64,000 nucleotides of DNA from positions 279,324 through 343,323 of the forward strand of contig FREY01000001.1 of NCBI GenBank assembly GCA_900143635.1. Reading direction: 5' to 3'. Both the position numbers and the translations under genes were made by a program. Origin of the DNA: Rhodobacteraceae bacterium Alg231-04. Lineage in GTDB: Bacteria; Pseudomonadota; Alphaproteobacteria; Rhodobacterales; Rhodobacteraceae. Shown here one piece after another: positions 1 through 64,000 of this stretch (position 1 is its first letter; each line of letters opens with the position of its first letter). Below the pieces are notes generated by a model. It had not been told where the DNA came from. It did not search any database and saw only the letters and a list, made by a program, of their open reading frames with translations.

Positions 1-320
1 ACGTCGCCGGTGCGCGTTCCAATGATCTGCCCGACCATGTGGCAGAGGACGTCAAACAGGACCGCTGGGAACGCTTCATGGAGAAGGCGCAGGCCATTTC
101 CGAGGCCAAGCTGGCGGCCAAGGTCGGCCAGACCCTGCAAGTGATCGTGGATGACATCGACGAGGACGGCATCGCCACCTGCCGCACCAAGGCAGACGCG
201 CCCGAGATTGACGGCAACCTGTTCATTGATGAGGGAACAGAAGCGCTGAACGCAGGCGATCTGGTGACGGTCGAGGTTGACGAGGCTGGCGAGTATGACC
301 TGTGGGGGCGTTTGGCTTAA
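1..320 (+). CDS. rimO: Ribosomal protein S12 methylthiotransferase RimO, C-terminal part (5' end outside window)
   Basis: The reading frame is open from base 3 and gives about 105 residues before a TAA at 318-320, so only the 3' end is present. RimO is a radical-SAM [4Fe-4S] enzyme that adds a methylthio group to an aspartate of ribosomal protein S12. The visible part is the tail after the radical-SAM barrel ('[14 protein letters not shown]') followed by a C-terminal TRAM domain ('[15 protein letters not shown]' to 'YDLWGRLA'), which binds the substrate. The acidic TRAM with 'GNLFIDEG' fits RimO better than its relative MiaB. The GTG at 39 is internal, because homologous-looking sequence continues upstream of it. 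The cluster-binding cysteines lie outside the window. Confidence 0.82.
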
Positions 321-390
321 GGCCCGAAAGTTCTTTCGTCACTGACAGAACCGTTTACCATGGGGGATCCAGCCAGGGAGACCCCAAGCC

Positions 391-633
391 ATGTCCGACA
401 CGCCTGTTATCGCGCAAAAAGAACCCTATGCCGTTGAGGTCACCGAAGGCAAAACCTACTTCTGGTGCGCCTGCGGCAAATCTTCAAAACAACCCTTTTG
501 TGACGGCTCGCATAAGGGGTCAGACTTTGAACCGGTGAAATTCACTGCCGAAAAGACCGGAAAAGTCTTCTTCTGCGGATGCAAACACTCGGCCAAGGCA
601 CCGCGCTGTGATGGCAGCCACAGCAAACTATGA
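391..633 (+). CDS. CDGSH iron-sulfur domain protein with two CDGSH motifs
   Basis: This is an 80-residue protein made almost entirely of two CDGSH zinc-finger-like motifs: C26-x-C28...C37-D-G-S-H41 and C62-x-C64...C73-D-G-S-H77. In the family (mitoNEET-like) three Cys and one His bind a redox-active, acid-labile [2Fe-2S] cluster. Having both motifs in one chain, rather than a dimer of single-motif chains, matches the small bacterial type and suggests two clusters per monomer. No signal peptide or membrane anchor is seen, so it should be cytosolic. The ATG follows a GGGAGA ribosome-binding site. The partner and the exact role (electron transfer or cluster transfer) cannot be read from sequence. 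Confidence 0.9.
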   Translation: MSDTPVIAQKEPYAVEVTEGKTYFWCACGKSSKQPFCDGSHKGSDFEPVKFTAEKTGKVFFCGCKHSAKAPRCDGSHSKL

Positions 634-648
634 ACTCAGTCTGACAGA

Positions 649-924
649 TCAGGGCTTCAGACGTGTCAGAACCTCGCCATTGACGCATCCGGGTGGTGGC
701 GCTTGAGCAATCTGCTGCTGGCACCCCAGCCAGGCCATGCAGCCCTGATTGTTCGGACAGGCGCGGCAGGCAGTTACCATTGCGGCGTAATCCGTGTCGC
801 GCAGACGCCCGTCGGCCATAGCTGCGCTAAGGTCAATGTTCATGCTTTTGGAGACACCGCGCAGTTGCCAGAAGTGGTGGCTGATATCACCTAACGCACT
901 GACGCCTGGGAAGGGGCGGTTCAT
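649..924 (-). CDS. DUF6455 family protein, third gene of a tandem trio
   Basis: This 91-residue protein of unknown function has an N-terminal helical stretch and a cysteine-rich C-terminal half (C53-x2-C56-x5-C62, C68, C80). The C-x2-C-x5-C-x(about 17)-C pattern is shared with the two genes upstream, which points to tandem duplication. Its ATG overlaps the stop of the preceding gene (ATGA at 921-924), and AAGGAGAAGG lies just ahead, so the two are translationally coupled. The four shared Cys could bind a metal or iron-sulfur cluster, but that is inference. It is the most diverged copy, with a longer N-terminus and an extra Cys. Confidence 0.85.
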   Translation of the reverse strand: MNRPFPGVSALGDISHHFWQLRGVSKSMNIDLSAAMADGRLRDTDYAAMVTACRACPNNQGCMAWLGCQQQIAQAPPPGCVNGEVLTRLKP

Positions 925-1199
925 GTGCCTTCTCCTTCTGCCAGGTTTTGCTTCAGCTCATCAAGGACCGCACGATTGCTGCAATAGGCCGGTGTCTCGG
1001 CGGCAGTTTCCCGCGTGGCCAGCCACTTTTGACACTTGCCCGGCTCTGCACAGCCGCGGCATTGCTGCACCATATTGGCCCAGTTTTCGCTGCTGATTTG
1101 CCCGTCCTCATAGGCGCGAACAAGGTCCGCACCCACTGTCTGGCTCATCTCTTCCAACAGCCGCAGATGCAGCCTCTCATCTCCCAGCGGGCGCAACAT
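921..1199 (-). CDS. DUF6455 family protein, second gene of a tandem trio
   Basis: This is a 92-residue small cytosolic protein. Its N-terminal half contains 'GADLVRAYEDGQIS', matching 'GVDLEESVMSGKME' in the first trio gene. The C-terminal half carries C47-x2-C50-x5-C56 and C73 inside 'CRGCAEPGKCQKWL' and 'TPAYCSNR'. The ATG has a clear AAGGAG site. The gene lies 34 bp downstream of the first trio gene and overlaps the third by four bases, so all three are very likely one transcript. The function is unknown; a metal- or redox-binding role is only suggested by the conserved cysteines. Confidence 0.87.
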   Translation of the reverse strand: MLRPLGDERLHLRLLEEMSQTVGADLVRAYEDGQISSENWANMVQQCRGCAEPGKCQKWLATRETAAETPAYCSNRAVLDELKQNLAEGEGT

Positions 1200-1233
1200 C
1201 GGTTCTCCTTCTGTATTCCTCTTCTGCGCGTCG

Positions 1234-1494
1234 TCAGGCCTGTTTGGGCTGCAGTTGCGCCATCAGATGGCGGTTCTGACAATAATCGGGGGCCTCGGAC
1301 AGGGCCTCTCCCTGGGCCAGCAGACTGGTGCAGTGATCCGGGTGATTGCATCCGGTGCAGCGCAGCACCGCATCCGCAATGCCGTCAAATTCCATCTTGC
1401 CGGACATCACCGATTCTTCGAGATCCACGCCCAGTTTATTGGCCATGTTGTCCAGCAGATCAGCATGTCTGCGCAGAATAGATAGATGTTCCAT
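1234..1494 (-). CDS. DUF6455 family protein, first gene of a tandem trio
   Basis: This 86-residue protein is the promoter-proximal member of the trio. It has a short amphipathic N-terminal helix region, then C46-x2-C49-x5-C55 and C72 ('CTGCNHPDHC' and 'APDYCQNR'). The ATG has GAGG eight bases upstream. An inverted repeat TTGAC-N4-GTCAA is centred about 65 bp before the ATG, with a weak -10-like TTTAAC at the spacing expected of a class II FNR-activated promoter. The context therefore suggests oxygen- or redox-dependent expression. The biochemical role is unknown. Confidence 0.87.
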   Translation of the reverse strand: MEHLSILRRHADLLDNMANKLGVDLEESVMSGKMEFDGIADAVLRCTGCNHPDHCTSLLAQGEALSEAPDYCQNRHLMAQLQPKQA

Positions 1495-1552
1495 ATCTCA
1501 ACCTCGCACGTTTCAATGCCGTCAGGTTAAAGTGGTATTTGCCGTAAATGCT

Positions 1553-1566
1553 TTGACACAGGTCAA
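1553..1566 (-). promoter_or_regulatory. FNR/FnrL-type palindrome upstream of the DUF6455 trio
   Basis: The sequence TTGACACAGGTCAA is an inverted repeat TTGAC-N4-GTCAA, one form of the CRP/FNR-family consensus TTGAY-N4-RTCAA. If the box is centred at -41.5, the -10 hexamer on the minus strand falls near 1531-1525, where TTTAAC(C) is found. That is compatible with direct activation of the trio. Which family member would bind (FnrL, Dnr or another) cannot be told from sequence. Confidence 0.5.
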
Positions 1567-1582
1567 CCCCGTGACGTCGCTC

Positions 1583-1975
1583 TCAGTGGTCGATCCCCTG
1601 ATCAGCGAAATAATGCCGGACCGCATCCTGCACCCGGCGGAACCGGTCGCCGCCGAGCTTTTTGCCGCCATACCAGCGGGTGACAATGATCACATGGTCC
1701 TGCATCCCGGCGCGTTCCATCATCCGCAGGATCACAATCCCGGCGCCGCTTTCACCGTCATCTGCTTTGAGCGCGCCGTTGGGCAGCATCGCAGCCCAGG
1801 TGTTATGGGTCGCCTTGGCGTAAGCCCGGTCACGCTTCAACTCAGTCAAGACCGCGTCAACATCGGCCCGCGAGGACACGGCCGCGCCGGTCACCGCATA
1901 TTTTGATCCACGGTCGGTCAACACCACCCCAAGCATACGCAGGCTGGTGTCAGAAGCGGAAGATCCCTGCCCCAT
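1583..1975 (-). CDS. IMPACT/YigZ family protein (UPF0029 domain)
   Basis: At 130 residues this is just the N-terminal UPF0029/IMPACT domain, without the second domain found in longer YigZ proteins. Family signatures are present: 'AKATHNTWAA', 'DDGESGAG' and 'TRWYGGKKLGGDRFR'. The fold resembles ribosomal protein S5 domain 2, and eukaryotic IMPACT acts in translational stress control, but the bacterial role is not settled. The ATG starts 2 bp after the stop of the M48 protease gene, so the two are probably one operon. A weak ribosome-binding site fits coupled translation. Confidence 0.85.
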   Translation of the reverse strand: MGQGSSASDTSLRMLGVVLTDRGSKYAVTGAAVSSRADVDAVLTELKRDRAYAKATHNTWAAMLPNGALKADDGESGAGIVILRMMERAGMQDHVIIVTRWYGGKKLGGDRFRRVQDAVRHYFADQGIDH

Positions 1976-1977
1976 AA

Positions 1978-2685
1978 TCAGTTGAGACCGTATTTCCGAA
2001 TCGTGTCATTCACCACTTTGACCCTGTCATAATTGGCCGGGTGAGTGCCCAAAAACCGGTCACCGGGGTCAGGAAGGCGGGCAAAGAACTTCACCCCTTC
2101 GCTGGGGCGGTAGCCTGATTTATGGGTGATGATCGCACCCAGCTGATCCGCTTCAAGTTCGAAATCTTTGGAATAGCTTCGGGCTCCAACCATTGCGCCA
2201 AGATCCTGCGCATTGGCAATGTCACTGGCAGAGGCGCCGGCAATGGTCGCCAGACCGGCAAAAATCACCGCGCCAGACAGGGCGTTTTCCTGCTGCCGGG
2301 CCAAATGACCACGGATATGGTGGGCGGCCTCATGGCTCATCACAAAGGCCAGTTCATCCCGGTTGGTGATGTCTCCCAGCATGGATTGCGTGAAGGTAAT
2401 GATCGGGCGCCCCTTGCTGTCGAGGCTCTGATAGGCATTGGGTGCGGCGCGGCTGTCCGGATCAATCTGAATTTTGAAATCGCAATTCAGCCCCTGGGTG
2501 CGAGACCGGCATTCGCGTTCTGCAACGGGCTCCACCGCACTTGTCACAGCGCGAAAAGCCGCGCTGGCCTCGGCCGGGGTGAACCCTTTGCCGGATGTGG
2601 CGACCACCGCTGGCGCGGGCCCGCTGTCGACAGATACATCACAGGCAGCAACGGACAAGGCAATCAGTAACACTAAGCGACGCAT
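1978..2685 (-). CDS. M48 family metallopeptidase, predicted lipoprotein
   Basis: This is a 235-residue zinc protease. The N-terminus is a lipoprotein signal with lipobox V-A-A-C15, so it should be anchored to a membrane facing the periplasm. The zinc motif H118-E-A-A-H122 sits in 'FVMSHEAAHHIRGH', and the third ligand region is 'FELEADQLG' near residue 178. The length and single domain fit the Oma1/BepA-like M48C group without a TPR extension. Such proteases work in envelope quality control. The ATG follows GGGAGGATCC. The IMPACT protein gene starts immediately after it. Confidence 0.9.
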   Translation of the reverse strand: MRRLVLLIALSVAACDVSVDSGPAPAVVATSGKGFTPAEASAAFRAVTSAVEPVAERECRSRTQGLNCDFKIQIDPDSRAAPNAYQSLDSKGRPIITFTQSMLGDITNRDELAFVMSHEAAHHIRGHLARQQENALSGAVIFAGLATIAGASASDIANAQDLGAMVGARSYSKDFELEADQLGAIITHKSGYRPSEGVKFFARLPDPGDRFLGTHPANYDRVKVVNDTIRKYGLN

Positions 2686-2819
2686 GGATCCTCCCTCGCA
2701 GGCTTGGTGCTACAATAGAGCGCTTTACGATGCAGGTTCAATCACTTGTCCCCCTGAGGAAACTCCCAACCTGAAAATCTCCGCTTGCCGAGCGGTGCCC
2801 GGCGGTGCAGGCTGGGACC

Positions 2820-3059
2820 ATGTTTACCATAGAGCATGAATTTGACTCCACGGTGATCACCCTTGTGGACGAGGGTGACGCCCCTCTGAAGGAAGATGTG
2901 GTCATCAACGCTTTTTCGGAATGCATAACGGTCGAACAATATGACCCGCGCACCGACAGCACCCATATAGTGACCCTTTCGATGGAACAGCTGCAGGATA
3001 TATCCGTGGCTCTGGACCTGCCGGAAGGCGTCTATCAACTGCGCCCCGACGACGGCTGA
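2820..3059 (+). CDS. Conserved hypothetical protein, 79 residues
   Basis: A small acidic protein starting 'MFTIEHEFDSTVITLVDEG' and ending 'LPEGVYQLRPDDG'. The pattern of short alternating hydrophobic residues suggests a beta-rich single domain. I recognise no named family. The ATG at 2820 is preferred over an in-frame GTG at 2805 because a GGGA site precedes it and the protein reads naturally from there. There is no signal peptide or cysteine. It lies between divergently and convergently oriented neighbours, so it is probably transcribed alone. Confidence 0.65.
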   Translation: MFTIEHEFDSTVITLVDEGDAPLKEDVVINAFSECITVEQYDPRTDSTHIVTLSMEQLQDISVALDLPEGVYQLRPDDG

Positions 3060-3075
3060 TCATACCGTCGATGGA

Positions 3076-3348
3076 TCATGAGACGCGAAAGACCTTGTCC
3101 CGCGCGGTCTGACCACGGACAAGCGCAAGCCGGGAGGCCGGGATGTTTAGGGCCGTGGCCAAAAGCGCCTGCACCGCCTTGTTGGCCTTGCCGCCTTCGG
3201 GCACCACGGTGACATAGGCACGCAGCCCCGCGCCGCTGTCTTCCAGCGCGTTGCGCGAGGCTTTTGGTGTTACCCGCACCGCAATCTCGGCTCCGGGCTG
3301 CGCCAAAGCACAAAGGTCTGGAAGCTGCTTTTTCTTTGGCTTTCCCAT
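3076..3348 (-). CDS. DUF167 domain-containing protein (YggU family)
   Basis: At 90 residues this is a complete DUF167 (UPF0235) domain. Recognisable parts are 'IAVRVTPKASRNAL' near the N-terminus, 'VPEGGKANKAVQALLA' in the middle and 'VRGQTARDKVFRV' at the end. The ATG at 3348 gives the usual length; the frame stays open far upstream but that part is antisense to the deacetylase gene and is not credible. The structural family is known, but its function is not. It is convergent with the gene ending at 3059. Confidence 0.85.
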   Translation of the reverse strand: MGKPKKKQLPDLCALAQPGAEIAVRVTPKASRNALEDSGAGLRAYVTVVPEGGKANKAVQALLATALNIPASRLALVRGQTARDKVFRVS

Positions 3349-3444
3349 ATCCCGACTCTTGCCGTGAAATGCACCTGTTTTCCATAGACTTTCATGCCTC
3401 CGGCGGGGATATTTCCGGCCAAATGAACAGGGGAGGCACGCCTC

Positions 3445-4557
3445 ATGGCAACCGGATTTTTCTGGGATGAAAGATGTTTCTGGCATTCTGGCGGCAATTA
3501 CGCGCTGACAGTGCCAGTGGGTGGGCTGGTGCAGCCGCTTGCAGCCGGTGGATTGCCGGAGAGCCCGGAAACCAAGCGCCGCTTGAAGAACCTTATGGAT
3601 GTCTCTGGCCTGTTCCAAGAGCTGGACATGCGAAGCGCCCCTGCCGCGACCGATACGGATTTGGCCCGCGTCCATCCCCGCAGCTATCTGGAGGAATTCC
3701 AGCGCCTGTCTGATGCGGGCGGCGGCGAGTTGGGCTTGCGCACCCCTTTTGGGCAGGGCGGCTATGAAATCGCCGCACTTTCCGCCGGGCTGGCAAAAGA
3801 GGCGGTGCGCGCCGTCGCTGCAGGGGAGATGGCAAATGCCTATGCCCTGTCGCGCCCGCCGGGGCATCATTGCCTGCCGGATTTTCCCAATGGGTTCTGC
3901 CTCCTGGCCAATATTGCCATCGCTATTGAGGCCGCCAAGGCGGCACAGGGGCTCGGCCGTGTTGCCGTTGTCGACTGGGATGTTCATCACGGCAATGGCA
4001 CCGAGGCCGTGTTTTATGACCGCGACGATGTGCTGACAATCTCGGTTCATCAGGAATGGAATTATCCGCTGGACACCGGCGCCTTTGACGATCGCGGGCG
4101 GGGTGCCGGCGAGGGTTACAACATCAATATTCCGCTCCCCCCCGGCGCGGGCCATGCGGCCTATCTGCAGGTCATGCGGCAGATCATCCTCCCGGCGCTG
4201 GCCGCCTATCAGCCGGATATGATCGTCGTGGCCTCTGGTTATGATGCCTCGGCGATGGATCCGCTGGGCCGCATGTTGGCCACGGCCGAAACCTTTGGCA
4301 CCCTGACAGCCGAGCTGCGCGCTGCCGCACAAGAGCTCTGCGCCGGTCGGCTGGTTTTGGTTCATGAGGGCGGTTATTCCGAAATGCATGTCCCCTTCTG
4401 TGGCCATGCGGCGCTGGAGGCCCTGTCAGGATCCGCCATCCGCGCTGGAGATCCATTGGCAGACACCCTGCGCCAGCGCCAGCCCACGGCCCGCTATGGC
4501 GCCTTCCTGCAATCGCTCATCTCTGAGATGGCGGCGGGGCTCGGACTGGCTGACTGA
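3445..4557 (+). CDS. Class II histone deacetylase-like amidohydrolase
   Basis: This 370-residue enzyme belongs to the arginase/deacetylase fold, class II HDAC-like branch. Visible active-site parts are 'RPPGHH' (137-142, catalytic His pair), 'DWDVHHGNGTE' with zinc ligands D179 and H181, 'SGYDASAMDPLG' with the third ligand D267, and 'HEGGYSE' near 345 carrying the catalytic-Tyr region. Bacterial relatives hydrolyse acetylated polyamines, aminoketones or other small amides; the true substrate is not evident. The ATG has a strong GGGGAGG site. The nitroreductase gene follows after 78 bp and may be co-transcribed. Confidence 0.9.
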   Translation: MATGFFWDERCFWHSGGNYALTVPVGGLVQPLAAGGLPESPETKRRLKNLMDVSGLFQELDMRSAPAATDTDLARVHPRSYLEEFQRLSDAGGGELGLRTPFGQGGYEIAALSAGLAKEAVRAVAAGEMANAYALSRPPGHHCLPDFPNGFCLLANIAIAIEAAKAAQGLGRVAVVDWDVHHGNGTEAVFYDRDDVLTISVHQEWNYPLDTGAFDDRGRGAGEGYNINIPLPPGAGHAAYLQVMRQIILPALAAYQPDMIVVASGYDASAMDPLGRMLATAETFGTLTAELRAAAQELCAGRLVLVHEGGYSEMHVPFCGHAALEALSGSAIRAGDPLADTLRQRQPTARYGAFLQSLISEMAAGLGLAD

Positions 4558-4635
4558 CCGGCGACCACATTAGGGGGCTTGAATTTGGCTCTGGCCTGTC
4601 CGACATAGACACCAACATGTAAAAAGGCTTCACAT

Positions 4636-5214
4636 ATGCCCGAACGAAATTCCGCCGCCCTTGATTTTCTGCTCACGCGGCGCTCGCGCCCGGCAAAGAC
4701 GCTGATCGCGCCCGGTCCGTCAAAGGATCAGCTGACCGAGATCCTGACCGCTGCCGCCCGCACGCCGGACCATGGCAAGCTGGAGCCCTGGCGTTTTATC
4801 GTAATCCCGCAGGCGGCAATGGCGCGGCTGGCAGAGCTGACTGATGCGGCTGGTGAACGGCTGGCCAAACCGCAAGAGGACATTATCAAGTGCCGCAGCC
4901 AGTTTGATCAGGGCATCCTCGCCGTGGCCGTGATCGAAGTGCAAAAGGAACATCCCAAAATCCCACCCATCGAGCTCACCTATTCGGCGGGCGCGGTTTG
5001 CCTGTCGCTGCTCAACGCGGCTCTGGCCGCTGGCTGGGGGGCCAACTGGCTGTCCGGCTGGGCCAGCCACGACCCGGAATGGCGCCAGGCGGCCTTTGGC
5101 CTTGCAGCCAACGAAAGCATTGCCGGGATCATTCATATTGCCACCGAAAAAGCCGCGCCGCCGGAACGGCCGCGCCCGGACATCGATGCCATCACCAGTT
5201 GGCTTAACGCATGA
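4636..5214 (+). CDS. Nitroreductase family protein
   Basis: A 192-residue FMN-dependent NAD(P)H oxidoreductase of the single-domain YdjA-like type. The N-terminal 'LLTRRSRPAKTL' supplies the basic FMN-phosphate contacts, 'AARTPDHGKLEPWRF' is the characteristic flavin-binding turn, and 'GWGANWLSG' is the C-terminal flavin loop. It should be a cytosolic dimer. The stop overlaps the start of the EI24 membrane protein gene by four bases (ATGA), so the two are coupled. The physiological substrate cannot be inferred. Confidence 0.88.
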   Translation: MPERNSAALDFLLTRRSRPAKTLIAPGPSKDQLTEILTAAARTPDHGKLEPWRFIVIPQAAMARLAELTDAAGERLAKPQEDIIKCRSQFDQGILAVAVIEVQKEHPKIPPIELTYSAGAVCLSLLNAALAAGWGANWLSGWASHDPEWRQAAFGLAANESIAGIIHIATEKAAPPERPRPDIDAITSWLNA

Positions 5215-5900
5215 TTTTCGATGCATTTTTCAAAGCAATCAGCCAGGCCGGAGACCCGCGGTTTCGCAGAGTTCTTTTCATCGGCATCGCCCTGACGCTG
5301 GCCCTGCTGGTGGCTTTCACCTCAGCATTTGTCTGGCTGACAGGCTGGCTGGTCGGGCCCGAAGTCACCCTGCCGATGATCGGCGAGGTCACCTGGGTCG
5401 GCAGCCTGCTCTCCGCAGGCTCCTTCCTGATCATGATGCTGCTCTCGGTCTTTCTGATGATCCCGGTCGCCTCGGCCTTCACCTCAATGTTTCTGGATGA
5501 AGTCGCGCAGGCCGTAGAGGACAAACACTATCCGCATCTGCCTCGGGTCTCGGGCACACCCTTTTGGGCATCCTTCAAAGACACGGTGAATTTCCTTGGT
5601 GTGCTCATCGGTGCCAATGTTCTGGCCCTGGTGCTCTACCTGATATTCCCGCCAGCAGCGCCATTCATTTTCTGGGGCCTCAACGGCTTTCTGCTCGGGC
5701 GGGAGTATTTCACCCTTGCCGCCATCCGCCGCGTGGGTGAGGCCGAGGCCCGCAAGCTGCGCCGCCGTCACCGGGGTACGATCTGGCTGGCCGGCACGTT
5801 GATGGCCATGCCCCTGTCCTTGCCACTGGTGAACCTGTTCATCCCGATTTTCGGCGCCGCCACCTTCACCCATATCTTTCACGCCCTGCAAAAACGCTGA
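5211..5900 (+). CDS. EI24 domain (CysZ-like) integral membrane protein
   Basis: This 229-residue protein has long hydrophobic segments near 22-48, 65-90, 125-150 and 190-222, with a basic loop 'EARKLRRRHRG' near 180. This layout fits the EI24/CysZ family. E. coli CysZ carries sulfate across the inner membrane, but EI24 members are diverse and a sulfate role here is only a family-based possibility. Translation is coupled to the upstream nitroreductase by an ATGA overlap. It is convergent with the DUF1467 gene, with a GC-rich hairpin cluster between them. Confidence 0.82.
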   Translation: MIFDAFFKAISQAGDPRFRRVLFIGIALTLALLVAFTSAFVWLTGWLVGPEVTLPMIGEVTWVGSLLSAGSFLIMMLLSVFLMIPVASAFTSMFLDEVAQAVEDKHYPHLPRVSGTPFWASFKDTVNFLGVLIGANVLALVLYLIFPPAAPFIFWGLNGFLLGREYFTLAAIRRVGEAEARKLRRRHRGTIWLAGTLMAMPLSLPLVNLFIPIFGAATFTHIFHALQKR

Positions 5901-5920
5901 GCCTGCGCGTCACCTTTGCA

Positions 5921-5991
5921 AAATACTCCGGGGGAGCCGCCGACAGGCGGCGGGGGCAGCGCCCCTGTGCGCCGCGCGCCAGCGCGGCGCA
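5921..5991. repeat. GC-rich intergenic hairpin repeat, copy 1
   Basis: The element starts with AAATACTCCGGGGG (5921-5934) and contains three hairpins: GCCGCC/GGCGGC (5936-5951), GGGGC/GCCCC (5953-5965) and a perfect 10-bp stem TGCGCCGCGC/GCGCGGCGCA (5968-5991). AAATACTCCGGGGG and GTGCGCCGCGC also occur together at 20643-20690. Both sit between the 3' ends of convergent genes, which suggests bidirectional termination or 3'-end protection. Confidence 0.6.
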
Positions 5992-6061
5992 ACTGTGAAA
6001 CCGCATTCCATGCGTTTGAATAGGCGGGAGCACCGCCCGTATATGATAGGAAATGGATGGG

Positions 6062-6337
6062 TTAGTCGCCGTACAGCAGGCTGTGCCAGCCGGCGAGATC
6101 TTCCAGAGTAACGGATTCTGTCAGGATAACAGCCGCCACAATCGCCCAGATCACACCCGCAACGCCGCTGGTGATCCAGGCCTTTTTCTTCAGATTGTGA
6201 TGCACCGGTGCGCCGGCATGGGTGCCGGGCACGACCTCGCCCAGATCACCCTGTGTCTGCAGCCGGATCGGGATCACGATCAGAAATGTCAGAAACCAGA
6301 TCACCGCGTAAAGCACGATACCGGATGTGATGCCCAT
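6062..6337 (-). CDS. DUF1467 family membrane protein
   Basis: A 91-residue protein with two predicted membrane helices: 'GIVLYAVIWFLTFLIVIPI' at the N-terminus and one near 57-73. A short loop between them contains 'KKKAWITSG'. This matches DUF1467, a small alphaproteobacterial family of unknown function. The ATG at 6337 has AAGGAA about nine bases upstream. It lies 58 bp behind the methylmalonyl-CoA epimerase gene on the same strand, an arrangement that suggests one transcript, although no functional link is known. Confidence 0.88.
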   Translation of the reverse strand: MGITSGIVLYAVIWFLTFLIVIPIRLQTQGDLGEVVPGTHAGAPVHHNLKKKAWITSGVAGVIWAIVAAVILTESVTLEDLAGWHSLLYGD

Positions 6338-6395
6338 GGCGCGTTCCTTTGCAAAGCCTGCTGCCGTCAGATCGGGCAGCAGGCCCCAGATAGTC

Positions 6396-6800
6396 TTAAA
6401 CCTGTTCGAGTTCCACCAGGCATCCGTTGAAATCCTTCGGATGCAGGAACAGCACCGGTTTCCCATGGGCGCCAATCTTCGGCTCGCCGGTGCCCAGAAC
6501 ACGCGCACCTTGGTCTTTCAGCTTGTCACGGGCGGCAAGAATATCCTCCACCTCGTAGCAAATGTGGTGAATGCCACCCGCCGGGTTCTTTTCCAGAAAC
6601 CCGTTGATCGGAGAGTTCTCCCCCAAAGGATACAACAGTTCGATTTTGGTATTGGGCAATTCAATGAATATGACAGTCACCCCGTGGTCGGGCTCATCCT
6701 GCGGCGCGCCCACTTTGGCACCCAAAGTGTCGCGGTACTGGGCGGCGGCAGCCTCCAGATCCGGAACCGCAATTGCAACATGGTTCAAACGGCCGATCAT
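6396..6800 (-). CDS. mce: Methylmalonyl-CoA epimerase
   Basis: A 134-residue enzyme of the vicinal-oxygen-chelate superfamily with two paired beta-alpha-beta modules. It interconverts (2S)- and (2R)-methylmalonyl-CoA in propionyl-CoA catabolism and, in this group, the ethylmalonyl-CoA pathway. Metal-ligand regions are visible: 'LNHVAIAV' (H7), 'GIHHICYEV' and the terminal 'CLVELEQV' Glu. The length matches the family. AAGGAG lies eight bases before the ATG. It is followed by DUF1467 and diverges from the response-regulator gene. Confidence 0.92.
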   Translation of the reverse strand: MIGRLNHVAIAVPDLEAAAAQYRDTLGAKVGAPQDEPDHGVTVIFIELPNTKIELLYPLGENSPINGFLEKNPAGGIHHICYEVEDILAARDKLKDQGARVLGTGEPKIGAHGKPVLFLHPKDFNGCLVELEQV

Positions 6801-6987
6801 TCCTCAAACTCCTTTACCGGATATCACTGATTGGGGCGTTTATGCGCTGCCCTTGCTGGTGCAGCAAGTGCGCGAATTGGCGCTGATACCATGGCCCCAT
6901 CGTCGCCCCAAAACAGAGCTAAAATCTGTTAACCGGGAATTAGCCCGCTCTGCTTAGCGTCAATATGCCTGCTGATGGAGAAGGGTC

Positions 6988-7707
6988 ATGGATGATTCGG
7001 AACTTTTCGCAGCCGCGCAACGGCTGCCAACCTCAAATCGCCCCCTGCTGGGGCTGACCATTCTGGTCATTGAGGACAGTCGCTACGCCTGCGAAGCGAT
7101 GCGACTATTATGCTTGCGCAGTGGCGCCCGCATTCGGCGCGCGGACTGTCTGAAATCGGCACGCCGCCATTTGAAAGTCTACCGCCCTTCTGTGGTGATT
7201 GCTGATCTTGGCCTGCCCGACGGATCCGGTGGAGATCTCATCGAAGAACTCGCCGCAGCCTCGCCGCGTGTTGGGGTGATTCTGGGAACATCAGGTGACG
7301 AAAATGGCGAGACCATCGCCATGGCGGCGGGTGCAGATGGATTTCTTGCCAAGCCGATCACCTCGCTGGCATCTTTTCAGCAAAAGATACTTTCGCTGCT
7401 GCCAGCAGAGCGCCAGCCTGCCGGGCCGCGCGAATTGAAAGACGAAGAAATCCATCCTGACGAAATGGCCTATCAGGACGACATGGCGCATGCCGCAGAT
7501 GTGCTCAGTGAGTCGCAGGAGGACAAGGCGCTGGACTATGTGGCGCAGTTCCTTGGTGGCGTGGCGCGCAGCGCTGGCGACGGGGTGCTGGCCGAAGCCG
7601 CAACCGGGCTGGCGACGGCACGGGCGCAGGGGCTGCCATTGGCCGCCGACACTGCCAGAATCGCCGGTCTGGTTCAGGACCGGCTCAAACAAAGACTGGC
7701 GATCTGA
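6988..7707 (+). CDS. Response regulator with N-terminal REC domain and no recognised output domain
   Basis: A 239-residue protein. Residues about 22-135 form a receiver domain with the acidic pair E29-D30, phospho-acceptor D73 in 'VVIADLGLPDGSGG', T101 in 'LGTSGD' and K122 in 'FLAKPI'. The C-terminal about 100 residues are acidic then alanine-rich ('DEEIHPDEMAYQDD...') and match no DNA-binding or enzymatic output domain that I know. It could act by protein contact, like FixJ-less or CheY-type regulators. GGAGAAGG precedes the ATG. No histidine kinase is nearby. Confidence 0.85.
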   Translation: MDDSELFAAAQRLPTSNRPLLGLTILVIEDSRYACEAMRLLCLRSGARIRRADCLKSARRHLKVYRPSVVIADLGLPDGSGGDLIEELAAASPRVGVILGTSGDENGETIAMAAGADGFLAKPITSLASFQQKILSLLPAERQPAGPRELKDEEIHPDEMAYQDDMAHAADVLSESQEDKALDYVAQFLGGVARSAGDGVLAEAATGLATARAQGLPLAADTARIAGLVQDRLKQRLAI

Positions 7708-7708
7708 G

Positions 7709-7849
7709 ATGCTGGAAGTCCTGTTTGTAACAGCAGGGGCGCTATTTGCCGCCTGCTATGTCAGCTCTCGCATTTCCGCGCGCCGGATCCGCCGCAATCG
7801 CAATGGGCGCCTGGCCGAAAACATCGTGCTGTTCCCGCCTGACTACTGA
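7709..7849 (+). CDS. Small putative membrane protein, 46 residues
   Basis: The ATG follows the response-regulator stop by one base. The protein has one hydrophobic N-terminal helix ('LEVLFVTAGALFAACYV'), then a very basic stretch 'SARRIRRNRNG' and a short tail. By the positive-inside rule the tail should stay in the cytoplasm. Close spacing suggests translational coupling to the response regulator. I know no family for it, so its reality rests on spacing and the sensible membrane-basic design. Confidence 0.5.
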   Translation: MLEVLFVTAGALFAACYVSSRISARRIRRNRNGRLAENIVLFPPDY

Positions 7850-7874
7850 CAGCCGCAGCCACGGCTGATCAGGA

Positions 7875-9041
7875 TCACCGTAAAAGGCCGGGATCGCCGC
7901 CCAATTGCATACCGGGGAAAACTTCCCGCTCGAGTGCTGCTGCCCCGACACCCGTCAGGCCGTGCAGCACCCATCCCACCTGGGATCGCAGATCAGCAAG
8001 TGGCATCAGGTCCCGGCGCTCATAGAGATCCGCCTCTGCCAGTCCGGGCCAGCGACCGTGAACTTTGCCACCACGCACCGCCCCACCTGCGAGGATCATC
8101 GCGCCGCCGGTACCATGATCTGTTCCTCCGGTGCCGTTTTCACGCGCGGTGCGACCAAATTCGGTAAGGCACAGCACCGCCGTTCGATCCCATATACCGG
8201 GGCCGACCCCGTTTTGCAGCGCCACAAGTGTTTCGGCCAAACGGGTCAGCGCCGACGTCATGCCCTTGACCTGACCGGCATGGGTATCCCACCCATTGAT
8301 CGAAAACCCGGCGATCCGCGCGTCGCCGCGCAGCTGTTCGGCGGTGAAGTCCGCCAGTTTTTGATGGGCCTTGCCTTTTGGCTGCCCGGATTGGTCGCGC
8401 CCCGCAGACAAGTCCAGAGCATCCGCAAGGGCCGGGGCAAACAATGGGTCGTCCTCCATGATCAGATGGGCCAGCCGTTCGGCCTGCGGACTCATGCTCA
8501 GCTCAGCCTCCGGCGACCATGCGGTAAAGGGCGCTGCGCCGCGCAACAGCGCAAGTTCACCGTCACCCGCCGCCAGCGCCATGCGGGCCTGCGCGCCGGG
8601 CATTTGGCCAATCAAACGGTTGAGCCATCCGTCCCTTTGTCCGGTCAGGCCGGCCGTGCCCGCCTCCAGCACATCCTGCCCATCAAAATGGCTGCGTTTG
8701 TCGCGATACGGCGTGGAGACCGCTTGCACGAACCCCAATTCCCCCGCCTTCCACATCGGCATCAGCGGTGACAGAACGGGATGAAGTGAAAAGAATCCGT
8801 CCAGATCAACGGCGCCATGCGCCGGACCACCCCGCAGGCCCGGTCGCAACGCTGCAAAATCAGGATCGCCATAGGGCTGCACCACGTCCAGCGCGTCCAT
8901 TCCGCCGCGCAGGATGATGACCACCAACCGGGCATCCATCGGAGCGGCAGCAAAGGTAACCGGCGTCAGCAGGGGGCTCGCTGCGGCCGAACAGCCCAGC
9001 ATCGCTGAGCGGGTGAGAAAGGATCGTCTGCCAATTCGCAT
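7875..9041 (-). CDS. DUF1501 domain protein with Tat signal peptide
   Basis: A 388-residue protein with a twin-arginine signal 'RRSFLTRSAM' followed by a hydrophobic stretch and Ala-rich cleavage region, so it is probably exported folded. The DUF1501 body (sulfatase/alkaline-phosphatase-like fold) shows 'VVIILRGGMDALDVVQP', 'GWDTHAGQ' and 'TEFGRTARENGTGGTDHG'. The ATG at 9041 is preferred over GTG 9047 because GAGGGGA then sits six bases upstream. The gene follows the DUF1800 gene by 11 bp. DUF1501/DUF1800 pairs are common, but their substrate is unknown. Confidence 0.9.
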   Translation of the reverse strand: MRIGRRSFLTRSAMLGCSAAASPLLTPVTFAAAPMDARLVVIILRGGMDALDVVQPYGDPDFAALRPGLRGGPAHGAVDLDGFFSLHPVLSPLMPMWKAGELGFVQAVSTPYRDKRSHFDGQDVLEAGTAGLTGQRDGWLNRLIGQMPGAQARMALAAGDGELALLRGAAPFTAWSPEAELSMSPQAERLAHLIMEDDPLFAPALADALDLSAGRDQSGQPKGKAHQKLADFTAEQLRGDARIAGFSINGWDTHAGQVKGMTSALTRLAETLVALQNGVGPGIWDRTAVLCLTEFGRTARENGTGGTDHGTGGAMILAGGAVRGGKVHGRWPGLAEADLYERRDLMPLADLRSQVGWVLHGLTGVGAAALEREVFPGMQLGGDPGLLR

Positions 9042-9052
9042 GTTCACTCCCC

Positions 9053-10435
9053 TCAGCGGCGCTGAAACGCCGGAGCGCTCAGCACCAGACCAATGGCTTC
9101 GGGTCGGGTTTCAGCAGAACGGGCGGCAAACAGAACCCGCCCATCGGCGAAATCTCCCAGCGCAGAACGGGCAAAGACCTGCGGATCGGGCAAATCTCTG
9201 CGCATCCGGCGCGGCGCTGACATCGCCCAGCCCATACGCGCCGCCAGCCCGTGTGCGGTTACCCAGTTTTCATCTTCTTCCGGCCAGCCGTCCGGGCCGG
9301 GCGGTGCCTCCCAATGCTGCCCCATCCGGGCCAGCGGGGTGATCAGCCCCCGCTTTATCCCCTTGGCACCGACACGGCTGATATCGGCCTCTGTCAGCCC
9401 CAACGCCCGCCCGGCGGAGGCCGCATAGTCAAAGGGAGGTTTGATGTTGGTCAGTTCTGCACCCCACGCAGAGGGATGCGCCAACAGGGCATCGGTCACG
9501 GCAAGAAGATCACCGCCGGTGTGCAGAAATACCTCCTCCAGATCGCGCACAAGATGCGGATCCGGCGTATCGCTGACAAAATGCACCGCCAGTTTCCCGG
9601 CGATGTGGCGGGCTGTTGCGGGATGCACCGCCAGATCTGCCAGCGCTGCCTTTATCGTATCCAGCCCATGCCCTGCGTAGGTTTTTCCGGCAATGGTTTC
9701 CGATCCGGGCTGGGCATGGCTTTTGCGAAATTTCAGCTGACTGCCCTTGCTGAGCGTGAGGCCAGCCAGCAGCCCGGCCAACTGGCGCACATCCGTCTGG
9801 CTGTAGGGGCCACCAACACCCAGCGTATGCAGCTCGAGGATCTCGCGGGCCAGGTTTTCGTTCAACCCACGGGCCCCATCGGATTTCATTGCTGTCCGGC
9901 TGCCTTCGCCGACGGACCGGGTTTGATCGAGGTAGCGCAGCATCATTGGGTGCAGCACAGCAGAGATCAGCAAGGCCGAAAAATCCCCCGCGACATGGGG
10001 TCTAATGGCGCTTTCCGCATAAGACGTCGCAGCGTATTTCATCAGGCCTGTTTTTCCACGCACGGTGAAATGATCCGCCCAGAATCTGACCAACCGTTCG
10101 CGCAGCCCATCCTGGGTGCGGCTCCACCGGAGCAGCTGTTGGGCGGCCCAAAGGGTATGATCCTCGCGTGTCTGCTGGCGCAGGGCCTTGTACCGGGACC
10201 GCAAGCCGCCCTCGCCTTCACCAGCCGCCTCCATGTCCTGACTTTTGGTCCGCAGCTTTCGGTATTTTACCTGCAATCCGGCGAGATGAGAGAACGAAGG
10301 CACAGGAAAGGCCTGCGCCGCCGCGTCCGGCCCTGTCAGCGCGGCCAGCATCTGGGCGCGCGTCTGCGGAGGCGCGATATCGGCAGAGAGCCCGCATCCA
10401 AATCGGATCGCGGCCAGCTGCGGTGAAAACCCCAT
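9053..10435 (-). CDS. DUF1800 domain-containing protein
   Basis: A 460-residue protein matching DUF1800. Typical pieces are 'LVRFWADHFTVRG' near 130, 'NENLAREILELHTLGVGG' near 210, 'HPATARHIAGKLAVHFVSD' near 290 and 'RRMRRDLPDPQ' near the end. The ATG at 10435 follows an AGGTG site and removes an unlikely N-terminal extension. No clear signal peptide is present, whereas the partner DUF1501 protein has a Tat signal; co-export of the pair is conceivable. The biochemical function is unknown. Confidence 0.88.
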   Translation of the reverse strand: MGFSPQLAAIRFGCGLSADIAPPQTRAQMLAALTGPDAAAQAFPVPSFSHLAGLQVKYRKLRTKSQDMEAAGEGEGGLRSRYKALRQQTREDHTLWAAQQLLRWSRTQDGLRERLVRFWADHFTVRGKTGLMKYAATSYAESAIRPHVAGDFSALLISAVLHPMMLRYLDQTRSVGEGSRTAMKSDGARGLNENLAREILELHTLGVGGPYSQTDVRQLAGLLAGLTLSKGSQLKFRKSHAQPGSETIAGKTYAGHGLDTIKAALADLAVHPATARHIAGKLAVHFVSDTPDPHLVRDLEEVFLHTGGDLLAVTDALLAHPSAWGAELTNIKPPFDYAASAGRALGLTEADISRVGAKGIKRGLITPLARMGQHWEAPPGPDGWPEEDENWVTAHGLAARMGWAMSAPRRMRRDLPDPQVFARSALGDFADGRVLFAARSAETRPEAIGLVLSAPAFQRR

Positions 10436-10502
10436 TTGAATGCACCTAACTCCTGAGTGTCCCACCCAGCCTAGCAGGCTTTGATCCTTCTCGTGCAGTC
10501 CC

Positions 10503-10540
10503 AAAAAGCAAAAAGGCCCAGAGATATCCTCCGGGCCTTT
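10503..10540 (-). terminator. Rho-independent terminator of aspS
   Basis: On the minus strand an 8-bp stem AAAGGCCC/GGGCCTTT (10540-10533 with 10519-10512) is followed by a T-rich tail. It starts 22 bp after the aspS stop codon. Confidence 0.8.
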
Positions 10541-10561
10541 GGATCGTTTGTGATGCAGCGA

Positions 10562-12415
10562 TTACTGGTCTTGCGGAATGACCCGCAGGCCCAGTTCCAT
10601 CAGCTGATCGTTCATCGGCTCGGAAGGCGCCGACATCATCAGGTCTTCGGCGCGCTGGTTCATCGGGAACATGATGACCTCGCGGATGTTGGCCTCATCC
10701 GCCAGCAGCATCACCATACGGTCGATACCGGCCGCGCAGCCACCGTGGGGCGGGGCACCGTACTGGAATGCGTTGACCATGCCACCAAAGCGTTTTTCAA
10801 CTTCGTCTTTGCCATAGCCGGCAATCTCAAAGGCTTTGAACATGATTTCCGGGCGGTGGTTCCGGATCGCGCCCGAAACCAGCTCGTAGCCGTTGCAGGC
10901 CAGGTCATACTGATAGCCCAGCACCTTCAGGGGATCACCCTGCAGCGCTTCCACGCCGCCCTGCGGCATCGAGAAGGGGTTGTGTTCGAAATCGATCTTG
11001 CCGGTCTCTTCGTCTGCTTCGTAGATCGGGAAATCGACGACCCATGCAAAGGCAAACCGGTCCTTATCGGTCAGGCCCAGCTCTTCGCCGATGACGTTAC
11101 GGGCGCGGCCAGCAACGCTTTCAAAGGCTTTTGGCTTACCGCCAAGGAAGAAGGCCGCATCGCCCACGTCCAGACCCAGCTGCTGACGGATCGCTTCGGT
11201 GCGCTCGGGTCCGATGTTCTTGGCCAGCGGGCCTGCGGCCTCGTTGCCGAGTACGATCTCGCCCGATTTGATCAGCGCGTTCACGTCCTTGACGGTGATA
11301 CCACGTTCCTGCGCGATGCTGTCGGGAGACTGCTTGCGCCAGAAGATATAACCCATGCCGGGCAGACCCTCGGCCTGTGCAAACTTGTTCATCCGGTCGC
11401 AGAATTTGCGCGAACCACCTGTGGGAGCCGGGATGGCGCGCACTTCGGTGCCGTCCTGTTCGAGCAATTTGGCGAAGATGGCAAAGCCGGAGCCGCGGAA
11501 ATGCTCGGAGCAATCCTGCATCTTGATCGGGTTGCGCAGGTCCGGCTTGTCCGAGCCGTACCATTTGGCCGCGTCCTTATAGGAAATCTGCGGCCATTCG
11601 GTATCGACCTTGCGGCCGCCACCAAACTCTTCGAACACGCCCTGCATCACCGGCTGGATGGTGTCGAACACGTCCTGTTGGGTGACAAAAGACATCTCAA
11701 GGTCGAGCTGGTAGAAATCGGTGGGCGAGCGGTCGGCGCGCGGGTCCTCGTCGCGGAAACAGGGCGCGATCTGGAAGTATTTGTCAAAACCCGAGACCAT
11801 CATCAGCTGTTTGAACTGCTGTGGGGCCTGCGGCAGGGCGTAGAATTTGCCGGGGTGCTGGCGCGACGGCACCAGAAAGTCACGCGCGCCTTCGGGCGAA
11901 GATGCGGTGATGATCGGCGTTTGATATTCGTTGAAACCCTTGTCCCACATGCGGCGACGGATCGAGGCCACCATGTTGGAGCGCAGCAGCATGTTCTTCT
12001 GCATCTTCTCGCGGCGCAGGTCGAGGTAGCGATAGCGCAGGCGCGTTTCTTCCGGGTATTCCTGATCGCCGAACACCATCAGCGGCAGCTCTTCGGATTT
12101 ACCCAGCACCTCGAGGCCACGGATGAAGACTTCGACTTCACCAGTCGGGATGGAGGCGTTGACGAGGCTCTCGTCGCGCGCCAGCACGTTGCCTTCGATC
12201 TGAATGCACCATTCAGAGCGCACTTTTTCCAGATCAGAGAATACCGGGCTGTCGGGGTCGGCCATCACCTGGGTGATACCGTAGTGGTCGCGCAGGTCGA
12301 TAAACAGCAGGCCGCCGTGATCCCGGATGCGGTGGACCCAACCCGACAGGCGAACGGTTTCGCCCACGTTGGATTTGTTGAGGTCGGCGCAGGTGTGGCT
12401 GCGGTAAGCGTGCAT
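10562..12415 (-). CDS. aspS: Aspartyl-tRNA synthetase
   Basis: A 617-residue class IIb synthetase that charges tRNA with aspartate. The N-terminal OB-fold anticodon-binding domain starts at '[18 protein letters not shown]'. Motif 2 is in the '[19 protein letters not shown]' region and motif 3 is '[11 protein letters not shown]' near the C-terminus. The bacterial GAD insertion is present between them, explaining the length. Whether it is discriminating or also makes Asp-tRNA(Asn) cannot be told here. The ATG at 12415 has a GAAAGGT site; a longer upstream extension is rejected. A terminator follows directly. Confidence 0.97.
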
Positions 12416-12509
12416 GGTTTGACCTTTCGTCACTCGGATCGCCCGCCGGTATCGGCCCGGCGGAACGCGGAATTCATCCGGGCCGATACACAGGGTTGTG
12501 CCGCGCTTG

Positions 12510-13181
12510 TCAAGCAAACTGGCCGGATTGCCCCCCGTCCGAGGCCCAAATAGCCGGGATTTCGCCGCGAAGGGAGTTTGTAAGGCAAATCCCCGCTGCC
12601 GCCATCAGATCAAGCGGCGTCAAAATGGCCTCGCGGACAAGACCCGCCTCTAACAGCCCCTGCCTGTAGACGCCCGGCAGGCAGCCTGCGCTCAGCGGGG
12701 GGGTCAGCCGGGTGCCATCCGGTGCCGTCACCACGATATTTGTGATAGTCCCCTCACAGATCTCGCCGCGTTCATTGAGGAAGATATATTCATCCACCCC
12801 CTGCGGAAGCGCCGCGCGGGCCTTGTCATAGAGCGTGCGGCGGGTTGTCTTATGCTGCAGGAAAACATCGTTAGAATTCAGACGCGCTGCGGCAATGACA
12901 AAGCGCCAGTGGTCCGCCTTGGCTGGCATCTCGGCGATTGACAGGTCCAAGGCCCCATCCGCGGCCAGTGTCAGCCGCCCGCGCAGTGCCGCCTCGCCGC
13001 TCAACCCGTCCAACAGCCGGCCTGCACCGGCGACGTCAAAGGGAATACCAAAGGCAATCGCTGATCGCGCCATGCGTGTCAGGTGCATCTGACGCCGCAG
13101 CACGCCCACCGCAGGCAGGTAGCCGAAGGTTTCTATCAGTCGGAAGCCGGGCTCATCCGGCGCGCATAGCGGGTTTTCCAA
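12510..13181 (-). CDS. pabC: Aminotransferase class IV, probable aminodeoxychorismate lyase
   Basis: A 223-residue PLP enzyme of fold type IV. The catalytic-lysine motif is '[12 protein letters not shown]' (K111), followed by '[16 protein letters not shown]' for phosphate binding. In this family PabC turns 4-amino-4-deoxychorismate into 4-aminobenzoate for folate. It starts inside the end of pabB, with a 46-bp overlap; the 'FRLIETFGY' start region is conserved-looking, so the overlap seems real. The neighbour pabB supports the assignment; a branched-chain or D-amino-acid aminotransferase is less likely. Confidence 0.82.
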
Positions 13182-14257
13182 AGCGCTTCCTCGTATTCAG
13201 ATTCTGCGGTCGAATCCCAGACCACCCCGCCGCCAACATTCATCACCGCCTTGCCCGCTTCAACCATCAAGGTACGGATTGCCACATTGAAAGAGGATCG
13301 CCCGTCTGGCGCCGCCCAGCCGATGGAGCCGCAATAGATCTCGCGCGGGCTGGGTTCCAGATCATCGATGATCTCCATCGCACGGATTTTTGGCGCGCCG
13401 GTAATGGATCCGCAGGGGTATAGCGCCGTCAGAATGTCACCGAGGCCAACATCGGGTCGCAGGCGCGCCCGCACCAGCGACACCATCTGATGCACCGTGG
13501 CATAGGTCTCGACCGCGAACAATTCCGGCACGCGGACACTGCCGGTTTCTGCCACCCGGCTGATGTCATTGCGCAAGAGATCCACGATCATCAGGTTTTC
13601 AGCCCGGTTCTTTTCATCCTGACGCAGGAAATCACGGCGACGGGCGTCTTCTGCCTCATCCTCGGACCGGGGCTGAGTGCCCTTCATGGGCCGAGTCTCG
13701 ATCACCCCGTCGGCATCTGTGCAGAAAAACAGTTCCGGGCTGCGGCTCAGCAGATCCGGCAAACCGTCCTGCAAGACCAGCGCGCCATGGCCGACCGGCT
13801 GGCTCAGCGCCAGGGCCGAGTATAGGGCTTCGGAGCTGCCGGTCGTGTCCACATCCAGCGGAAACGTCAGGTTGGCCTGATAGATATCACCCTTGCCGAT
13901 ATTGCGGTTCACCACCTCAAAGGCCTGAGCATAGCGCGTCTGATCCCAGCGCGGCACAATCTCGCCCAGCGCGGCAGGCCCTTCACCCAAAGGCTGCTGG
14001 GAGGGTTCGCCATAAACGCCAAAACACAACAGCGGTAGGCGGCGGTACTCAGGCATGCGCGCGGCCAGTTTGGGTTCCAGCGCATAGCCAAGCTCATAAG
14101 AGGCATAGCCGGCCAGCCAATGGCCCTCACCACGGGCATCATCCAGCGCCGCAAAAGCCGCGGGCACGTCTTCAGGCGCATCGGCCCGGATCACCCGAAC
14201 AGGCGCGTCAAAACACGTCCCCGGCCCCATCGGCCCCTGGTCAAAGCGTATGCGCAC
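13136..14257 (-). CDS. pabB: Aminodeoxychorismate synthase component I
   Basis: A 373-residue chorismate-binding enzyme. It aminates chorismate to 4-amino-4-deoxychorismate with ammonia from a PabA-type glutaminase, which is not in the window. Family signatures are 'RPMKGTQPRS' near 185, 'DLLRNDISRVAETG' near 225 and 'GSITGAPKIRAMEII' near 285. It is shorter than E. coli PabB at the N-terminus, as is usual for this alphaproteobacterial type. pabC overlaps its 3' end, giving a compact folate operon. Confidence 0.9.
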   Translation of the reverse strand: MRIRFDQGPMGPGTCFDAPVRVIRADAPEDVPAAFAALDDARGEGHWLAGYASYELGYALEPKLAARMPEYRRLPLLCFGVYGEPSQQPLGEGPAALGEIVPRWDQTRYAQAFEVVNRNIGKGDIYQANLTFPLDVDTTGSSEALYSALALSQPVGHGALVLQDGLPDLLSRSPELFFCTDADGVIETRPMKGTQPRSEDEAEDARRRDFLRQDEKNRAENLMIVDLLRNDISRVAETGSVRVPELFAVETYATVHQMVSLVRARLRPDVGLGDILTALYPCGSITGAPKIRAMEIIDDLEPSPREIYCGSIGWAAPDGRSSFNVAIRTLMVEAGKAVMNVGGGVVWDSTAESEYEEALWKTRYARRMSPASD

Positions 14258-14360
14258 GTCTTACCCCATCAGTTCAGGCTGTCTTATACCGCCACTTCCC
14301 TATATCGGAAGGGTGAAAGCGGCAAATCCCGGCTGGATTGCGATCTGTTCCATATCCCCC

Positions 14361-14388
14361 TTGCACCTTTCGAGCCGGGGCCTATAAC
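14361..14388 (+). promoter_or_regulatory. Predicted sigma-70 promoter of carB
   Basis: The -35 hexamer TTGCAC (14361-14366) and -10 hexamer TATAAC (14383-14388) are separated by 16 bp and lie 61 bp before the carB ATG. This is one of the cleaner housekeeping promoter matches in the window. Confidence 0.5.
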
Positions 14389-14449
14389 GCAGGACAATTT
14401 GGGCGCATGGGGGCGCCCCTGAGTCGTGCAAAACCGAAGGAATCTGGCC

Positions 14450-17782
<3,333 letters not shown>

Positions 17783-17794
17783 GCGCCGTCCAAC

Positions 17795-17815
17795 AAATGA
17801 TCCTAGGGATCATTT
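17795..17815. repeat. Perfect 9-bp inverted repeat after carB
   Basis: AAATGATCC, a 3-base TAG centre and GGATCATTT form a perfect palindrome 13 bp after the carB stop. It has no T-tract, so it is more likely a 3'-end stabilising hairpin or a protein-binding site than the main terminator, which lies at 17878. Confidence 0.5.
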
Positions 17816-17877
17816 GAGGCGCGAACGGGCGGAGCCCAGGACCAAACGGGCATTGCCCCGGATCGGTTAAACACAGA

Positions 17878-17904
17878 AACCCGGCCCCAGCGGCCGGGTT
17901 TTCT
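17878..17904 (+). terminator. Rho-independent terminator of carB
   Basis: A 9-bp stem AACCCGGCC/GGCCGGGTT (17878-17886 with 17892-17900) with a 5-base loop is followed by TTCTATTTC. Confidence 0.8.
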
Positions 17905-18007
17905 ATTTCAGAATCCCCATTCCCTCACGTCAGTTCCCGGCAGCTAACTGGCAGCGACAACCCACTTTACCTATATCTGGTCCATCAATACGGATCGAGA
18001 TCACGCC

Positions 18008-19132
18008 ATGCATACGCCAGCCATCACCGGATCCGGGGTCTTCACCCCGCCCCACAGCATCTCCAATGCCGAGCTTGTTACGGCCTTCAACGCCTATGCA
18101 GACCGGTTCAATGCCCAGAACGCCGCAGCCATCGATGCAGGAACACAGGTCGCACTGGCGCATTCTTCGGAAGAGTTCATCTTCAAGGCCTCAGGCATCG
18201 AACAGCGCTATGTGATGACGCGCGACGGCATTCTGGACCCGGCCGTCATGCACCCGATCCTGCCCGAACGTGCAGATGCCGAGCCTTCTGTTATGGCCGA
18301 AATGGCGCTGGATGCGGCACTGAAGGCGCTGGCACAGGCGGGACGCGACCCCGCTGAGGTGGATTTGGTGATCTGTGCCGCGTCCAACCTGGAACGCGCC
18401 TATCCGGCCGTGGCAATCGAAATCCAGTCCCTGCTGGGGGCGGGCGGCATGGCGTTTGACATGAACGTGGCTTGTTCCTCTGCGACCTTCGGGCTTCAGG
18501 CCGCAGCCGACATGATCCGGTCCGGCTCGGTCCGGTGTGCCTTGATCGTGAACCCTGAGATCTGCTCGGCCCATCTGGAGTGGCGCGACAGGGATTGTCA
18601 CTTCATCTTTGGCGATGTGGCGACGGCCATGGTGGTCGAACGCAAGGGTGACGCCAAAGGCGCACACTTCGAAGTGCTCTCGACCCGCTGTGCGACGCAG
18701 TTCTCCAATAACATCCGCAATAACAACGGCTTCCTGCGCCGCAGCCATATCGGCGCCATGCAGGACCGGCGCGACATGCAGTTCATGCAAAACGGGCGCA
18801 AAGTGTTCAAGGAAGTGCTGCCGATGGTCAGCCAGCATATCGCGAACCATATGGCTGACGAAGGTGTCGCGGCGGATGACCTCAGCCGTCTGTGGCTACA
18901 TCAGGCCAACAAGACGATGAATGATTTCATTGGCAAAAAGGTTTTAGGGCGCACGCCTGCAGCCGGTGAGCAGCCCAATATTCTGCAGGACTATGCCAAT
19001 ACATCCTCAGCCGGGTCGATCATCGCTTTCTCAAAATACTCTGATGATCTGGAAGAGGGCAGCACCGGGCTGATCTGCTCGTTTGGGGCGGGCTACTCGG
19101 TGGGTTCGGCCCTGCTACGGCGTTGCAGCTAA
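18008..19132 (+). CDS. 3-oxoacyl-ACP synthase III, long FabH-like type
   Basis: A 374-residue thiolase-fold condensing enzyme, about 50 residues longer than classical FabH. The catalytic triad is present: C156 in 'NVACSSATFG', H298 in 'LHQANKTMNDF' and N331 in 'YANTSSAG'. The long N-terminal insertion ('AFNAYADRFNAQNAAAIDAG') and 'EFIFKASGIEQRYVM' resemble the bacterial KAS III group that primes fatty-acid synthesis from longer acyl-CoA, as described for Pseudomonas PA3286. Substrate preference here is therefore an inference. It is transcribed alone after the carB terminator. Confidence 0.88.
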   Translation: MHTPAITGSGVFTPPHSISNAELVTAFNAYADRFNAQNAAAIDAGTQVALAHSSEEFIFKASGIEQRYVMTRDGILDPAVMHPILPERADAEPSVMAEMALDAALKALAQAGRDPAEVDLVICAASNLERAYPAVAIEIQSLLGAGGMAFDMNVACSSATFGLQAAADMIRSGSVRCALIVNPEICSAHLEWRDRDCHFIFGDVATAMVVERKGDAKGAHFEVLSTRCATQFSNNIRNNNGFLRRSHIGAMQDRRDMQFMQNGRKVFKEVLPMVSQHIANHMADEGVAADDLSRLWLHQANKTMNDFIGKKVLGRTPAAGEQPNILQDYANTSSAGSIIAFSKYSDDLEEGSTGLICSFGAGYSVGSALLRRCS

Positions 19133-19197
19133 GGCGCGCGCCGACATCCAGATGACCTGCACGCCTGCGGCCTCGGCCACCGAACAGATCACCGGGT

Positions 19198-19653
19198 TCA
19201 GGCGCTTTCATCCTCAAGATGCAGCTTCATATCGATCAGGACCTGCTGCAGCATCACCGTCTCGCGCAGCAGGCGCTTTGCCTCATTCACGGTGATGATG
19301 CCATCCGCCATGGCTTCCTGATATTCACTCATCAGCATGGCAAACCGCTGGCTGAGCGCGATGACATCAGAATTCACCCCACCTGACGGTGTTTCGGTCT
19401 TTTGGCCATCATAGCTCAGCATGATATTGCGCAAATCCGCCAAAGCCGAGGTCACATGCGGATAAGACGCCGCCTCCTCCAGCTTGGCCACCGCGTCCAC
19501 AGGCATGAACCGTTCAGCGTGTTCCGCATTGTCCGAGTAATACCGCCCGAGCGTCGCCTTCGACTTGCCGGTCAACCTGCACGCCGCCTCAATGCCGACA
19601 TCTTTGACCAGCGCCTCGGTGTGTTTCTTGAGATAACTACCTATGTCTGCCAT
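19198..19653 (-). CDS. Putative HTH protein, weakly phage CII-like
   Basis: A 151-residue protein. Residues 5-45 resemble a helix-turn-helix ('EAACRLTGKSKATLGRYYSD'), residues 50-75 continue with 'FMPVDAVAKLEEAA', and the C-terminal helix ('EAMADGIITVNEAKRLLRE') resembles the oligomerisation part of phage regulatory protein CII. The ATG at 19653 has GGAAAAGAG upstream; a longer start is possible but lacks a site. No other phage genes are near. An imperfect inverted repeat lies 34-64 bp upstream and could be its own operator. The function is inferred and uncertain. Confidence 0.65.
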   Translation of the reverse strand: MADIGSYLKKHTEALVKDVGIEAACRLTGKSKATLGRYYSDNAEHAERFMPVDAVAKLEEAASYPHVTSALADLRNIMLSYDGQKTETPSGGVNSDVIALSQRFAMLMSEYQEAMADGIITVNEAKRLLRETVMLQQVLIDMKLHLEDESA

Positions 19654-20013
19654 CAACTCTTTTCCGGGTCTCAAAAATTTGCGCCCAATGGGGGAAGATG
19701 CAAAACATTTTCCCATTAATATCTCTTAATCCAAATGTAACTGTAACACCATCCCCGGTATGTTGCGGGGTCTCTAACGAGTGCAGCGACGCTACGTTGC
19801 GGGTAGCGAGTGGGAGCAGGGTAGGGAAGAGTGAGTCTCCTGATCCTCCGGTCGTATTTTCGGCCTTTGAACGTCACCAGATAGGGTCTGTCCTATCTAT
19901 TCCAAAGGGTTCCGGCCTGGATGGGGTCGTCTGTCGGGTGGCGTTCATACAGAACTGATCGATCCGCTGAAATACCGGTTTTCCGCGGGCTCAGCAGCCG
20001 CTAAACCAAACCC
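19654..20013. other. 360-bp intergenic region with an inverted repeat and three hairpins
   Basis: No credible gene is seen here. The left part is AT-rich, with an imperfect inverted repeat AATGGG/CCCATT (19687-19717) and a direct TGTAAC-TGTAAC. Then follow three simple hairpins: CCCCG/CGGGG (19753-19770), CGCTAC/GTAGCG (19790-19808) and AGATAGG/CCTATCT (19879-19898). The spacing and GC drop would fit an unannotated structured RNA, or regulatory DNA for the flanking HTH gene and tdk. A weak open frame at 19698-19958 looks non-coding. Confidence 0.45.
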
Positions 20014-20619
20014 ATGGCAAAACTCTACTTCAACTATTCGACCATGAATGCGGGCAAATCGACGGTGCTGCTGCAGGCGGCGCATAACTACCGTGAAAAC
20101 AACATGGACACCTATCTGCTGGCAGCCCGGTTGGATGACCGGGCCGGTCAGGGCCGGATTGCATCGCGGATCGGCATCAGCGCCGAAGCGGACACATTCA
20201 CCGCCAGGGATGATCTTTTTGACATGGTGCAGACACGGCTGTCCAAAGGGCCGGTCGCCTGTATTTTTGTCGATGAGGCGCAATTCCTCAGCAAAGATCA
20301 GGCCTGGCAACTGGCGAGGGTGGTCGATGATCTGGACGTGCCGGTCCTGGCGTTTGGCCTGCGCGTCGATTTTCGCGGCGAACTGTTCCCCGGCTCGGCC
20401 ACTTTGCTGGCGCTGGCGGACGAAATGCGCGAGGTCCGTACAATCTGCCGCTGCGGCCGCAAGGCCACCATGGTCATCCGCCAGGACGAGGCAGGCAATG
20501 CCATCACCGAAGGCGCCCAAGTGCAGATCGGCGGCAACGAGACCTATGTCTCCCTCTGCCGACGCCATTGGCGCGAGGCGGTGGGCGATCTATCCAGCGA
20601 GGCCAAACACACCGCCTAG
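20014..20619 (+). CDS. tdk: Thymidine kinase
   Basis: A 201-residue type II thymidine kinase that phosphorylates thymidine to dTMP in the salvage pathway. The P-loop is 'STMNAGKST' (residues 9-17), the Walker B/DE motif is 'CIFVDEAQFL', and the C-terminal zinc site uses 'CRCGRKATM' plus 'LCRRHW'. The lasso region 'GGNETYVSLCRRH' binds the nucleoside. The length is typical. It is convergent with the dehydrogenase gene, with a GC-rich repeat between them. Confidence 0.94.
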   Translation: MAKLYFNYSTMNAGKSTVLLQAAHNYRENNMDTYLLAARLDDRAGQGRIASRIGISAEADTFTARDDLFDMVQTRLSKGPVACIFVDEAQFLSKDQAWQLARVVDDLDVPVLAFGLRVDFRGELFPGSATLLALADEMREVRTICRCGRKATMVIRQDEAGNAITEGAQVQIGGNETYVSLCRRHWREAVGDLSSEAKHTA

Positions 20620-20642
20620 ACGCCCCCATTCATCTTTTCCGG

Positions 20643-20690
20643 AAATACTCCGGGGGTCCGGGGGCTGGCCCCCGGCGTGCGCCGCGCAGG
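20643..20690. repeat. GC-rich intergenic hairpin repeat, copy 2
   Basis: AAATACTCCGGGGG (20643-20656) is followed by a perfect 8-bp hairpin CCGGGGGC/GCCCCCGG (20658-20675) and GTGCGCCGCGC (20677-20687). The first and last blocks are identical to those at 5921-5977. It lies between the convergent 3' ends of tdk and the dehydrogenase gene. Confidence 0.6.
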
Positions 20691-20698
20691 ACGCCGCG

Positions 20699-21649
20699 CT
20701 AGACCGGGTTCGGCAAGGCTGCACCCGCGGCAAAAGCTGCCACATTGTCCAGCGCCATAGCCCCCATCCCGCTACGCACTTCTTCGGTGGCAGTGCCCAG
20801 ATGCGGCAGTAGCGTAACGTTCTGCAGATCCTTCAGCGCCTGCGGCACGTCTGGTTCAAACTCATACACATCCAGCCCTGCCCCACCGATTTGACCCGTC
20901 TGCAAGGCCGAGATCAGCGCCGCCTGTTCAACCACTTCACCGCGCGCGATATTGATCACATGGGCCGAGGGCTGCATCGCCTCCAGAACATCCGCATTGA
21001 TCAGATGCCGGGTCTCTGCACCGCCCGGCACTGCGACCACAAGGAAATCAACCTTGCCGGCCAGTTCTGTCAGGCTGCCCGCACGCTGGGCCGGGAATTC
21101 CAGCTGTTTGTCACTGCGCGCCACATAGGCGACGTCCATGCCAAACCCATAGTGGCAACGCCGGGCGATGGCCTGACCAATGCGGCCCATGCCAACAATC
21201 CCCAACCGTTTTCCGGTGACATGCAGACCCAGCATCTGGGTGGGGTGCCAGCCTTGCCACTGCCCGGCCCGAACCAGCCGTTCGCCTTCGCCAGCACGGC
21301 GTGCGCTCATCAGGATCAGTGTCATGGCGATATCCGCCGTGGCATCGGTCACTGCACCGGGGGTATTGGTCACCGCCACTCCGGCGGTCTGCGCCGCCGT
21401 CACATCGATATGATTGTACCCTACACCAAAATTGGCCAGCAGCTTGCAACGCGGAGCGCCTGCCTTGGCAAACACCTCTGCCGAAAACAGATCGCCCAGC
21501 GTCGGAACAACCACATCAAAGTCGCGCAAGGCCCGCAGCATTTCGGCCTCGTTCAATGGCACCGTGCTGTCGCGAATTTCGACATCAAAATCGGCCCGCG
21601 CGCGCGCCTCGACAGCTGCCGTCATCGGCCGTGTGATCCAGATCTTCAT
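20699..21649 (-). CDS. D-2-hydroxyacid dehydrogenase (glyoxylate/hydroxypyruvate reductase type)
   Basis: A 316-residue NAD(P)-dependent enzyme. The nucleotide-binding loop is 'GIVGMGRIGQAIAR' near 150. The catalytic residues are Arg in 'INIARGEVV', Glu in 'YEFEPDVP' and His in 'LLPHLGTAT'. The early 'NFGVGYNHIDV' substrate loop is also present. The family reduces glyoxylate or hydroxypyruvate to glycolate or D-glycerate. The exact substrate is not settled by sequence. It ends the minus-strand run csaA-proC, 14 bp after the tRNA-binding protein gene. Confidence 0.88.
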   Translation of the reverse strand: MKIWITRPMTAAVEARARADFDVEIRDSTVPLNEAEMLRALRDFDVVVPTLGDLFSAEVFAKAGAPRCKLLANFGVGYNHIDVTAAQTAGVAVTNTPGAVTDATADIAMTLILMSARRAGEGERLVRAGQWQGWHPTQMLGLHVTGKRLGIVGMGRIGQAIARRCHYGFGMDVAYVARSDKQLEFPAQRAGSLTELAGKVDFLVVAVPGGAETRHLINADVLEAMQPSAHVINIARGEVVEQAALISALQTGQIGGAGLDVYEFEPDVPQALKDLQNVTLLPHLGTATEEVRSGMGAMALDNVAAFAAGAALPNPV

Positions 21650-21663
21650 GGCATTAATCCCCG

Positions 21664-22014
21664 TCAGTGCAACCGGCCGCCGATGGGCACGGTTGCGTCC
21701 ACTTTTCCGTCTGGCCCGGCCAGCACCACTTCACCGTTTTCATCCGGCAGGCCAAGCACCAGAACCTCGGACATGAATTTGCCAATCTGGCGCGGTGGAA
21801 AATTCACCACTGCCAAGACCTGTTTGCCGATCAGCGCGTCCACATCGTAATGCACAGTGATCTGAGCCGAGGATTTCTTCACGCCCAGATCGTCGCCAAA
21901 ATCAACCCAGAGCTTGATCGCAGGTTTGCGCGCTTCCGGATAGGGTTCGGCGCGGATCACCGTGCCCACCCGGACATCGACTTTTTGAAAATCCTCAAAG
22001 CTGATTTCAGCCAC
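21664..22014 (-). CDS. CsaA-like tRNA-binding domain protein
   Basis: A 116-residue OB-fold protein, which is a full-length single tRNA-binding domain as in CsaA. Signatures are 'FQKVDVRVGTVI', 'KLWVDFGDDLG' and 'VNFPPRQIGKFMSEVLVLG'. CsaA-type proteins bind tRNA and have been reported to show chaperone-like activity. The start is GTG at 22014, chosen because AAGGAG lies eight bases upstream. It overlaps the end of proC by eight bases, so translation is coupled. Confidence 0.87.
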   Translation of the reverse strand: MAEISFEDFQKVDVRVGTVIRAEPYPEARKPAIKLWVDFGDDLGVKKSSAQITVHYDVDALIGKQVLAVVNFPPRQIGKFMSEVLVLGLPDENGEVVLAGPDGKVDATVPIGGRLH

Positions 22015-22822
22015 GGGCCAGCTCCTTTGACCGGTCAGTGGCCGCGGCAACGGCGCGGGTCAGCAAGGGCGGGAACCCCGCCTCCTGATCCATCAGCACC
22101 TCAAGCGCGGCCTGGGTCGTGCCATTGGGGCTGGTCACATTGACCCGCAACTGGCCGGGGTCGTCTTCGGACTGTTCGGCCAGCGCGCCGGCCCCTGCAA
22201 CCGTGGCCTTGGCCAGTTTCATCGCCAAATCTGCGGGCAGACCCTGCGCTTCGCCAGCGGCGGCCAGCGTTTCGATCAGGTGGAATACATAGGCCGGGCC
22301 CGAACCAGAGACACCAGTCACCGCATCCATCTGGCTCTCACTGTCTAACCGAACGGTCTGACCGACAGCCCCCAGCAACAGTTCGGCGCGCGACATATCA
22401 TCGCCCGAGGCCGCACCGTTGCCAATCAGCGCAGTGATACCACGGCCCACGGCAGCGGGCGTGTTGGGCATGGTGCGCACGATCGGGGTTTTGGCGCCCA
22501 GCATATCTTCATAGGTTGCAATCGAGGTACCGGCGGCGACCGAAACAAACAAGGTATCGCCATTGCCCATCGCCTGCAGACTGGGCAGAGCTTCGCCCAT
22601 CATCTGCGGTTTTACTGCGATCAAGACAATGCCCGGTGCGCCCGGAAGATCACCATTGATCTGAACGCCGGTGGATTTCAACCAGTCGGACGGGCGCGGA
22701 TCGATCACCCATGCCGACGCCGCAGGCAGGCCGCGCTCCAGCCAACCGGCGAGCATTGCTGATCCCATTTTGCCACAGCCCAGCAGTACCAGCCCGCGTG
22801 CTGCGATATCCGACATATTCAT
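22007..22822 (-). CDS. proC: Pyrroline-5-carboxylate reductase
   Basis: A 271-residue enzyme for the last step of proline synthesis, reducing pyrroline-5-carboxylate with NAD(P)H. The Rossmann loop is 'LVLLGCGKMGSAMLAGW'. Family pieces are 'VRTMPNTPAAVGRGI', 'VTGVSGSGPAYVFHLIE' and 'VTSPNGTTQAALEVL'. The ATG at 22822 follows a GGAGGGG site; the extension upstream is rejected. It overlaps the csaA-like gene and lies 38 bp behind ybjN, so all three are probably co-transcribed. Confidence 0.95.
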   Translation of the reverse strand: MNMSDIAARGLVLLGCGKMGSAMLAGWLERGLPAASAWVIDPRPSDWLKSTGVQINGDLPGAPGIVLIAVKPQMMGEALPSLQAMGNGDTLFVSVAAGTSIATYEDMLGAKTPIVRTMPNTPAAVGRGITALIGNGAASGDDMSRAELLLGAVGQTVRLDSESQMDAVTGVSGSGPAYVFHLIETLAAAGEAQGLPADLAMKLAKATVAGAGALAEQSEDDPGQLRVNVTSPNGTTQAALEVLMDQEAGFPPLLTRAVAAATDRSKELARG

Positions 22823-22860
22823 GAATAGCCCCTCCCCAGAGTCGTGGTTCGGGGCTAGGT

Positions 22861-23361
22861 TTACGCCCGCCCGTAGGCCTCTGCAATGGCGACCTGCATC
22901 GCATCCTCGGCGCTGCGTCCGCCCCAGATCGCCAACTGGATCGCCGGGTAGTAACGTTCCGCACTCAGCACGGCTGCGTTGATCAGCGTATCGACCTGCT
23001 CGGGGCCTGCGATCTGGCCGCCCGCCAGGACCAGCCCATAGCGGTAAACCATCAGCTTTTGCTCGGCCCAATAGGTGAAGGCACCGGCCCAGCACTGATC
23101 ATTCATCTTGTTCAGCAGCTCGTAAAGCTGCGGTTCCTTACCTTCCGGCGGGTCCATTTCGAAGGTACAGATCATGCGGAGGGTCTCGTCATATCCAGAC
23201 CAGGCCAAAGTCACCGAATAGGTGCGCCACTGTCCTTCAACCGCCATGGAGATCTGATCATCCCCAATCCTGTCGAACTCCCAGTCGTGATGTTCGGCCA
23301 GGTGTTCCACCAGGTCGATCGGATGCACATCTTCTTCGAGATAATGTTCGGAAAGGGCCAT
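22861..23361 (-). CDS. YbjN domain-containing protein
   Basis: A 166-residue protein with a YbjN (DUF1790) domain over nearly its whole length. Family-type parts are 'WEFDRIGDDQISMAVEGQW', 'CTFEMDPPEGKEPQLYELL' and 'MVYRYGLVLAGG'. The fold resembles type III secretion chaperones. In E. coli YbjN affects motility and stress, but no molecular function is agreed. It is the first gene before proC on the minus strand. The 310-bp region upstream carries three DnaA-box-like sites. Confidence 0.86.
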   Translation of the reverse strand: MALSEHYLEEDVHPIDLVEHLAEHHDWEFDRIGDDQISMAVEGQWRTYSVTLAWSGYDETLRMICTFEMDPPEGKEPQLYELLNKMNDQCWAGAFTYWAEQKLMVYRYGLVLAGGQIAGPEQVDTLINAAVLSAERYYPAIQLAIWGGRSAEDAMQVAIAEAYGRA

Positions 23362-23671
23362 TTTACCACCTCGCTGTTCTCTAGCGGAAAGGGCTTGGCA
23401 GCGCCCTAGCGCTAGCTGACTGCTCTAGTAAACGGGGTTATTCTCCCCGTGTCATACTATATATGGTGGGGCTGACGTGCCGATCTGGCAACCCCTTATC
23501 TGGGGATAAAGGCAATAAGTTGTGGATGACTGTCACCATTACGCAAAATACCGGTGGATAAGCCCAAAGCAGCTTTGCATGTGTTTCACGGGGTTACCGG
23601 TAAAGAAAATGCGCCAGACCCGAAAACGGGCCGGCGCATTTCAGCAACACAGAAATAGGATTGATCCGCAT
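23362..23671. other. 310-bp intergenic region with three DnaA-box-like sites
   Basis: No gene is seen. The region holds a CTAGCGCTAG palindrome (23406-23415), a hairpin ACGGGG/CCCCGT (23432-23450), and three same-orientation 9-mers that each differ at one base from the DnaA box TGTGGATAA: 23501-23509, 23521-23529 and 23553-23561. The ubiK terminator fills the right end. The boxes could be DnaA-controlled promoter elements or a DnaA-titration site; an origin is not claimed. Confidence 0.45.
23603..23641 (-). terminator. Rho-independent terminator of ubiK
   Basis: On the minus strand, stem AAATGCGCC/GGCGCATTT (23641-23633 with 23615-23607), continuing as CCCG/CGGG around a TTTT loop, is followed by TCTTTA. 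Confidence 0.78.
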
Positions 23672-23920
23672 TCAGTCCTTAGAGGTGGCCTCAAGCGCGT
23701 CCAAACGGGCCGACAGCGCCTCATTTTCTTCGCGGGCCTTTTGCGCCATGGCACGCACGGCGTCGAATTCTTCACGGGTGACAAAGTCGCGATCCGCCAG
23801 CCAGCGGTCCATCAGGCTTTTCATCGCGGTTTCGGCTTCGTCTTTTGCCCCCTGCGCAACACCCATGGCGTTGGTCATCAGCTGGGAAATGTCGTCCATG
23901 ATCTTGTTACGGGTCTGCAT
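23672..23920 (-). CDS. ubiK: UbiK-type accessory factor (BMFP domain)
   Basis: An 82-residue coiled-coil protein of the YqiC/UbiK family. The N-terminal half is amphipathic and membrane-active ('MDDISQLMTNAMGVAQGAKDE' is its start, and 'RWLADRDFVTREEFDAVR' follows), and the C-terminal half is a leucine/alanine coiled coil. In E. coli UbiK helps aerobic ubiquinone synthesis by assisting the Ubi complex at the membrane. It is divergent from lgt across a 97-bp gap. Two in-frame ATGs exist (residues 1 and 8); either could be used. Confidence 0.85.
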   Translation of the reverse strand: MQTRNKIMDDISQLMTNAMGVAQGAKDEAETAMKSLMDRWLADRDFVTREEFDAVRAMAQKAREENEALSARLDALEATSKD

Positions 23921-24017
23921 ATGTCTTCTCCGGGTCAGGCTTACCCCCTATATGGGCTTGCAAACGCCCGGCGGCAAGCCGTTGACTTGCCCATAAAAGC
24001 AAAGGCATTGAGGCAGC

Positions 24018-24920
24018 ATGCACGCAATGATCCAATTTCCGAACCTGTCGCCCGAGATTTTCTCGATTTCCATCGGTGGCATGGAGTTTGCCCTGCGCTG
24101 GTATGCGCTGGCCTATATCGCCGGCATCGTCATCGCCTGGCGGCTGGCGGTACTGGCGCTGAAACGCCCCGTGCTCTGGCCCGGTGGCAACGCCCCGATG
24201 AAGCCTGAACAGGTCGAAGACCTGATGACCTGGATCATCCTCGGTGTCATCCTCGGCGGGCGGCTGGGGTTCGTTCTGTTCTACCAACCGGAATATTACC
24301 TGCAGAACCCCGCCCAGATCCTGCGCATCTGGGAGGGCGGCATGGCCTTTCACGGCGGCCTTCTGGGGGTCATTCTGGCCAGCTGGCTTTATGCCCAGCG
24401 CCACGGCATCCCGAAATTGAAGATGGGTGATCTGGTGGCCCATGTTGTCGCCCCCGGCCTGTTGCTGGGGCGTCTGGCGAATTTTGTGAATGCCGAGATT
24501 TGGGGCAGACAGACCGACCTGCCTTGGGGCGTCGCCTTTCCCGGCCGCGCCGCACAGGATTGTGGCCAGGTTCTGGGAGAGCTCTGTGCCCGTCACCCTT
24601 CGCAGCTCTATGAGGCGGCGATGGAGGGTCTGATTCTTGGCGCCGCTGTGTTGTGGTTGGCTTACCGCCGCCACGCCTTCCTGAAGCCGGGGCTGGTGAT
24701 GGGGGTTTTCATTGGCGGTTACGGGGCTGCCCGTTTCATTGTTGAATTCTTCCGCCAGCCGGACGCGCATTTTGTCACCGCCGGCAACCCGCTGGGGCTG
24801 GCCTTTCATATCGACGGCATCGGCGTCACCATGGGGCAAACCCTGTCCCTGCCGATGATCCTGCTGGGCGCCTATTTCGTCCTCAGCGCCCTGAAGAAAC
24901 ACGCGCGGAGCCCCGCATGA
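24018..24920 (+). CDS. lgt: Prolipoprotein diacylglyceryl transferase
   Basis: A 300-residue polytopic inner-membrane enzyme that moves diacylglycerol from phosphatidylglycerol to the lipobox Cys of prolipoproteins. Signatures are '[12 protein letters not shown]' near 27, '[15 protein letters not shown]' near 82, '[12 protein letters not shown]' with the essential His near 112, '[15 protein letters not shown]' (Lgt signature) and 'RHPSQLYEA' near 195. About seven membrane segments are predicted. Its stop overlaps the midA start (ATGA). M48 and other lipoproteins in the window would be substrates. Confidence 0.96.
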
Positions 24921-25984
24921 GCCTGACAGATATCCTCACCGCCCGCATACGTGAGGCCGGGCCGATGACCGTTGCAGACTATATGGCCGAGTGCCTGCTG
25001 CACCCGGTTCACGGCTATTACACCACCCGCGATCCTTTGGGCGCGGCGGGTGATTTCACCACAGCGCCGGAAATCAGCCAGATGTTCGGAGAGCTGCTGG
25101 GCCTGTCGCTGGCGCAAGCTTGGATGGATCAGGGACAACCCTCTCCTTTTACTCTTGCGGAACTAGGGCCGGGACGCGGCACGCTGATGGCCGATCTGCT
25201 GCGTGCCACCAAGGCTGTGCCGGGGTTCCACGCGGCGGCTCACATTCATCTGGTCGAGGCCTCCCCCGCCCTGCGCGCCGAACAGGAAAAGGCACTGGCG
25301 GATTATAATGTCCACTGGCACGACAATGTTGAGGCCTTGCCGGATCAGCCCCTGTTTCTTGTCGCCAATGAATTCTTCGACGCCCTGCCTGTTCGCCAGT
25401 TCCTGCGCGCAGGCGCCAACTGGCAGGAAAAGCTGGTCGGACTGGAAGATGGAGCGCTGACATTTGGGCTCGGCACCGCGGCCCCACAACCAGCGCTGGC
25501 GTACCGGCTAGACGACACTAAAGATGGTGATCTGGTCGAGCTTTGCAGTGCGGCCACGCCCATTGCGGCCTGCATAGCCACCCGAATCGCCACCCATGGC
25601 GGCGCGGCGCTGATTATTGATTACGGCGACTGGCGCTCGCTTGGCAACACGTTGCAGGCGCTGCGCCATCACGCCCGCGCCGAGGTGCTGACCGCCCCCG
25701 GCAACGCCGACCTCACCACCCATGTGGATTTCGAACCCCTGACCCAGACCGCCAAGTCCGTCGGCTGTGACTTTGCCCGGCTGTGCCCGCAGGGGGTTTT
25801 CCTTGAACGGCTCGGCATCACCAACCGCGCGCAGACGCTGGCGTCGCGTCTGGACGGATATCCGCTCAATCAGCTGATCGCTGCGCATCGGCGCTTGACC
25901 CATCCGTCGGAAATGGGGAACCTGTTCAAGGTTCTCGGTCTCTACCCGACCGGCTCCACCCCTCCACCTGGATTGGAAGCATGA
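24917..25984 (+). CDS. SAM-dependent methyltransferase, MidA/NDUFAF7 family
   Basis: A 355-residue enzyme. It begins with '[19 protein letters not shown]' typical of the family, followed by '[18 protein letters not shown]' and the SAM-binding loop '[16 protein letters not shown]'. '[15 protein letters not shown]' supplies the active-site 'NEFFDALP'. Mitochondrial NDUFAF7 methylates an Arg of complex I subunit NDUFS2; a similar role with NuoD is plausible in this bacterium but unproven. It overlaps both lgt and pgeF by four bases, forming a coupled three-gene operon. Confidence 0.9.
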
Positions 25985-26730
25985 CGCTGGAAATTCTCAC
26001 CTCCGACGCACTGGCGCCGTTGCGCCATGGTTTCTTCACCCGCAAGGGCGGGGCTTCTTCGGGTATTTTCAAAGGGTTGAATTGCGGCACCGGCTCCAGT
26101 GACCTCAGCGAAGCAGTTGCGATCAACCGCAATCGGGTTGCCGAGGCAATGGAGGTTGCCGCCCTTGCCGGGGTGCATCAGGTGCATTCAGCGGATGTGG
26201 CGGTTGTGGACGCCGCAACACCAGACCGCCCAAAGGCCGATGCGCTGGTCACCAGAACACCCGGTGTGGCGCTGACAATCCTGACCGCAGACTGCCAGCC
26301 GGTGCTGTTTGCCGACCACGATGCCGGCGTTATCGGCGCCGCACATGCAGGCTGGCGCGGCACCCTGGATGGGGTGCTGGAGGCCACGCTAGACGCAATG
26401 GAGGATCTGGGCGCAAAACGGCAAAGCATCAGGGCTGTCATCGGCCCCTCTATCTCACAACGCGCCTATGAGGTCGGGCCGGATTTCGCGGATGATTTCA
26501 TTGCTCAAGACACGGGAAATTCTAGATTTTTCACCAACGGCAATGGGGACCGATACCTCTTTGATCTGCCCGGATTTGGGCTGCACACCCTGCGCAAATC
26601 CGGCATCGGCCAAGCCGAATGGACCGGCCATTGCACCTATTCCGATCCGGACCGTTTCTATTCCTACCGGCGCACAACCCACAACGCCGAAGCCGATTAT
26701 GGCCGCCTGATCGCAGCGATCCGACTGTAA
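25981..26730 (+). CDS. pgeF: Peptidoglycan editing factor PgeF (YfiH/DUF152, laccase-domain)
   Basis: A 249-residue YfiH/DUF152 protein. Metal-binding residues appear in 'GVHQVHSADV', 'LTADCQPVL' and 'AAHAGWRGTL', the usual His/Cys/His set. In E. coli PgeF removes wrongly placed amino acids from peptidoglycan precursors; older names (multicopper polyphenol oxidase) are doubtful. It starts within the end of the midA-like gene (4-base overlap) and is the last gene of the lgt operon. Confidence 0.92.
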   Translation: MTLEILTSDALAPLRHGFFTRKGGASSGIFKGLNCGTGSSDLSEAVAINRNRVAEAMEVAALAGVHQVHSADVAVVDAATPDRPKADALVTRTPGVALTILTADCQPVLFADHDAGVIGAAHAGWRGTLDGVLEATLDAMEDLGAKRQSIRAVIGPSISQRAYEVGPDFADDFIAQDTGNSRFFTNGNGDRYLFDLPGFGLHTLRKSGIGQAEWTGHCTYSDPDRFYSYRRTTHNAEADYGRLIAAIRL

Positions 26731-26976
26731 GCGGGGCCAATTGGGGCCATTTGGCAGGATTGCCGCCACAATTGCAGCCCACACCCCCTACTGCCCGTGC
26801 AACACCCCCAGTCAGACATGCGCATTTTCAAAGACTTACTGGAATTCAGCCTGCGGGATCCAGCGGCAATACCCGCCGCCCGCAAGCCGCGATTTCCATC
26901 TCTGTGCCACATTGGCGGCCCAAATCTCTGCCATTACTGATGCTGTAACGACCCAAGGCAGAGCAGGAGATATGCC

Positions 26977-27120
26977 ATGAAAGGCAACCGCCGATTTCTG
27001 AAATCGATCATTGCGTCCAGCAAAAGCTTTGATAGCCAGATGCCATGGACCCGCGGCAAGACACGTCGTGCGTCGATTGCCGCGCGCAAGGCGACCCCGG
27101 CGCTCAAGCGAATTGCCTGA
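26977..27120 (+). CDS. Small basic hypothetical protein, 47 residues
   Basis: The ATG has a good AGGAG site nine bases upstream, and the frame runs to TGA at 27118-27120. The product starts 'MKGNRRFLKSIIASSKSF', has 'MPWTRGKTRRASIAARKA' in the middle and ends 'ALKRIA'. It is strongly positive, with many Lys/Arg, and has no signal peptide or cysteine. The composition would suit binding to nucleic acid or membrane phospholipid, but that is a guess. I know no named family. It lies alone 160 bp before the Hint gene. Confidence 0.65.
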   Translation: MKGNRRFLKSIIASSKSFDSQMPWTRGKTRRASIAARKATPALKRIA

Positions 27121-27280
27121 ACACCGCTGTTTGCGCCAAGCGCCAAGCCCTCGACAGTATTTCGACCAAATTCCATGTTCTTTACCCAAGCAGGCTTGAG
27201 ACACGCAGATTTCGACGTTGTCCCCAGCCGCCGGTAAGGGCCGGCACCAAACCGGCCCCGTCCAGTGAGGCACGATCGAT

Positions 27281-28063
27281 ATGACCATACCCCATTCTCT
27301 GCAACGCGCCGCGCGCAATGCCCTGCAGGCAAGCCCGATTCTTCAGGATCCCGCCGCACTGCAGGCGCCGGAAAAGCCACAGCTGCGGCGCTTTGAGGTC
27401 ATGAGCCTGCTGCCCAACGGCAATATTGCCGAAACCCGCCATATCGCCCCCGCCCTGCCGCTGTTCGAGAACGCTTTCACCGCATTCAGCCGTGGATCTC
27501 TGGTGGACACGGAATGCGGGCCAGTTGCGATCGAAGACCTGCTGCCGGGAGATCGGATTCGCACCCAAAACGGCCGGTTGATGACCCTGGCCTGGAAGGG
27601 CAGCACGATGATGGTGCCCAGCCGGCCTGACGCCAAGGGCCGCAGCCACCGGCTGACCAGTATTATGGCCGACAGTTTTGGTATGCAGAAACCGATGACA
27701 ACCGTCATTGCCGGCCCCTCGGCCCGGCTGTTACAGACGCCACCACATTTGCGCGGGCAAACCGGGGGTCAAAGCGTGCTCACGCCGGTTCGTGAATTTC
27801 AGGACGGCATGAACGTCTTTGAATCCGCGCCGCCCACACCGGTAGAACTGTTCCACCTTGCCACTGCGCGGCACACGGTCATCAAAATTGGCGGGCTGGA
27901 ATTCGAAACCTACCACCCCGGCACCCAAAACCTGCGCCTGATGAGCCACGCCATGCGGTCGCTTTATCTGAACCTGTTTCCGCATATCGACCAGATCGTC
28001 GACTTTGGCCCATTGTCATTTCCGCGGGCCGAGGAACTGGGCAGCAGCCCGCTCACCGCATAG
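27281..28063 (+). CDS. Hint domain protein with Ala at the catalytic Cys position
   Basis: A 260-residue protein. Residues about 66-200 form a Hedgehog/intein (Hint) module of the roseobacter type: '...TAFSRGSLVDTECGPVAIEDLLPGDRI' style, with 'HPG' and 'GLEFETYHPG' near the end. Hint domains normally begin with a nucleophilic Cys (C-F-x-x-G-T/S). Here that position is A68 (A-F-S-R-G-S), so self-cleavage should be lost. The N-terminal 60 residues have no known domain and no clear signal. Family members are abundant in Rhodobacteraceae and often sit next to surface proteins; none is adjacent here. Confidence 0.8.
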   Translation: MTIPHSLQRAARNALQASPILQDPAALQAPEKPQLRRFEVMSLLPNGNIAETRHIAPALPLFENAFTAFSRGSLVDTECGPVAIEDLLPGDRIRTQNGRLMTLAWKGSTMMVPSRPDAKGRSHRLTSIMADSFGMQKPMTTVIAGPSARLLQTPPHLRGQTGGQSVLTPVREFQDGMNVFESAPPTPVELFHLATARHTVIKIGGLEFETYHPGTQNLRLMSHAMRSLYLNLFPHIDQIVDFGPLSFPRAEELGSSPLTA

Positions 28064-28128
28064 TGCAGCCGCCCGCCTTAGCGGGTGCTAAAGCACGACT
28101 AAGAGCACCGGGCCAAAAACGGTGGTGA

Positions 28129-28629
28129 TCAGGCGTCGCGGGCGAGACGTTCTTCCAGCACCTTGAACGACACCCCCGGCGTGTCCTTGGCACCGCGGAT
28201 CACCAGCGATGTCTTGACGTTGGCGACATTGGGCGTGGTCAGCAGATCACCGGTCAGGAAGCTCTGGAATGTCGACAGATCCGGTGCGGCGCATTTCAGG
28301 ATGAAATCCACCTCACCATTCAGCATGTGGCACTCGCGCACCAGCGGCCACTGACGGCATTTTTCCTCAAAGGCGCTCAGCTCCACCTCGGCCTGGCTTT
28401 CCAAACCGACCATGGCAAAGACCTGCACCTCAAAACCCAGCTCGCGCGCATTCACCTCGGCGTGGTAGCCGCGGATATAGCCGTTCTCTTCGAGGGCCCG
28501 CACCCGGCGCAGACAGGGCGGCGCAGAAATGCCAACACGTTTGGCCAATTCCACATTGGTCATCCGCCCGTCGGCCTGAAGTTCGGCAAGGATCTTGCGA
28601 TCAATCGGGTCCAGACGTGTTGTGACCAT
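28129..28629 (-). CDS. Lrp/AsnC family transcriptional regulator
   Basis: A 166-residue regulator. The N-terminal HTH is 'LDPIDRKILAELQADGRMTNVELAKRVG' in sections (recognition helix 'ISAPPCLRRVRALEENG'). The C-terminal RAM domain starts about residue 70 and has 'ECHMLNGEVDFILKC' for ligand binding and oligomerisation. Family members sense amino acids and bind as octamers. It is divergent from trxB across 239 bp that contain two CAATATT repeats 18 bp apart, a possible Lrp-type site. The ligand and targets are unknown. Confidence 0.9.
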   Translation of the reverse strand: MVTTRLDPIDRKILAELQADGRMTNVELAKRVGISAPPCLRRVRALEENGYIRGYHAEVNARELGFEVQVFAMVGLESQAEVELSAFEEKCRQWPLVRECHMLNGEVDFILKCAAPDLSTFQSFLTGDLLTTPNVANVKTSLVIRGAKDTPGVSFKVLEERLARDA

Positions 28630-28683
28630 GTTCCGCTCCTGCGTGATTTGCGATTTTTATAACAGCACCGGTCGTGCGCGCAA

Positions 28684-28708
28684 CAATATTTCACAAATGC
28701 GCAATATT
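28684..28708. promoter_or_regulatory. Possible Lrp-type site between lrp and trxB
   Basis: CAATATT occurs at 28684-28690 and again at 28702-28708, 18 bp apart, in an AT-rich stretch just upstream of the lrp-family gene. Lrp regulators often bind multiple AT-rich sites near their own promoter. This is a weak, position-based call. Confidence 0.3.
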
Positions 28709-28868
28709 CTTTGCGGACAGGAAAAGCAAGCCTGAACCGACTGTGGTATCCGGATCAGTACAGCCTGCCCGCTTTGAACCGCCGGGGGTTTAAGCCGGGG
28801 AAGGCTGCGGTTATATGCAATCCCTGACGGCGGCAAGACCGCCAGCCTGCTTATCTGGGGATGACACA

Positions 28869-29813
28869 ATGAGCGACACCCGCCACACCAAGGTTCTGAT
28901 CATCGGCTCCGGCCCGGCCGGCTATACTGCGGGCGTCTACGCCAGCCGCGCAATGCTGGAGCCCATTCTGGTTCAGGGCATCGAGCCCGGCGGCCAGCTG
29001 ACCACCACCACCGAGGTTGAAAACTATCCCGGCTTCACCGAAGTGCAGGGTCCCGACTTGATGGTCAAAATGCAGGAGCATGCCCAGGCAATGGGCTGCG
29101 AGATCATTGGCGACATCATCAGCGATCTGGATGTCTCCAAGCGCCCCTTCACCGCCAAGGGTGACAGCGGCACCACCTACACGGCTGACGCGGTCATCCT
29201 CGCCACCGGCGCGCGCGCCAAATGGCTGGGGCTGGAATCGGAAGAGAAATTCAAAGGCTTTGGCGTCTCTGCCTGCGCCACCTGCGACGGGTTCTTCTAT
29301 CGCGGTCAGGAGATCGTTGTTGTCGGCGGCGGCAACACCGCAGTTGAAGAAGCGCTGTTCCTGACCAATTTTGCCTCCAAGGTCACTCTGATCCACCGCC
29401 GTGACGAGCTGCGCGCCGAACGCATTCTGATCAACCGCCTGGAAAAGAACGAAAAGATCGAAACCCTCTGGTTCAACACGCTGGAAGAGGTCACCGGCAC
29501 CGACACCCCGCTGGGCGTTGAAGGCGTTGTGACAAAGAATGTCAAAACCGGAGAGCTGACCGAGATCCCCTGCAAGGGCGTCTTCATTGCCATTGGCCAC
29601 GCACCGGCAAACGAGCTGGTGAAAGACACGCTGGAAACCCATATGGGCGGCTATGTGGTGACCAAACCCGGCTCGACCGAAACCTCGGTTCCCGGTGTCT
29701 TTGCGGCCGGCGACCTGACCGACCATACCTACCGGCAGGCCGTGACCTCGGCTGGCATGGGCTGCATGGCGGCACTGGACGCGGAACGTTTCCTCGCCGA
29801 ACAGGACGACTGA
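28869..29813 (+). CDS. trxB: Thioredoxin reductase
   Basis: A 314-residue flavoprotein that reduces thioredoxin with NADPH. The FAD-binding loop is 'VLIIGSGPAGYTAGVYASRA' near 9, the redox CxxC is C136-A-T-C139, the NADPH loop is 'IVVVGGGNTAVEEALFLT' and the C-terminal FAD motif is 'GVFAAGDLTDHTYRQAV'. The ATG at 28869 follows GGGGAT; an upstream extension is rejected. It is divergent from the Lrp gene, a typical roseobacter arrangement that may indicate regulation by it. Confidence 0.97.
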   Translation: MSDTRHTKVLIIGSGPAGYTAGVYASRAMLEPILVQGIEPGGQLTTTTEVENYPGFTEVQGPDLMVKMQEHAQAMGCEIIGDIISDLDVSKRPFTAKGDSGTTYTADAVILATGARAKWLGLESEEKFKGFGVSACATCDGFFYRGQEIVVVGGGNTAVEEALFLTNFASKVTLIHRRDELRAERILINRLEKNEKIETLWFNTLEEVTGTDTPLGVEGVVTKNVKTGELTEIPCKGVFIAIGHAPANELVKDTLETHMGGYVVTKPGSTETSVPGVFAAGDLTDHTYRQAVTSAGMGCMAALDAERFLAEQDD

Positions 29814-29887
29814 TCCGCCGACCGTTCCTTTAAAAGCGGCAGATTGGCCCAACTTTTTTGAGGAATGTGCGGGAATTGATCATTTGC

Positions 29888-29916
29888 GGCGCAGCTCCCT
29901 TTGCAGGGGCTGCGCC
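29888..29916. terminator. Hairpin after trxB, weak terminator
   Basis: A stem GGCGCAGC/GCTGCGCC (29888-29895 with 29909-29916), with CCC and GGG partly extending it, lies 75 bp after trxB. The right side lacks a T-tract, so it may be only a structural or Rho-dependent end. Confidence 0.4.
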
Positions 29917-30011
29917 GGTGCATCAAATCCCTCACTCAAACCCAGCATCACGCTTGACCTGATCTCTGGCTTCCCGCACCGTTGCGGCATCATTTCCAAA
30001 AGGCGGACCCC

Positions 30012-31691
30012 GTGGCGCAGGCAATTTGGCAGGGAAGTCTGGCTCAGCGCAGCCGGACAGCAAGCGGGTTAATCCTCTTCGCCTTTGCGTTCTTCCACTT
30101 TCTGAACGTGGCGGCCGGTCTGGTGTCGCCAGAGATGATGCGACAGGTCCAAAACGCCCGCCTGCTGATAACCGGGCACAATGCGGGAAAGGCCATACTG
30201 TATTCTGCGCTGCTGCTGCATATGGCGCTGGCAATCTGGCAGGTAGCAAGCCGCCGAACGTTGCGGATGACGGCATCGCAGGCGCTGCAGCTGGCTCTTG
30301 GGCTGCTCATCCCACTTCAGCTTATCCAGCATGTGGTTTTTGTCCGCTATGCGGGCCTTCAATACGGGTTTGATGACGGCGTTTCCTCGGTCATACTTTC
30401 CCTTTGGTTCGAGAAGGAGGCTTTGCCGCAATTTCTGTTACTGCTGGCGGTCTGGGCGCATGGGTGCATTGGCCTGCATATGTGGTTGCGGATTACCAGC
30501 TGGTGGACACCGGTTTTGCCATTCCTGACGGCCATTGCGACCCTGGTTCCCGCTTTGGCGCTGGCCGGGCTGATAACCGAAGGCCGCCGCATGTGGAACC
30601 TATACAGCGTGCCAGGCAACGCCGACCCGCTGATCCAAAAATACAATTGGCCCGGCCCCACCGCAAAAGCCGCACTCACAGATCTCTATCACACGTCCCT
30701 TTATGCCTTTGTCACGCTCGTGCTGGTATCGGTCAGCGTCTACTATGTCCGCCGCCTGATCCGCAGCCGCAATTCGCTTCAGATTGCCTATGCCGACGGG
30801 CCGAAGGTCTCTGTGGAACACGGGCCTACGCTGCTAGAAATCTCGCAGATCAATGGCATCAGCCACCCATCTTTATGTGGCGGAAAGGGGCGCTGCACCA
30901 CCTGCCGCGTTGCCATCACCAAAGGACTTGGCGGCCTCCCTGCCCCCTCAGCCGCCGAGGCACGAAGCCTGCAGGCGATCAACGCCCCGGCCAACGTCCG
31001 GCTGGCCTGCCAGATCAACCCGACGACCTCCATGACGGTAAAGCGCGTGGTACAGCCGCAGGGCCGCCGCCGTGTCCACGATGCGCAGGGAGAAGAGAAG
31101 ACAATTGCCATTCTTTTCCTTGATATCCGCGGCTTCACTGCAAGGTCGGCGGGTTTGCCCCCCTATGATGTGGTTTTCCTTCTGAACCTGTTCTTTGACG
31201 CAATTGTCCCCGAAATCACCCGATCTGGCGGCGTGGTGGACAAGTTCATAGGCGACGGGCTTTTGGCCATGTTTGAAAGTGACAACCCCGCGGATTCCGC
31301 CATTGCCGGGCTGTTGGCCGCCAGCCGGATCGGCGTTGCCCTTGCTCGTTTCAACCGCGTCTTGGCATCAGAAGGCAAACCGCCCGTATTTATCGGCATG
31401 GGATTGCACATGGGGCCTGTGGTCCTGGGCGAAATCGGCGCGGCAGGCCACGCGCCGCGCACCCTCATCGGCGCAACCGTCAATGCCACCGCCCGGCTCG
31501 AATCCAAAACCAAGGAACTCGGCGTCGAATTGCTGGTTTCGGAGGTGGTATTTACAACCGCGGACATCTCAAGCGGCCCGCAAGAATTGCAGCCCTTCGA
31601 CCTGCGCGGTGTTGACCGCCCGATCCGGGCCCTGCCGATCCAACGGGCCTCGGCACTGGCCGCATTGCTGGATGCATCACCGCCGGACTGA
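30012..31691 (+). CDS. Membrane adenylate/guanylate cyclase with [2Fe-2S] ferredoxin domain
   Basis: About 559 residues from the GTG at 30012 (AAGG upstream); a TTG at 29982 is a less likely start. Three parts are seen. Residues about 15-250 hold several membrane helices resembling a succinate dehydrogenase/fumarate reductase anchor. A plant-type [2Fe-2S] domain follows with C289-x5-C295-x2-C298 and C333 ('SLCGGKGRCTTCRV'). The C-terminal part is a class III nucleotidyl cyclase with metal residues D371 in 'FLDIRGFT' and D415 in 'FIGDGLLAMF', and 'ATVNATARLES'. The product is probably cAMP, made in response to redox state. No coupled operon partner is seen. Confidence 0.85.
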   Translation: MAQAIWQGSLAQRSRTASGLILFAFAFFHFLNVAAGLVSPEMMRQVQNARLLITGHNAGKAILYSALLLHMALAIWQVASRRTLRMTASQALQLALGLLIPLQLIQHVVFVRYAGLQYGFDDGVSSVILSLWFEKEALPQFLLLLAVWAHGCIGLHMWLRITSWWTPVLPFLTAIATLVPALALAGLITEGRRMWNLYSVPGNADPLIQKYNWPGPTAKAALTDLYHTSLYAFVTLVLVSVSVYYVRRLIRSRNSLQIAYADGPKVSVEHGPTLLEISQINGISHPSLCGGKGRCTTCRVAITKGLGGLPAPSAAEARSLQAINAPANVRLACQINPTTSMTVKRVVQPQGRRRVHDAQGEEKTIAILFLDIRGFTARSAGLPPYDVVFLLNLFFDAIVPEITRSGGVVDKFIGDGLLAMFESDNPADSAIAGLLAASRIGVALARFNRVLASEGKPPVFIGMGLHMGPVVLGEIGAAGHAPRTLIGATVNATARLESKTKELGVELLVSEVVFTTADISSGPQELQPFDLRGVDRPIRALPIQRASALAALLDASPPD

Positions 31692-31900
31692 CCCCGGCAG
31701 CACGGCCTTCGGTCTGATCTGCAAAAAGGGAAAACGATCCCCCTGCCCCGGCTGATGGGGAACAGTTTCCCCCGCAGCCATCAACACTGCGAAAAGAGGC
31801 GCGGAACGCCGAACTGGACGCACCGTTGCATTCCTGGCACGGCGGCAATCTGCCTCAACACAGGGCGAATTCCCCCTTTGCAGACCAAACAAACCATGCG

Positions 31901-31922
31901 ATGCGTTCACCCGTGAACACAT
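31901..31922. promoter_or_regulatory. 22-bp near-perfect palindrome before the HTH-sat-cysC frame
   Basis: ATGCGTTCAC, a CC centre and GTGAACACAT form arms that match at 9 of 10 positions (core GTTCAC-CC-GTGAAC is perfect). It lies 15 bp before the ATG at 31938. Such a site just ahead of a MarR-like domain suggests an autoregulatory operator. Confidence 0.5.
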
Positions 31923-31937
31923 ATTGAGTCGCCTGAA

Positions 31938-32303
31938 ATGTCCGCGTTGCCCACCAAACCCAGCCTAGAGGAGGAAGACCTTCTCTTTTGCCTTCTGCGC
32001 CAGCTTGATCTGGCGCCGGACGCTTCGCAGCGGGCCACGGCAGCAGCACTTGGCATTTCGCTGGGACGGCTCAATGCACAGCTGAGAGCAGCGTCTGACG
32101 CGGGCCTCATCAAGATCAGTGACCGCGCAGGCCCGGACAAACGCCAGCGCTTTGCCTATGGGATCACCTCCCGCGGTGCCGCCGAAAAGAACCGGCTAAC
32201 CGATCAATTTCTCACCCGCAAACTTGCCGAGTACGACGCATTGCACGCCGAACTCACCGGAACCACAAGCGGCCTTGCGCCCCTGAAATACAGGAACAAG
32301 ATC
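31938..32303 (+). other. MarR-like HTH module at the 5' end of the sat-cysC frame
   Basis: The 122 residues before Met123 form an intact winged helix (recognition helix around 37-50, wing 'KISDRAGPDKRQRFAYGI') plus an amphipathic dimerisation helix. No stop codon separates it from the enzyme, and the linker 'TGTTSGLAPLKYRNKI' is short. The ribosome-binding site of its ATG is weak (GAGTC). It may be a separate ancestral gene whose stop was lost, or part of a real fusion. Confidence 0.6.
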
Positions 32304-34013
32304 ATGCAGAACAATCTCGCCCCCATCCCTGAGCTCTATGTCTCCTATGACAGCGCCCAGAAACTGAAAGCCGAAGCTGCCGATCTGGTCAGCTGGGACC
32401 TGACGCCGCGCCAGATCTGCGATCTGGAACTGCTGATGAACGGTGGCTTCAACCCGCTGAAAGGCTTTCTGACCGAAGAAGACTACAACGGTGTTGTTGA
32501 AAACATGCGCCTGGCCGACGGCCAGCTGTGGCCGATGCCGATCAACCTGGATGTGTCCGAAGATTTCGCAGGCAAGCTGGAAATCGGTCAGGACATCGCG
32601 CTGCGCGATCAGGAAGGCGTGATCCTCGCCACCATCACCGTGACCGACCGCTGGACACCGAATAAAGCGCGCGAAGCCGAAAAAGTCTTTGGTGCGGACG
32701 ACGACGCGCACCCGGCCGTCAACTACCTGCACAACCAGGCAGGCCCAGTCTATCTTGGCGGCCCCGTGACCGGCATCCAGCAGCCCGTGCACTACGACTT
32801 CAAAGCCCGTCGTGACACGCCGAACGAATTGCGCGCCTATTTCCGCAAAGTCGGCTGGCGCAAAGTTGTTGCTTTCCAGACCCGCAACCCGCTGCACCGC
32901 GCCCACCAGGAGCTGACCTTCCGCGCCGCGCGCGAAGCCGAAGCCAACCTGCTGATCCACCCCGTCGTCGGCCTGACCAAACCGGGCGACGTCGACCACT
33001 TCACCCGCGTGCGCTGCTACGAGGCGGTTCTGGACCAGTATCCCGCGGCCACCACATCCATGTCGCTCCTGAACCTGGCCATGCGCATGGCTGGCCCGCG
33101 CGAGGCCGTCTGGCACGGCCTGATCCGTAAAAACCACGGCTGCACCCACTTCATCGTTGGCCGCGACCACGCAGGCCCCGGCAAGAACTCTGCCGGTGAA
33201 GACTTCTATGGCCCCTATGATGCGCAGGAACTGTTCCGCGAGAACCAGAAAGAAATGGGCATCGAAATGGTCGACTTCAAGCACATGGTCTATGTGCAGG
33301 AGCGCGCCCAGTACGAACCTGCGGACGAGATCGCCGACAAAGATGACGTGACCATCCTGAATATCTCAGGCACCGAACTGCGCCGCCGCCTGTCGGAAGG
33401 GTTGGAAATTCCCGAATGGTTCTCCTTCCCACAGGTGGTTGAAGAGCTGCGCAAGACCAAGCCGCCGCGCGCCAAACAGGGCTTCACCGTCTTCTTCACC
33501 GGCTTCTCTGGGTCCGGCAAATCCACCATCGCCAACGCGCTGATGGTCAAGCTGATGGAAATGGGCGGCCGCCCGGTGACCCTGCTGGACGGTGACATCG
33601 TTCGTAAAAACCTGTCCTCCGAACTGGGTTTCTCGAAAGAGCACCGTGATCTCAACATCCGCCGTATCGGCTATGTCGCCTCCGAGATCACCAAAAACGC
33701 CGGAATCGCCATCTGCGCCCCGATTGCGCCTTATGCGACCACGCGGCGCGCGGTGCGCGAAGACATCGAGGCCTTTGGTGCCTTCATCGAGGTCCACGTT
33801 GCCACCTCGATTGAAGAATGCGAGCGCCGCGACCGCAAAGGTCTCTACAAGCTGGCCCGTGAAGGCAAAATCAAAGAGTTCACCGGCATCTCTGACCCCT
33901 ACGATGTGCCGGTGAACCCTGAGCTGCGGGTCGAAACCGAGGGCACAGATGTTGACCACTGCGCCCACCAGGTTCTGCTGAAGCTGGAGAGCATGGGACT
34001 GGTCAAAGCCTGA
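31938..34013 (+). CDS. MarR-like winged-helix domain in frame with bifunctional ATP sulfurylase/APS kinase
   Basis: The frame is open for 691 residues. Residues 1-108 match a MarR-type EPS-associated regulator: 'QRATAAALGISLGRLNAQLR' recognition region, then 'LIKISDRAG' and a helical tail 'AEKNRLTDQFLTRKLAEY'. Residues 123-691 form a complete 569-residue sulfate adenylyltransferase/adenylylsulfate kinase: 'RNPLHRAHQ' and 'GRDHAGPGKN' of ATP sulfurylase, then 'GFSGSGKST' of APS kinase near 523. The enzyme converts sulfate to APS then PAPS. ATG 32304 has its own AGGAA site, so the enzyme alone may also be made. A strong terminator follows the stop. Confidence 0.85.
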   Translation: MSALPTKPSLEEEDLLFCLLRQLDLAPDASQRATAAALGISLGRLNAQLRAASDAGLIKISDRAGPDKRQRFAYGITSRGAAEKNRLTDQFLTRKLAEYDALHAELTGTTSGLAPLKYRNKIMQNNLAPIPELYVSYDSAQKLKAEAADLVSWDLTPRQICDLELLMNGGFNPLKGFLTEEDYNGVVENMRLADGQLWPMPINLDVSEDFAGKLEIGQDIALRDQEGVILATITVTDRWTPNKAREAEKVFGADDDAHPAVNYLHNQAGPVYLGGPVTGIQQPVHYDFKARRDTPNELRAYFRKVGWRKVVAFQTRNPLHRAHQELTFRAAREAEANLLIHPVVGLTKPGDVDHFTRVRCYEAVLDQYPAATTSMSLLNLAMRMAGPREAVWHGLIRKNHGCTHFIVGRDHAGPGKNSAGEDFYGPYDAQELFRENQKEMGIEMVDFKHMVYVQERAQYEPADEIADKDDVTILNISGTELRRRLSEGLEIPEWFSFPQVVEELRKTKPPRAKQGFTVFFTGFSGSGKSTIANALMVKLMEMGGRPVTLLDGDIVRKNLSSELGFSKEHRDLNIRRIGYVASEITKNAGIAICAPIAPYATTRRAVREDIEAFGAFIEVHVATSIEECERRDRKGLYKLAREGKIKEFTGISDPYDVPVNPELRVETEGTDVDHCAHQVLLKLESMGLVKA
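32291..32306 (+). promoter_or_regulatory. Internal Shine-Dalgarno and ATG for sat-cysC alone
   Basis: AGGAACAAG (32291-32299) stands 5-10 bases before ATG 32304. Starting there gives exactly the 569-residue length usual for this bifunctional enzyme in the Roseobacter group, so internal initiation is plausible. Confidence 0.55.
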
Positions 34014-34031
34014 TCTCTGCCCTTCACAAAG

Positions 34032-34063
34032 AAAACGGCCCGCCAATTGGCGGGCCGTTTTTC
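34032..34063 (+). terminator. Strong terminator after sat-cysC
   Basis: A perfect 15-bp inverted repeat AAAACGGCCCGCCAA/TTGGCGGGCCGTTTT (34032-34061) with a T-run on the right and an A-run on the left. It can stop transcription in both directions, protecting sat-cysC from the convergent hsp20/DUF1150 operon. Confidence 0.88.
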
Positions 34064-34161
34064 ATTCCACGAAAGGCCAGTTTCAGAATACTGCAGCCTG
34101 CAATCGTCATCCCTCTGGAGCGTTTACTGGCCACCCCTCTGCAAAACGCTGATACTACCGA

Positions 34162-34386
34162 TCAGTGCACAGGGACAGGTTTTAGATTGTTCTGGCGCGC
34201 CAGAACAAAGGCCATCCGGCGGTCGGCCACAACGGCCAATTGTTCGCCCTTGGCATCATGCACCGCATATAACTGCGTCGCATCGCCCGCCCCTGCGCGA
34301 ATGTCATCTGGCAGATCCGCAACAGCGACGGTCTTCACATAAACAATGCCCTGACCGGCGTTCTGGAGGTCAAATTCTACATTCAT
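34162..34386 (-). CDS. DUF1150 family protein
   Basis: A 74-residue protein matching DUF1150. Typical pieces are 'GIVYVKTVAVADLPDDIR', 'LYAVHDAKGEQLAVV' and 'DRRMAFVLARQNNLKPVPVH'. The function is unknown. Its ATG overlaps the hsp20 stop (ATGA, 34383-34386), so it is translated together with the small heat-shock protein. This pairing is conserved in Rhodobacteraceae and suggests a role connected to heat stress, although none is proved. Confidence 0.9.
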   Translation of the reverse strand: MNVEFDLQNAGQGIVYVKTVAVADLPDDIRAGAGDATQLYAVHDAKGEQLAVVADRRMAFVLARQNNLKPVPVH

Positions 34387-34805
34387 TTCGCGTCACCCCT
34401 TTTGATATTTATCGTCTGAACCACAGTTTCCGGCTTGGACCGGGTGAGGTCCAAATGCAAAAGACCGTTCTCCATCACCGCTTCGCCCACTTCGACCCCA
34501 TCAGCCAAAACGAACATGCGTTGGAACTGGCGGGCGGCAATGCCGCGGTGCAGGAAGATTCGGCCGTCGCTGTCATCGCGCTGCCGACCCCGGATCACCA
34601 ACTGGCGGTCCTCAATCGTAATCGCCAGATCCTCCTCCGCGAACCCGGCCACTGCCAGTGTGATCCGGTAGGAGAAATCCGAAGTTTGCTCAATATTATA
34701 AGGGGGATAGCCTTCGTTGCCCGATTTGGCAGAGCGTTCCAGAAGGCGTTCCAGCTGCTCGAACCCCAGCATATGAGGGTACGAACCCAGTGTGAGTTTT
34801 GACAC
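34383..34805 (-). CDS. Hsp20 family small heat-shock protein
   Basis: A 140-residue holdase with an alpha-crystallin domain: 'YNIEQTSDFSYRITLAVAG', 'LAITIEDRQLVIRGRQ' and 'GLLHLDL' before a short tail. It belongs to the IbpA type that keeps unfolded proteins soluble for DnaK/ClpB. The start is GTG at 34805, chosen because AAGGAC lies nine bases upstream and the N-terminus 'SKLTLGSYPHMLGFEQLE' fits the family. An RpoH-like promoter is present 72 bp further upstream. DUF1150 is the second gene of the operon. Confidence 0.92.
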   Translation of the reverse strand: MSKLTLGSYPHMLGFEQLERLLERSAKSGNEGYPPYNIEQTSDFSYRITLAVAGFAEEDLAITIEDRQLVIRGRQRDDSDGRIFLHRGIAARQFQRMFVLADGVEVGEAVMENGLLHLDLTRSKPETVVQTINIKRGDAK

Positions 34806-34876
34806 GTTTTTCGTCCTTATTTCGCAAGCGACGCTATTCCTGAGCACGGCCCCGATCCGGCAGCCGTCTCCCCCTG

Positions 34877-34906
34877 AATATGGGAAGAAGCTTAACGAAT
34901 AACAAG
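34877..34906 (-). promoter_or_regulatory. RpoH (sigma-32)-like promoter of hsp20
   Basis: On the minus strand CTTG (34906-34903) is followed after 18 bases by CCCATATT (34884-34877). This resembles the alphaproteobacterial heat-shock consensus CTTG-N17/18-CYTATNT. Its distance from the hsp20 GTG allows a 65-base leader. Confidence 0.5.
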
Positions 34907-34985
34907 GGGCCTGAAATGCTGGCCCGGCGCGCGTTAAAGTCGTACTCTGGTTGCACAACACCAACAGCCAGAATGTGAGTCGCCC

Positions 34986-35210
34986 ATGAATGCCCCCACC
35001 GACATGTCGATGAAGACAGATGACGTGCTGCGTGTGGAACTGGAAGTGTTCAAAACCCAGCACCGCGACCTGGACGAAGCGATCGATGCGCTGATCGACC
35101 GTGGCACATCAGATCAGCTGACAATCAAGCGGCTGAAGAAGCAAAAGCTGCTGCTGAAAGATAAAATCGCGGTTATCGAAGACCTGCTGACCCCGGACAT
35201 CATCGCCTAA
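34986..35210 (+). CDS. YdcH/DUF465 family protein
   Basis: A 74-residue helical protein made of an antiparallel coiled coil: 'RVELEVFKTQHRDLDEAIDA' and 'LTIKRLKKQKLLLKDKIAVIE'. This is the DUF465/YdcH family, small cytosolic proteins of unknown role common in Proteobacteria. It is divergent from hsp20, sharing the 180-bp spacer. No other domain is visible. Confidence 0.9.
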   Translation: MNAPTDMSMKTDDVLRVELEVFKTQHRDLDEAIDALIDRGTSDQLTIKRLKKQKLLLKDKIAVIEDLLTPDIIA

Positions 35211-35281
35211 GGCCCCGGCAATCTCTCCTTCCTGATTCACACCGCTGCAAGACGGGCAAGATGTCGGCCCGCAGCGCCGTG

Positions 35282-35596
35282 TCAGCGCTCGTTTGGCTTC
35301 AGATGCCGGATACGGGCCACATGCGATGCAATATCTTCAGGGCTGAATTTGGAATGTACCCGCGATATCGACGCCGGGTGATTGGCCAAACCCAGTCTCA
35401 GCTCTGACCGCCACGCGTTGCGCGGACGGATCGGGCGCGGTGCAAACCCACCGCCGCAGGTCGGGCAGACATTGAACAAGATCTGCTCCACACAGGCGGT
35501 GCAATAGGTGCACTCATAGGAACAGATGCGCGCATCCGCGGCTTCCGGCGGCAAGTCCTTGTCACACAACTCGCAATTTGGGCGCAGCTCCAGCAT
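35282..35596 (-). CDS. DUF1272 domain-containing protein
   Basis: A 104-residue protein. The first 55 residues form a DUF1272 zinc-finger-like domain, with Cys pairs in '[12 protein letters not shown]', '[15 protein letters not shown]' and '[10 protein letters not shown]'. The C-terminal half ('[13 protein letters not shown]...') is basic and probably flexible. The ATG at 35596 has a strong GGAGGT site. Zinc binding is inferred from the Cys pattern; the role is unknown. It is convergent with the YdcH gene and divergent from purE. Confidence 0.85.
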
Positions 35597-35812
35597 GGCG
35601 ACCTCCGTTCTCTCAGATTTCATCCGCTGAACAGCTTGCCTGCGGCATTCAAGCGGTGCAACCTATGGCAAGCCCCGACAAAGCGGCACCCATGCATAAA
35701 ACATGGCCAAAACCGCATTGCCTTGCAGCCCCTTTTCCCTATAGTGCCCGCTTCTTCCACAGCCCGGCGGCGGGGTGGTCCCGCATCGGGCGCTGACGAC
35801 AGGGCGCAGAGC

Positions 35813-36301
35813 ATGGCCGATATCAAAGTGGGCATCATCATGGGCAGCCAATCCGATTGGCCGACCATGAAGGAAGCAGCAAACATCCTCGATGAGTTGG
35901 GGGTGGCTTACGAGTCAAAAATCGTTTCAGCCCACCGCACGCCGGACCGGCTGTGGACCTATGGAAAATCAGCCGCTGACCGCGGCCTGCAGGTGATCAT
36001 TGCCGGCGCTGGCGGTGCCGCTCATTTGCCGGGCATGGTGGCGTCCAAAACGCGTGTGCCGGTTGTCGGCGTGCCTGTTCAGACACGCGCGCTGTCGGGC
36101 GTCGACTCGCTGTATTCCATCGTGCAAATGCCCAAGGGTTTCCCGGTTGCCACAATGGCGATTGGCGCCGCAGGCGCCGCCAATGCCGGCCTGATGGCCG
36201 CAGGCATTCTGGCCCTGCAGGATCCCGCTCTGGCAGACCGGCTTGATGCCTGGCGCGAGGCCCTGTCGGCCTCCATCCCAGAGGAGCCTTCCGATGTCTG
36301 A
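35813..36301 (+). CDS. purE: N5-carboxyaminoimidazole ribonucleotide mutase
   Basis: A 162-residue class I PurE, which moves the carboxylate of N5-CAIR to C4 in de novo purine synthesis. Signatures are '[17 protein letters not shown]', '[13 protein letters not shown]' and '[16 protein letters not shown]'. The ATG at 35813 removes an implausible extension. It overlaps purK by eight bases, where a GAGGAG site serves purK. Its octameric partner reaction is supplied by PurK next door. Confidence 0.95.
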
Positions 36302-37370
36302 AGCCCTGAAACCCGGCGCCACCATCGGCATCCTCGGTGGCGGCCAGCTGGGTCGCATGCTCTCCGTGGCGGCCTCCCGCCTTGGTTTTGTCACGCATAT
36401 ATATGAGCCCGGCGCCAATCCGCCCGCCGGTCAGGTTGCCGATGTTGTGACCACGGCCGCCTATGACGACAAAGCCGCGCTCCTGGCCTTTGCCGGTGCA
36501 GTCGATGTCATCACCTACGAGTTCGAAAACATCCCGACCGAAGCGTTGGATATTCTCGAGGCGCACTGCCCGATCCGACCCGGCCGCGAGGCCCTTCGGG
36601 TCAGCCAGGATCGCATGACCGAAAAGGCCTTCCTGCAGGGTCTGGGCCTCACCACCGCGCCCTATGCCGATATCACCGATCAGGCCAGCCTCGATGCCGC
36701 ACTGGCAGAGATTGGCGCGCCGTCGATCCTGAAAACCCGCCGCTTTGGCTATGACGGCAAGGGGCAGGCCCGTATTAAATCGGTCGAGGATGCGCCCGGC
36801 GCTCTGGCAGACATGGCCGGTGCGCCTTCAATTCTCGAAGGGTTCATCAACTTCACCCATGAGGTCTCGGTCATTGCCGCCCGCGGCACCAGCGGCGAGA
36901 TCGCCTGCTTCGATCCGGGCGAAAATGTCCACCGCGACGGCATTCTGCACACCACCACCGTGCCTGCCCGGCTCAGCGGGAGCCAACGCATGGATGCGGT
37001 CCTGCTGGCCGGCAAGATCCTCAACGCGCTGGACTATGTGGGCGTGATGGGGGTCGAGCTTTTCGTGACGCCGCAAGGACTTGTGGTGAACGAGATCGCG
37101 CCGCGTGTGCACAACTCCGGCCACTGGACCCAGAATGGCTGTGCCATTGACCAGTTCGAACAGCACATCCGCGCCGTTGTGGGCTGGGCTCTGGGTGATG
37201 GCCAGCGCCATACGGATGTGGTGATGGAGAATCTGATCGGCGCCGATATGGACCGGGTGCCAGAGCTGTCCCGCGAAAAAGACTGCGCCATCCATCTCTA
37301 CGGCAAGGCCGAGGCCAAACCGGGCCGTAAAATGGGCCACGTGAACCGCATCATCCGCGGCGAAGGCTGA
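36294..37370 (+). CDS. purK: 5-(carboxyamino)imidazole ribonucleotide synthase
   Basis: A 358-residue ATP-grasp enzyme that makes N5-CAIR from AIR, ATP and bicarbonate, the substrate of PurE. It starts with '[21 protein letters not shown]' (nucleotide-site loop), has '[12 protein letters not shown]' of the ATP-grasp fold and ends the domain with '[15 protein letters not shown]'. The start overlaps purE by eight bases. The operon ends with a GC-rich repeat before phnM, which is convergent. Confidence 0.95.
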
Positions 37371-37385
37371 CCCGGCAGTAGAACG

Positions 37386-37452
37386 GCGCAATGCCCCAAG
37401 GGGCGTTGCGCGCGCCGCAAGGATGGCCCGCCGGGCCTGACGCGCGGCGCAC
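37386..37452. repeat. GC-rich intergenic hairpin repeat, partial copy 3
   Basis: A 12-bp hairpin GCGCAATGCCCC/GGGGCGTTGCGC with one wobble (37386-37411) is followed at 37442-37452 by GCGCGGCGCAC, the exact reverse complement of the GTGCGCCGCGC block in copies 1 and 2. AAATACTCCGGGGG is missing. It again lies between convergent genes (purK and phnM). Confidence 0.45.
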
Positions 37453-37457
37453 CCCCC

Positions 37458-38609
37458 TCAGCCGAAGAACCGGCTGGCGATATCCCCTGACATATAGCTC
37501 ACCCGACCTGCGGACAGCGTTGCTGCCACGCTCGATGTCGCTTTGTCTAAAATGACCATATCGGCTCGTAGCCCCGGCGCCAGCTGCCCCCTGTCCGCCA
37601 GCCCCAGCACCCGCGCGGGCCCGGATGAGACCAGCGCCCAGGCACCGGCCAGATCCAAGAGCCCGGTGCGCTCCAGCATCAGCGCCGCCCGGCGCGGGCT
37701 GGGATAGTGATAGTCCGAAGCCAGCCCATCACACAGCCCCATGGCAATCAGCTCCACCGCCGAGGCATTTCCTTTGTGCGAGCCGCCCCGCACCACATTG
37801 GGAGACCCAAGGATGACATGATCCCCGCCCGCCTGCGCCGCCTCTGCCGCCTCCAGCGTTTCCGGGAACTCGGCAATGCGCACACCCCTGTCACGCCAGA
37901 TCGCCCGGTCCGCCTGTGTCTGGTCGTCATGGCTGCCAAGCCGCAGCCCCAAGCCGCTCAGCTCGGCGCTCAGCGCGTCCAGTGCGGCTGGCACCTCAGC
38001 GCTGCGCGCATGCATGTCTTTCAGCATCCCAAAATGCTTGTCCGGGCTGCGGCCCGCCTTGAGGGCCTGCCCGGTCAGGCGCGGCGGTTTCTTTCCTTCT
38101 GCCAACCGGCCATGGGGCAAATGATCGTTGAAGACCACGTAAGATACGTCCCAGGCAGCGGCCTTTGCGGGCAGGTCGGCATAGTCATCTAGCATATGGG
38201 TTTCAAAGCGCAGCTGCGGCAGCAGATCTGTCACCAGACTGCCGCGCACAGATTTTATCGCTTCGAACACCTGCGCCGCAAACTCGGGGCCGCGCAATCC
38301 GCCTTCCCAGGAATAAAACTGCGCCAGAACACCAGTGGTGATGCCATTGGCAGCCAGTTCTGCCTCGGCAGCGGCCACCCCTTCGTTCATCTGCTTCATC
38401 GCCCCCCGGCGCGGCGCCAGATGCCGTTCGAAGCCATCGCCGTGCAGATCGATGATACCGGGCAGCACAACGTAGCCCGACAGGTCGACCTTCCGGCCCG
38501 TGCAACCCTCTGCGATCATTCCATCCGCAAAGGACAGCGCGCCCGCCGCTTCCAGCCCGGCCGGATGCAGAACATCCGCCCCCTGCACTGTCAGTTCCAA
38601 TCCGCTCAC
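37458..38609 (-). CDS. phnM: Alpha-D-ribose 1-methylphosphonate 5-triphosphate diphosphatase
   Basis: A 383-residue amidohydrolase-fold enzyme that takes pyrophosphate off the 5-triphosphate intermediate of the C-P lyase pathway. Metal residues and motifs are '[20 protein letters not shown]', 'RFETHMLD', 'LGSHDDQT' and '[10 protein letters not shown]'. The start is GTG at 38609, with GAGGGG ahead, and it overlaps the lipase stop as GTGA. No other phn gene is in the window, so it is either an orphan copy or a pathway gene moved away from its operon. Confidence 0.85.
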
Positions 38610-39385
38610 CAATCGCCCCTCATGTCGTTCAGAACCCCGCAATCCCCTTTTGTGCAGATCTCGTCAATAGTGCCAAAGACGGAATCCAGCCAGCTGACCG
38701 ACGGGTTGAAACGGCCTTCGCTGATGAAATGCAGCGACTGCGCGATCACGCGGGGATTGTTCATCATGAACGTATGGGTCACAGGCAGGGTGATATGGCC
38801 TGCCATACCGTCAACCATGGTTGAGGCAACCGACACCTTGCCGTCATCAGGGCCGGGAATAAGCGAAGAAAACACCGGGTTGAGGGAATTGCGGCCGGCA
38901 ATCACCCCAAGGTCGAAATCAACCGGTGGCAGGCTGTTGGGGAAACTGTCGGCCCCTGTGCCCAGTTGCATGCCCGCCGGTCCGTTCAGCAGGCCGAAGA
39001 CTTCCCAGTCCCCCAGTTCATCCACCAGCTCGCTGCCTCCATTGGGAGGCCCCAGCATCACCGTCCGCCCCAGATCCTCGGGCCGATTGTCCTGCAACCA
39101 GTGACGCAACAAGATGCCACCCATCGAATGGGTGACAAAATGGACCGTTTGATCGCCACAGGCGTCCACGGCCTCCGGCAGGGTCGCCTCTGCAAGCTCG
39201 GGAATGGGCAGATCAGTTGACGGGTAGCCCGGTCGCACGACCTCATACCCGCTGGCATTGAAAACCTGTTCCATCACCGCAAAGGAGGTTTCGGTCCGCG
39301 CCAGCCCGTGCAGCAGGACAACGCAGTCAGCCGCCGCCGACAGCGGCATAATGGATAGGGTCAAAGAAAGAAGTGTTTTGCGCAT
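38606..39385 (-). CDS. Secreted alpha/beta hydrolase (lipase-like)
   Basis: A 259-residue protein with an N-terminal signal peptide ('[18 protein letters not shown]') and an alpha/beta-hydrolase body. '[14 protein letters not shown]' is the oxyanion region and '[15 protein letters not shown]' carries the nucleophilic Ser in T-H-S-M-G. A catalytic Asp/His pair should lie near '[11 protein letters not shown]' and 'LPVTHTFM'. It should act in the periplasm or outside. The ATG at 39385 is preferred. The stop overlaps the phnM GTG, so the two are translationally coupled although functionally unrelated at first sight. Confidence 0.82.
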
Positions 39386-39424
39386 GAGCAGCAAATAGGC
39401 GTTCACCGGCCCGCCGAAAAGGGT

Positions 39425-40267
39425 TCATTCCTGTCTGGCACGAATGACAAGCAGAATACCCGCCAGCACGATCGCCGCCCCCAGTATCAGCCGCAGGCTG
39501 ACGGGCTCAGCCAACAGCAGCGCCCCACAGCCCAATGCGATGATCGGCACGCTCAACTGCACTGTTGCCGCCAGCGATGGCTCAAGCTGCGGCAGCACCC
39601 GGTACCAAACCGCATAGCCGCAGCCCGACGCAATCGCGCCCGACACCGCCGCCAACACCAGCCCGGATGGCGTGGCTCCATCAAAAGCACCCATTACCAG
39701 CGCCACCGGCAAAACGATAAGGGCGGCCCAACAGAAATTGGCCGCCGTTGCGCCCAAGGGATCCAATACAGCCCTGCCGGCCAGAGAGTAGATGCCCCAA
39801 CCAAGCCCCGCCAGCGCCATCAGCCCGGCCCCCGTCAGCGACACCTGCACCGCACCCGTGGGCCACAGAACGAAGGCAAGCCCGACAAATGCAAGACACG
39901 CCCCCAGCACCTGCAGCCTCGGCGGACGGGCTCCAGCACGCAGCCCCCAGCCAAACATCGTGACCTGAACTACCCCAAACAGAACCAGCGCACCCAGCCC
40001 CGCGTCCAGGCTGCGATAGGCCAGCGAAAACCCCAGCATATAGAGGGTCAGCGATCCGGCACCAATCAACAGCCGCTGCCGGTTTCGCTCCCATTCACTG
40101 CCGCGCAGAGAACAAAGCACACCCAAGGTGCAAGCCCCGGCCAGCAAACGCACCGCAGCAAACCCGACGGCGGAAATCGCCTCCTGCCCGACGGCGGCGC
40201 GGTTCAGCAAGGAATTGGCAGCAAACGCCACCATAACCAGCGCCGTCAAAGCCGTGAGGCGCAGCAT
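39425..40267 (-). CDS. EamA/DMT family transporter
   Basis: A 280-residue integral membrane protein with ten predicted helices in two five-helix EamA repeats (first about 5-135, second about 145-275). 'VGFAAVRLLAGACTLG' and 'ALAGLGWGIYSLAGRA' are typical repeat parts. Family members export amino acids, nucleosides or drugs; the substrate is not predictable. It is upstream of the lipase by 39 bp and downstream of the small secreted protein by 9 bp, so a shared transcript is likely. Confidence 0.88.
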   Translation of the reverse strand: MLRLTALTALVMVAFAANSLLNRAAVGQEAISAVGFAAVRLLAGACTLGVLCSLRGSEWERNRQRLLIGAGSLTLYMLGFSLAYRSLDAGLGALVLFGVVQVTMFGWGLRAGARPPRLQVLGACLAFVGLAFVLWPTGAVQVSLTGAGLMALAGLGWGIYSLAGRAVLDPLGATAANFCWAALIVLPVALVMGAFDGATPSGLVLAAVSGAIASGCGYAVWYRVLPQLEPSLAATVQLSVPIIALGCGALLLAEPVSLRLILGAAIVLAGILLVIRARQE

Positions 40268-40276
40268 GTCAGCCGA

Positions 40277-40639
40277 TTATTCGTTCAGAACCTGAACGCC
40301 GGTGTCCCCTGCGCCACAGGTATAACAACAGCCCTGACAGCCCTGCTTGTCATCCAGCCCCACACCCCAATAGCGGTCCGACTGGCCGCGCACCCAAGCG
40401 CCAAGGCAGATCTTCTCACCAGTGGTGCATTCCAGATTATAGCTATGGGTGTCATAATCCTTGAGAACATAGACTTCGCCGCCACCCGGCCAGGCGCGGT
40501 TGTAATCCTGACTATAGAATTCCAAGCTCACCACATTGGGATGTTCGCTTTTCACTTCCCAGTGCAATGTATCGGCTGCCGCAGGAAGTGCCAGGATCAT
40601 GGTGGTGAAAAGCATCACCAGAAAGTTCAAAAAACGCAT
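40277..40639 (-). CDS. Small secreted cysteine-rich hypothetical protein
   Basis: A 120-residue protein with a clear signal peptide ('RFLNFLVMLFTTMILALPAAA', cleavage near residue 22). The mature part carries six Cys (71, 78, 101, 104, 105, 108), the last four clustered in 'GCQGCCYTCGAGD', and 'EFYSQDYNRAWPGGGEVYVL' resembles a small beta-sandwich. Disulfides or metal binding are possible. An ATG at 40651 is an alternative start. It precedes the EamA transporter by 9 bp. I do not recognise a named family. Confidence 0.75.
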   Translation of the reverse strand: MRFLNFLVMLFTTMILALPAAADTLHWEVKSEHPNVVSLEFYSQDYNRAWPGGGEVYVLKDYDTHSYNLECTTGEKICLGAWVRGQSDRYWGVGLDDKQGCQGCCYTCGAGDTGVQVLNE

Positions 40640-40699
40640 TTTGCCCCCCATTCATCTAATGGCATCGACACTACAGCGGCCGACACCTCTGGCAAATCT

Positions 40700-41245
40700 T
40701 TAACCGCCATCTACCGCGCCAAAGGCCTCCGGGTATCGCAATTCAGCAACTGGCGCCGCCTCGCCCGGGGCTGCCAACATAGTGTATTCCAATGGGTAAG
40801 GGGTCTTCATGTTGATCGCTTTGCGCCGGTAGAACTCGCACTTTTCATAGAACTCTGGCTGCCCAAGAACAACAACCGCCGGAATTGCGGTGATACTAGG
40901 GGCCGAAGCCGCCAACCCAATCTCTGAAACCAAGCGGCGCCCCACCTGCCACGGCCCCTTCGTTTGCCCTGCCGGGGCCAATGCCCCGCGCTGGAACTCA
41001 GGCAGAACCGCAACCGGTGCGAGGCACAGCCAGCCTGCAGGGGATTGCATCCGCGACAGCGCCGCGTAACCGGCGATCCGCCCCTGCCAGGGTTTGACCA
41101 TTTCGGAAACCATGTCGCCGTCGCGCCGCAGCGCATGGATCAGCTTCACTTCCTCTTCGCCGCCAAAGGCCGCCCGAAGCAAGGCATCGACTTCCTCCGC
41201 TTCTTCCCGCCGCATTTCCCGACTGGTATCTGGCCCAATTACCAT
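40700..41245 (-). CDS. GNAT family N-acetyltransferase
   Basis: A 181-residue GCN5-related acetyltransferase of the YhbS type. Typical parts are 'EAEEVDALLRAAFGGEEE' at the start, 'LAPVAVLPEFQRGALAP' (motif A) near 75, and 'VVLGQPEFYEKCEFYRR' near 125. Motif A lacks the full Q/RxxGxG/A acetyl-CoA loop ('QRGALAPAGQ'), so the family assignment is good but activity is less certain. The acceptor is unknown. It stands alone between two minus-strand genes. Confidence 0.82.
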   Translation of the reverse strand: MVIGPDTSREMRREEAEEVDALLRAAFGGEEEVKLIHALRRDGDMVSEMVKPWQGRIAGYAALSRMQSPAGWLCLAPVAVLPEFQRGALAPAGQTKGPWQVGRRLVSEIGLAASAPSITAIPAVVVLGQPEFYEKCEFYRRKAINMKTPYPLEYTMLAAPGEAAPVAELRYPEAFGAVDGG

Positions 41246-41381
41246 TTCACAATCCCCGCCTTTTCATCCCCGTCCAAGTACTCCCTCCGGAGGCCGCGCC
41301 GCAATAGGGGCCAACTAAAGTTCGCCTGCAACTCTCAGGTCGTAGCCAGAGCCGTGTGGCCGTAACCCGCCGGCTCCGCAT

Positions 41382-42275
41382 CTAACCCTTAAAGACATTC
41401 TCTCGGTGCCATCTGAGGTAGGCCTTATGTGGCTGAAAGGCCGGGTCGGCAGGTTCTATCAAACGGCGGTCCGGGACCAGAAGACGGTTGAGCGTGCTTT
41501 CCTCGGCTGCCTCTTTTGCGACCAGAATTCTGCCGTCATCACTGACCGAAATTAGGCCCCGATCAAACATCCAGTGGACAGTTCCCGACAAGGCCAGCCC
41601 GTTCCTGACTGTATCCGGGCCACGCTGCGCAACCGGCACGATATGCGCCGCCTCTACCTCAGGGCGGCCGCCGCCATTGCGCAGCTCCAATCCAGACATG
41701 GAACAGCGACCGCAGTAGGCGTGTTTCACTTGCCGAGCAAAGCTTCTGTCGCGGAATGCCCGCTGCGATAGAAGCAGATCCCGGGGCTGGTCCTGCAGAG
41801 CAAACGGCGCCTGATCCTCCGCAAAACCGCCCTCAGGATGGAAGTCCCCTGTCCTCGGGATAGCGTTGGGATCATCGCGGGCAGCAAGACCTGCATTGAT
41901 GATACGGGCAAAATCTCTCTGCGAAATCAAACGCACAGCGCTGGTATTGTTGCCACGCGACCGTGGCAACCCGGTCTCGTAGGGACCCTGCCCTTCAACC
42001 CAGCGCGGCACAGGGTTTTCGAACGACAGCTCACTAGCCTGATCCAATACCGCATAGGCCATTTGCGGATCGTGCGGGTCCGCCCGGATCTCAAGAACCT
42101 TTTGCACGGTATGGTAACCCTTGCCGCCACCCCGACGACCTTCGTAAAATATCACCCAGTCGCCAACAGTTTGCTCGACCCGGCTCAGATATTGCCGCTT
42201 GGGGAAGTGATAGGCACGGCCGGGCTGATCATCATAGCCCGAGTGGGAAGATTGAATAAAAACTGCTTTGACCAT
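41382..42275 (-). CDS. HNH endonuclease (putative modification-dependent nuclease)
   Basis: A 297-residue protein. The N-terminal about 120 residues ('HFPKRQYLSRVEQTVGDWVIFYEGRRGGG' in parts) resemble a nucleic-acid-binding, EVE/YDG-like domain found in standalone HNH nucleases. The C-terminal HNH core has 'YCGRCSMSG', 'EAAHIVPVAQRGPDTVRNG' and 'HWMFDRGLI'. Relatives are annotated as putative restriction endonucleases; cutting of modified DNA is an inference. No methyltransferase is adjacent. Its start is just behind the groEL terminator, so it must have its own promoter. Confidence 0.83.
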   Translation of the reverse strand: MVKAVFIQSSHSGYDDQPGRAYHFPKRQYLSRVEQTVGDWVIFYEGRRGGGKGYHTVQKVLEIRADPHDPQMAYAVLDQASELSFENPVPRWVEGQGPYETGLPRSRGNNTSAVRLISQRDFARIINAGLAARDDPNAIPRTGDFHPEGGFAEDQAPFALQDQPRDLLLSQRAFRDRSFARQVKHAYCGRCSMSGLELRNGGGRPEVEAAHIVPVAQRGPDTVRNGLALSGTVHWMFDRGLISVSDDGRILVAKEAAEESTLNRLLVPDRRLIEPADPAFQPHKAYLRWHRENVFKG

Positions 42276-42303
42276 ACCCGAGGTTGTAAACACCTATTCT
42301 CAA

Positions 42304-42335
42304 AACAAAAAGGGGGCCGCCCTATGGCAGCCCCC
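42304..42335 (-). terminator. Rho-independent terminator of groEL
   Basis: On the minus strand GGGGGCTGCC/GGCGGCCCCC (42335-42326 with 42321-42312, one wobble) with an ATAG loop is followed by TTTTTGTTTTG. Confidence 0.85.
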
Positions 42336-42360
42336 AAATCATCCGGTAGGATGGCGTGAT

Positions 42361-44016
<1,656 letters not shown>

Positions 44017-44079
44017 TTATTCTCCTCGAGAAAAGTCTGTATTTGTCAGCGATAGAAGGGATCAGAGAAGCCAGCTGGC

Positions 44080-44367
44080 TTACTCGATGATGCCCATGAT
44101 GTCGCTTTCTTTCATCATCAGCAGCTCTTCGCCGTCGACGGTGACTTCGGTGCCGGACCATTTGCCGAACAGGATCTTGTCGCCTGCGGACACGGCCATC
44201 GCGATCAGCTCACCGCTGTCTTTGCGGGCGCCTTCGCCGGTCGAGACAACTTGGCCTTCGCTCGGCTTTTCTTTTGCGGATTCCGGAATGATCAGGCCAC
44301 CAGCGGTTTTTTCTTCGCTTTCGGTACGACGAACCAGCACACGGTCATGAAGCGGTTTCAATGCCAT
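44080..44367 (-). CDS. groES: 10 kDa chaperonin GroES
   Basis: A 95-residue co-chaperonin that caps GroEL as a heptamer. The signature '[20 protein letters not shown]' and mobile loop '[17 protein letters not shown]' are present. It is the first gene of groESL, with a CIRCE operator and a promoter directly upstream. The length is standard. Confidence 0.97.
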
Positions 44368-44426
44368 CTTTGCAGCTCCTTAAGGCTCAAAGGTTGTTAT
44401 CTGTCCCTCGCTCCCCGCGAGGGCTG

Positions 44427-44453
44427 TTATCACTCACCGATGGAGAGTGCTAA
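44427..44453 (-). promoter_or_regulatory. CIRCE element (HrcA operator) of groESL
   Basis: On the plus strand TTATCACTC, nine bases, then GAGTGCTAA. The classical CIRCE is TTAGCACTC-N9-GAGTGCTAA, so one base differs. It lies 60 bp before the groES ATG, placing repression by HrcA over the leader. Confidence 0.9.
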
Positions 44454-44461
44454 CGGCAGAA

Positions 44462-44490
44462 TAGCTAGGCATGCCATCCACCCGAGTCAA
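44462..44490 (-). promoter_or_regulatory. Predicted promoter of groESL
   Basis: On the minus strand TTGACT (44490-44485), 17 bp, then TAGCTA (44467-44462), just ahead of CIRCE. The -10 match is poor, so an RpoH promoter nearby is also possible. Confidence 0.35.
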
Positions 44491-44542
44491 CAGCAATATG
44501 GTGAGATTTTTCGTGCATAAAAGTCCGGGCAAAAAAAACCGG

Positions 44543-45232
44543 CTATTTGCCGCCGCCCGGCGTGGTCTCTTCCCAGCTATAGGCCCAGTGTTTCAGACCT
44601 TCACGCCCCGCGTCAGTGATTTGATAGATCCCGGTCGCGACACGTTCGAACCAGCCGTAATGGTTTTTCCCCATCAAAGCAGTGGCTTGCGGCACGCCAG
44701 CCGCCTTGGCAACCGCAGCACCCTTGGCCGATCCGTGCTCGGCCAGATAGGCGGCACAGCGCAGTGCATCCTGACGGTAGGCGGTGACAATCCCGTGCCG
44801 TGTCGCGCCGCCCGCATTGGGATCACCGCGCAGACGCGAGAATTCACGCAGCAGTCGCGCCGCCTTTTTCTTCGATTTTCGCGGTGCATAAGGCCCCGGA
44901 TCGCATAAGATTTCGGTGCGCCCATCCGCCAATACGCAGATCAGGCCCAGTCCCAGGCGGCGGCACATGGCGGTGTTTTCCTTCACCATCCGCCGCGCCT
45001 GCCGCCCTGTGGGTTTGGGAACGGCCACATAGACATGATCGGTAACCGCCAGCCGCGCGACGGCCTGATGATAAAGCGACAGCGAAAACTTCAGCTTCAA
45101 TTCAACAATCACCGGTGGCTCATCGGCGCGGCAGGCCACCACATCGGCGGCGCCCACTTCGCCCTTCACCTGATAGCCCTGCCCTTCAAGCAGCGCCTTC
45201 ACCGGCGGATACAGCTGATCTTCTCGTTTCAT
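44543..45232 (-). CDS. DUF2161 protein, PD-(D/E)XK nuclease-like
   Basis: A 229-residue protein annotated in databases as DUF2161. The core 'GAADVVACRADEPPVIVELKLKFS' has the D...E-x-K arrangement of PD-(D/E)XK nucleases, after 'LLEGQGYQVKGEVG'. The C-terminal third ('HGIVTAYRQDALRCAAYLAE' and 'GKNHYGWFERVATGIYQIT') looks like a winged helix. The start at 45232 gives a natural length. Nuclease activity is an inference from the motif. It is divergent from ppaC. Confidence 0.85.
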   Translation of the reverse strand: MKREDQLYPPVKALLEGQGYQVKGEVGAADVVACRADEPPVIVELKLKFSLSLYHQAVARLAVTDHVYVAVPKPTGRQARRMVKENTAMCRRLGLGLICVLADGRTEILCDPGPYAPRKSKKKAARLLREFSRLRGDPNAGGATRHGIVTAYRQDALRCAAYLAEHGSAKGAAVAKAAGVPQATALMGKNHYGWFERVATGIYQITDAGREGLKHWAYSWEETTPGGGK

Positions 45233-45403
45233 GAGCCGACCATAGGGTGCACGGGGCGGAGGAAAAAGCGGGCAATTGAACAATGTCGCAAATGCGCGGT
45301 GGCCGGGTTGGTCCAAGACGACCAAGCGCCAATCTCGTTTTGTCGGGCGCCACGCGACAGCGCCAAACTGCAGAGACCTCCTGCCGCACCCTAGCCCTGC
45401 GGG

Positions 45404-45432
45404 GTGACAAGGCGCGCACACACTCCTATAAG
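45404..45432 (+). promoter_or_regulatory. Predicted promoter of ppaC
   Basis: GTGACA (45404-45409), 17 bp, then TATAAG (45427-45432), 39 bp before the ppaC ATG. Hexamers and spacing are near optimal for the housekeeping sigma factor. Confidence 0.5.
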
Positions 45433-45446
45433 GCGCGCAAACTCCT
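45409..45446. repeat. Direct repeat overlapping the ppaC promoter
   Basis: AAGGCGCGCACACACTCCT (45409-45427) and AAGGCGCGCAAACTCCT (45430-45446) are near-identical copies starting 21 bp apart, about two helical turns. They span the spacer, the -10 and the start region of the predicted promoter, a good place for a dimeric regulator. Confidence 0.55.
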
Positions 45447-45471
45447 TCCGCGCATTCCATAGGACCACATC

Positions 45472-46392
45472 ATGACCATCCAAGTTTTCGGCCACAAATC
45501 CCCCGACACCGATTCCACCGGCTCCCCGATCGTTTGGGCCTGGTACCTGAACGAAGTGAAAGGCGTTGCCGCCGCTCCCAAACTGCTGGGCGAACCCAAC
45601 ACCGAAGCCGCCTTCATGCTGCAGCGCTGGGGCTTTGATAAGCCCGAGATCATCGCCGACGTCGAAGACGGCGCGCCGGTCGTGATCGTCGACACCAACA
45701 ACCCGGCCGAACTGCCCGCCAATATCAACGGCGCTGACGTTCAGGCGATCATCGACCACCACAAGCTGGTCGGCGGTCTGGAAACCAAAGGCCCGATCGA
45801 CATCACCATCCGCCCGCTGGCCTGCACCGCAACCATCATGATCGACTTGATGGGCGATGACGCCGCCAAGATGCCGGAAGCCATCAAGGGCGCGGCGCTG
45901 ACCTGCATCCTGTCCGACACGCTTGAATTCCGCTCGCCGACCACCACCGACCACGACCGCGCCGTGGCCGAGAAACTGGCCACCGATCTGGGCCTCGACA
46001 TCGCGACCTACGCGGCCGAAATGTTTGCCGCCAAATCCGACGTCTCCTCTTTCTCGGATGCCGAACTGCTGCGGATGGATTCGAAAGAATACGCCGTTGA
46101 TGGCACCAAATTCCGCGTCTCTGTGCTGGAAACCACCGCACCCGGCGTTGTGCTGGACCGCAAGGCCTCGCTGATGGGCAGCATGGTCACTGTTGCCGCC
46201 GAAGACGGTGTTGAGCAGGTGCTGCTGTTTGTCATCGACATCCTGAACGAAGAAGCCACCCTGCTGGTGCCGAACGATCTGGTGAAATCCGTCGCCGAGA
46301 AGAGCTTTGACGCAACAGTTGAGGGCGACTCTGTTGTGCTGCCCGGCGTGATGAGCCGCAAAAAGCAGATCATCCCCAGCCTCAAGGTCTGA
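45472..46392 (+). CDS. ppaC: Manganese-dependent inorganic pyrophosphatase
   Basis: A 306-residue family II pyrophosphatase of the DHH superfamily. Metal ligands appear in 'FGHKSPDTDS' (H8, D12, D14), 'DTNNPAE' (D74) and 'DHHKL' (H96, H97), and the C-terminal DHHA2 domain ends with 'SRKKQIIP' for substrate binding. It hydrolyses pyrophosphate, pulling ATP sulfurylase, PRPP-dependent and tRNA-charging reactions forward. It is preceded by a good promoter and followed by a terminator. Confidence 0.95.
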   Translation: MTIQVFGHKSPDTDSTGSPIVWAWYLNEVKGVAAAPKLLGEPNTEAAFMLQRWGFDKPEIIADVEDGAPVVIVDTNNPAELPANINGADVQAIIDHHKLVGGLETKGPIDITIRPLACTATIMIDLMGDDAAKMPEAIKGAALTCILSDTLEFRSPTTTDHDRAVAEKLATDLGLDIATYAAEMFAAKSDVSSFSDAELLRMDSKEYAVDGTKFRVSVLETTAPGVVLDRKASLMGSMVTVAAEDGVEQVLLFVIDILNEEATLLVPNDLVKSVAEKSFDATVEGDSVVLPGVMSRKKQIIPSLKV

Positions 46393-46416
46393 AATCTGTT
46401 GTGAACGCATAAGAAG

Positions 46417-46440
46417 GGGCGCTGTTTCAGCGCCCTTTTT
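46417..46440 (+). terminator. Rho-independent terminator of ppaC
   Basis: Stem GGGCGCTG/CAGCGCCC with a TTT loop (46417-46435) is followed by five T. It lies 17 bp before the DUF1294 gene. Confidence 0.85.
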
Positions 46441-46457
46441 CCTTTTCTGGAACCGCG

Positions 46458-46742
46458 ATGCTGTTTGACGTCTCCCCAGCCGCCGGCATGTTTCTTATGG
46501 CCATCAACCTGGCCACCTTCCTGCTGTTCTGGCTGGATAAGCGCGCGGCCCGTCGGCAAATATGGCGGATCCCAGAGAAGGCATTGCTGCTCGCAGCCCT
46601 GTTTGGCGGCACACCGGGTGCCAAGATCGCCCAGCACAAACTGCGGCACAAAACCCAAAAACAGCCATTTCGAACCCTGCTCAACCTGATCGTGGTATTG
46701 CAGCTGTGTCTTCTTGTCATCGCAGCGGCGTTGCCGGGATAG
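46458..46742 (+). CDS. DUF1294 family membrane protein
   Basis: A 94-residue protein with two or three membrane helices ('AGMFLMAINLATFLLFWLD', 'KALLLAALFGGTPGAKIAQ' and 'LLNLIVVLQLCLLVIA'). The conserved DUF1294 stretch includes 'DKRAARRQIWRIPEK' and 'HKLRHKTQKQPFR'. The function is unknown. It lies directly behind the ppaC terminator, so it may have read-through or its own promoter. Confidence 0.88.
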   Translation: MLFDVSPAAGMFLMAINLATFLLFWLDKRAARRQIWRIPEKALLLAALFGGTPGAKIAQHKLRHKTQKQPFRTLLNLIVVLQLCLLVIAAALPG

Positions 46743-46850
46743 ACGTCTAAGTGTTAGCGCGTAAAAGTTCTTTTCCACCAGCACTTCGGCAAACGCCTGT
46801 TAGCAATAAATGTAGCCGACATGGCGCGCTCTGGCCAAATGGATGTCGCT

Positions 46851-46879
46851 TTGACATATCTGTCACCAGACCCCTTATT
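46851..46879 (+). promoter_or_regulatory. Promoter with overlapping palindrome before the HAD gene
   Basis: A perfect -35 TTGACA (46851-46856), 17 bp, then a moderate -10 CTTATT (46874-46879), 20 bp before the ATG. TGACA-TATC-TGTCA (46852-46865) forms a perfect inverted repeat over the -35 box and may be an operator. Confidence 0.42.
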
Positions 46880-46899
46880 CCTGCCCAAAAGGCCCGGCC

Positions 46900-47775
46900 A
46901 TGACCCAAATCGTCCAGAACCTCTCCGATATTTCCCAGACCTACGACGCCCTGTTCGTGGACCTTTGGGGCTGCGTTCATAATGGCGTTAACGCCTTCCC
47001 CGACGCTGTCGCGGCACTGCAGGCCTACCGCAAGCGGGGTGGCATCGTTGTGTTGGTCACCAATTCACCCAAACCCCGCGCCGGTGTAGCCGATCAGCTG
47101 GGACAGTTCGGTGTGCCTGCCGATGCCTATGACACCATCGCCACCTCAGGCGATTCCGCCCGCGCAGCAATGTTTACAGGTGCCGTGGGCAACAATGTCT
47201 ACTTCATGGGCGAATGGCAGCGTGACGCGGGCTTTTTTGAGCCGCTGAGCGTGATCCATGAGCCGGTCGACATTACCCGCGTTCCCCTGCAAGAGGCCGA
47301 GGGCATCATCTGCTGCGGCCCGTTTGATGCCATGGCCGATCCGGATGTGAACCGGGCAGATTTCCTTTATGCCAAACAGAAAGGCATGAAGCTGCTGTGC
47401 GCCAACCCCGATATCATCGTCGACCGCGGCGAGGTGCGTGAATGGTGCGCCGGCGCGCTGGCCAAGCTCTATACCGAGATGGGCGGTGAGAGCCTCTATT
47501 TTGGCAAGCCCTACCCGCCGATTTACGATCTGGCCCGCCGCCGCCTGTCTGAACTGGGCACCGATATCGACGACAGCCGCATTCTGGCCATCGGCGACGG
47601 TATCCTGACCGACATCAAAGGCGCGATCGGCGAAGGAATCGATTCCCTGTTCATCACCGGCGGCCTTGCAGCCAGTGAGACAAAGACATCAGTCCAGCCT
47701 GACGCAGAGGCGCTGAAAACCTATCTGGATAAGGAAATGTCCAACCCCGAATATGCCATCGGCTTTCTGCGCTAG
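46900..47775 (+). CDS. HAD-superfamily hydrolase, TIGR01459 type
   Basis: A 291-residue phosphatase of HAD subclass IIA. Motif I is 'DALFVDLWGCVHNG' (two Asp replaced by D-L-W-G, as in this subfamily), motif II 'VVLVTNSPKPR', and motif IV 'ILAIGDGILTDIKGAIGEG'. Relatives dephosphorylate sugar- or nucleotide-type substrates; the substrate is unknown. A promoter with a perfect -35 precedes it. It is followed after 101 bp by a MaoC dehydratase. Confidence 0.87.
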   Translation: MTQIVQNLSDISQTYDALFVDLWGCVHNGVNAFPDAVAALQAYRKRGGIVVLVTNSPKPRAGVADQLGQFGVPADAYDTIATSGDSARAAMFTGAVGNNVYFMGEWQRDAGFFEPLSVIHEPVDITRVPLQEAEGIICCGPFDAMADPDVNRADFLYAKQKGMKLLCANPDIIVDRGEVREWCAGALAKLYTEMGGESLYFGKPYPPIYDLARRRLSELGTDIDDSRILAIGDGILTDIKGAIGEGIDSLFITGGLAASETKTSVQPDAEALKTYLDKEMSNPEYAIGFLR

Positions 47776-47876
47776 CGAGATTTGGGCTTGATTTTCTGCA
47801 GCTGCGAAGTAATAAAGTTGCAAGAACGGGCAATCTAACGTCCGAAAATTTCAAGCCCAAACCACCGGAGGGTCGA

Positions 47877-48320
47877 ATGTTGGACAATCTGCCGCGCGGA
47901 ACCATCTGCATCGAAGACATCGAAATGGGCATGGTCCGTTACCTGCGCAAACAGGTGACGGATGAAGACATCGAGCTGTTCGCCCAAGTATCGACCGATC
48001 AGAACCCGGTGCATCTGGACGATGATTACGCCCGCGACACCATATTTCAGGGCCGCATCGCCCATGGCATGCTGACCGCCGGTCTGGTTTCTGCCGTCAT
48101 CGGTGAGCAGCTGCCCGGCCATGGTACCATCTACATGAGCCAGTCGCTGAAATTCCTTGCCCCTGTGCGCCCCGGCGACATGGTGCTGGCCGAGGTCGAA
48201 GTCATCGGCATCCAGATCGACAAACGCCGGGTGCAACTGGATTGCCGCTGCATGGTCGATGGCAAGAAGGTACTGGTTGGTGAGGCCACCGTGATGGCGC
48301 CCTCGCGCAAGTTCGACTGA
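47877..48320 (+). CDS. MaoC family dehydratase (R-specific enoyl-CoA hydratase-like)
   Basis: A 147-residue single hot-dog fold protein. The catalytic hydratase-2 motif is visible as 'DQNPVHLDDDYA' and 'QGRIAHGMLTAGL', giving the Asp/His pair. PhaJ-type members hydrate trans-2-enoyl-CoA to R-3-hydroxyacyl-CoA, feeding polyhydroxyalkanoate synthesis; a similar role is likely here but not proven. It is located between the HAD gene and ribF. Confidence 0.87.
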   Translation: MLDNLPRGTICIEDIEMGMVRYLRKQVTDEDIELFAQVSTDQNPVHLDDDYARDTIFQGRIAHGMLTAGLVSAVIGEQLPGHGTIYMSQSLKFLAPVRPGDMVLAEVEVIGIQIDKRRVQLDCRCMVDGKKVLVGEATVMAPSRKFD

Positions 48321-48396
48321 CCCGCCTTTCCGCGCGGCCTTCAAACTGCCATCAATGCGGCTTGAACCGTCCGCAATGGAAAGGTACGGATGCGCC

Positions 48397-49329
48397 ATGC
48401 GGATCATCCGAGATTATCAGTTTGTAGAAGAGCAGGATCGCGGCGCCAGCGTTGCGATCGGCAATTTCGATGGCGTCCACCGGGGCCATCAGGCGGTGAT
48501 CGGCATCGCCCGTGATGCTGTGCCGGGCGCCCCGTTGGGGATCATGACCTTTGAACCCCACCCGCGCGAATTCTTTGCCCCCGATGCCCCGCATTTTCGC
48601 CTGATGCGCGCCGAAGCCCGCGCCCACCGGCTTGAGAAACTCGGGGTTGAGCGGCTCTACCAGCTGAATTTCAACAAGCTGATGTCGTCCCTGACGCCCG
48701 ATGAATTTGCCCGCGACGTCATCGCCGAAGGTCTTGGCCTTGTGCATGTGGTTGTTGGTGCGGATTTCTGCTTTGGCAAGGGTCGCAGCGGCACCGCGGA
48801 AGACCTGACCCGCTTTGGCAAGCAATATGGTTTTGGAGTCACTGTCGTGCCCCTGATGGAACATTCCGAAAATACCGTGTCCTCGACCGCGATCCGCACC
48901 GCGCTGAGCGAAGGCCGCCCGCGCGATGCCGCCGCCATGCTGGGCCATTGGCACCGCATCGAAGGCGAGGTGATCGGCGGCGAACAACGCGGTCGCGAAC
49001 TGGGCTTTCCCACCGCCAACATGTCCGTTGACGGGCTGCACCTGCCCAAATTTGGTGTTTATGCGGTGCTGGTCGATGTTCTGGACGGCCCCAATGCCGG
49101 CAGCTACTTTGGCGCGGCCTCGCTGGGCGTGCGGCCAATGTTCAACGGTGCGCAGCCCAATCTTGAAACTTTCCTTCTGGATTTCACCGGCAACCTCTAT
49201 GGCGCGACGCTGTCGGTGGCTCTGGTCGACTACCTGCGCCCGGAACGAAAGTTTGATGGGCTGGAGGCGCTGATCGCCCAGATGGACGCTGATTGCGCCA
49301 AATCCCGAAGCATTCTGGAAATCCTATGA
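48397..49329 (+). CDS. ribF: Bifunctional riboflavin kinase/FAD synthetase
   Basis: A 310-residue enzyme that turns riboflavin into FMN and then FAD. The N-terminal FAD synthetase has 'SVAIGNFDGVHRGHQAV' (nucleotidyltransferase HxGH-like loop) and 'VSSTAIRTALSEG'. The C-terminal riboflavin kinase begins 'GEVIGGEQRGRELGFPTANM' with the P-T-A-N motif. The ATG at 48397 is chosen over an upstream frame start. It overlaps ycgN by four bases. Flavoproteins in the window (trxB, nitroreductase) use its products. Confidence 0.94.
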   Translation: MRIIRDYQFVEEQDRGASVAIGNFDGVHRGHQAVIGIARDAVPGAPLGIMTFEPHPREFFAPDAPHFRLMRAEARAHRLEKLGVERLYQLNFNKLMSSLTPDEFARDVIAEGLGLVHVVVGADFCFGKGRSGTAEDLTRFGKQYGFGVTVVPLMEHSENTVSSTAIRTALSEGRPRDAAAMLGHWHRIEGEVIGGEQRGRELGFPTANMSVDGLHLPKFGVYAVLVDVLDGPNAGSYFGAASLGVRPMFNGAQPNLETFLLDFTGNLYGATLSVALVDYLRPERKFDGLEALIAQMDADCAKSRSILEIL

Positions 49330-49796
49330 GCGACCCGATTGACCGCGCCGGACTGGCGAACCGCTTCTGGGAAAAGAAGCCTCTGGCCAAGCTGAACCCA
49401 AAGGAATGGGAGGCGCTGTGTGATGGCTGCGGCAAGTGCTGCCTCAACAAGCTGGAGGATGCGGATACTGGCGAAGTCGCCCTGACCCGCGTGTCCTGCC
49501 GCCTGCTCGATTGCGACAGTTGCCATTGCTCGCAGTACGAGATCCGCCACCAGTTTGTGCCGGAGTGCATCTCGCTGAAACCCTCCAATCTGGACACTCA
49601 CGCCTATTGGATGCCAGAAACCTGCGCCTATCGGCGTTTGTGGAAGGGCGACAAACTGCCCGAATGGCACCCGCTGCTGACCGGCGACCCACAAAGCGTC
49701 CATGATGCCGGTGTGTCTGTGCGTGGCTGGTGCGTGCCCGAATTCGAGGTCAACGAAGAAGACTGGGAAGACCACATCATCGAAGAACCCGTCTGA
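49326..49796 (+). CDS. YcgN family cysteine-cluster protein
   Basis: A 156-residue UPF0260 protein. Cys-rich parts are 'ALCDGCGKCCLNKLED', 'VSCRLLDCDSCHCSQYEIR', 'PECISLKP' and 'ETCAYRRLW', a pattern consistent with an iron-sulfur or zinc centre (CxxCxxxC type). The family role is unknown. Its ATG overlaps the ribF stop (ATGA), so the two are coupled. A GC-rich 12-bp hairpin lies after the stop. Confidence 0.9.
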   Translation: MSDPIDRAGLANRFWEKKPLAKLNPKEWEALCDGCGKCCLNKLEDADTGEVALTRVSCRLLDCDSCHCSQYEIRHQFVPECISLKPSNLDTHAYWMPETCAYRRLWKGDKLPEWHPLLTGDPQSVHDAGVSVRGWCVPEFEVNEEDWEDHIIEEPV

Positions 49797-49829
49797 AACG
49801 CGTCTGAAACGGGGTCTGACTGGATGTCC

Positions 49830-49857
49830 GACGCAGGCGCGAGGCGCGTCCTGCGTC
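49830..49857. terminator. Hairpin between convergent ycgN and hydrolase genes
   Basis: Stem GACGCAGG-CGCG/CGCG-CCTGCGTC (49830-49841 with 49845-49857) with an AGG loop and one bulged T. ACCTTATT follows on the right. It is likely a bidirectional transcription end, with no long T-run. Confidence 0.55.
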
Positions 49858-49865
49858 ACCTTATT

Positions 49866-50684
49866 CTAAAACTGGCTATGAGCGCCCCAAAAGTCGCGCA
49901 GCAGCCCGGCTGTTTCCGACGCATGGGTCACCGGCACCATATGGCCTGACCCGGCAACGGTTTTGATCCGCGCATCCGGCAGGCGCCGCTCCAGCCCCGT
50001 TGTGACATCAAAAATCACCGGATGTGTCTCTCCACCCTGGATCATCAGCACCGGCAAAGTCAGCCTGTCCAGTACCCCGTCGCGCAGCACGCCAGCAAGG
50101 TCATCATGCAGGGCAGCGCGGGCCGCAGGGATCGCATGGATGGAGCGGATCATACCTGCGCGGGCGGCCTCGGGCAGGTCCGGCCACTTGGGGCCTCCGC
50201 CACCCCAGATGCGGTTGAACAACCGCGCGGCCTGCGCGACGTCGCCAGATTCCCACGCGGCCTGAAACGGCTCTTGTACCTGCTCCATATCCTCCACCGC
50301 AGCGGACCCGTCAGCGATGGCCACCGCAAAGAACACCGGATCTATCAGGGTCAGCGACCGCACCAGTTCGGGGCGCGCCAAAGCCATACGCAGGGCCACT
50401 GTGGCCCCAAAGGAATGGCCGACCAGATCGCAACGGTGGGTGAGCATGGTCAGACCCGCCTCGACATTACGGTCCTGGAAATCCCCCTGCCCGTCCCAAT
50501 CGGGGCTTTTGCCGTGGCTGAGCGTATCAAAGGCCCTGACAGTTGCCTCAGCCTCCAGATGTTCAGCGACACCGCGCCAGGCACCGGAATGGCCCAGTGA
50601 ACAATGCACCGCCAGCACATCGCGCGCGCCATGGCCGAAGCTGCGCGTAAACACTGGCTGCGGCAGGCTGGTGGGCATGTTCAT
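49866..50684 (-). CDS. Alpha/beta hydrolase
   Basis: A 272-residue cytosolic hydrolase. The nucleophile elbow is 'CDLVGHSFGATVALRMALA' (G-H-S-F-G), the oxyanion part 'LAVHCSLGHSGAWRGVAE' and the C-terminal catalytic His 'VAGSGHMVPVTHA'. An Asp in 'GGETHPVIF' context replaces the usual acid site position. The substrate is unknown. It overlaps the HCCA isomerase gene by four bases, suggesting a shared aromatic-degradation-like pathway, which is only a guess. Confidence 0.85.
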   Translation of the reverse strand: MNMPTSLPQPVFTRSFGHGARDVLAVHCSLGHSGAWRGVAEHLEAEATVRAFDTLSHGKSPDWDGQGDFQDRNVEAGLTMLTHRCDLVGHSFGATVALRMALARPELVRSLTLIDPVFFAVAIADGSAAVEDMEQVQEPFQAAWESGDVAQAARLFNRIWGGGGPKWPDLPEAARAGMIRSIHAIPAARAALHDDLAGVLRDGVLDRLTLPVLMIQGGETHPVIFDVTTGLERRLPDARIKTVAGSGHMVPVTHASETAGLLRDFWGAHSQF

Positions 50685-51283
50685 TCCGCCTGCCCTGCCA
50701 GATATGACTCGAGATCTTCCAGCCGGTCCTGACCCCAGAACCGCGCGTCATCCGGCGTGACATAAAAGGGCGCCCCAAACACGCCGGCCTTCACCGCGTC
50801 CTCCAGGTTCTGCGCATAGGTCTCTGCCCCCATCAGCAAACCGCTGTCGGCCAGCGATGCGTCAAAGCCCGCCGCCTCCAGACAGTCGCGGATCACCTGA
50901 TCATGGGCGATATTCTTCTCTTCCGCCCAGCAGGCGCGCAGAAAGGAATGAACCAGAGCTCCGACATCACCGCCACCCGCCGCCTGTGCGGCGATCACCG
51001 CATAAGAGGACGGCGCCATATTCACCGGCCAGAACGCAGGTTTGAGGTTAAAGGGCAGATTGACCTTCTTGGCCTGCCGCACCAATTCCTGGGCGCGGTA
51101 TTCCTGACGCGAGATATGGCGATCCTTGGGAAGCGAGCCGCCGGTGCGGGCAAACAACGCCGGCAGGTCGAGCGGTTTGTAGTTGATCTGCACCCCCTGC
51201 CGGGCTGCGATCTCTTCCAGCCGTGTGCCGGCCAGATAGGCGTATGGCGACAAGGTCGCAAAATAGTAATCGATGACGCGCAT
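50681..51283 (-). CDS. 2-hydroxychromene-2-carboxylate isomerase-like (DsbA-fold, kappa GST)
   Basis: A 200-residue protein of the HCCA isomerase/kappa-class GST family. It starts 'MRVIDYYFATLSPYAYLAG', with S13 in place of a thioredoxin Cys, and ends the domain with 'GVFGAPFYVTPDDARFWGQDRLEDL', a typical family ending. Relatives isomerise 2-hydroxychromene-2-carboxylate in naphthalene breakdown, using glutathione. The ATG at 51283 is preferred over a TTG at 51289. It is the first gene before the alpha/beta hydrolase. Confidence 0.88.
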   Translation of the reverse strand: MRVIDYYFATLSPYAYLAGTRLEEIAARQGVQINYKPLDLPALFARTGGSLPKDRHISRQEYRAQELVRQAKKVNLPFNLKPAFWPVNMAPSSYAVIAAQAAGGGDVGALVHSFLRACWAEEKNIAHDQVIRDCLEAAGFDASLADSGLLMGAETYAQNLEDAVKAGVFGAPFYVTPDDARFWGQDRLEDLESYLAGQAE

Positions 51284-51392
51284 GGACAATTTCTCCCCCT
51301 CGGAACTAGGCCTGAAGCTAAGCGCATGCTAAGCGGGGTTCAATATCACGAATCTGTCACATAGACATTCGCTGCCTGGGGATATTCAGCCG

Positions 51393-52415
51393 ATGCCGCA
51401 ACTCAACGAACCTAAGCTTATCGCTGGGAACGCCAACCTTCCGCTCGGAGAGGCCATCGCCCGCCGCATGAGCCTGCACCGTGGTGTGGATCAGGGTCTG
51501 GTCGACGCCCGTGTCGAACGTTTCAACGACGGCGAGATCTTCGTCGAAGTCTACGAAAACGTCCGTGGCGAAGACATGTTCATCGTCCAGCCGACCTCGA
51601 ACCCGGCCAACGACAACCTGATGGAGCTGCTGATCATCGCTGACGCCCTGCGCCGGTCTTCGGCACAGCGCATCACCGCCGTGATCCCCTACTTCGGCTA
51701 TGCCCGTCAGGATCGCCGCACCAAGGCGCGGACGCCGATTTCGGCCAAGCTGGTCGCCAATATGCTGACCGGTGCGGGCATCGAGCGGGTTCTGACCATG
51801 GACCTGCACGCCGCGCAGATTCAGGGCTTCTTCGACATCCCGGTCGACAACCTCTATGCCTCGCCGATCTTTGCACTGGACGTGAAGGCGCAGTTCAAGG
51901 ACCGCATGGACGAGCTGATGGTCGTATCGCCTGACGTGGGCGGCGTTGCCCGCGCCCGCGAACTGGCCAAACGTATCAGCGCGCCGCTGTCGATCGTCGA
52001 CAAGCGCCGCGAAAAGGCCGGTGAAGTGGCCGAGATGACCGTAATTGGCGACGTGACCGACAAGATCTGCCTGATCGTCGATGACATGTGCGACACCGCC
52101 GGCACCCTGTGCAAGGCAGCTCAGGTGCTGCTGGACAATGGCGCCAAGGAAGTTCACGCCTATATCACCCACGGCGTGATGAGCGGCCCTGCGGTAGAGC
52201 GTGTGACCAATTCGGTGATGAAGTCGCTGGTGCTGACCGACACGATCCAGCCGACGCAGGAAATCCTGAACACGCCGAACATCCGCATCGTGCCCACCGC
52301 ACCGCTGTTCACCCAAGCTATCCTGAACATCTGGCACGGCACATCTGTGTCCTCGCTGTTCGAAGACAAGACCCTGATCCCGATCTACGAGAGCCTTTAT
52401 ACCAACGGCCAGTAA
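51393..52415 (+). CDS. prs: Ribose-phosphate pyrophosphokinase (PRPP synthase)
   Basis: A 340-residue enzyme that makes PRPP from ribose-5-phosphate and ATP for purine, pyrimidine, NAD, His and Trp synthesis. Signatures are '[19 protein letters not shown]' (start region), '[13 protein letters not shown]' flexible loop, '[14 protein letters not shown]' and the PRPP loop '[14 protein letters not shown]'. It is slightly longer than E. coli Prs at the C-terminus. A perfect terminator follows 26 bp after the stop. Two GCTAAGCG repeats lie 11 bp apart upstream of the gene. Confidence 0.96.
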
Positions 52416-52440
52416 TCAAGTTCAGACGAACCCAAGATCA

Positions 52441-52475
52441 AGACCCGGTCAGGAAACTGACCGGGTCTTTTTTGT
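52441..52475 (+). terminator. Strong terminator of prs
   Basis: A perfect 12-bp stem AAGACCCGGTCA/TGACCGGGTCTT (52441-52452 with 52459-52470) with a GGAAAC loop is followed by TTTT. Confidence 0.9.
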
Positions 52476-52546
52476 TCCTAAGCCGCGTTTCTACGCCTCT
52501 AGGGCGTTCCTCTGAGGCAAAACCCACCGGAGAGGGCCACGTACCC

Positions 52547-52897
52547 TTATTCAACGTCCCAGTCATCGCCAAAAGGCAGCTCGCCTATGGCCAGCCACGC
52601 GGCGCGAATGCGGGCGACACGGCTGTCTGCCCAGGTCCGAAAGACAATCTCAAATCCTGTTGGGGTGACATTCTCGGCAATCAGATGCGCGCGCACCGCG
52701 GCCGAGGTTTCCATGTCCCACAGGGAGATCGACAGCTGCACCGCTGGCGGGGCGCCAAACGCCTCACCAAATTCGACCTTGCAGCGTCGCTCGCGCGGGC
52801 CGGTGCCGGTCCACATCTCACCGCCGCTTTCAAAGTCAGAGAAGACCTCAGTCTCGCCCTGTTCGATGCCGGTTCTTGGGTTGCTCAGTCGTCGCAT
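52547..52897 (-). CDS. H-type lectin domain-containing protein
   Basis: A 116-residue protein that is a single H-type lectin domain: 'FSDFESGGEMWTGTGPRERR' at the start, 'VEFGEAFGAPPAVQLSISLW', 'TPTGFEIVFRTWADSRVARIRA' and 'WLAIGE' at the end. This sugar-binding domain is known from snail agglutinin and is frequent as a small protein in roseobacters. No signal peptide is seen. The ATG at 52897 fits the domain start; 52912 is an alternative. It sits between prs and the atp operon, without an obvious partner. Confidence 0.85.
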   Translation of the reverse strand: MRRLSNPRTGIEQGETEVFSDFESGGEMWTGTGPRERRCKVEFGEAFGAPPAVQLSISLWDMETSAAVRAHLIAENVTPTGFEIVFRTWADSRVARIRAAWLAIGELPFGDDWDVE

Positions 52898-52960
52898 GGG
52901 AAAATCGCACATTCCTTCAATACCACGTTACTAACGCGGGCTTAACAATCGGGAAAGCGG

Positions 52961-52989
52961 CAAAAAGAAAACCGGCCCCGAAGGGCCGG
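52961..52989 (-). terminator. Rho-independent terminator of the atp operon
   Basis: On the minus strand CCGGCCC/GGGCCGG around a TTCG tetraloop (52989-52972) is followed by TTTTCTTTTTG, 31 bp after the atpC stop. Confidence 0.88.
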
Positions 52990-53020
52990 CTTCAAAATCT
53001 TACAGTCCAGAACGGACAGC

Positions 53021-53434
53021 TCAGAGCGACATATGGGTGCCGAGCGCTTCCATGTCTGCAAGCAGCTTGGCAGCGTCAGCGACCAGGCCGTGCGGCTGGT
53101 CGTCTTCCTGAGCGGTCTTATACATCTCGCGTGCTTCTTCAATCAGCTCGTCCAGATGCGCGCGGGTCACTTCGTCCATCGGCAATGCGCGTTCGGCCAG
53201 AACCGAAAGTGCTTCGCCGTTGATCTCAGCAAACCCGCCGGTGACCAGATACTCCGAAGTGCCGGCGGGGCTTTCAACCCGCAGGACACCCGGACGCAGG
53301 GTGGTGATGGTCGGCGCATGCATCGGCATAGCCGTCATGTCACCTTCCGCACCCGGGATCTGAACCGCGGTGGCCTGGAGCGAAGCAAGGCTCCGCTCAG
53401 GGCTCACCAGGTCGAATTGCATGGTATCAGCCAT
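53021..53434 (-). CDS. atpC: ATP synthase epsilon subunit
   Basis: A 137-residue F1 subunit. The N-terminal beta-sandwich has '[15 protein letters not shown]' and '[15 protein letters not shown]', and the C-terminal helical hairpin includes '[20 protein letters not shown]'. Epsilon links gamma to the c-ring and can inhibit ATP hydrolysis. It is the last gene of atpHAGDC, 12 bp behind atpD, and ends at a strong terminator. Confidence 0.95.
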
Positions 53435-53445
53435 TAGGGCCCTCC

Positions 53446-54891
<1,446 letters not shown>

Positions 54892-55767
54892 TTAGAGCGC
54901 CTCAGCGCCCGAAATAATTTCAATCAGCTCGTTGGTGATCACGGCCTGACGGGAACGGTTGAACTCGATGGTCAGTTGGTCGATCATCTCGCCCGCGTTC
55001 CGGGTCGCGTTGTCCATCGCGCTCATCCGGGCACCCTGTTCGGATGCACCGTTTTCCAGCAGTGCCGAGAAGATCTGCGTGGCAACACCACGAGGCAGCA
55101 GGTCGGCGAGGATCGCCTCTTCGCTGGGCTCATAGTCATAGCCAGCCGATACACCCTCGACCTCACCGCCCTCGTAAGAGGCCGGAATGATCTGCTGTGC
55201 GGTCGGGATCTGGGTCACAACGTTGACGAACTCCGCGAAGAAGATCGTCGCTACGTCGAATTCGCCGGCGTCGAAACGGGCCAGCACATCGCGAGCGATG
55301 TCCTGAGCGTTCACATAGCCGAGTCGTTTGACGGCACTCAGGTCCACGTGGCCGATGAAGCAATCACCGAGGTCACGATTGAGAGCGTCACGGCCCTTTT
55401 TGCCAACGGTCAAGATCTTGACGGTCTTGCCAGCGGCCTTCAGCTCATGAGCTTTCAGGCGCGCCTGCTTGGCAATATTGGAGTTGAAGCCACCGCAAAG
55501 ACCACGTTCGCTGGTCATTACGATCAGCAGCTGAACTTGATCGCTGCCGGTGCCCTTGATGAGCGCCGGAGCGTTGTCGCTGCCGCCAGCCGAAGCGGCC
55601 AGGCCTGCCATCACGGTGTTGAACCGCTTGGTGTAGGGCCGGGACTCTTCAGCAGCTTCCTGGGCGCGGCGAAGTTTCGCCGCGGCCACCATCTGCATGG
55701 CTTTTGTGATCTTCCGAGTGTTTTTCACACTCTGGATCCGGGTTTTTAGGTCCTTGAGCGAAGGCAT
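54892..55767 (-). CDS. atpG: ATP synthase gamma subunit
   Basis: A 291-residue central-stalk subunit. The N-terminal helix '[20 protein letters not shown]' and C-terminal '[12 protein letters not shown]' with '[20 protein letters not shown]' form the coiled-coil shaft; the middle is a Rossmann-like domain ('[16 protein letters not shown]'). It turns inside the alpha/beta hexamer. It is third in the operon, 14 bp behind atpA. Confidence 0.96.
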
Positions 55768-55781
55768 CTGCTGCGCTCCCC

Positions 55782-57323
55782 TTACGCGAAGTCAGCTGCG
55801 AATTCGTCGAGCGCTGCTTTCATTTTCTCAAGCGGTTCGCCCTTCTTGAACTTGGGATCTTCGTCGGTGATCCACTGCAGGAAGTCCGCTTTCTTGGTGC
55901 GCAGGAAGGACAGCAGTTCAGCTTCGAAGCGGCCGACGTCCTTCAGGTCGATGTTGTCAAGGTAGCCGTTGGTGCCGGCGAAGATGACGCAAACGATTTC
56001 CGAGTTGGTCAGCGGCGAGTACTGCGGCTGCTTCATCAGCTCGGTCAGGCGGGCACCACGGTTCAGCAGCTGCTGAGTGGCGGCGTCCAGGTCGGAACCG
56101 AACTGAGCAAAGGCCGCCATTTCGCGGTACTGAGCCAGCGACAGTTTAACCGGGCCAGCAACCGAGGACATCGCATCGGTCTGAGCCGAGGAGCCAACGC
56201 GCGAAACCGACAGACCGGTGTTCACAGCAGGACGGATGCCCTGGTAGAACAGTTCGGTTTCCAAGAAGATCTGACCGTCGGTGATCGAGATCACGTTGGT
56301 CGGAATAAACGCGGACACGTCGCCGCCCTGGGTTTCAATGACGGGCAGCGCGGTCAGCGAGCCGGCACCGAAGTCTTCGTTCAGCTTGGCCGAACGCTCC
56401 AGCAGGCGCGAGTGGAGGTAGAAAACGTCGCCAGGATAGGCTTCACGTCCGGGCGGACGACGCAGCAGCAGGGACATCTGGCGATAAGCAACAGCCTGTT
56501 TGGACAGATCATCATAGATGATCAGGGCGTGCTTGCCGTTGTCGCGGAAGAATTCTGCCATTGCGGTCGCGGCGTAGGGTGCCAGGAACTGCATCGGTGC
56601 AGGCTCGGACGCGGTCGCGGCCACAACGATGGAGTATTCCATCGCGCCGGACTCTTCCAGCTTCTTCACCAGCTGCGCAACGGTGGAGCGCTTCTGGCCG
56701 ATCGCAACGTAGACGCAGTAGAGCTTCTTGCTCTCGTCGTCGCCAGCCGCGTCGTTGTAGGATTTCTGGTTCAGGATGGTGTCGAGCGCGATTGCGGTCT
56801 TACCAGTCTGACGGTCGCCAATGATCAGTTCGCGCTGGCCACGGCCAACGGGGATCATCGCGTCCACGGATTTCAGGCCAGTCGCCATCGGTTCGTGAAC
56901 CGACTTACGCGGGATGATGCCCGGCGCTTTGACGTCTGCAACGCCGCGCTCGGCACCCTCGATAGGGCCTTTGCCGTCCAGCGGGTTGCCCAGACCGTCA
57001 ACAACACGACCCAAGAGGCCGTTGCCGATTGGCACGTCCACGATGGAGTTGGTGCGCTTGACGGTGTCACCTTCTTTAATGTCGCGGTCGGTGCCGAAGA
57101 TAACCACACCAACGTTGTCGGTTTCCAGGTTCAGCGCCATGCCCATGATGCCGCCGGGGAATTCGACCATTTCACCGGCCTGAACATTGTCGAGACCGTA
57201 AACGCGGGCGATACCGTCACCAACGCTCAGCACGCGGCCGACTTCTGCCACCTCAGCTTCTTGACCAAAATTCTTGATCTGGTCTTTCAGGATCGCAGAA
57301 ATCTCTGCTGCTTGGATACCCAT
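55782..57323 (-). CDS. atpA: ATP synthase alpha subunit
   Basis: A 513-residue F1 subunit with a regulatory nucleotide site. The P-loop is '[12 protein letters not shown]' (169-180). '[15 protein letters not shown]' and '[17 protein letters not shown]' are family signatures. The start lies directly next to the atpH stop, with no gap. Second in the operon. It alternates with beta in the catalytic head. Confidence 0.98.
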
Positions 57324-57884
57324 TTATCCGACCTCTTTCATTGCGTTCTGGAGTGAGTTGAGCTTGGAGCGGATCGAGGTATCGATCATCTTCGAGCCCA
57401 CTTTAACAACAAGACCGCCGATGATGGTTTCATCGACGGTTGCATTCACGGTGACCTTCTTGCCCACGCGCTCGGCCAGCGTCTTGGCCAGCTTGTCGCT
57501 TTGGGTTTTGGTCAGGGCCTTGGCCGAGGTCACATCAGCGGTGACTTCGCCACGGGCATCAGCCAGACGCGCGCGCAGGGCGGCGATCATGGCTGGAACC
57601 ACAAACAGGCGGCGTTTCTGCGCCATCAGCGACAGCGCGTTCGCCAGAACAGGGTCGAGCCCCATCTTGGCAGTAACAGCCGTAATCGCCTTTTCCTGCT
57701 CTTCGCGCGAAATCAGCGGCGAAGTGATCAGTGTTTGCAGATCTGCGCTGCCCTCAAGGGCAGCTGCCAGGTCATTGAGACCGGTTTCAAGGCCGTCGAG
57801 GGCTTTGCCCTCTTCAGCGATCTCAAAGATCGCGGAGGCATAGCGCTGCGCAATGCCTGCGGAAATCGAAGCTGGTTCGGACAC
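57324..57884 (-). CDS. atpH: ATP synthase delta subunit
   Basis: A 186-residue peripheral-stalk subunit (OSCP homologue). The N-terminal six-helix bundle begins 'SISAGIAQRYASAIFEIAEE', and the C-terminal part has 'VNATVDETIIGGLVVKVGSK'. GTG at 57884 is preferred to GTG 57890 because GGAAGG then has the right six-base spacing. It is the first gene of atpHAGDC; F0 genes are elsewhere, as in other Rhodobacteraceae. Confidence 0.93.
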   Translation of the reverse strand: MSEPASISAGIAQRYASAIFEIAEEGKALDGLETGLNDLAAALEGSADLQTLITSPLISREEQEKAITAVTAKMGLDPVLANALSLMAQKRRLFVVPAMIAALRARLADARGEVTADVTSAKALTKTQSDKLAKTLAERVGKKVTVNATVDETIIGGLVVKVGSKMIDTSIRSKLNSLQNAMKEVG

Positions 57885-58255
57885 GTCCACCCTTCCGATA
57901 TTGGCCCCGGTTCGCGCGCCCGAAGGCGGCCCCGGGGGCGTGCGTTCAGTCCCCCCAAGGTTACGGAGGGCGTCAAAATCAGCGTGGATGTAACAGAGGC
58001 ACAGTTACGTATCAACTGTTTATAAATGCGATGGGGAAACATGTTTATACTATGTTTTCAGCAACTTACCCCAAGTGCGTCGCTTTGCAGCAACCCCATA
58101 CCCCTAAAAAAGCAAGTTGAAGGCAGCTTTTTTCGTGACCTCGGGGAAAAAAACGCCCGACAAACGGTGAGAAAAGGGGGTGTCGCAGGGCTTAGACCGC
58201 CAAATTTCGGCGCTTTTGCGACTCTGAATGCCGCGAATGGGAATCATCGCTCCGG
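57885..58255. other. 371-bp intergenic region upstream of the atp operon
   Basis: No credible gene is seen; a short open frame near 58026-58259 looks non-coding. The atp promoter should lie here on the minus strand, and one candidate is TTGATA-N17-TACATC near 58017-57989, but the match is poor. The part near 58106-58133 holds the hairpin listed separately. Several AT-rich stretches with ATAAA occur at about 58022-58056. Confidence 0.4.
58106..58133 (-). terminator. Predicted terminator of the methyltransferase gene
   Basis: AAAAAAGC/GCTTTTTT forms an 8-bp stem with a 12-base loop (58106-58113 with 58126-58133), about 120 bp beyond the stop of the gene at 58256, with T-rich ends in both directions. 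Confidence 0.5.
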
Positions 58256-59002
58256 TTAGGCCGGCTCCGGCATCGGATTGGACAGGCCCTCCAGCACCCG
58301 AATACGGGCCGGTTTGCGATGCTTGATCATATGTCCCTTTTGCGAATGTATCTGCTTGGACACTTCGACCATGAAAACGCCCCCCGCCAGGACCGTTGGC
58401 AAACGGCGCCCGGTCTTTTCCAGCATTGGCCCTGCCTTCAGCCAGAATCGCCGCGACGAGGGCAGCCGGTACAACACCGCCGCATGGCGTTCGGTGGTGA
58501 AATGATGTGCCCGCAGCTGCGCCTCAAGCTGGCCCAAAGTATAAGGTCGGCCATAGCCAAATGGTGTGCGGTCCGACCGCGACCAAAGCCCGGCGCGGTT
58601 TGGCACAATGAACATGGCCCGTCCGCCCGGCCCCAGCACCCGCCAGCATTCCTCCAGCAGTTTGGACGGCCGCTCGGATGTTTCCAGACCATGCATCACC
58701 ACCAGGCGGTCCACATGTCCGGTTTCCAGCGGCCAACGGGTTTCCTCGCACAGGACCGAAACATTGGGCATGCCTGCAGGCCACTGCATAACGCCCTGCG
58801 GGCCCGGCATCAGGGCCACAACCCGGCGCGCATCCGCCAAGTAAGGCCGCAACAGCGGTGCCGCGAATCCAAATCCAGCGACCGTATCGCCGGCGCAATC
58901 GGGCCACATCTCCAGCAGCCGCCCGCGGATCGACGCCTGCGCCGCCCGCCCCAGCATGCTGCGGTAGTAGAAATTCCTCAGATCTTGCACGTCAAGATGC
59001 AT
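58256..59002 (-). CDS. Class I SAM-dependent methyltransferase
   Basis: A 248-residue enzyme with a Methyltransf_11-type domain. '[20 protein letters not shown]' is the SAM loop (the usual D-x-G-x-G is changed to 'AGFGFA'), '[20 protein letters not shown]' the motif-II region, and '[20 protein letters not shown]' the post-II motif. The C-terminal 50 residues are basic. The substrate is unknown. The ATG at 59002 is favoured over an upstream frame. It is divergent from gloB, which starts 61 bp away. Confidence 0.85.
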
Positions 59003-59063
59003 TGCGGGTGCCCGCCCATTACGACAATCTATGCGCAGTTTAGCAACGTAAAGGCAGAATGCC

Positions 59064-59831
59064 ATGCCCCTTGAGATCGTCACCATCCCTTGTCTTTCCG
59101 ACAATTACGCCTTTTTGGCCCATGATGCGGCCAGCGGCGAGACAGCGCTGATCGACGCCCCCGAGGCAGGCCCAGTTCTGGCAGCCCTTGCCGATCGCGG
59201 CTGGACACTCAGCCACGTGCTGCTGACCCATCACCACTGGGACCACATCGACGCCCTGCCCCAGATCCTCGCCAGCCAGCCCGCCAAGGTCATTGGCGCC
59301 GCAGCCGATGCCCACCGCCTGCCGGATCTGGACCTTGCCGTCGCCGAAGGTGACAGTTTTGTGATCGGCGGCGACGAGGTGCAGGTTCTGGATGTATCCG
59401 GCCATACAGTGGGTCACATTGCCTTTTATATGCCGGTCTCAAAGACAGTCTTTACTGCCGACAGCCTGATGGCCCTTGGCTGTGGACGGCTGTTTGAAGG
59501 CACGCCGCCGCAGATGTGGGCCTCGCTGTGCAAGCTTGCGGCACTGCCAGCGGACACGATTGTGTGTTCCGGTCATGAATACACCGAGGCCAACGGAAAA
59601 TTCGCCCAAACCATCGAAGCGGACAACGCGGATCTACAGCAACGCATTCGCGATATTGCCGCGGCCCGGCAAAATGGCACGCCAACTGTGCCCTCTATGC
59701 TGCAGCTGGAAAAAGACACCAACCCCTTCCTGCGCGCCGCAGAGCCGGCCGTGAAAGCGGCGCTTGGCATGGAAGATGTTGCAGATGCCGAAGTTTTTGC
59801 GGAGATTCGCAGGCGCAAAGACAGCTTTTAG
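59064..59831 (+). CDS. gloB: Hydroxyacylglutathione hydrolase (glyoxalase II)
   Basis: A 255-residue metallo-beta-lactamase-fold enzyme that splits S-D-lactoylglutathione to D-lactate and glutathione, detoxifying methylglyoxal. The metal motif T-H-H-H-W-D-H gives H56, H58, D60 and H61; further ligands lie in '[11 protein letters not shown]' and '[14 protein letters not shown]'. The glutathione-binding C-terminus 'NPFLRA' is present. Length is typical. It is upstream of clpA by 190 bp. Confidence 0.94.
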
Positions 59832-59871
59832 CGCCAACTAGCGCGCCGAAGGCGAAAGACAATCACAAAGA

Positions 59872-59888
59872 GTCACGTTAAATGTGAC
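59872..59888. repeat. Inverted repeat between gloB and clpA
   Basis: GTCAC, seven bases, then GTGAC, 41 bp after gloB and followed by CCCTTATTT. It could be a weak gloB terminator hairpin or an operator for clpA; the sequence alone does not decide. Confidence 0.35.
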
Positions 59889-60021
59889 CCTTATTTGAAA
59901 GAAAGCCCTTGAAGCTTCCGCTCCATCAACCAAACTCTAATACTATGAGGACATGGTTGGTGAACGGGAGGTAAGGTTAACGCCGCTCTCCCCAACAACC
60001 CAAGACTAGAGGAGCACGCCT

Positions 60022-62355
60022 GTGCCTTCATTCTCGAGCACACTGGAACAAGCCATCCACGCCGCCCTTGCGCTGGCGAACGAACGGCGACACGAATTCG
60101 CAACGCTGGAACATCTGCTTCTGGCCTTGATCGATGAACCCGATGCCGCCCGCGTCATGCGCGCCTGTAGCGTCGACCTGGGAGAACTGCGATCAACGCT
60201 GGTTGAATTCGTAGACGAAGACCTCGCCAACTTGGTGACCGATGTAGACGGCTCCGAAGCGGTGCCCACCGCTGCCTTCCAGCGCGTCATCCAGCGCGCC
60301 GCGATCCACGTCCAAAGCTCTGGCCGCACGGAAGTGACCGGTGCAAACGTTTTGGTGGCGATCTTTGCCGAACGCGAAAGCGACGCGGCCTACTTCCTGC
60401 AAGATCAGGACATGACCCGCTATGATGCGGTGAATTTCATTGCCCATGGCGTCGCCAAGGATCCGGCCTTCGGCGAAAGCCGCCCGGTTGCTGGCGCCGA
60501 CGACGAGGACGAACCCCATACAATTGGTGGCGGCGACGAACCGCAGGGTGAGGCCAAGGAAAGCGCTCTGGCCAAATACTGCGTCGACCTCAACGCCAAA
60601 TCCCGCGAAGGCGATATTGACCCGCTGATCGGCCGCGATTCCGAGGTGGAGCGCTGCATTCAGGTGCTGTGCCGTCGCCGCAAGAACAACCCGCTGCTGG
60701 TTGGCGATCCCGGTGTTGGCAAAACCGCCATCGCCGAGGGGCTGGCCCGCAAGATCGTATCAGGCGAAACCCCAGAGGTTCTGTCGGAAACCACCATCTA
60801 TTCGCTCGACATGGGCGCATTGCTGGCCGGCACCCGCTACAGGGGCGATTTTGAGGAACGGCTGAAGGCCGTGGTGACCGAATTGGAAGACCACCCCGAT
60901 GCGGTGCTCTTTATTGATGAGATCCACACCGTGATTGGTGCCGGCGCCACCTCAGGCGGTGCGATGGATGCCTCAAACCTGCTGAAACCTGCGCTGCAGG
61001 GCGGCAAGCTGCGCACCATGGGCTCCACCACCTACAAAGAGTTCCGCCAGCATTTCGAAAAAGACCGCGCCCTGTCGCGCCGGTTCCAAAAAATCGACGT
61101 GAACGAGCCCTCCATCGAAGATGCGGTCAAGATCCTGAAAGGTCTGAAGCCCTACTTCGAAGAGCACCACCGCACCAAATACACCTCCGATGCGATCAAA
61201 ACCTCGGTCGAACTGGCCGCGCGCTATATCAATGACCGCAAATTGCCTGACAGCGCCATCGACGTCATCGACGAAGCGGGCGCCGCGCAGCATCTGATCG
61301 TGGAAAGCAAACGCCGCAAGACCATCGGCGTCAAAGAGGTTGAGGCCGTTGTGGCCAAGATCGCCCGCATTCCGCCAAAGAGCGTGTCGAAAGACGATGC
61401 CGAGGTGCTGAAAGATCTGGAAGTCTCGCTCAAACGCGTGGTCTTTGGCCAGGACGATGCGATCACCGCACTGTCCTCTGCCATCAAACTGGCCCGTGCT
61501 GGCCTGCGCGAACCGGAAAAACCGATTGGCAACTATCTCTTTGCAGGCCCCACCGGTGTCGGAAAAACCGAAGTGGCCAAACAGCTGTCCGACCAGCTGG
61601 GTGTTGAGCTGCTGCGCTTTGACATGTCCGAATACATGGAGAAACACGCCGTCTCCCGTCTGATCGGTGCGCCTCCGGGCTATGTGGGCTTTGATCAGGG
61701 TGGCATGCTGACCGACGGCGTTGATCAGCACCCACACTGCGTGCTGCTGCTGGATGAGATCGAAAAGGCCCATCCAGATGTGTTCAACATCCTGTTGCAG
61801 GTGATGGACCACGGGGAGCTGACGGACCACAACGGCCGCACCGTGAACTTCCGCAATGTGATCCTGATCATGACTTCCAACGCGGGTGCCGCGGAACAGG
61901 CCAAGGCGGCCATCGGTTTTGGCCGTGATCGCCGCGAAGGCGAAGACACCGCCGCGATCGAGCGCACCTTCACGCCGGAATTCCGCAACCGTCTGGATGC
62001 GGTGATCTCCTTTGCACCGCTGCCCAAGGAGGTTATCCTGCAGGTCGTCGAGAAATTCGTTCTGCAGCTGGAGGTCCAGCTGATGGACCGTGGTGTGCAG
62101 ATCGAACTGACCCGCCCGGCGGCGGAATGGATCGCCGACAAGGGCTACGACGACAAGATGGGCGCACGCCCCCTGTCGCGGGTCATTCAGGAGCACATCA
62201 AGAAGCCGCTGGCCGAAGAGCTGCTGTTCGGCAAGCTCGCCAAAGGCGGTCTGGTCAAGGTCAGCATCAAGGACGGAAAGCTGGATCTGAAGGTCGAAGG
62301 GCCGCAGAAACCGCGCATTTCCGGTGACAAGCCGCCGCTGCTTCCTGCGGATTGA
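60022..62355 (+). CDS. clpA: ATP-dependent Clp protease ATP-binding subunit ClpA
   Basis: A 777-residue AAA+ unfoldase that feeds substrates to ClpP. The N-domain ('[19 protein letters not shown]') is followed by D1 with P-loop 'GDPGVGKTA' near 228 and D2 with 'GPTGVGKTE' near 509. The ClpP-binding I-G-F loop occurs at about 631 ('[10 protein letters not shown]'), so it is a ClpP partner and not ClpB. The start is GTG, with GAGGAG upstream. clpS, often adjacent, is not in the window. The M23 peptidase gene begins at its stop (TGATG). Confidence 0.95.
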
Positions 62356-63326
62356 TGCGTCGGCTCGGGTACGCCCTTGCCCTGCTATTCCCGCCCGCTG
62401 CGCCTGTCGCAGCGGGCGGTTTCTCGTTGCAATGGCCGGTTGACTGCACCCTGGGGGAAACCTGCCATATCCAGCAATATGTCGACCACGACCCCGGCCC
62501 TGGTGTCCGGGATTTCACCTGTGGCGGCCTCAGCTATGACGGGCACAAGGGCACGGACATTGCCCTGCCCTACCTCAGCGACATCCAAGCTGGCATTCGT
62601 GTTCTGGCGGCGGCCGATGGTGTCGTTTCCGGAACGCGGGACGGGATGGCCGACCGATCCGCCGATGATGAAACCGCCGAGGCCGTAAAGGGCCGGGAAT
62701 GCGGCAACGGGGTGGTGATCCGCCACGACGATGGCTGGGAAACCCAATACTGCCACCTCAGACAGGGCTCGATCCGGGTGCAGACCGGAGACATGGTCAA
62801 GTCAGGGGCAACACTGGGCGAAATCGGCCTGTCTGGTCAGACCCAATTCCCCCATCTGCACCTGTCGCTGCGCAGGGATGGTGCGGTGGTTGACCCGTTT
62901 CAAAATGGCCCACTTGGCACCTGCGCCGCCGACACCGCAGGGCTGTGGGGGCAAATGGATATTCCTTACCAGCCCGGTGGTCTAATCGGCGGCGGGTTCA
63001 ACAGTGCGGTGCCGGACTATATCAGCGTCGAATCCGGCACAGCCGACCTTAGCCCGCTTGCCAGTGATGCCGCTGCAATAGTGTTCTGGACATTGGCCTA
63101 TGGCGGCCAGGCCGGGGATAGCATTGTCCTGTCCGTGCAGGGCCCGCAAGGAGAGGTCTTTCGCCAACAGGCCCTCTTGGAAAAAGATCAGGCGCAACTG
63201 TTTCGCGCCGCGGGCAAGCGCCTAAAGGCCGAGACCTGGCCCGCCGGTGCCTACACTGGCACGGCAGTCATGCTGCGCGACGGTCAAGAGATCGGTCGCT
63301 ACAGCCAACAGATGGAATTGCGTTGA
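62355..63326 (+). CDS. M23 family metallopeptidase (peptidoglycan endopeptidase)
   Basis: A 323-residue protein with an N-terminal signal peptide ('RRLGYALALLFPPAAPVAA'). The LytM-type zinc core has H64 and D68 in 'YDGHKGTDIALP' and the second motif 'QFPHLHLSLRRDG' near 175. The C-terminal 110 residues form a beta-rich extension with no known domain. It should cut cross-bridges in periplasmic peptidoglycan. The ATG overlaps the clpA stop by one base. Confidence 0.88.
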   Translation: MRRLGYALALLFPPAAPVAAGGFSLQWPVDCTLGETCHIQQYVDHDPGPGVRDFTCGGLSYDGHKGTDIALPYLSDIQAGIRVLAAADGVVSGTRDGMADRSADDETAEAVKGRECGNGVVIRHDDGWETQYCHLRQGSIRVQTGDMVKSGATLGEIGLSGQTQFPHLHLSLRRDGAVVDPFQNGPLGTCAADTAGLWGQMDIPYQPGGLIGGGFNSAVPDYISVESGTADLSPLASDAAAIVFWTLAYGGQAGDSIVLSVQGPQGEVFRQQALLEKDQAQLFRAAGKRLKAETWPAGAYTGTAVMLRDGQEIGRYSQQMELR

Positions 63327-63336
63327 TCAGATCAGC

Positions 63337-64000
63337 CTATTTTTCGGTGAACTTCAGCTCGATCCGCCGGTTCTGGGCGCGCGCCTCAGAACTGTTCTCC
63401 GGGTTCACCGGCTGGAATTCTCCGAACCCGTTGGCCGACAGCCGGTCCGCCGGAATACCCAGATCGCCGACCATGTATTTCACCACGCTCAGCGCGCGCC
63501 CCTGGCTAAGTTCCCAGTTGTCGGCATAGCGCGGATGGAACCCAAGCGGGATATTGTCGGTATGCCCGTCAACACGAATCACCCAATTGATTTCAGAGGG
63601 AATATCCGCCGCAACCGAGCTGAGAATTCCAGCGACTTTTGCGATCTCTTGCCGCCCCTCAGGGGACAGGTCCGCGCTGCCAGTTGAAAACAGAACTTCC
63701 GAGGCAAAGACAAACCGGTCACCCTGAATACGCACGCCCTCCTGATTGCCCAGCAGCTCGCGCATGCGGCCAAAAAACTCTGACCGATAGCGTTCAAGGT
63801 TCTTCGCCTGCCCGGCCAGACTTTCTGCCTCAGCCGCCAACTGTGCGGCCTCGGCCTCCAGCCGTTTGCGTTCCACCTCTTCCAGCTGGCGGCGCTTGCG
63901 CTCTTCGGCCGCAGCGCGGGCCAGCGCGGTGTTCAGGTCCTGGCCTAAAGACTGCATCTGCACCTTGGCCGCCTCATCGCGCGCCTCATAGTCATCGAGA
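63337..64000 (-). CDS. OmpA-family peptidoglycan-binding protein, C-terminal part (5' end outside window)
   Basis: The frame is open to the window edge, so about 220 residues are visible and the start is missing. Residues before 'GNQEGVRIQGDRF' form a long charged coiled coil ('AAEERKRRQLEEVERKRLEAE'). The C-terminal OmpA/MotB domain has 'STGSADLSPEGRQEI', 'VDGHTDNIPLG', 'RALSVVKYMVGDLGI' and 'NRRIELKFTEK'. It is likely an envelope protein tied to peptidoglycan; a MotB-like or Tol-type role is possible. It is convergent with the M23 gene. Confidence 0.87.
   Translation of the reverse strand, partial: LDDYEARDEAAKVQMQSLGQDLNTALARAAAEERKRRQLEEVERKRLEAEAAQLAAEAESLAGQAKNLERYRSEFFGRMRELLGNQEGVRIQGDRFVFASEVLFSTGSADLSPEGRQEIAKVAGILSSVAADIPSEINWVIRVDGHTDNIPLGFHPRYADNWELSQGRALSVVKYMVGDLGIPADRLSANGFGEFQPVNPENSSEARAQNRRIELKFTEK

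Follow-up and report, generated by a model that had tools for sequence, protein, structure and literature searches.

A probable dual-start, self-regulating sulfate-activation gene in roseobacters, with a MarR_EPS-like domain fused in frame to Sat-CysC

Within a 64,000-nucleotide stretch of DNA from Rhodobacteraceae bacterium Alg231-04 (contig FREY01000001.1; hereafter the window), the reading frame of the sulfate-activating enzyme Sat-CysC is extended upstream by a MarR-type DNA-binding domain, and we consider it likely that this is a dual-start, self-regulating enzyme gene, giving both a complete Sat-CysC and a longer form that is predicted to bind a palindrome and to repress the gene. In the mechanism proposed here from sequence comparison, one frame would encode plain Sat-CysC from an internal start and the long MarR-type form from an upstream start. 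The long start would be weak and yield few regulator-enzyme chains, and the internal start would be strong and yield many enzyme chains, an imbalance of few long and many short subunits that is expected because the long start is almost devoid of a Shine-Dalgarno sequence. The long form would bind the palindrome next to a likely promoter, and this binding would repress both forms; activation may take the place of repression. Sat-CysC enzymes are oligomers, so that long and short chains may mix. As the least certain step, the oligomeric state, or ATP, APS or PAPS bound in the enzyme part, could tune DNA binding, and the amount or activity of the enzyme would thereby feed back on its own transcription. 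A bolder version, in which the active sites sense APS or PAPS, a few long subunits in a mostly short oligomer set their own transcription, and regulator, operator and logic were borrowed from exopolysaccharide control, is possible rather than probable.

The coding features of the gene are as follows.

31938..34013, + strand: long reading frame of 691 aa, MarR_EPS-like helix-turn-helix (HTH) part and Sat-CysC (stop-free open reading frame and profile matches)
31971..32258, + strand: winged-helix domain, residues 12-107 (TIGR04176 match, AlphaFold2 model, PDB matches)
32292..32296, + strand: internal Shine-Dalgarno sequence AGGAA, its AGG being the codon of R119 (codon conservation)
32304..34013, + strand: short reading frame of 569 aa, beginning at the internal start and holding the complete Sat-CysC (NF004040, 1038.5 bits)
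32328..33455, + strand: ATP sulfurylase part, PUA_2 at residues 131-281 and ATP-sulfurylase at residues 292-506
33477..33932, + strand: APS kinase domain, residues 514-665

The earlier note on this DNA had described a MarR-like domain continuing into the enzyme, and the frame indeed runs through all 691 residues without a stop; the enzyme is, as that note had it, a normal Sat-CysC of 569 residues by its score from the internal start, and the AGGAA site and the ATG at 32304 lie where they had been placed. Its assignment of the domain to the exopolysaccharide-associated MarR type stands in part. The winged helix is present, with a recognition helix at residues 42-54 and a long C-terminal helix at 78-107, and TIGR04176 (MarR_EPS) is the nearest family, but it matches residues 12-107 at 84.5 bits, slightly below the curated cut-off of 88. 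All 39 members of set A2 match the same profile at E <= 1e-3 (best 2e-28). The name MarR_EPS implies a location in an exopolysaccharide locus, and the window domain lies outside such a setting, being fused to sat-cysC; it is MarR_EPS-like and is not classed as a MarR_EPS member. HTH_24 matches residues 19-59 at 25.4 bits (cut-off 21.9), and the bifunctional Sat-CysC model NF004040 matches residues 120-690 at 1039.6 bits, above its curated cut-off of 669. As an encoded frame, an enzyme and a DNA-binding domain are thus joined in one polypeptide, as is asked of a trigger enzyme.

The AlphaFold2 model of the HTH part (mean pLDDT 85.3) shows a winged-helix fold whose C-terminal helix is long, and a Foldseek search of the PDB with it returned winged-helix matches with MarR proteins on top, the nearest solved structures including MarR-family repressors with and without DNA; the full-length fusion was modelled poorly (pLDDT 64.8). 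Among 45 aligned proteins, QTRNPLHRAH (residues 314-323) is invariant and the P-loop (522-530) is invariant or nearly so, F523 excepted, both of which we presume from sequence to be catalytic, and S41, L42, G43 and N46 of the recognition helix show no variation.

Upstream of the long start, three further features can be recognized.

31876..31879, + strand: CTTT block, a conserved upstream element (footprint over 105 loci)
31902..31921, no strand: predicted operator TGCGTTCACCCGTGAACACA, with the core GTTCA-N4-TGAAC at 31905-31918, linked to the fusion
31924..31931, + strand: conserved TTGAGTCG block between the palindrome and the long start (about 0.4-1.35 bits per position at palindrome loci)

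The palindrome was surveyed at 201 loci with an enzyme match, comprising 133 fused loci (with duplicates), 108 of which have distinct 300 nt upstream, and 68 unfused loci, part of the 125 genomes (160 minus 35) that carry the enzyme without the fusion. Of the 108 distinct fused loci, 105 have the exact core 5' of the long start, some 400 nt upstream of the enzyme start; the others are one-mismatch versions (L121 and L040) and a locus cut by a contig end (L055). Within 700 nt before unfused sat-cysC it was found in none of the 68 loci. Because palindrome and HTH are physically linked, part of their co-occurrence reflects common descent. Around the palindrome, the footprint consists of CTTT at -29, a further block spanning -10 to -1 and, on the downstream side, TTTGAGTCG, with the other DNA mostly unconserved; 61 of the 105 loci have CTTT[TGC] at position -29 relative to the palindrome (1.0-1.65 bits at -29 to -27), and the CTTT block is possibly part of the promoter. 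The GAG within TTGAGTCG may be a weak ribosome-binding site. A consensus sigma-70 scan of 31690-32330 yielded no promoter, and Rfam gave no match at the gathering threshold in 31600-32400. In three loci (L197, L140 and L042) the fused gene is preceded by a pair of exact palindromes spaced 26-49 nt apart, and four others (L120, L128, L129 and L132) appear by eye to have an imperfect second copy.

Genome-wide searches point to a narrow use of this site. The core occurs once in the window and at six exact sites in the window's genome (reversed control 2), the five others all lying inside long coding frames. Allowing up to three mismatches, the 20-mer was found at 12 places (control 2), namely the fused gene at one mismatch and 11 places at three; nine of these 11 were viewed, and eight lie in long frames, with no sulfate gene recognized by eye at any of the nine. 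The ninth (L232, G000 C16:7798) is a loose palindrome 5' of a LysR-type regulator gene. Since loose copies exist, one of them before this LysR-type gene, there may be a small regulon beyond the fused gene. Across 197 family genomes, the strict 20-mer was present in 19, with a reversed control of 0 in every row: 17 copies are at the fused gene by coordinates, and the one in G190 is at a contig end that matches the cut end of its fused gene, hence probably also at the fusion. The last (L262, G162 C69:8736) is a 20-bp palindrome of this type before an unrelated regulator-like gene in a genome without the fusion, which we ascribe to chance or to another system. In about half of the fused genomes the site departs from the strict 20-mer and takes a looser form. 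So far as tested, the palindrome would mark essentially one target.

This single exact, promoter-proximal palindrome of the window's genome would suit a plain dosage autoregulator, in which the long form occupies its own promoter according to its abundance, irrespective of metabolites, and the dual start would then couple the dose of the regulator to that of the enzyme. Such a scheme deserves real, though less than even, weight. It is compatible with the self-regulating dual-start gene proposed above in everything except the last and least certain step, but it gives no reason for a fused rather than a neighbouring domain.

Free-standing relatives of the domain bear on what the fused domain could recognize. 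We collected 32 free-standing MarR_EPS-like genes, 20 from other genomes of the family (37-51% identical to the fused domain) and 12 from plasmids of the same order (12 of 20 plasmid matches). Within 140 nt upstream, 18 of the 32 have the exact core, five a one-mismatch core, five a GCTC-type variant and four none, counts that are not fully independent because several of the genes are close relatives; by a rough composition estimate, the core is expected by chance at about 8e-5 per 160 bp. The fusion has Asn at residue 46 of the recognition helix and a GTTCA core, and the GCTC variant was scored only with His46 (five of 11 His genes vs. none of 20 Asn genes), a pattern that is blurred by L237, an Asn46 gene with a mixed GCTCA/TGAAC site. 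Since these unlinked relatives have the same palindrome, the fused domain likely reads its own upstream copy. Alternatively, a separate regulator could bind the palindrome, and the HTH part could work elsewhere or merely hold the enzyme together. Binding of the palindrome by the domain is a prediction, and the domain scores slightly under its family cut-off, both of which leave room for such a regulator; nevertheless, a separate regulator would account neither for the absence of the palindrome from all 68 unfused sat-cysC genes nor for its presence upstream of unlinked relatives of the domain, and we regard it as improbable.

On plasmids, 11 of the 12 loci with a free-standing gene also hold, next to it, genes for polysaccharides or nucleotide sugars or a gene resembling rfaH. 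RfaH- or NusG-like genes adjoin three of the 12. By eye, a conserved GCGG(T/C)AGC element lies shortly before the starts of 18 of the 20 family genes (L207-L226) and 11 of the 12 plasmid genes (L237-L248), and we take it to resemble the ops/JUMPstart element of RfaH-controlled operons.

The evidence for an internal start comes from codon choice. At codon 119, 12 bases before the enzyme start, AGG is used in all 81 genes examined (the window's and 80 named relatives), vs. 27 of 4117 at the other Arg codons of the same genes, and codon 123 is ATG in 67, GTG in 12 and TTG in two, with no other codon. For codon bias, codon 119 ranks first of 577 scored sites (KL 5.28 vs. 1.68 for the next). Over the 108 distinct fused loci, AGG is present in 106 and also in L024 after a one-codon register shift, with CGG in L013, and the start is ATG in 92, GTG in 13 and TTG in two, with ATG again in L024 after the shift. 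Where position 123 is Val it is GTG in 13 of 13 cases (1888 of 4605 Val codons overall), and where it is Leu both are TTG (586 of 6916 Leu codons overall); these AGG and start counts are not independent events because the genes are related. Shine-Dalgarno cores were counted at the 105 loci with the palindrome only, with the first in-frame start codon 3' of the palindrome serving as the long start: 103 loci have a 4-nt core before the internal start and three have one before the long start, where GAG is present in 73. Both the internal Shine-Dalgarno sequence and the start codon are thus conserved beyond the protein sequence.

Whether the long fusion alone is made, with the AGG before M123 serving ribosome pausing or RNA structure and no initiation, has to be weighed here. 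The source names, where given, do treat the whole frame as one protein, yet pausing requires no start codon at a fixed distance, and position 123, be it M, V or L, is always encoded by ATG, GTG or TTG, which makes this reading very improbable. The earlier note had posed a true fusion and two starts as two possible readings, and the data favour the two together, the HTH part being selected as a protein and the internal Shine-Dalgarno sequence and start being conserved in the DNA. With the internal signals conserved and the long start almost without a Shine-Dalgarno sequence, both readings are probably true at once. An HTH part that codes for protein and meets no stop before the enzyme would give a fusion product if the long start is used, and from a strong internal start, marked by a fixed rare codon, one would expect the enzyme by itself; production of both forms would be the simplest reading.

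The fusion is not an accident of one genome. When the HTH part was searched in relatives, where the earlier note had left it to be seen whether it is fused, adjacent or absent, strong matches (E <= 4.6e-34) were found in 36 of 198 sampled family genomes, 35 of them in frames of 690-797 aa and the other (G032) cut by a contig end, and the next weaker matches (E >= 2.4e-24) lie in frames of 120-309 aa. Sat-CysC is present in 160 of the 198 genomes, so that about one fifth of the sampled enzyme-bearing genomes have the enzyme fused. Among the best 80 of 194 named relatives, a set biased towards close relatives and rich in Shimia, all 80 loci have HTH and enzyme in a single frame (L065 is cut by a contig end), and a stop between the parts, which had been set beforehand as the finding that would count against a fusion, occurs in none of them. 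Genera in this set include Shimia, Roseovarius, Leisingera, Phaeobacter, Pelagimonas, Aliiroseovarius and Sulfitobacter, among others. The HTH region of the long protein is matched by 733 proteins; among the 120 matches listed, 114 are of 687-703 aa and six are shorter pieces, and source names, where given, call the whole frame the enzyme, some shorter pieces carrying the name of a regulator. Two fusion genes of the typical roseobacter kind stand under other titles, L114 (JAHVJD010000004.1, titled Nocardioides marinus) and L095 (NZ_JAHVKE010000001.1, titled Maritalea mobilis), and these titles may be wrong or the assemblies mixed. A scan of 289 genomes of the class, with at least four genomes of the window's family among the matches listed, gave 57 genomes with an HTH match at E <= 1e-5; no HTH frame of about 690 aa was found outside the family in these 289 genomes, only those of the window's genome (G000) and of G219, both of the same family, and the remaining matches are in frames of 117-343 aa.

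Median dN/dS was 0.096 for the HTH part (39 pairs) and 0.078 for the enzyme (40 pairs), calculated on 40 random pairs of 473 with one value undefined for the HTH part, which indicates that the HTH part is under purifying selection as a protein. That the short enzyme is the only product, the HTH part being a relic or leader that stays untranslated and is open by chance, is the least credible of the readings and hardly tenable: it would suit the strong Shine-Dalgarno sequence at the internal start and the near absence of one at the long start, as well as locus L181 (G157), where the HTH part has decayed while AGGACA and ATG persist, but not the one open frame in all 80 loci, an HTH dN/dS near that of the enzyme, or the invariant S41, L42, G43 and N46 in the 45 aligned proteins.

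The history of the fusion is recorded differently by its two parts. Fused HTH domains form one clade apart from the free-standing ones (SH-aLRT 100, 124 columns). On the enzyme tree, from which L025 and L030 were left out, the fused state is patchy, with 18 label changes, at least four of them forced; this tree is poorly resolved (53 of 99 inner branches open) and leaves gain vs. loss undecided. Because the fused HTH domains are one clade, the best fit is a fusion that arose once, taking its operator over from a MarR_EPS gene, and was later lost or transferred. The patchiness on the enzyme tree suggests that control by the fusion is dispensable in most relatives. The decayed HTH of L181, in a further genome (G157 C81) that is fragmented and 80% complete, is a remnant without the palindrome; this locus could represent a late stage at which the long form is being lost naturally, unless the assembly is at fault.

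Enzymes with a DNA-binding function, and genes with two starts, are both known. The E. coli trigger enzymes BirA, NadR, PepA, PutA and PyrH (PMC8249747) are enzymes with a DNA-binding function, as is predicted from sequence for the fusion, and in the available part of that source none is sulfate-activating and a dual start does not come up. PutA represses at the putA-putP spacer, the one place to which it binds, and a single target is likewise proposed for the fusion (PMC8249747). In the portions of the sources at hand, infB, cheA and clpB (PMC11005335) and HrcQ (PMC8553256) have two in-frame starts with long and short products from one frame, as we propose here, and no transcription-factor domain is mentioned for the extension, unlike that of the fusion. 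The free-standing MarR_EPS regulators share with the fusion a similar recognition helix and, in most, the same upstream palindrome, but are about 110-160 aa long and unjoined to sulfate genes. Sat-CysC without an HTH part (NF004040; solved relatives 2gks and 3cr8) is the same enzyme as that of the fusion, listed family members being 79-92% identical to the window's enzyme among the matches listed, but 67 of the 68 unfused loci have no HTH part, the other being the remnant in L181, and none has the palindrome. Our literature search, which covered few subscription papers, returned no sulfate-activating enzyme with a DNA-binding domain, and for MarR_EPS nothing under the accession TIGR04176 and two papers with a single mention each under the name.

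If the proposed mechanism is true, many roseobacters have a first step of sulfate assimilation that senses and adjusts itself, and this self-control runs through a domain that the source names of the matching proteins do not mention. The gene would also be a natural case of a rare codon, AGG, fixed inside a gene by apparent translation initiation, so that the long and short forms should be separable by simple experiments. Furthermore, the palindrome provides a testable candidate operator for MarR_EPS regulators.

Regarding the sulfate metabolism of the host, no CysD was found in the window's genome (the control was positive in 10 of 14 genomes), which suggests that Sat-CysC serves as its ATP sulfurylase. 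The genome yielded one PAPS/APS-family reductase (L276, G000 C14), with CC and CxxC motifs that we take to mark the iron-sulfur type able to use APS. With a reductase of an APS-using type, the pathway would divide at the kinase domain, and it would make sense for PAPS or APS to act as the signal. The same iron-sulfur motifs raise the question of what uses the PAPS from the kinase domain. Two genes precede the fused gene, one of the Fer2-cyclase type and one of the Pyr_redox_2 (thioredoxin-reductase-like) type, the former lying directly upstream at 29982-31691 and encoding a 2Fe-2S ferredoxin domain (residues 276-348) together with an adenylate/guanylate cyclase catalytic domain (residues 372-517).
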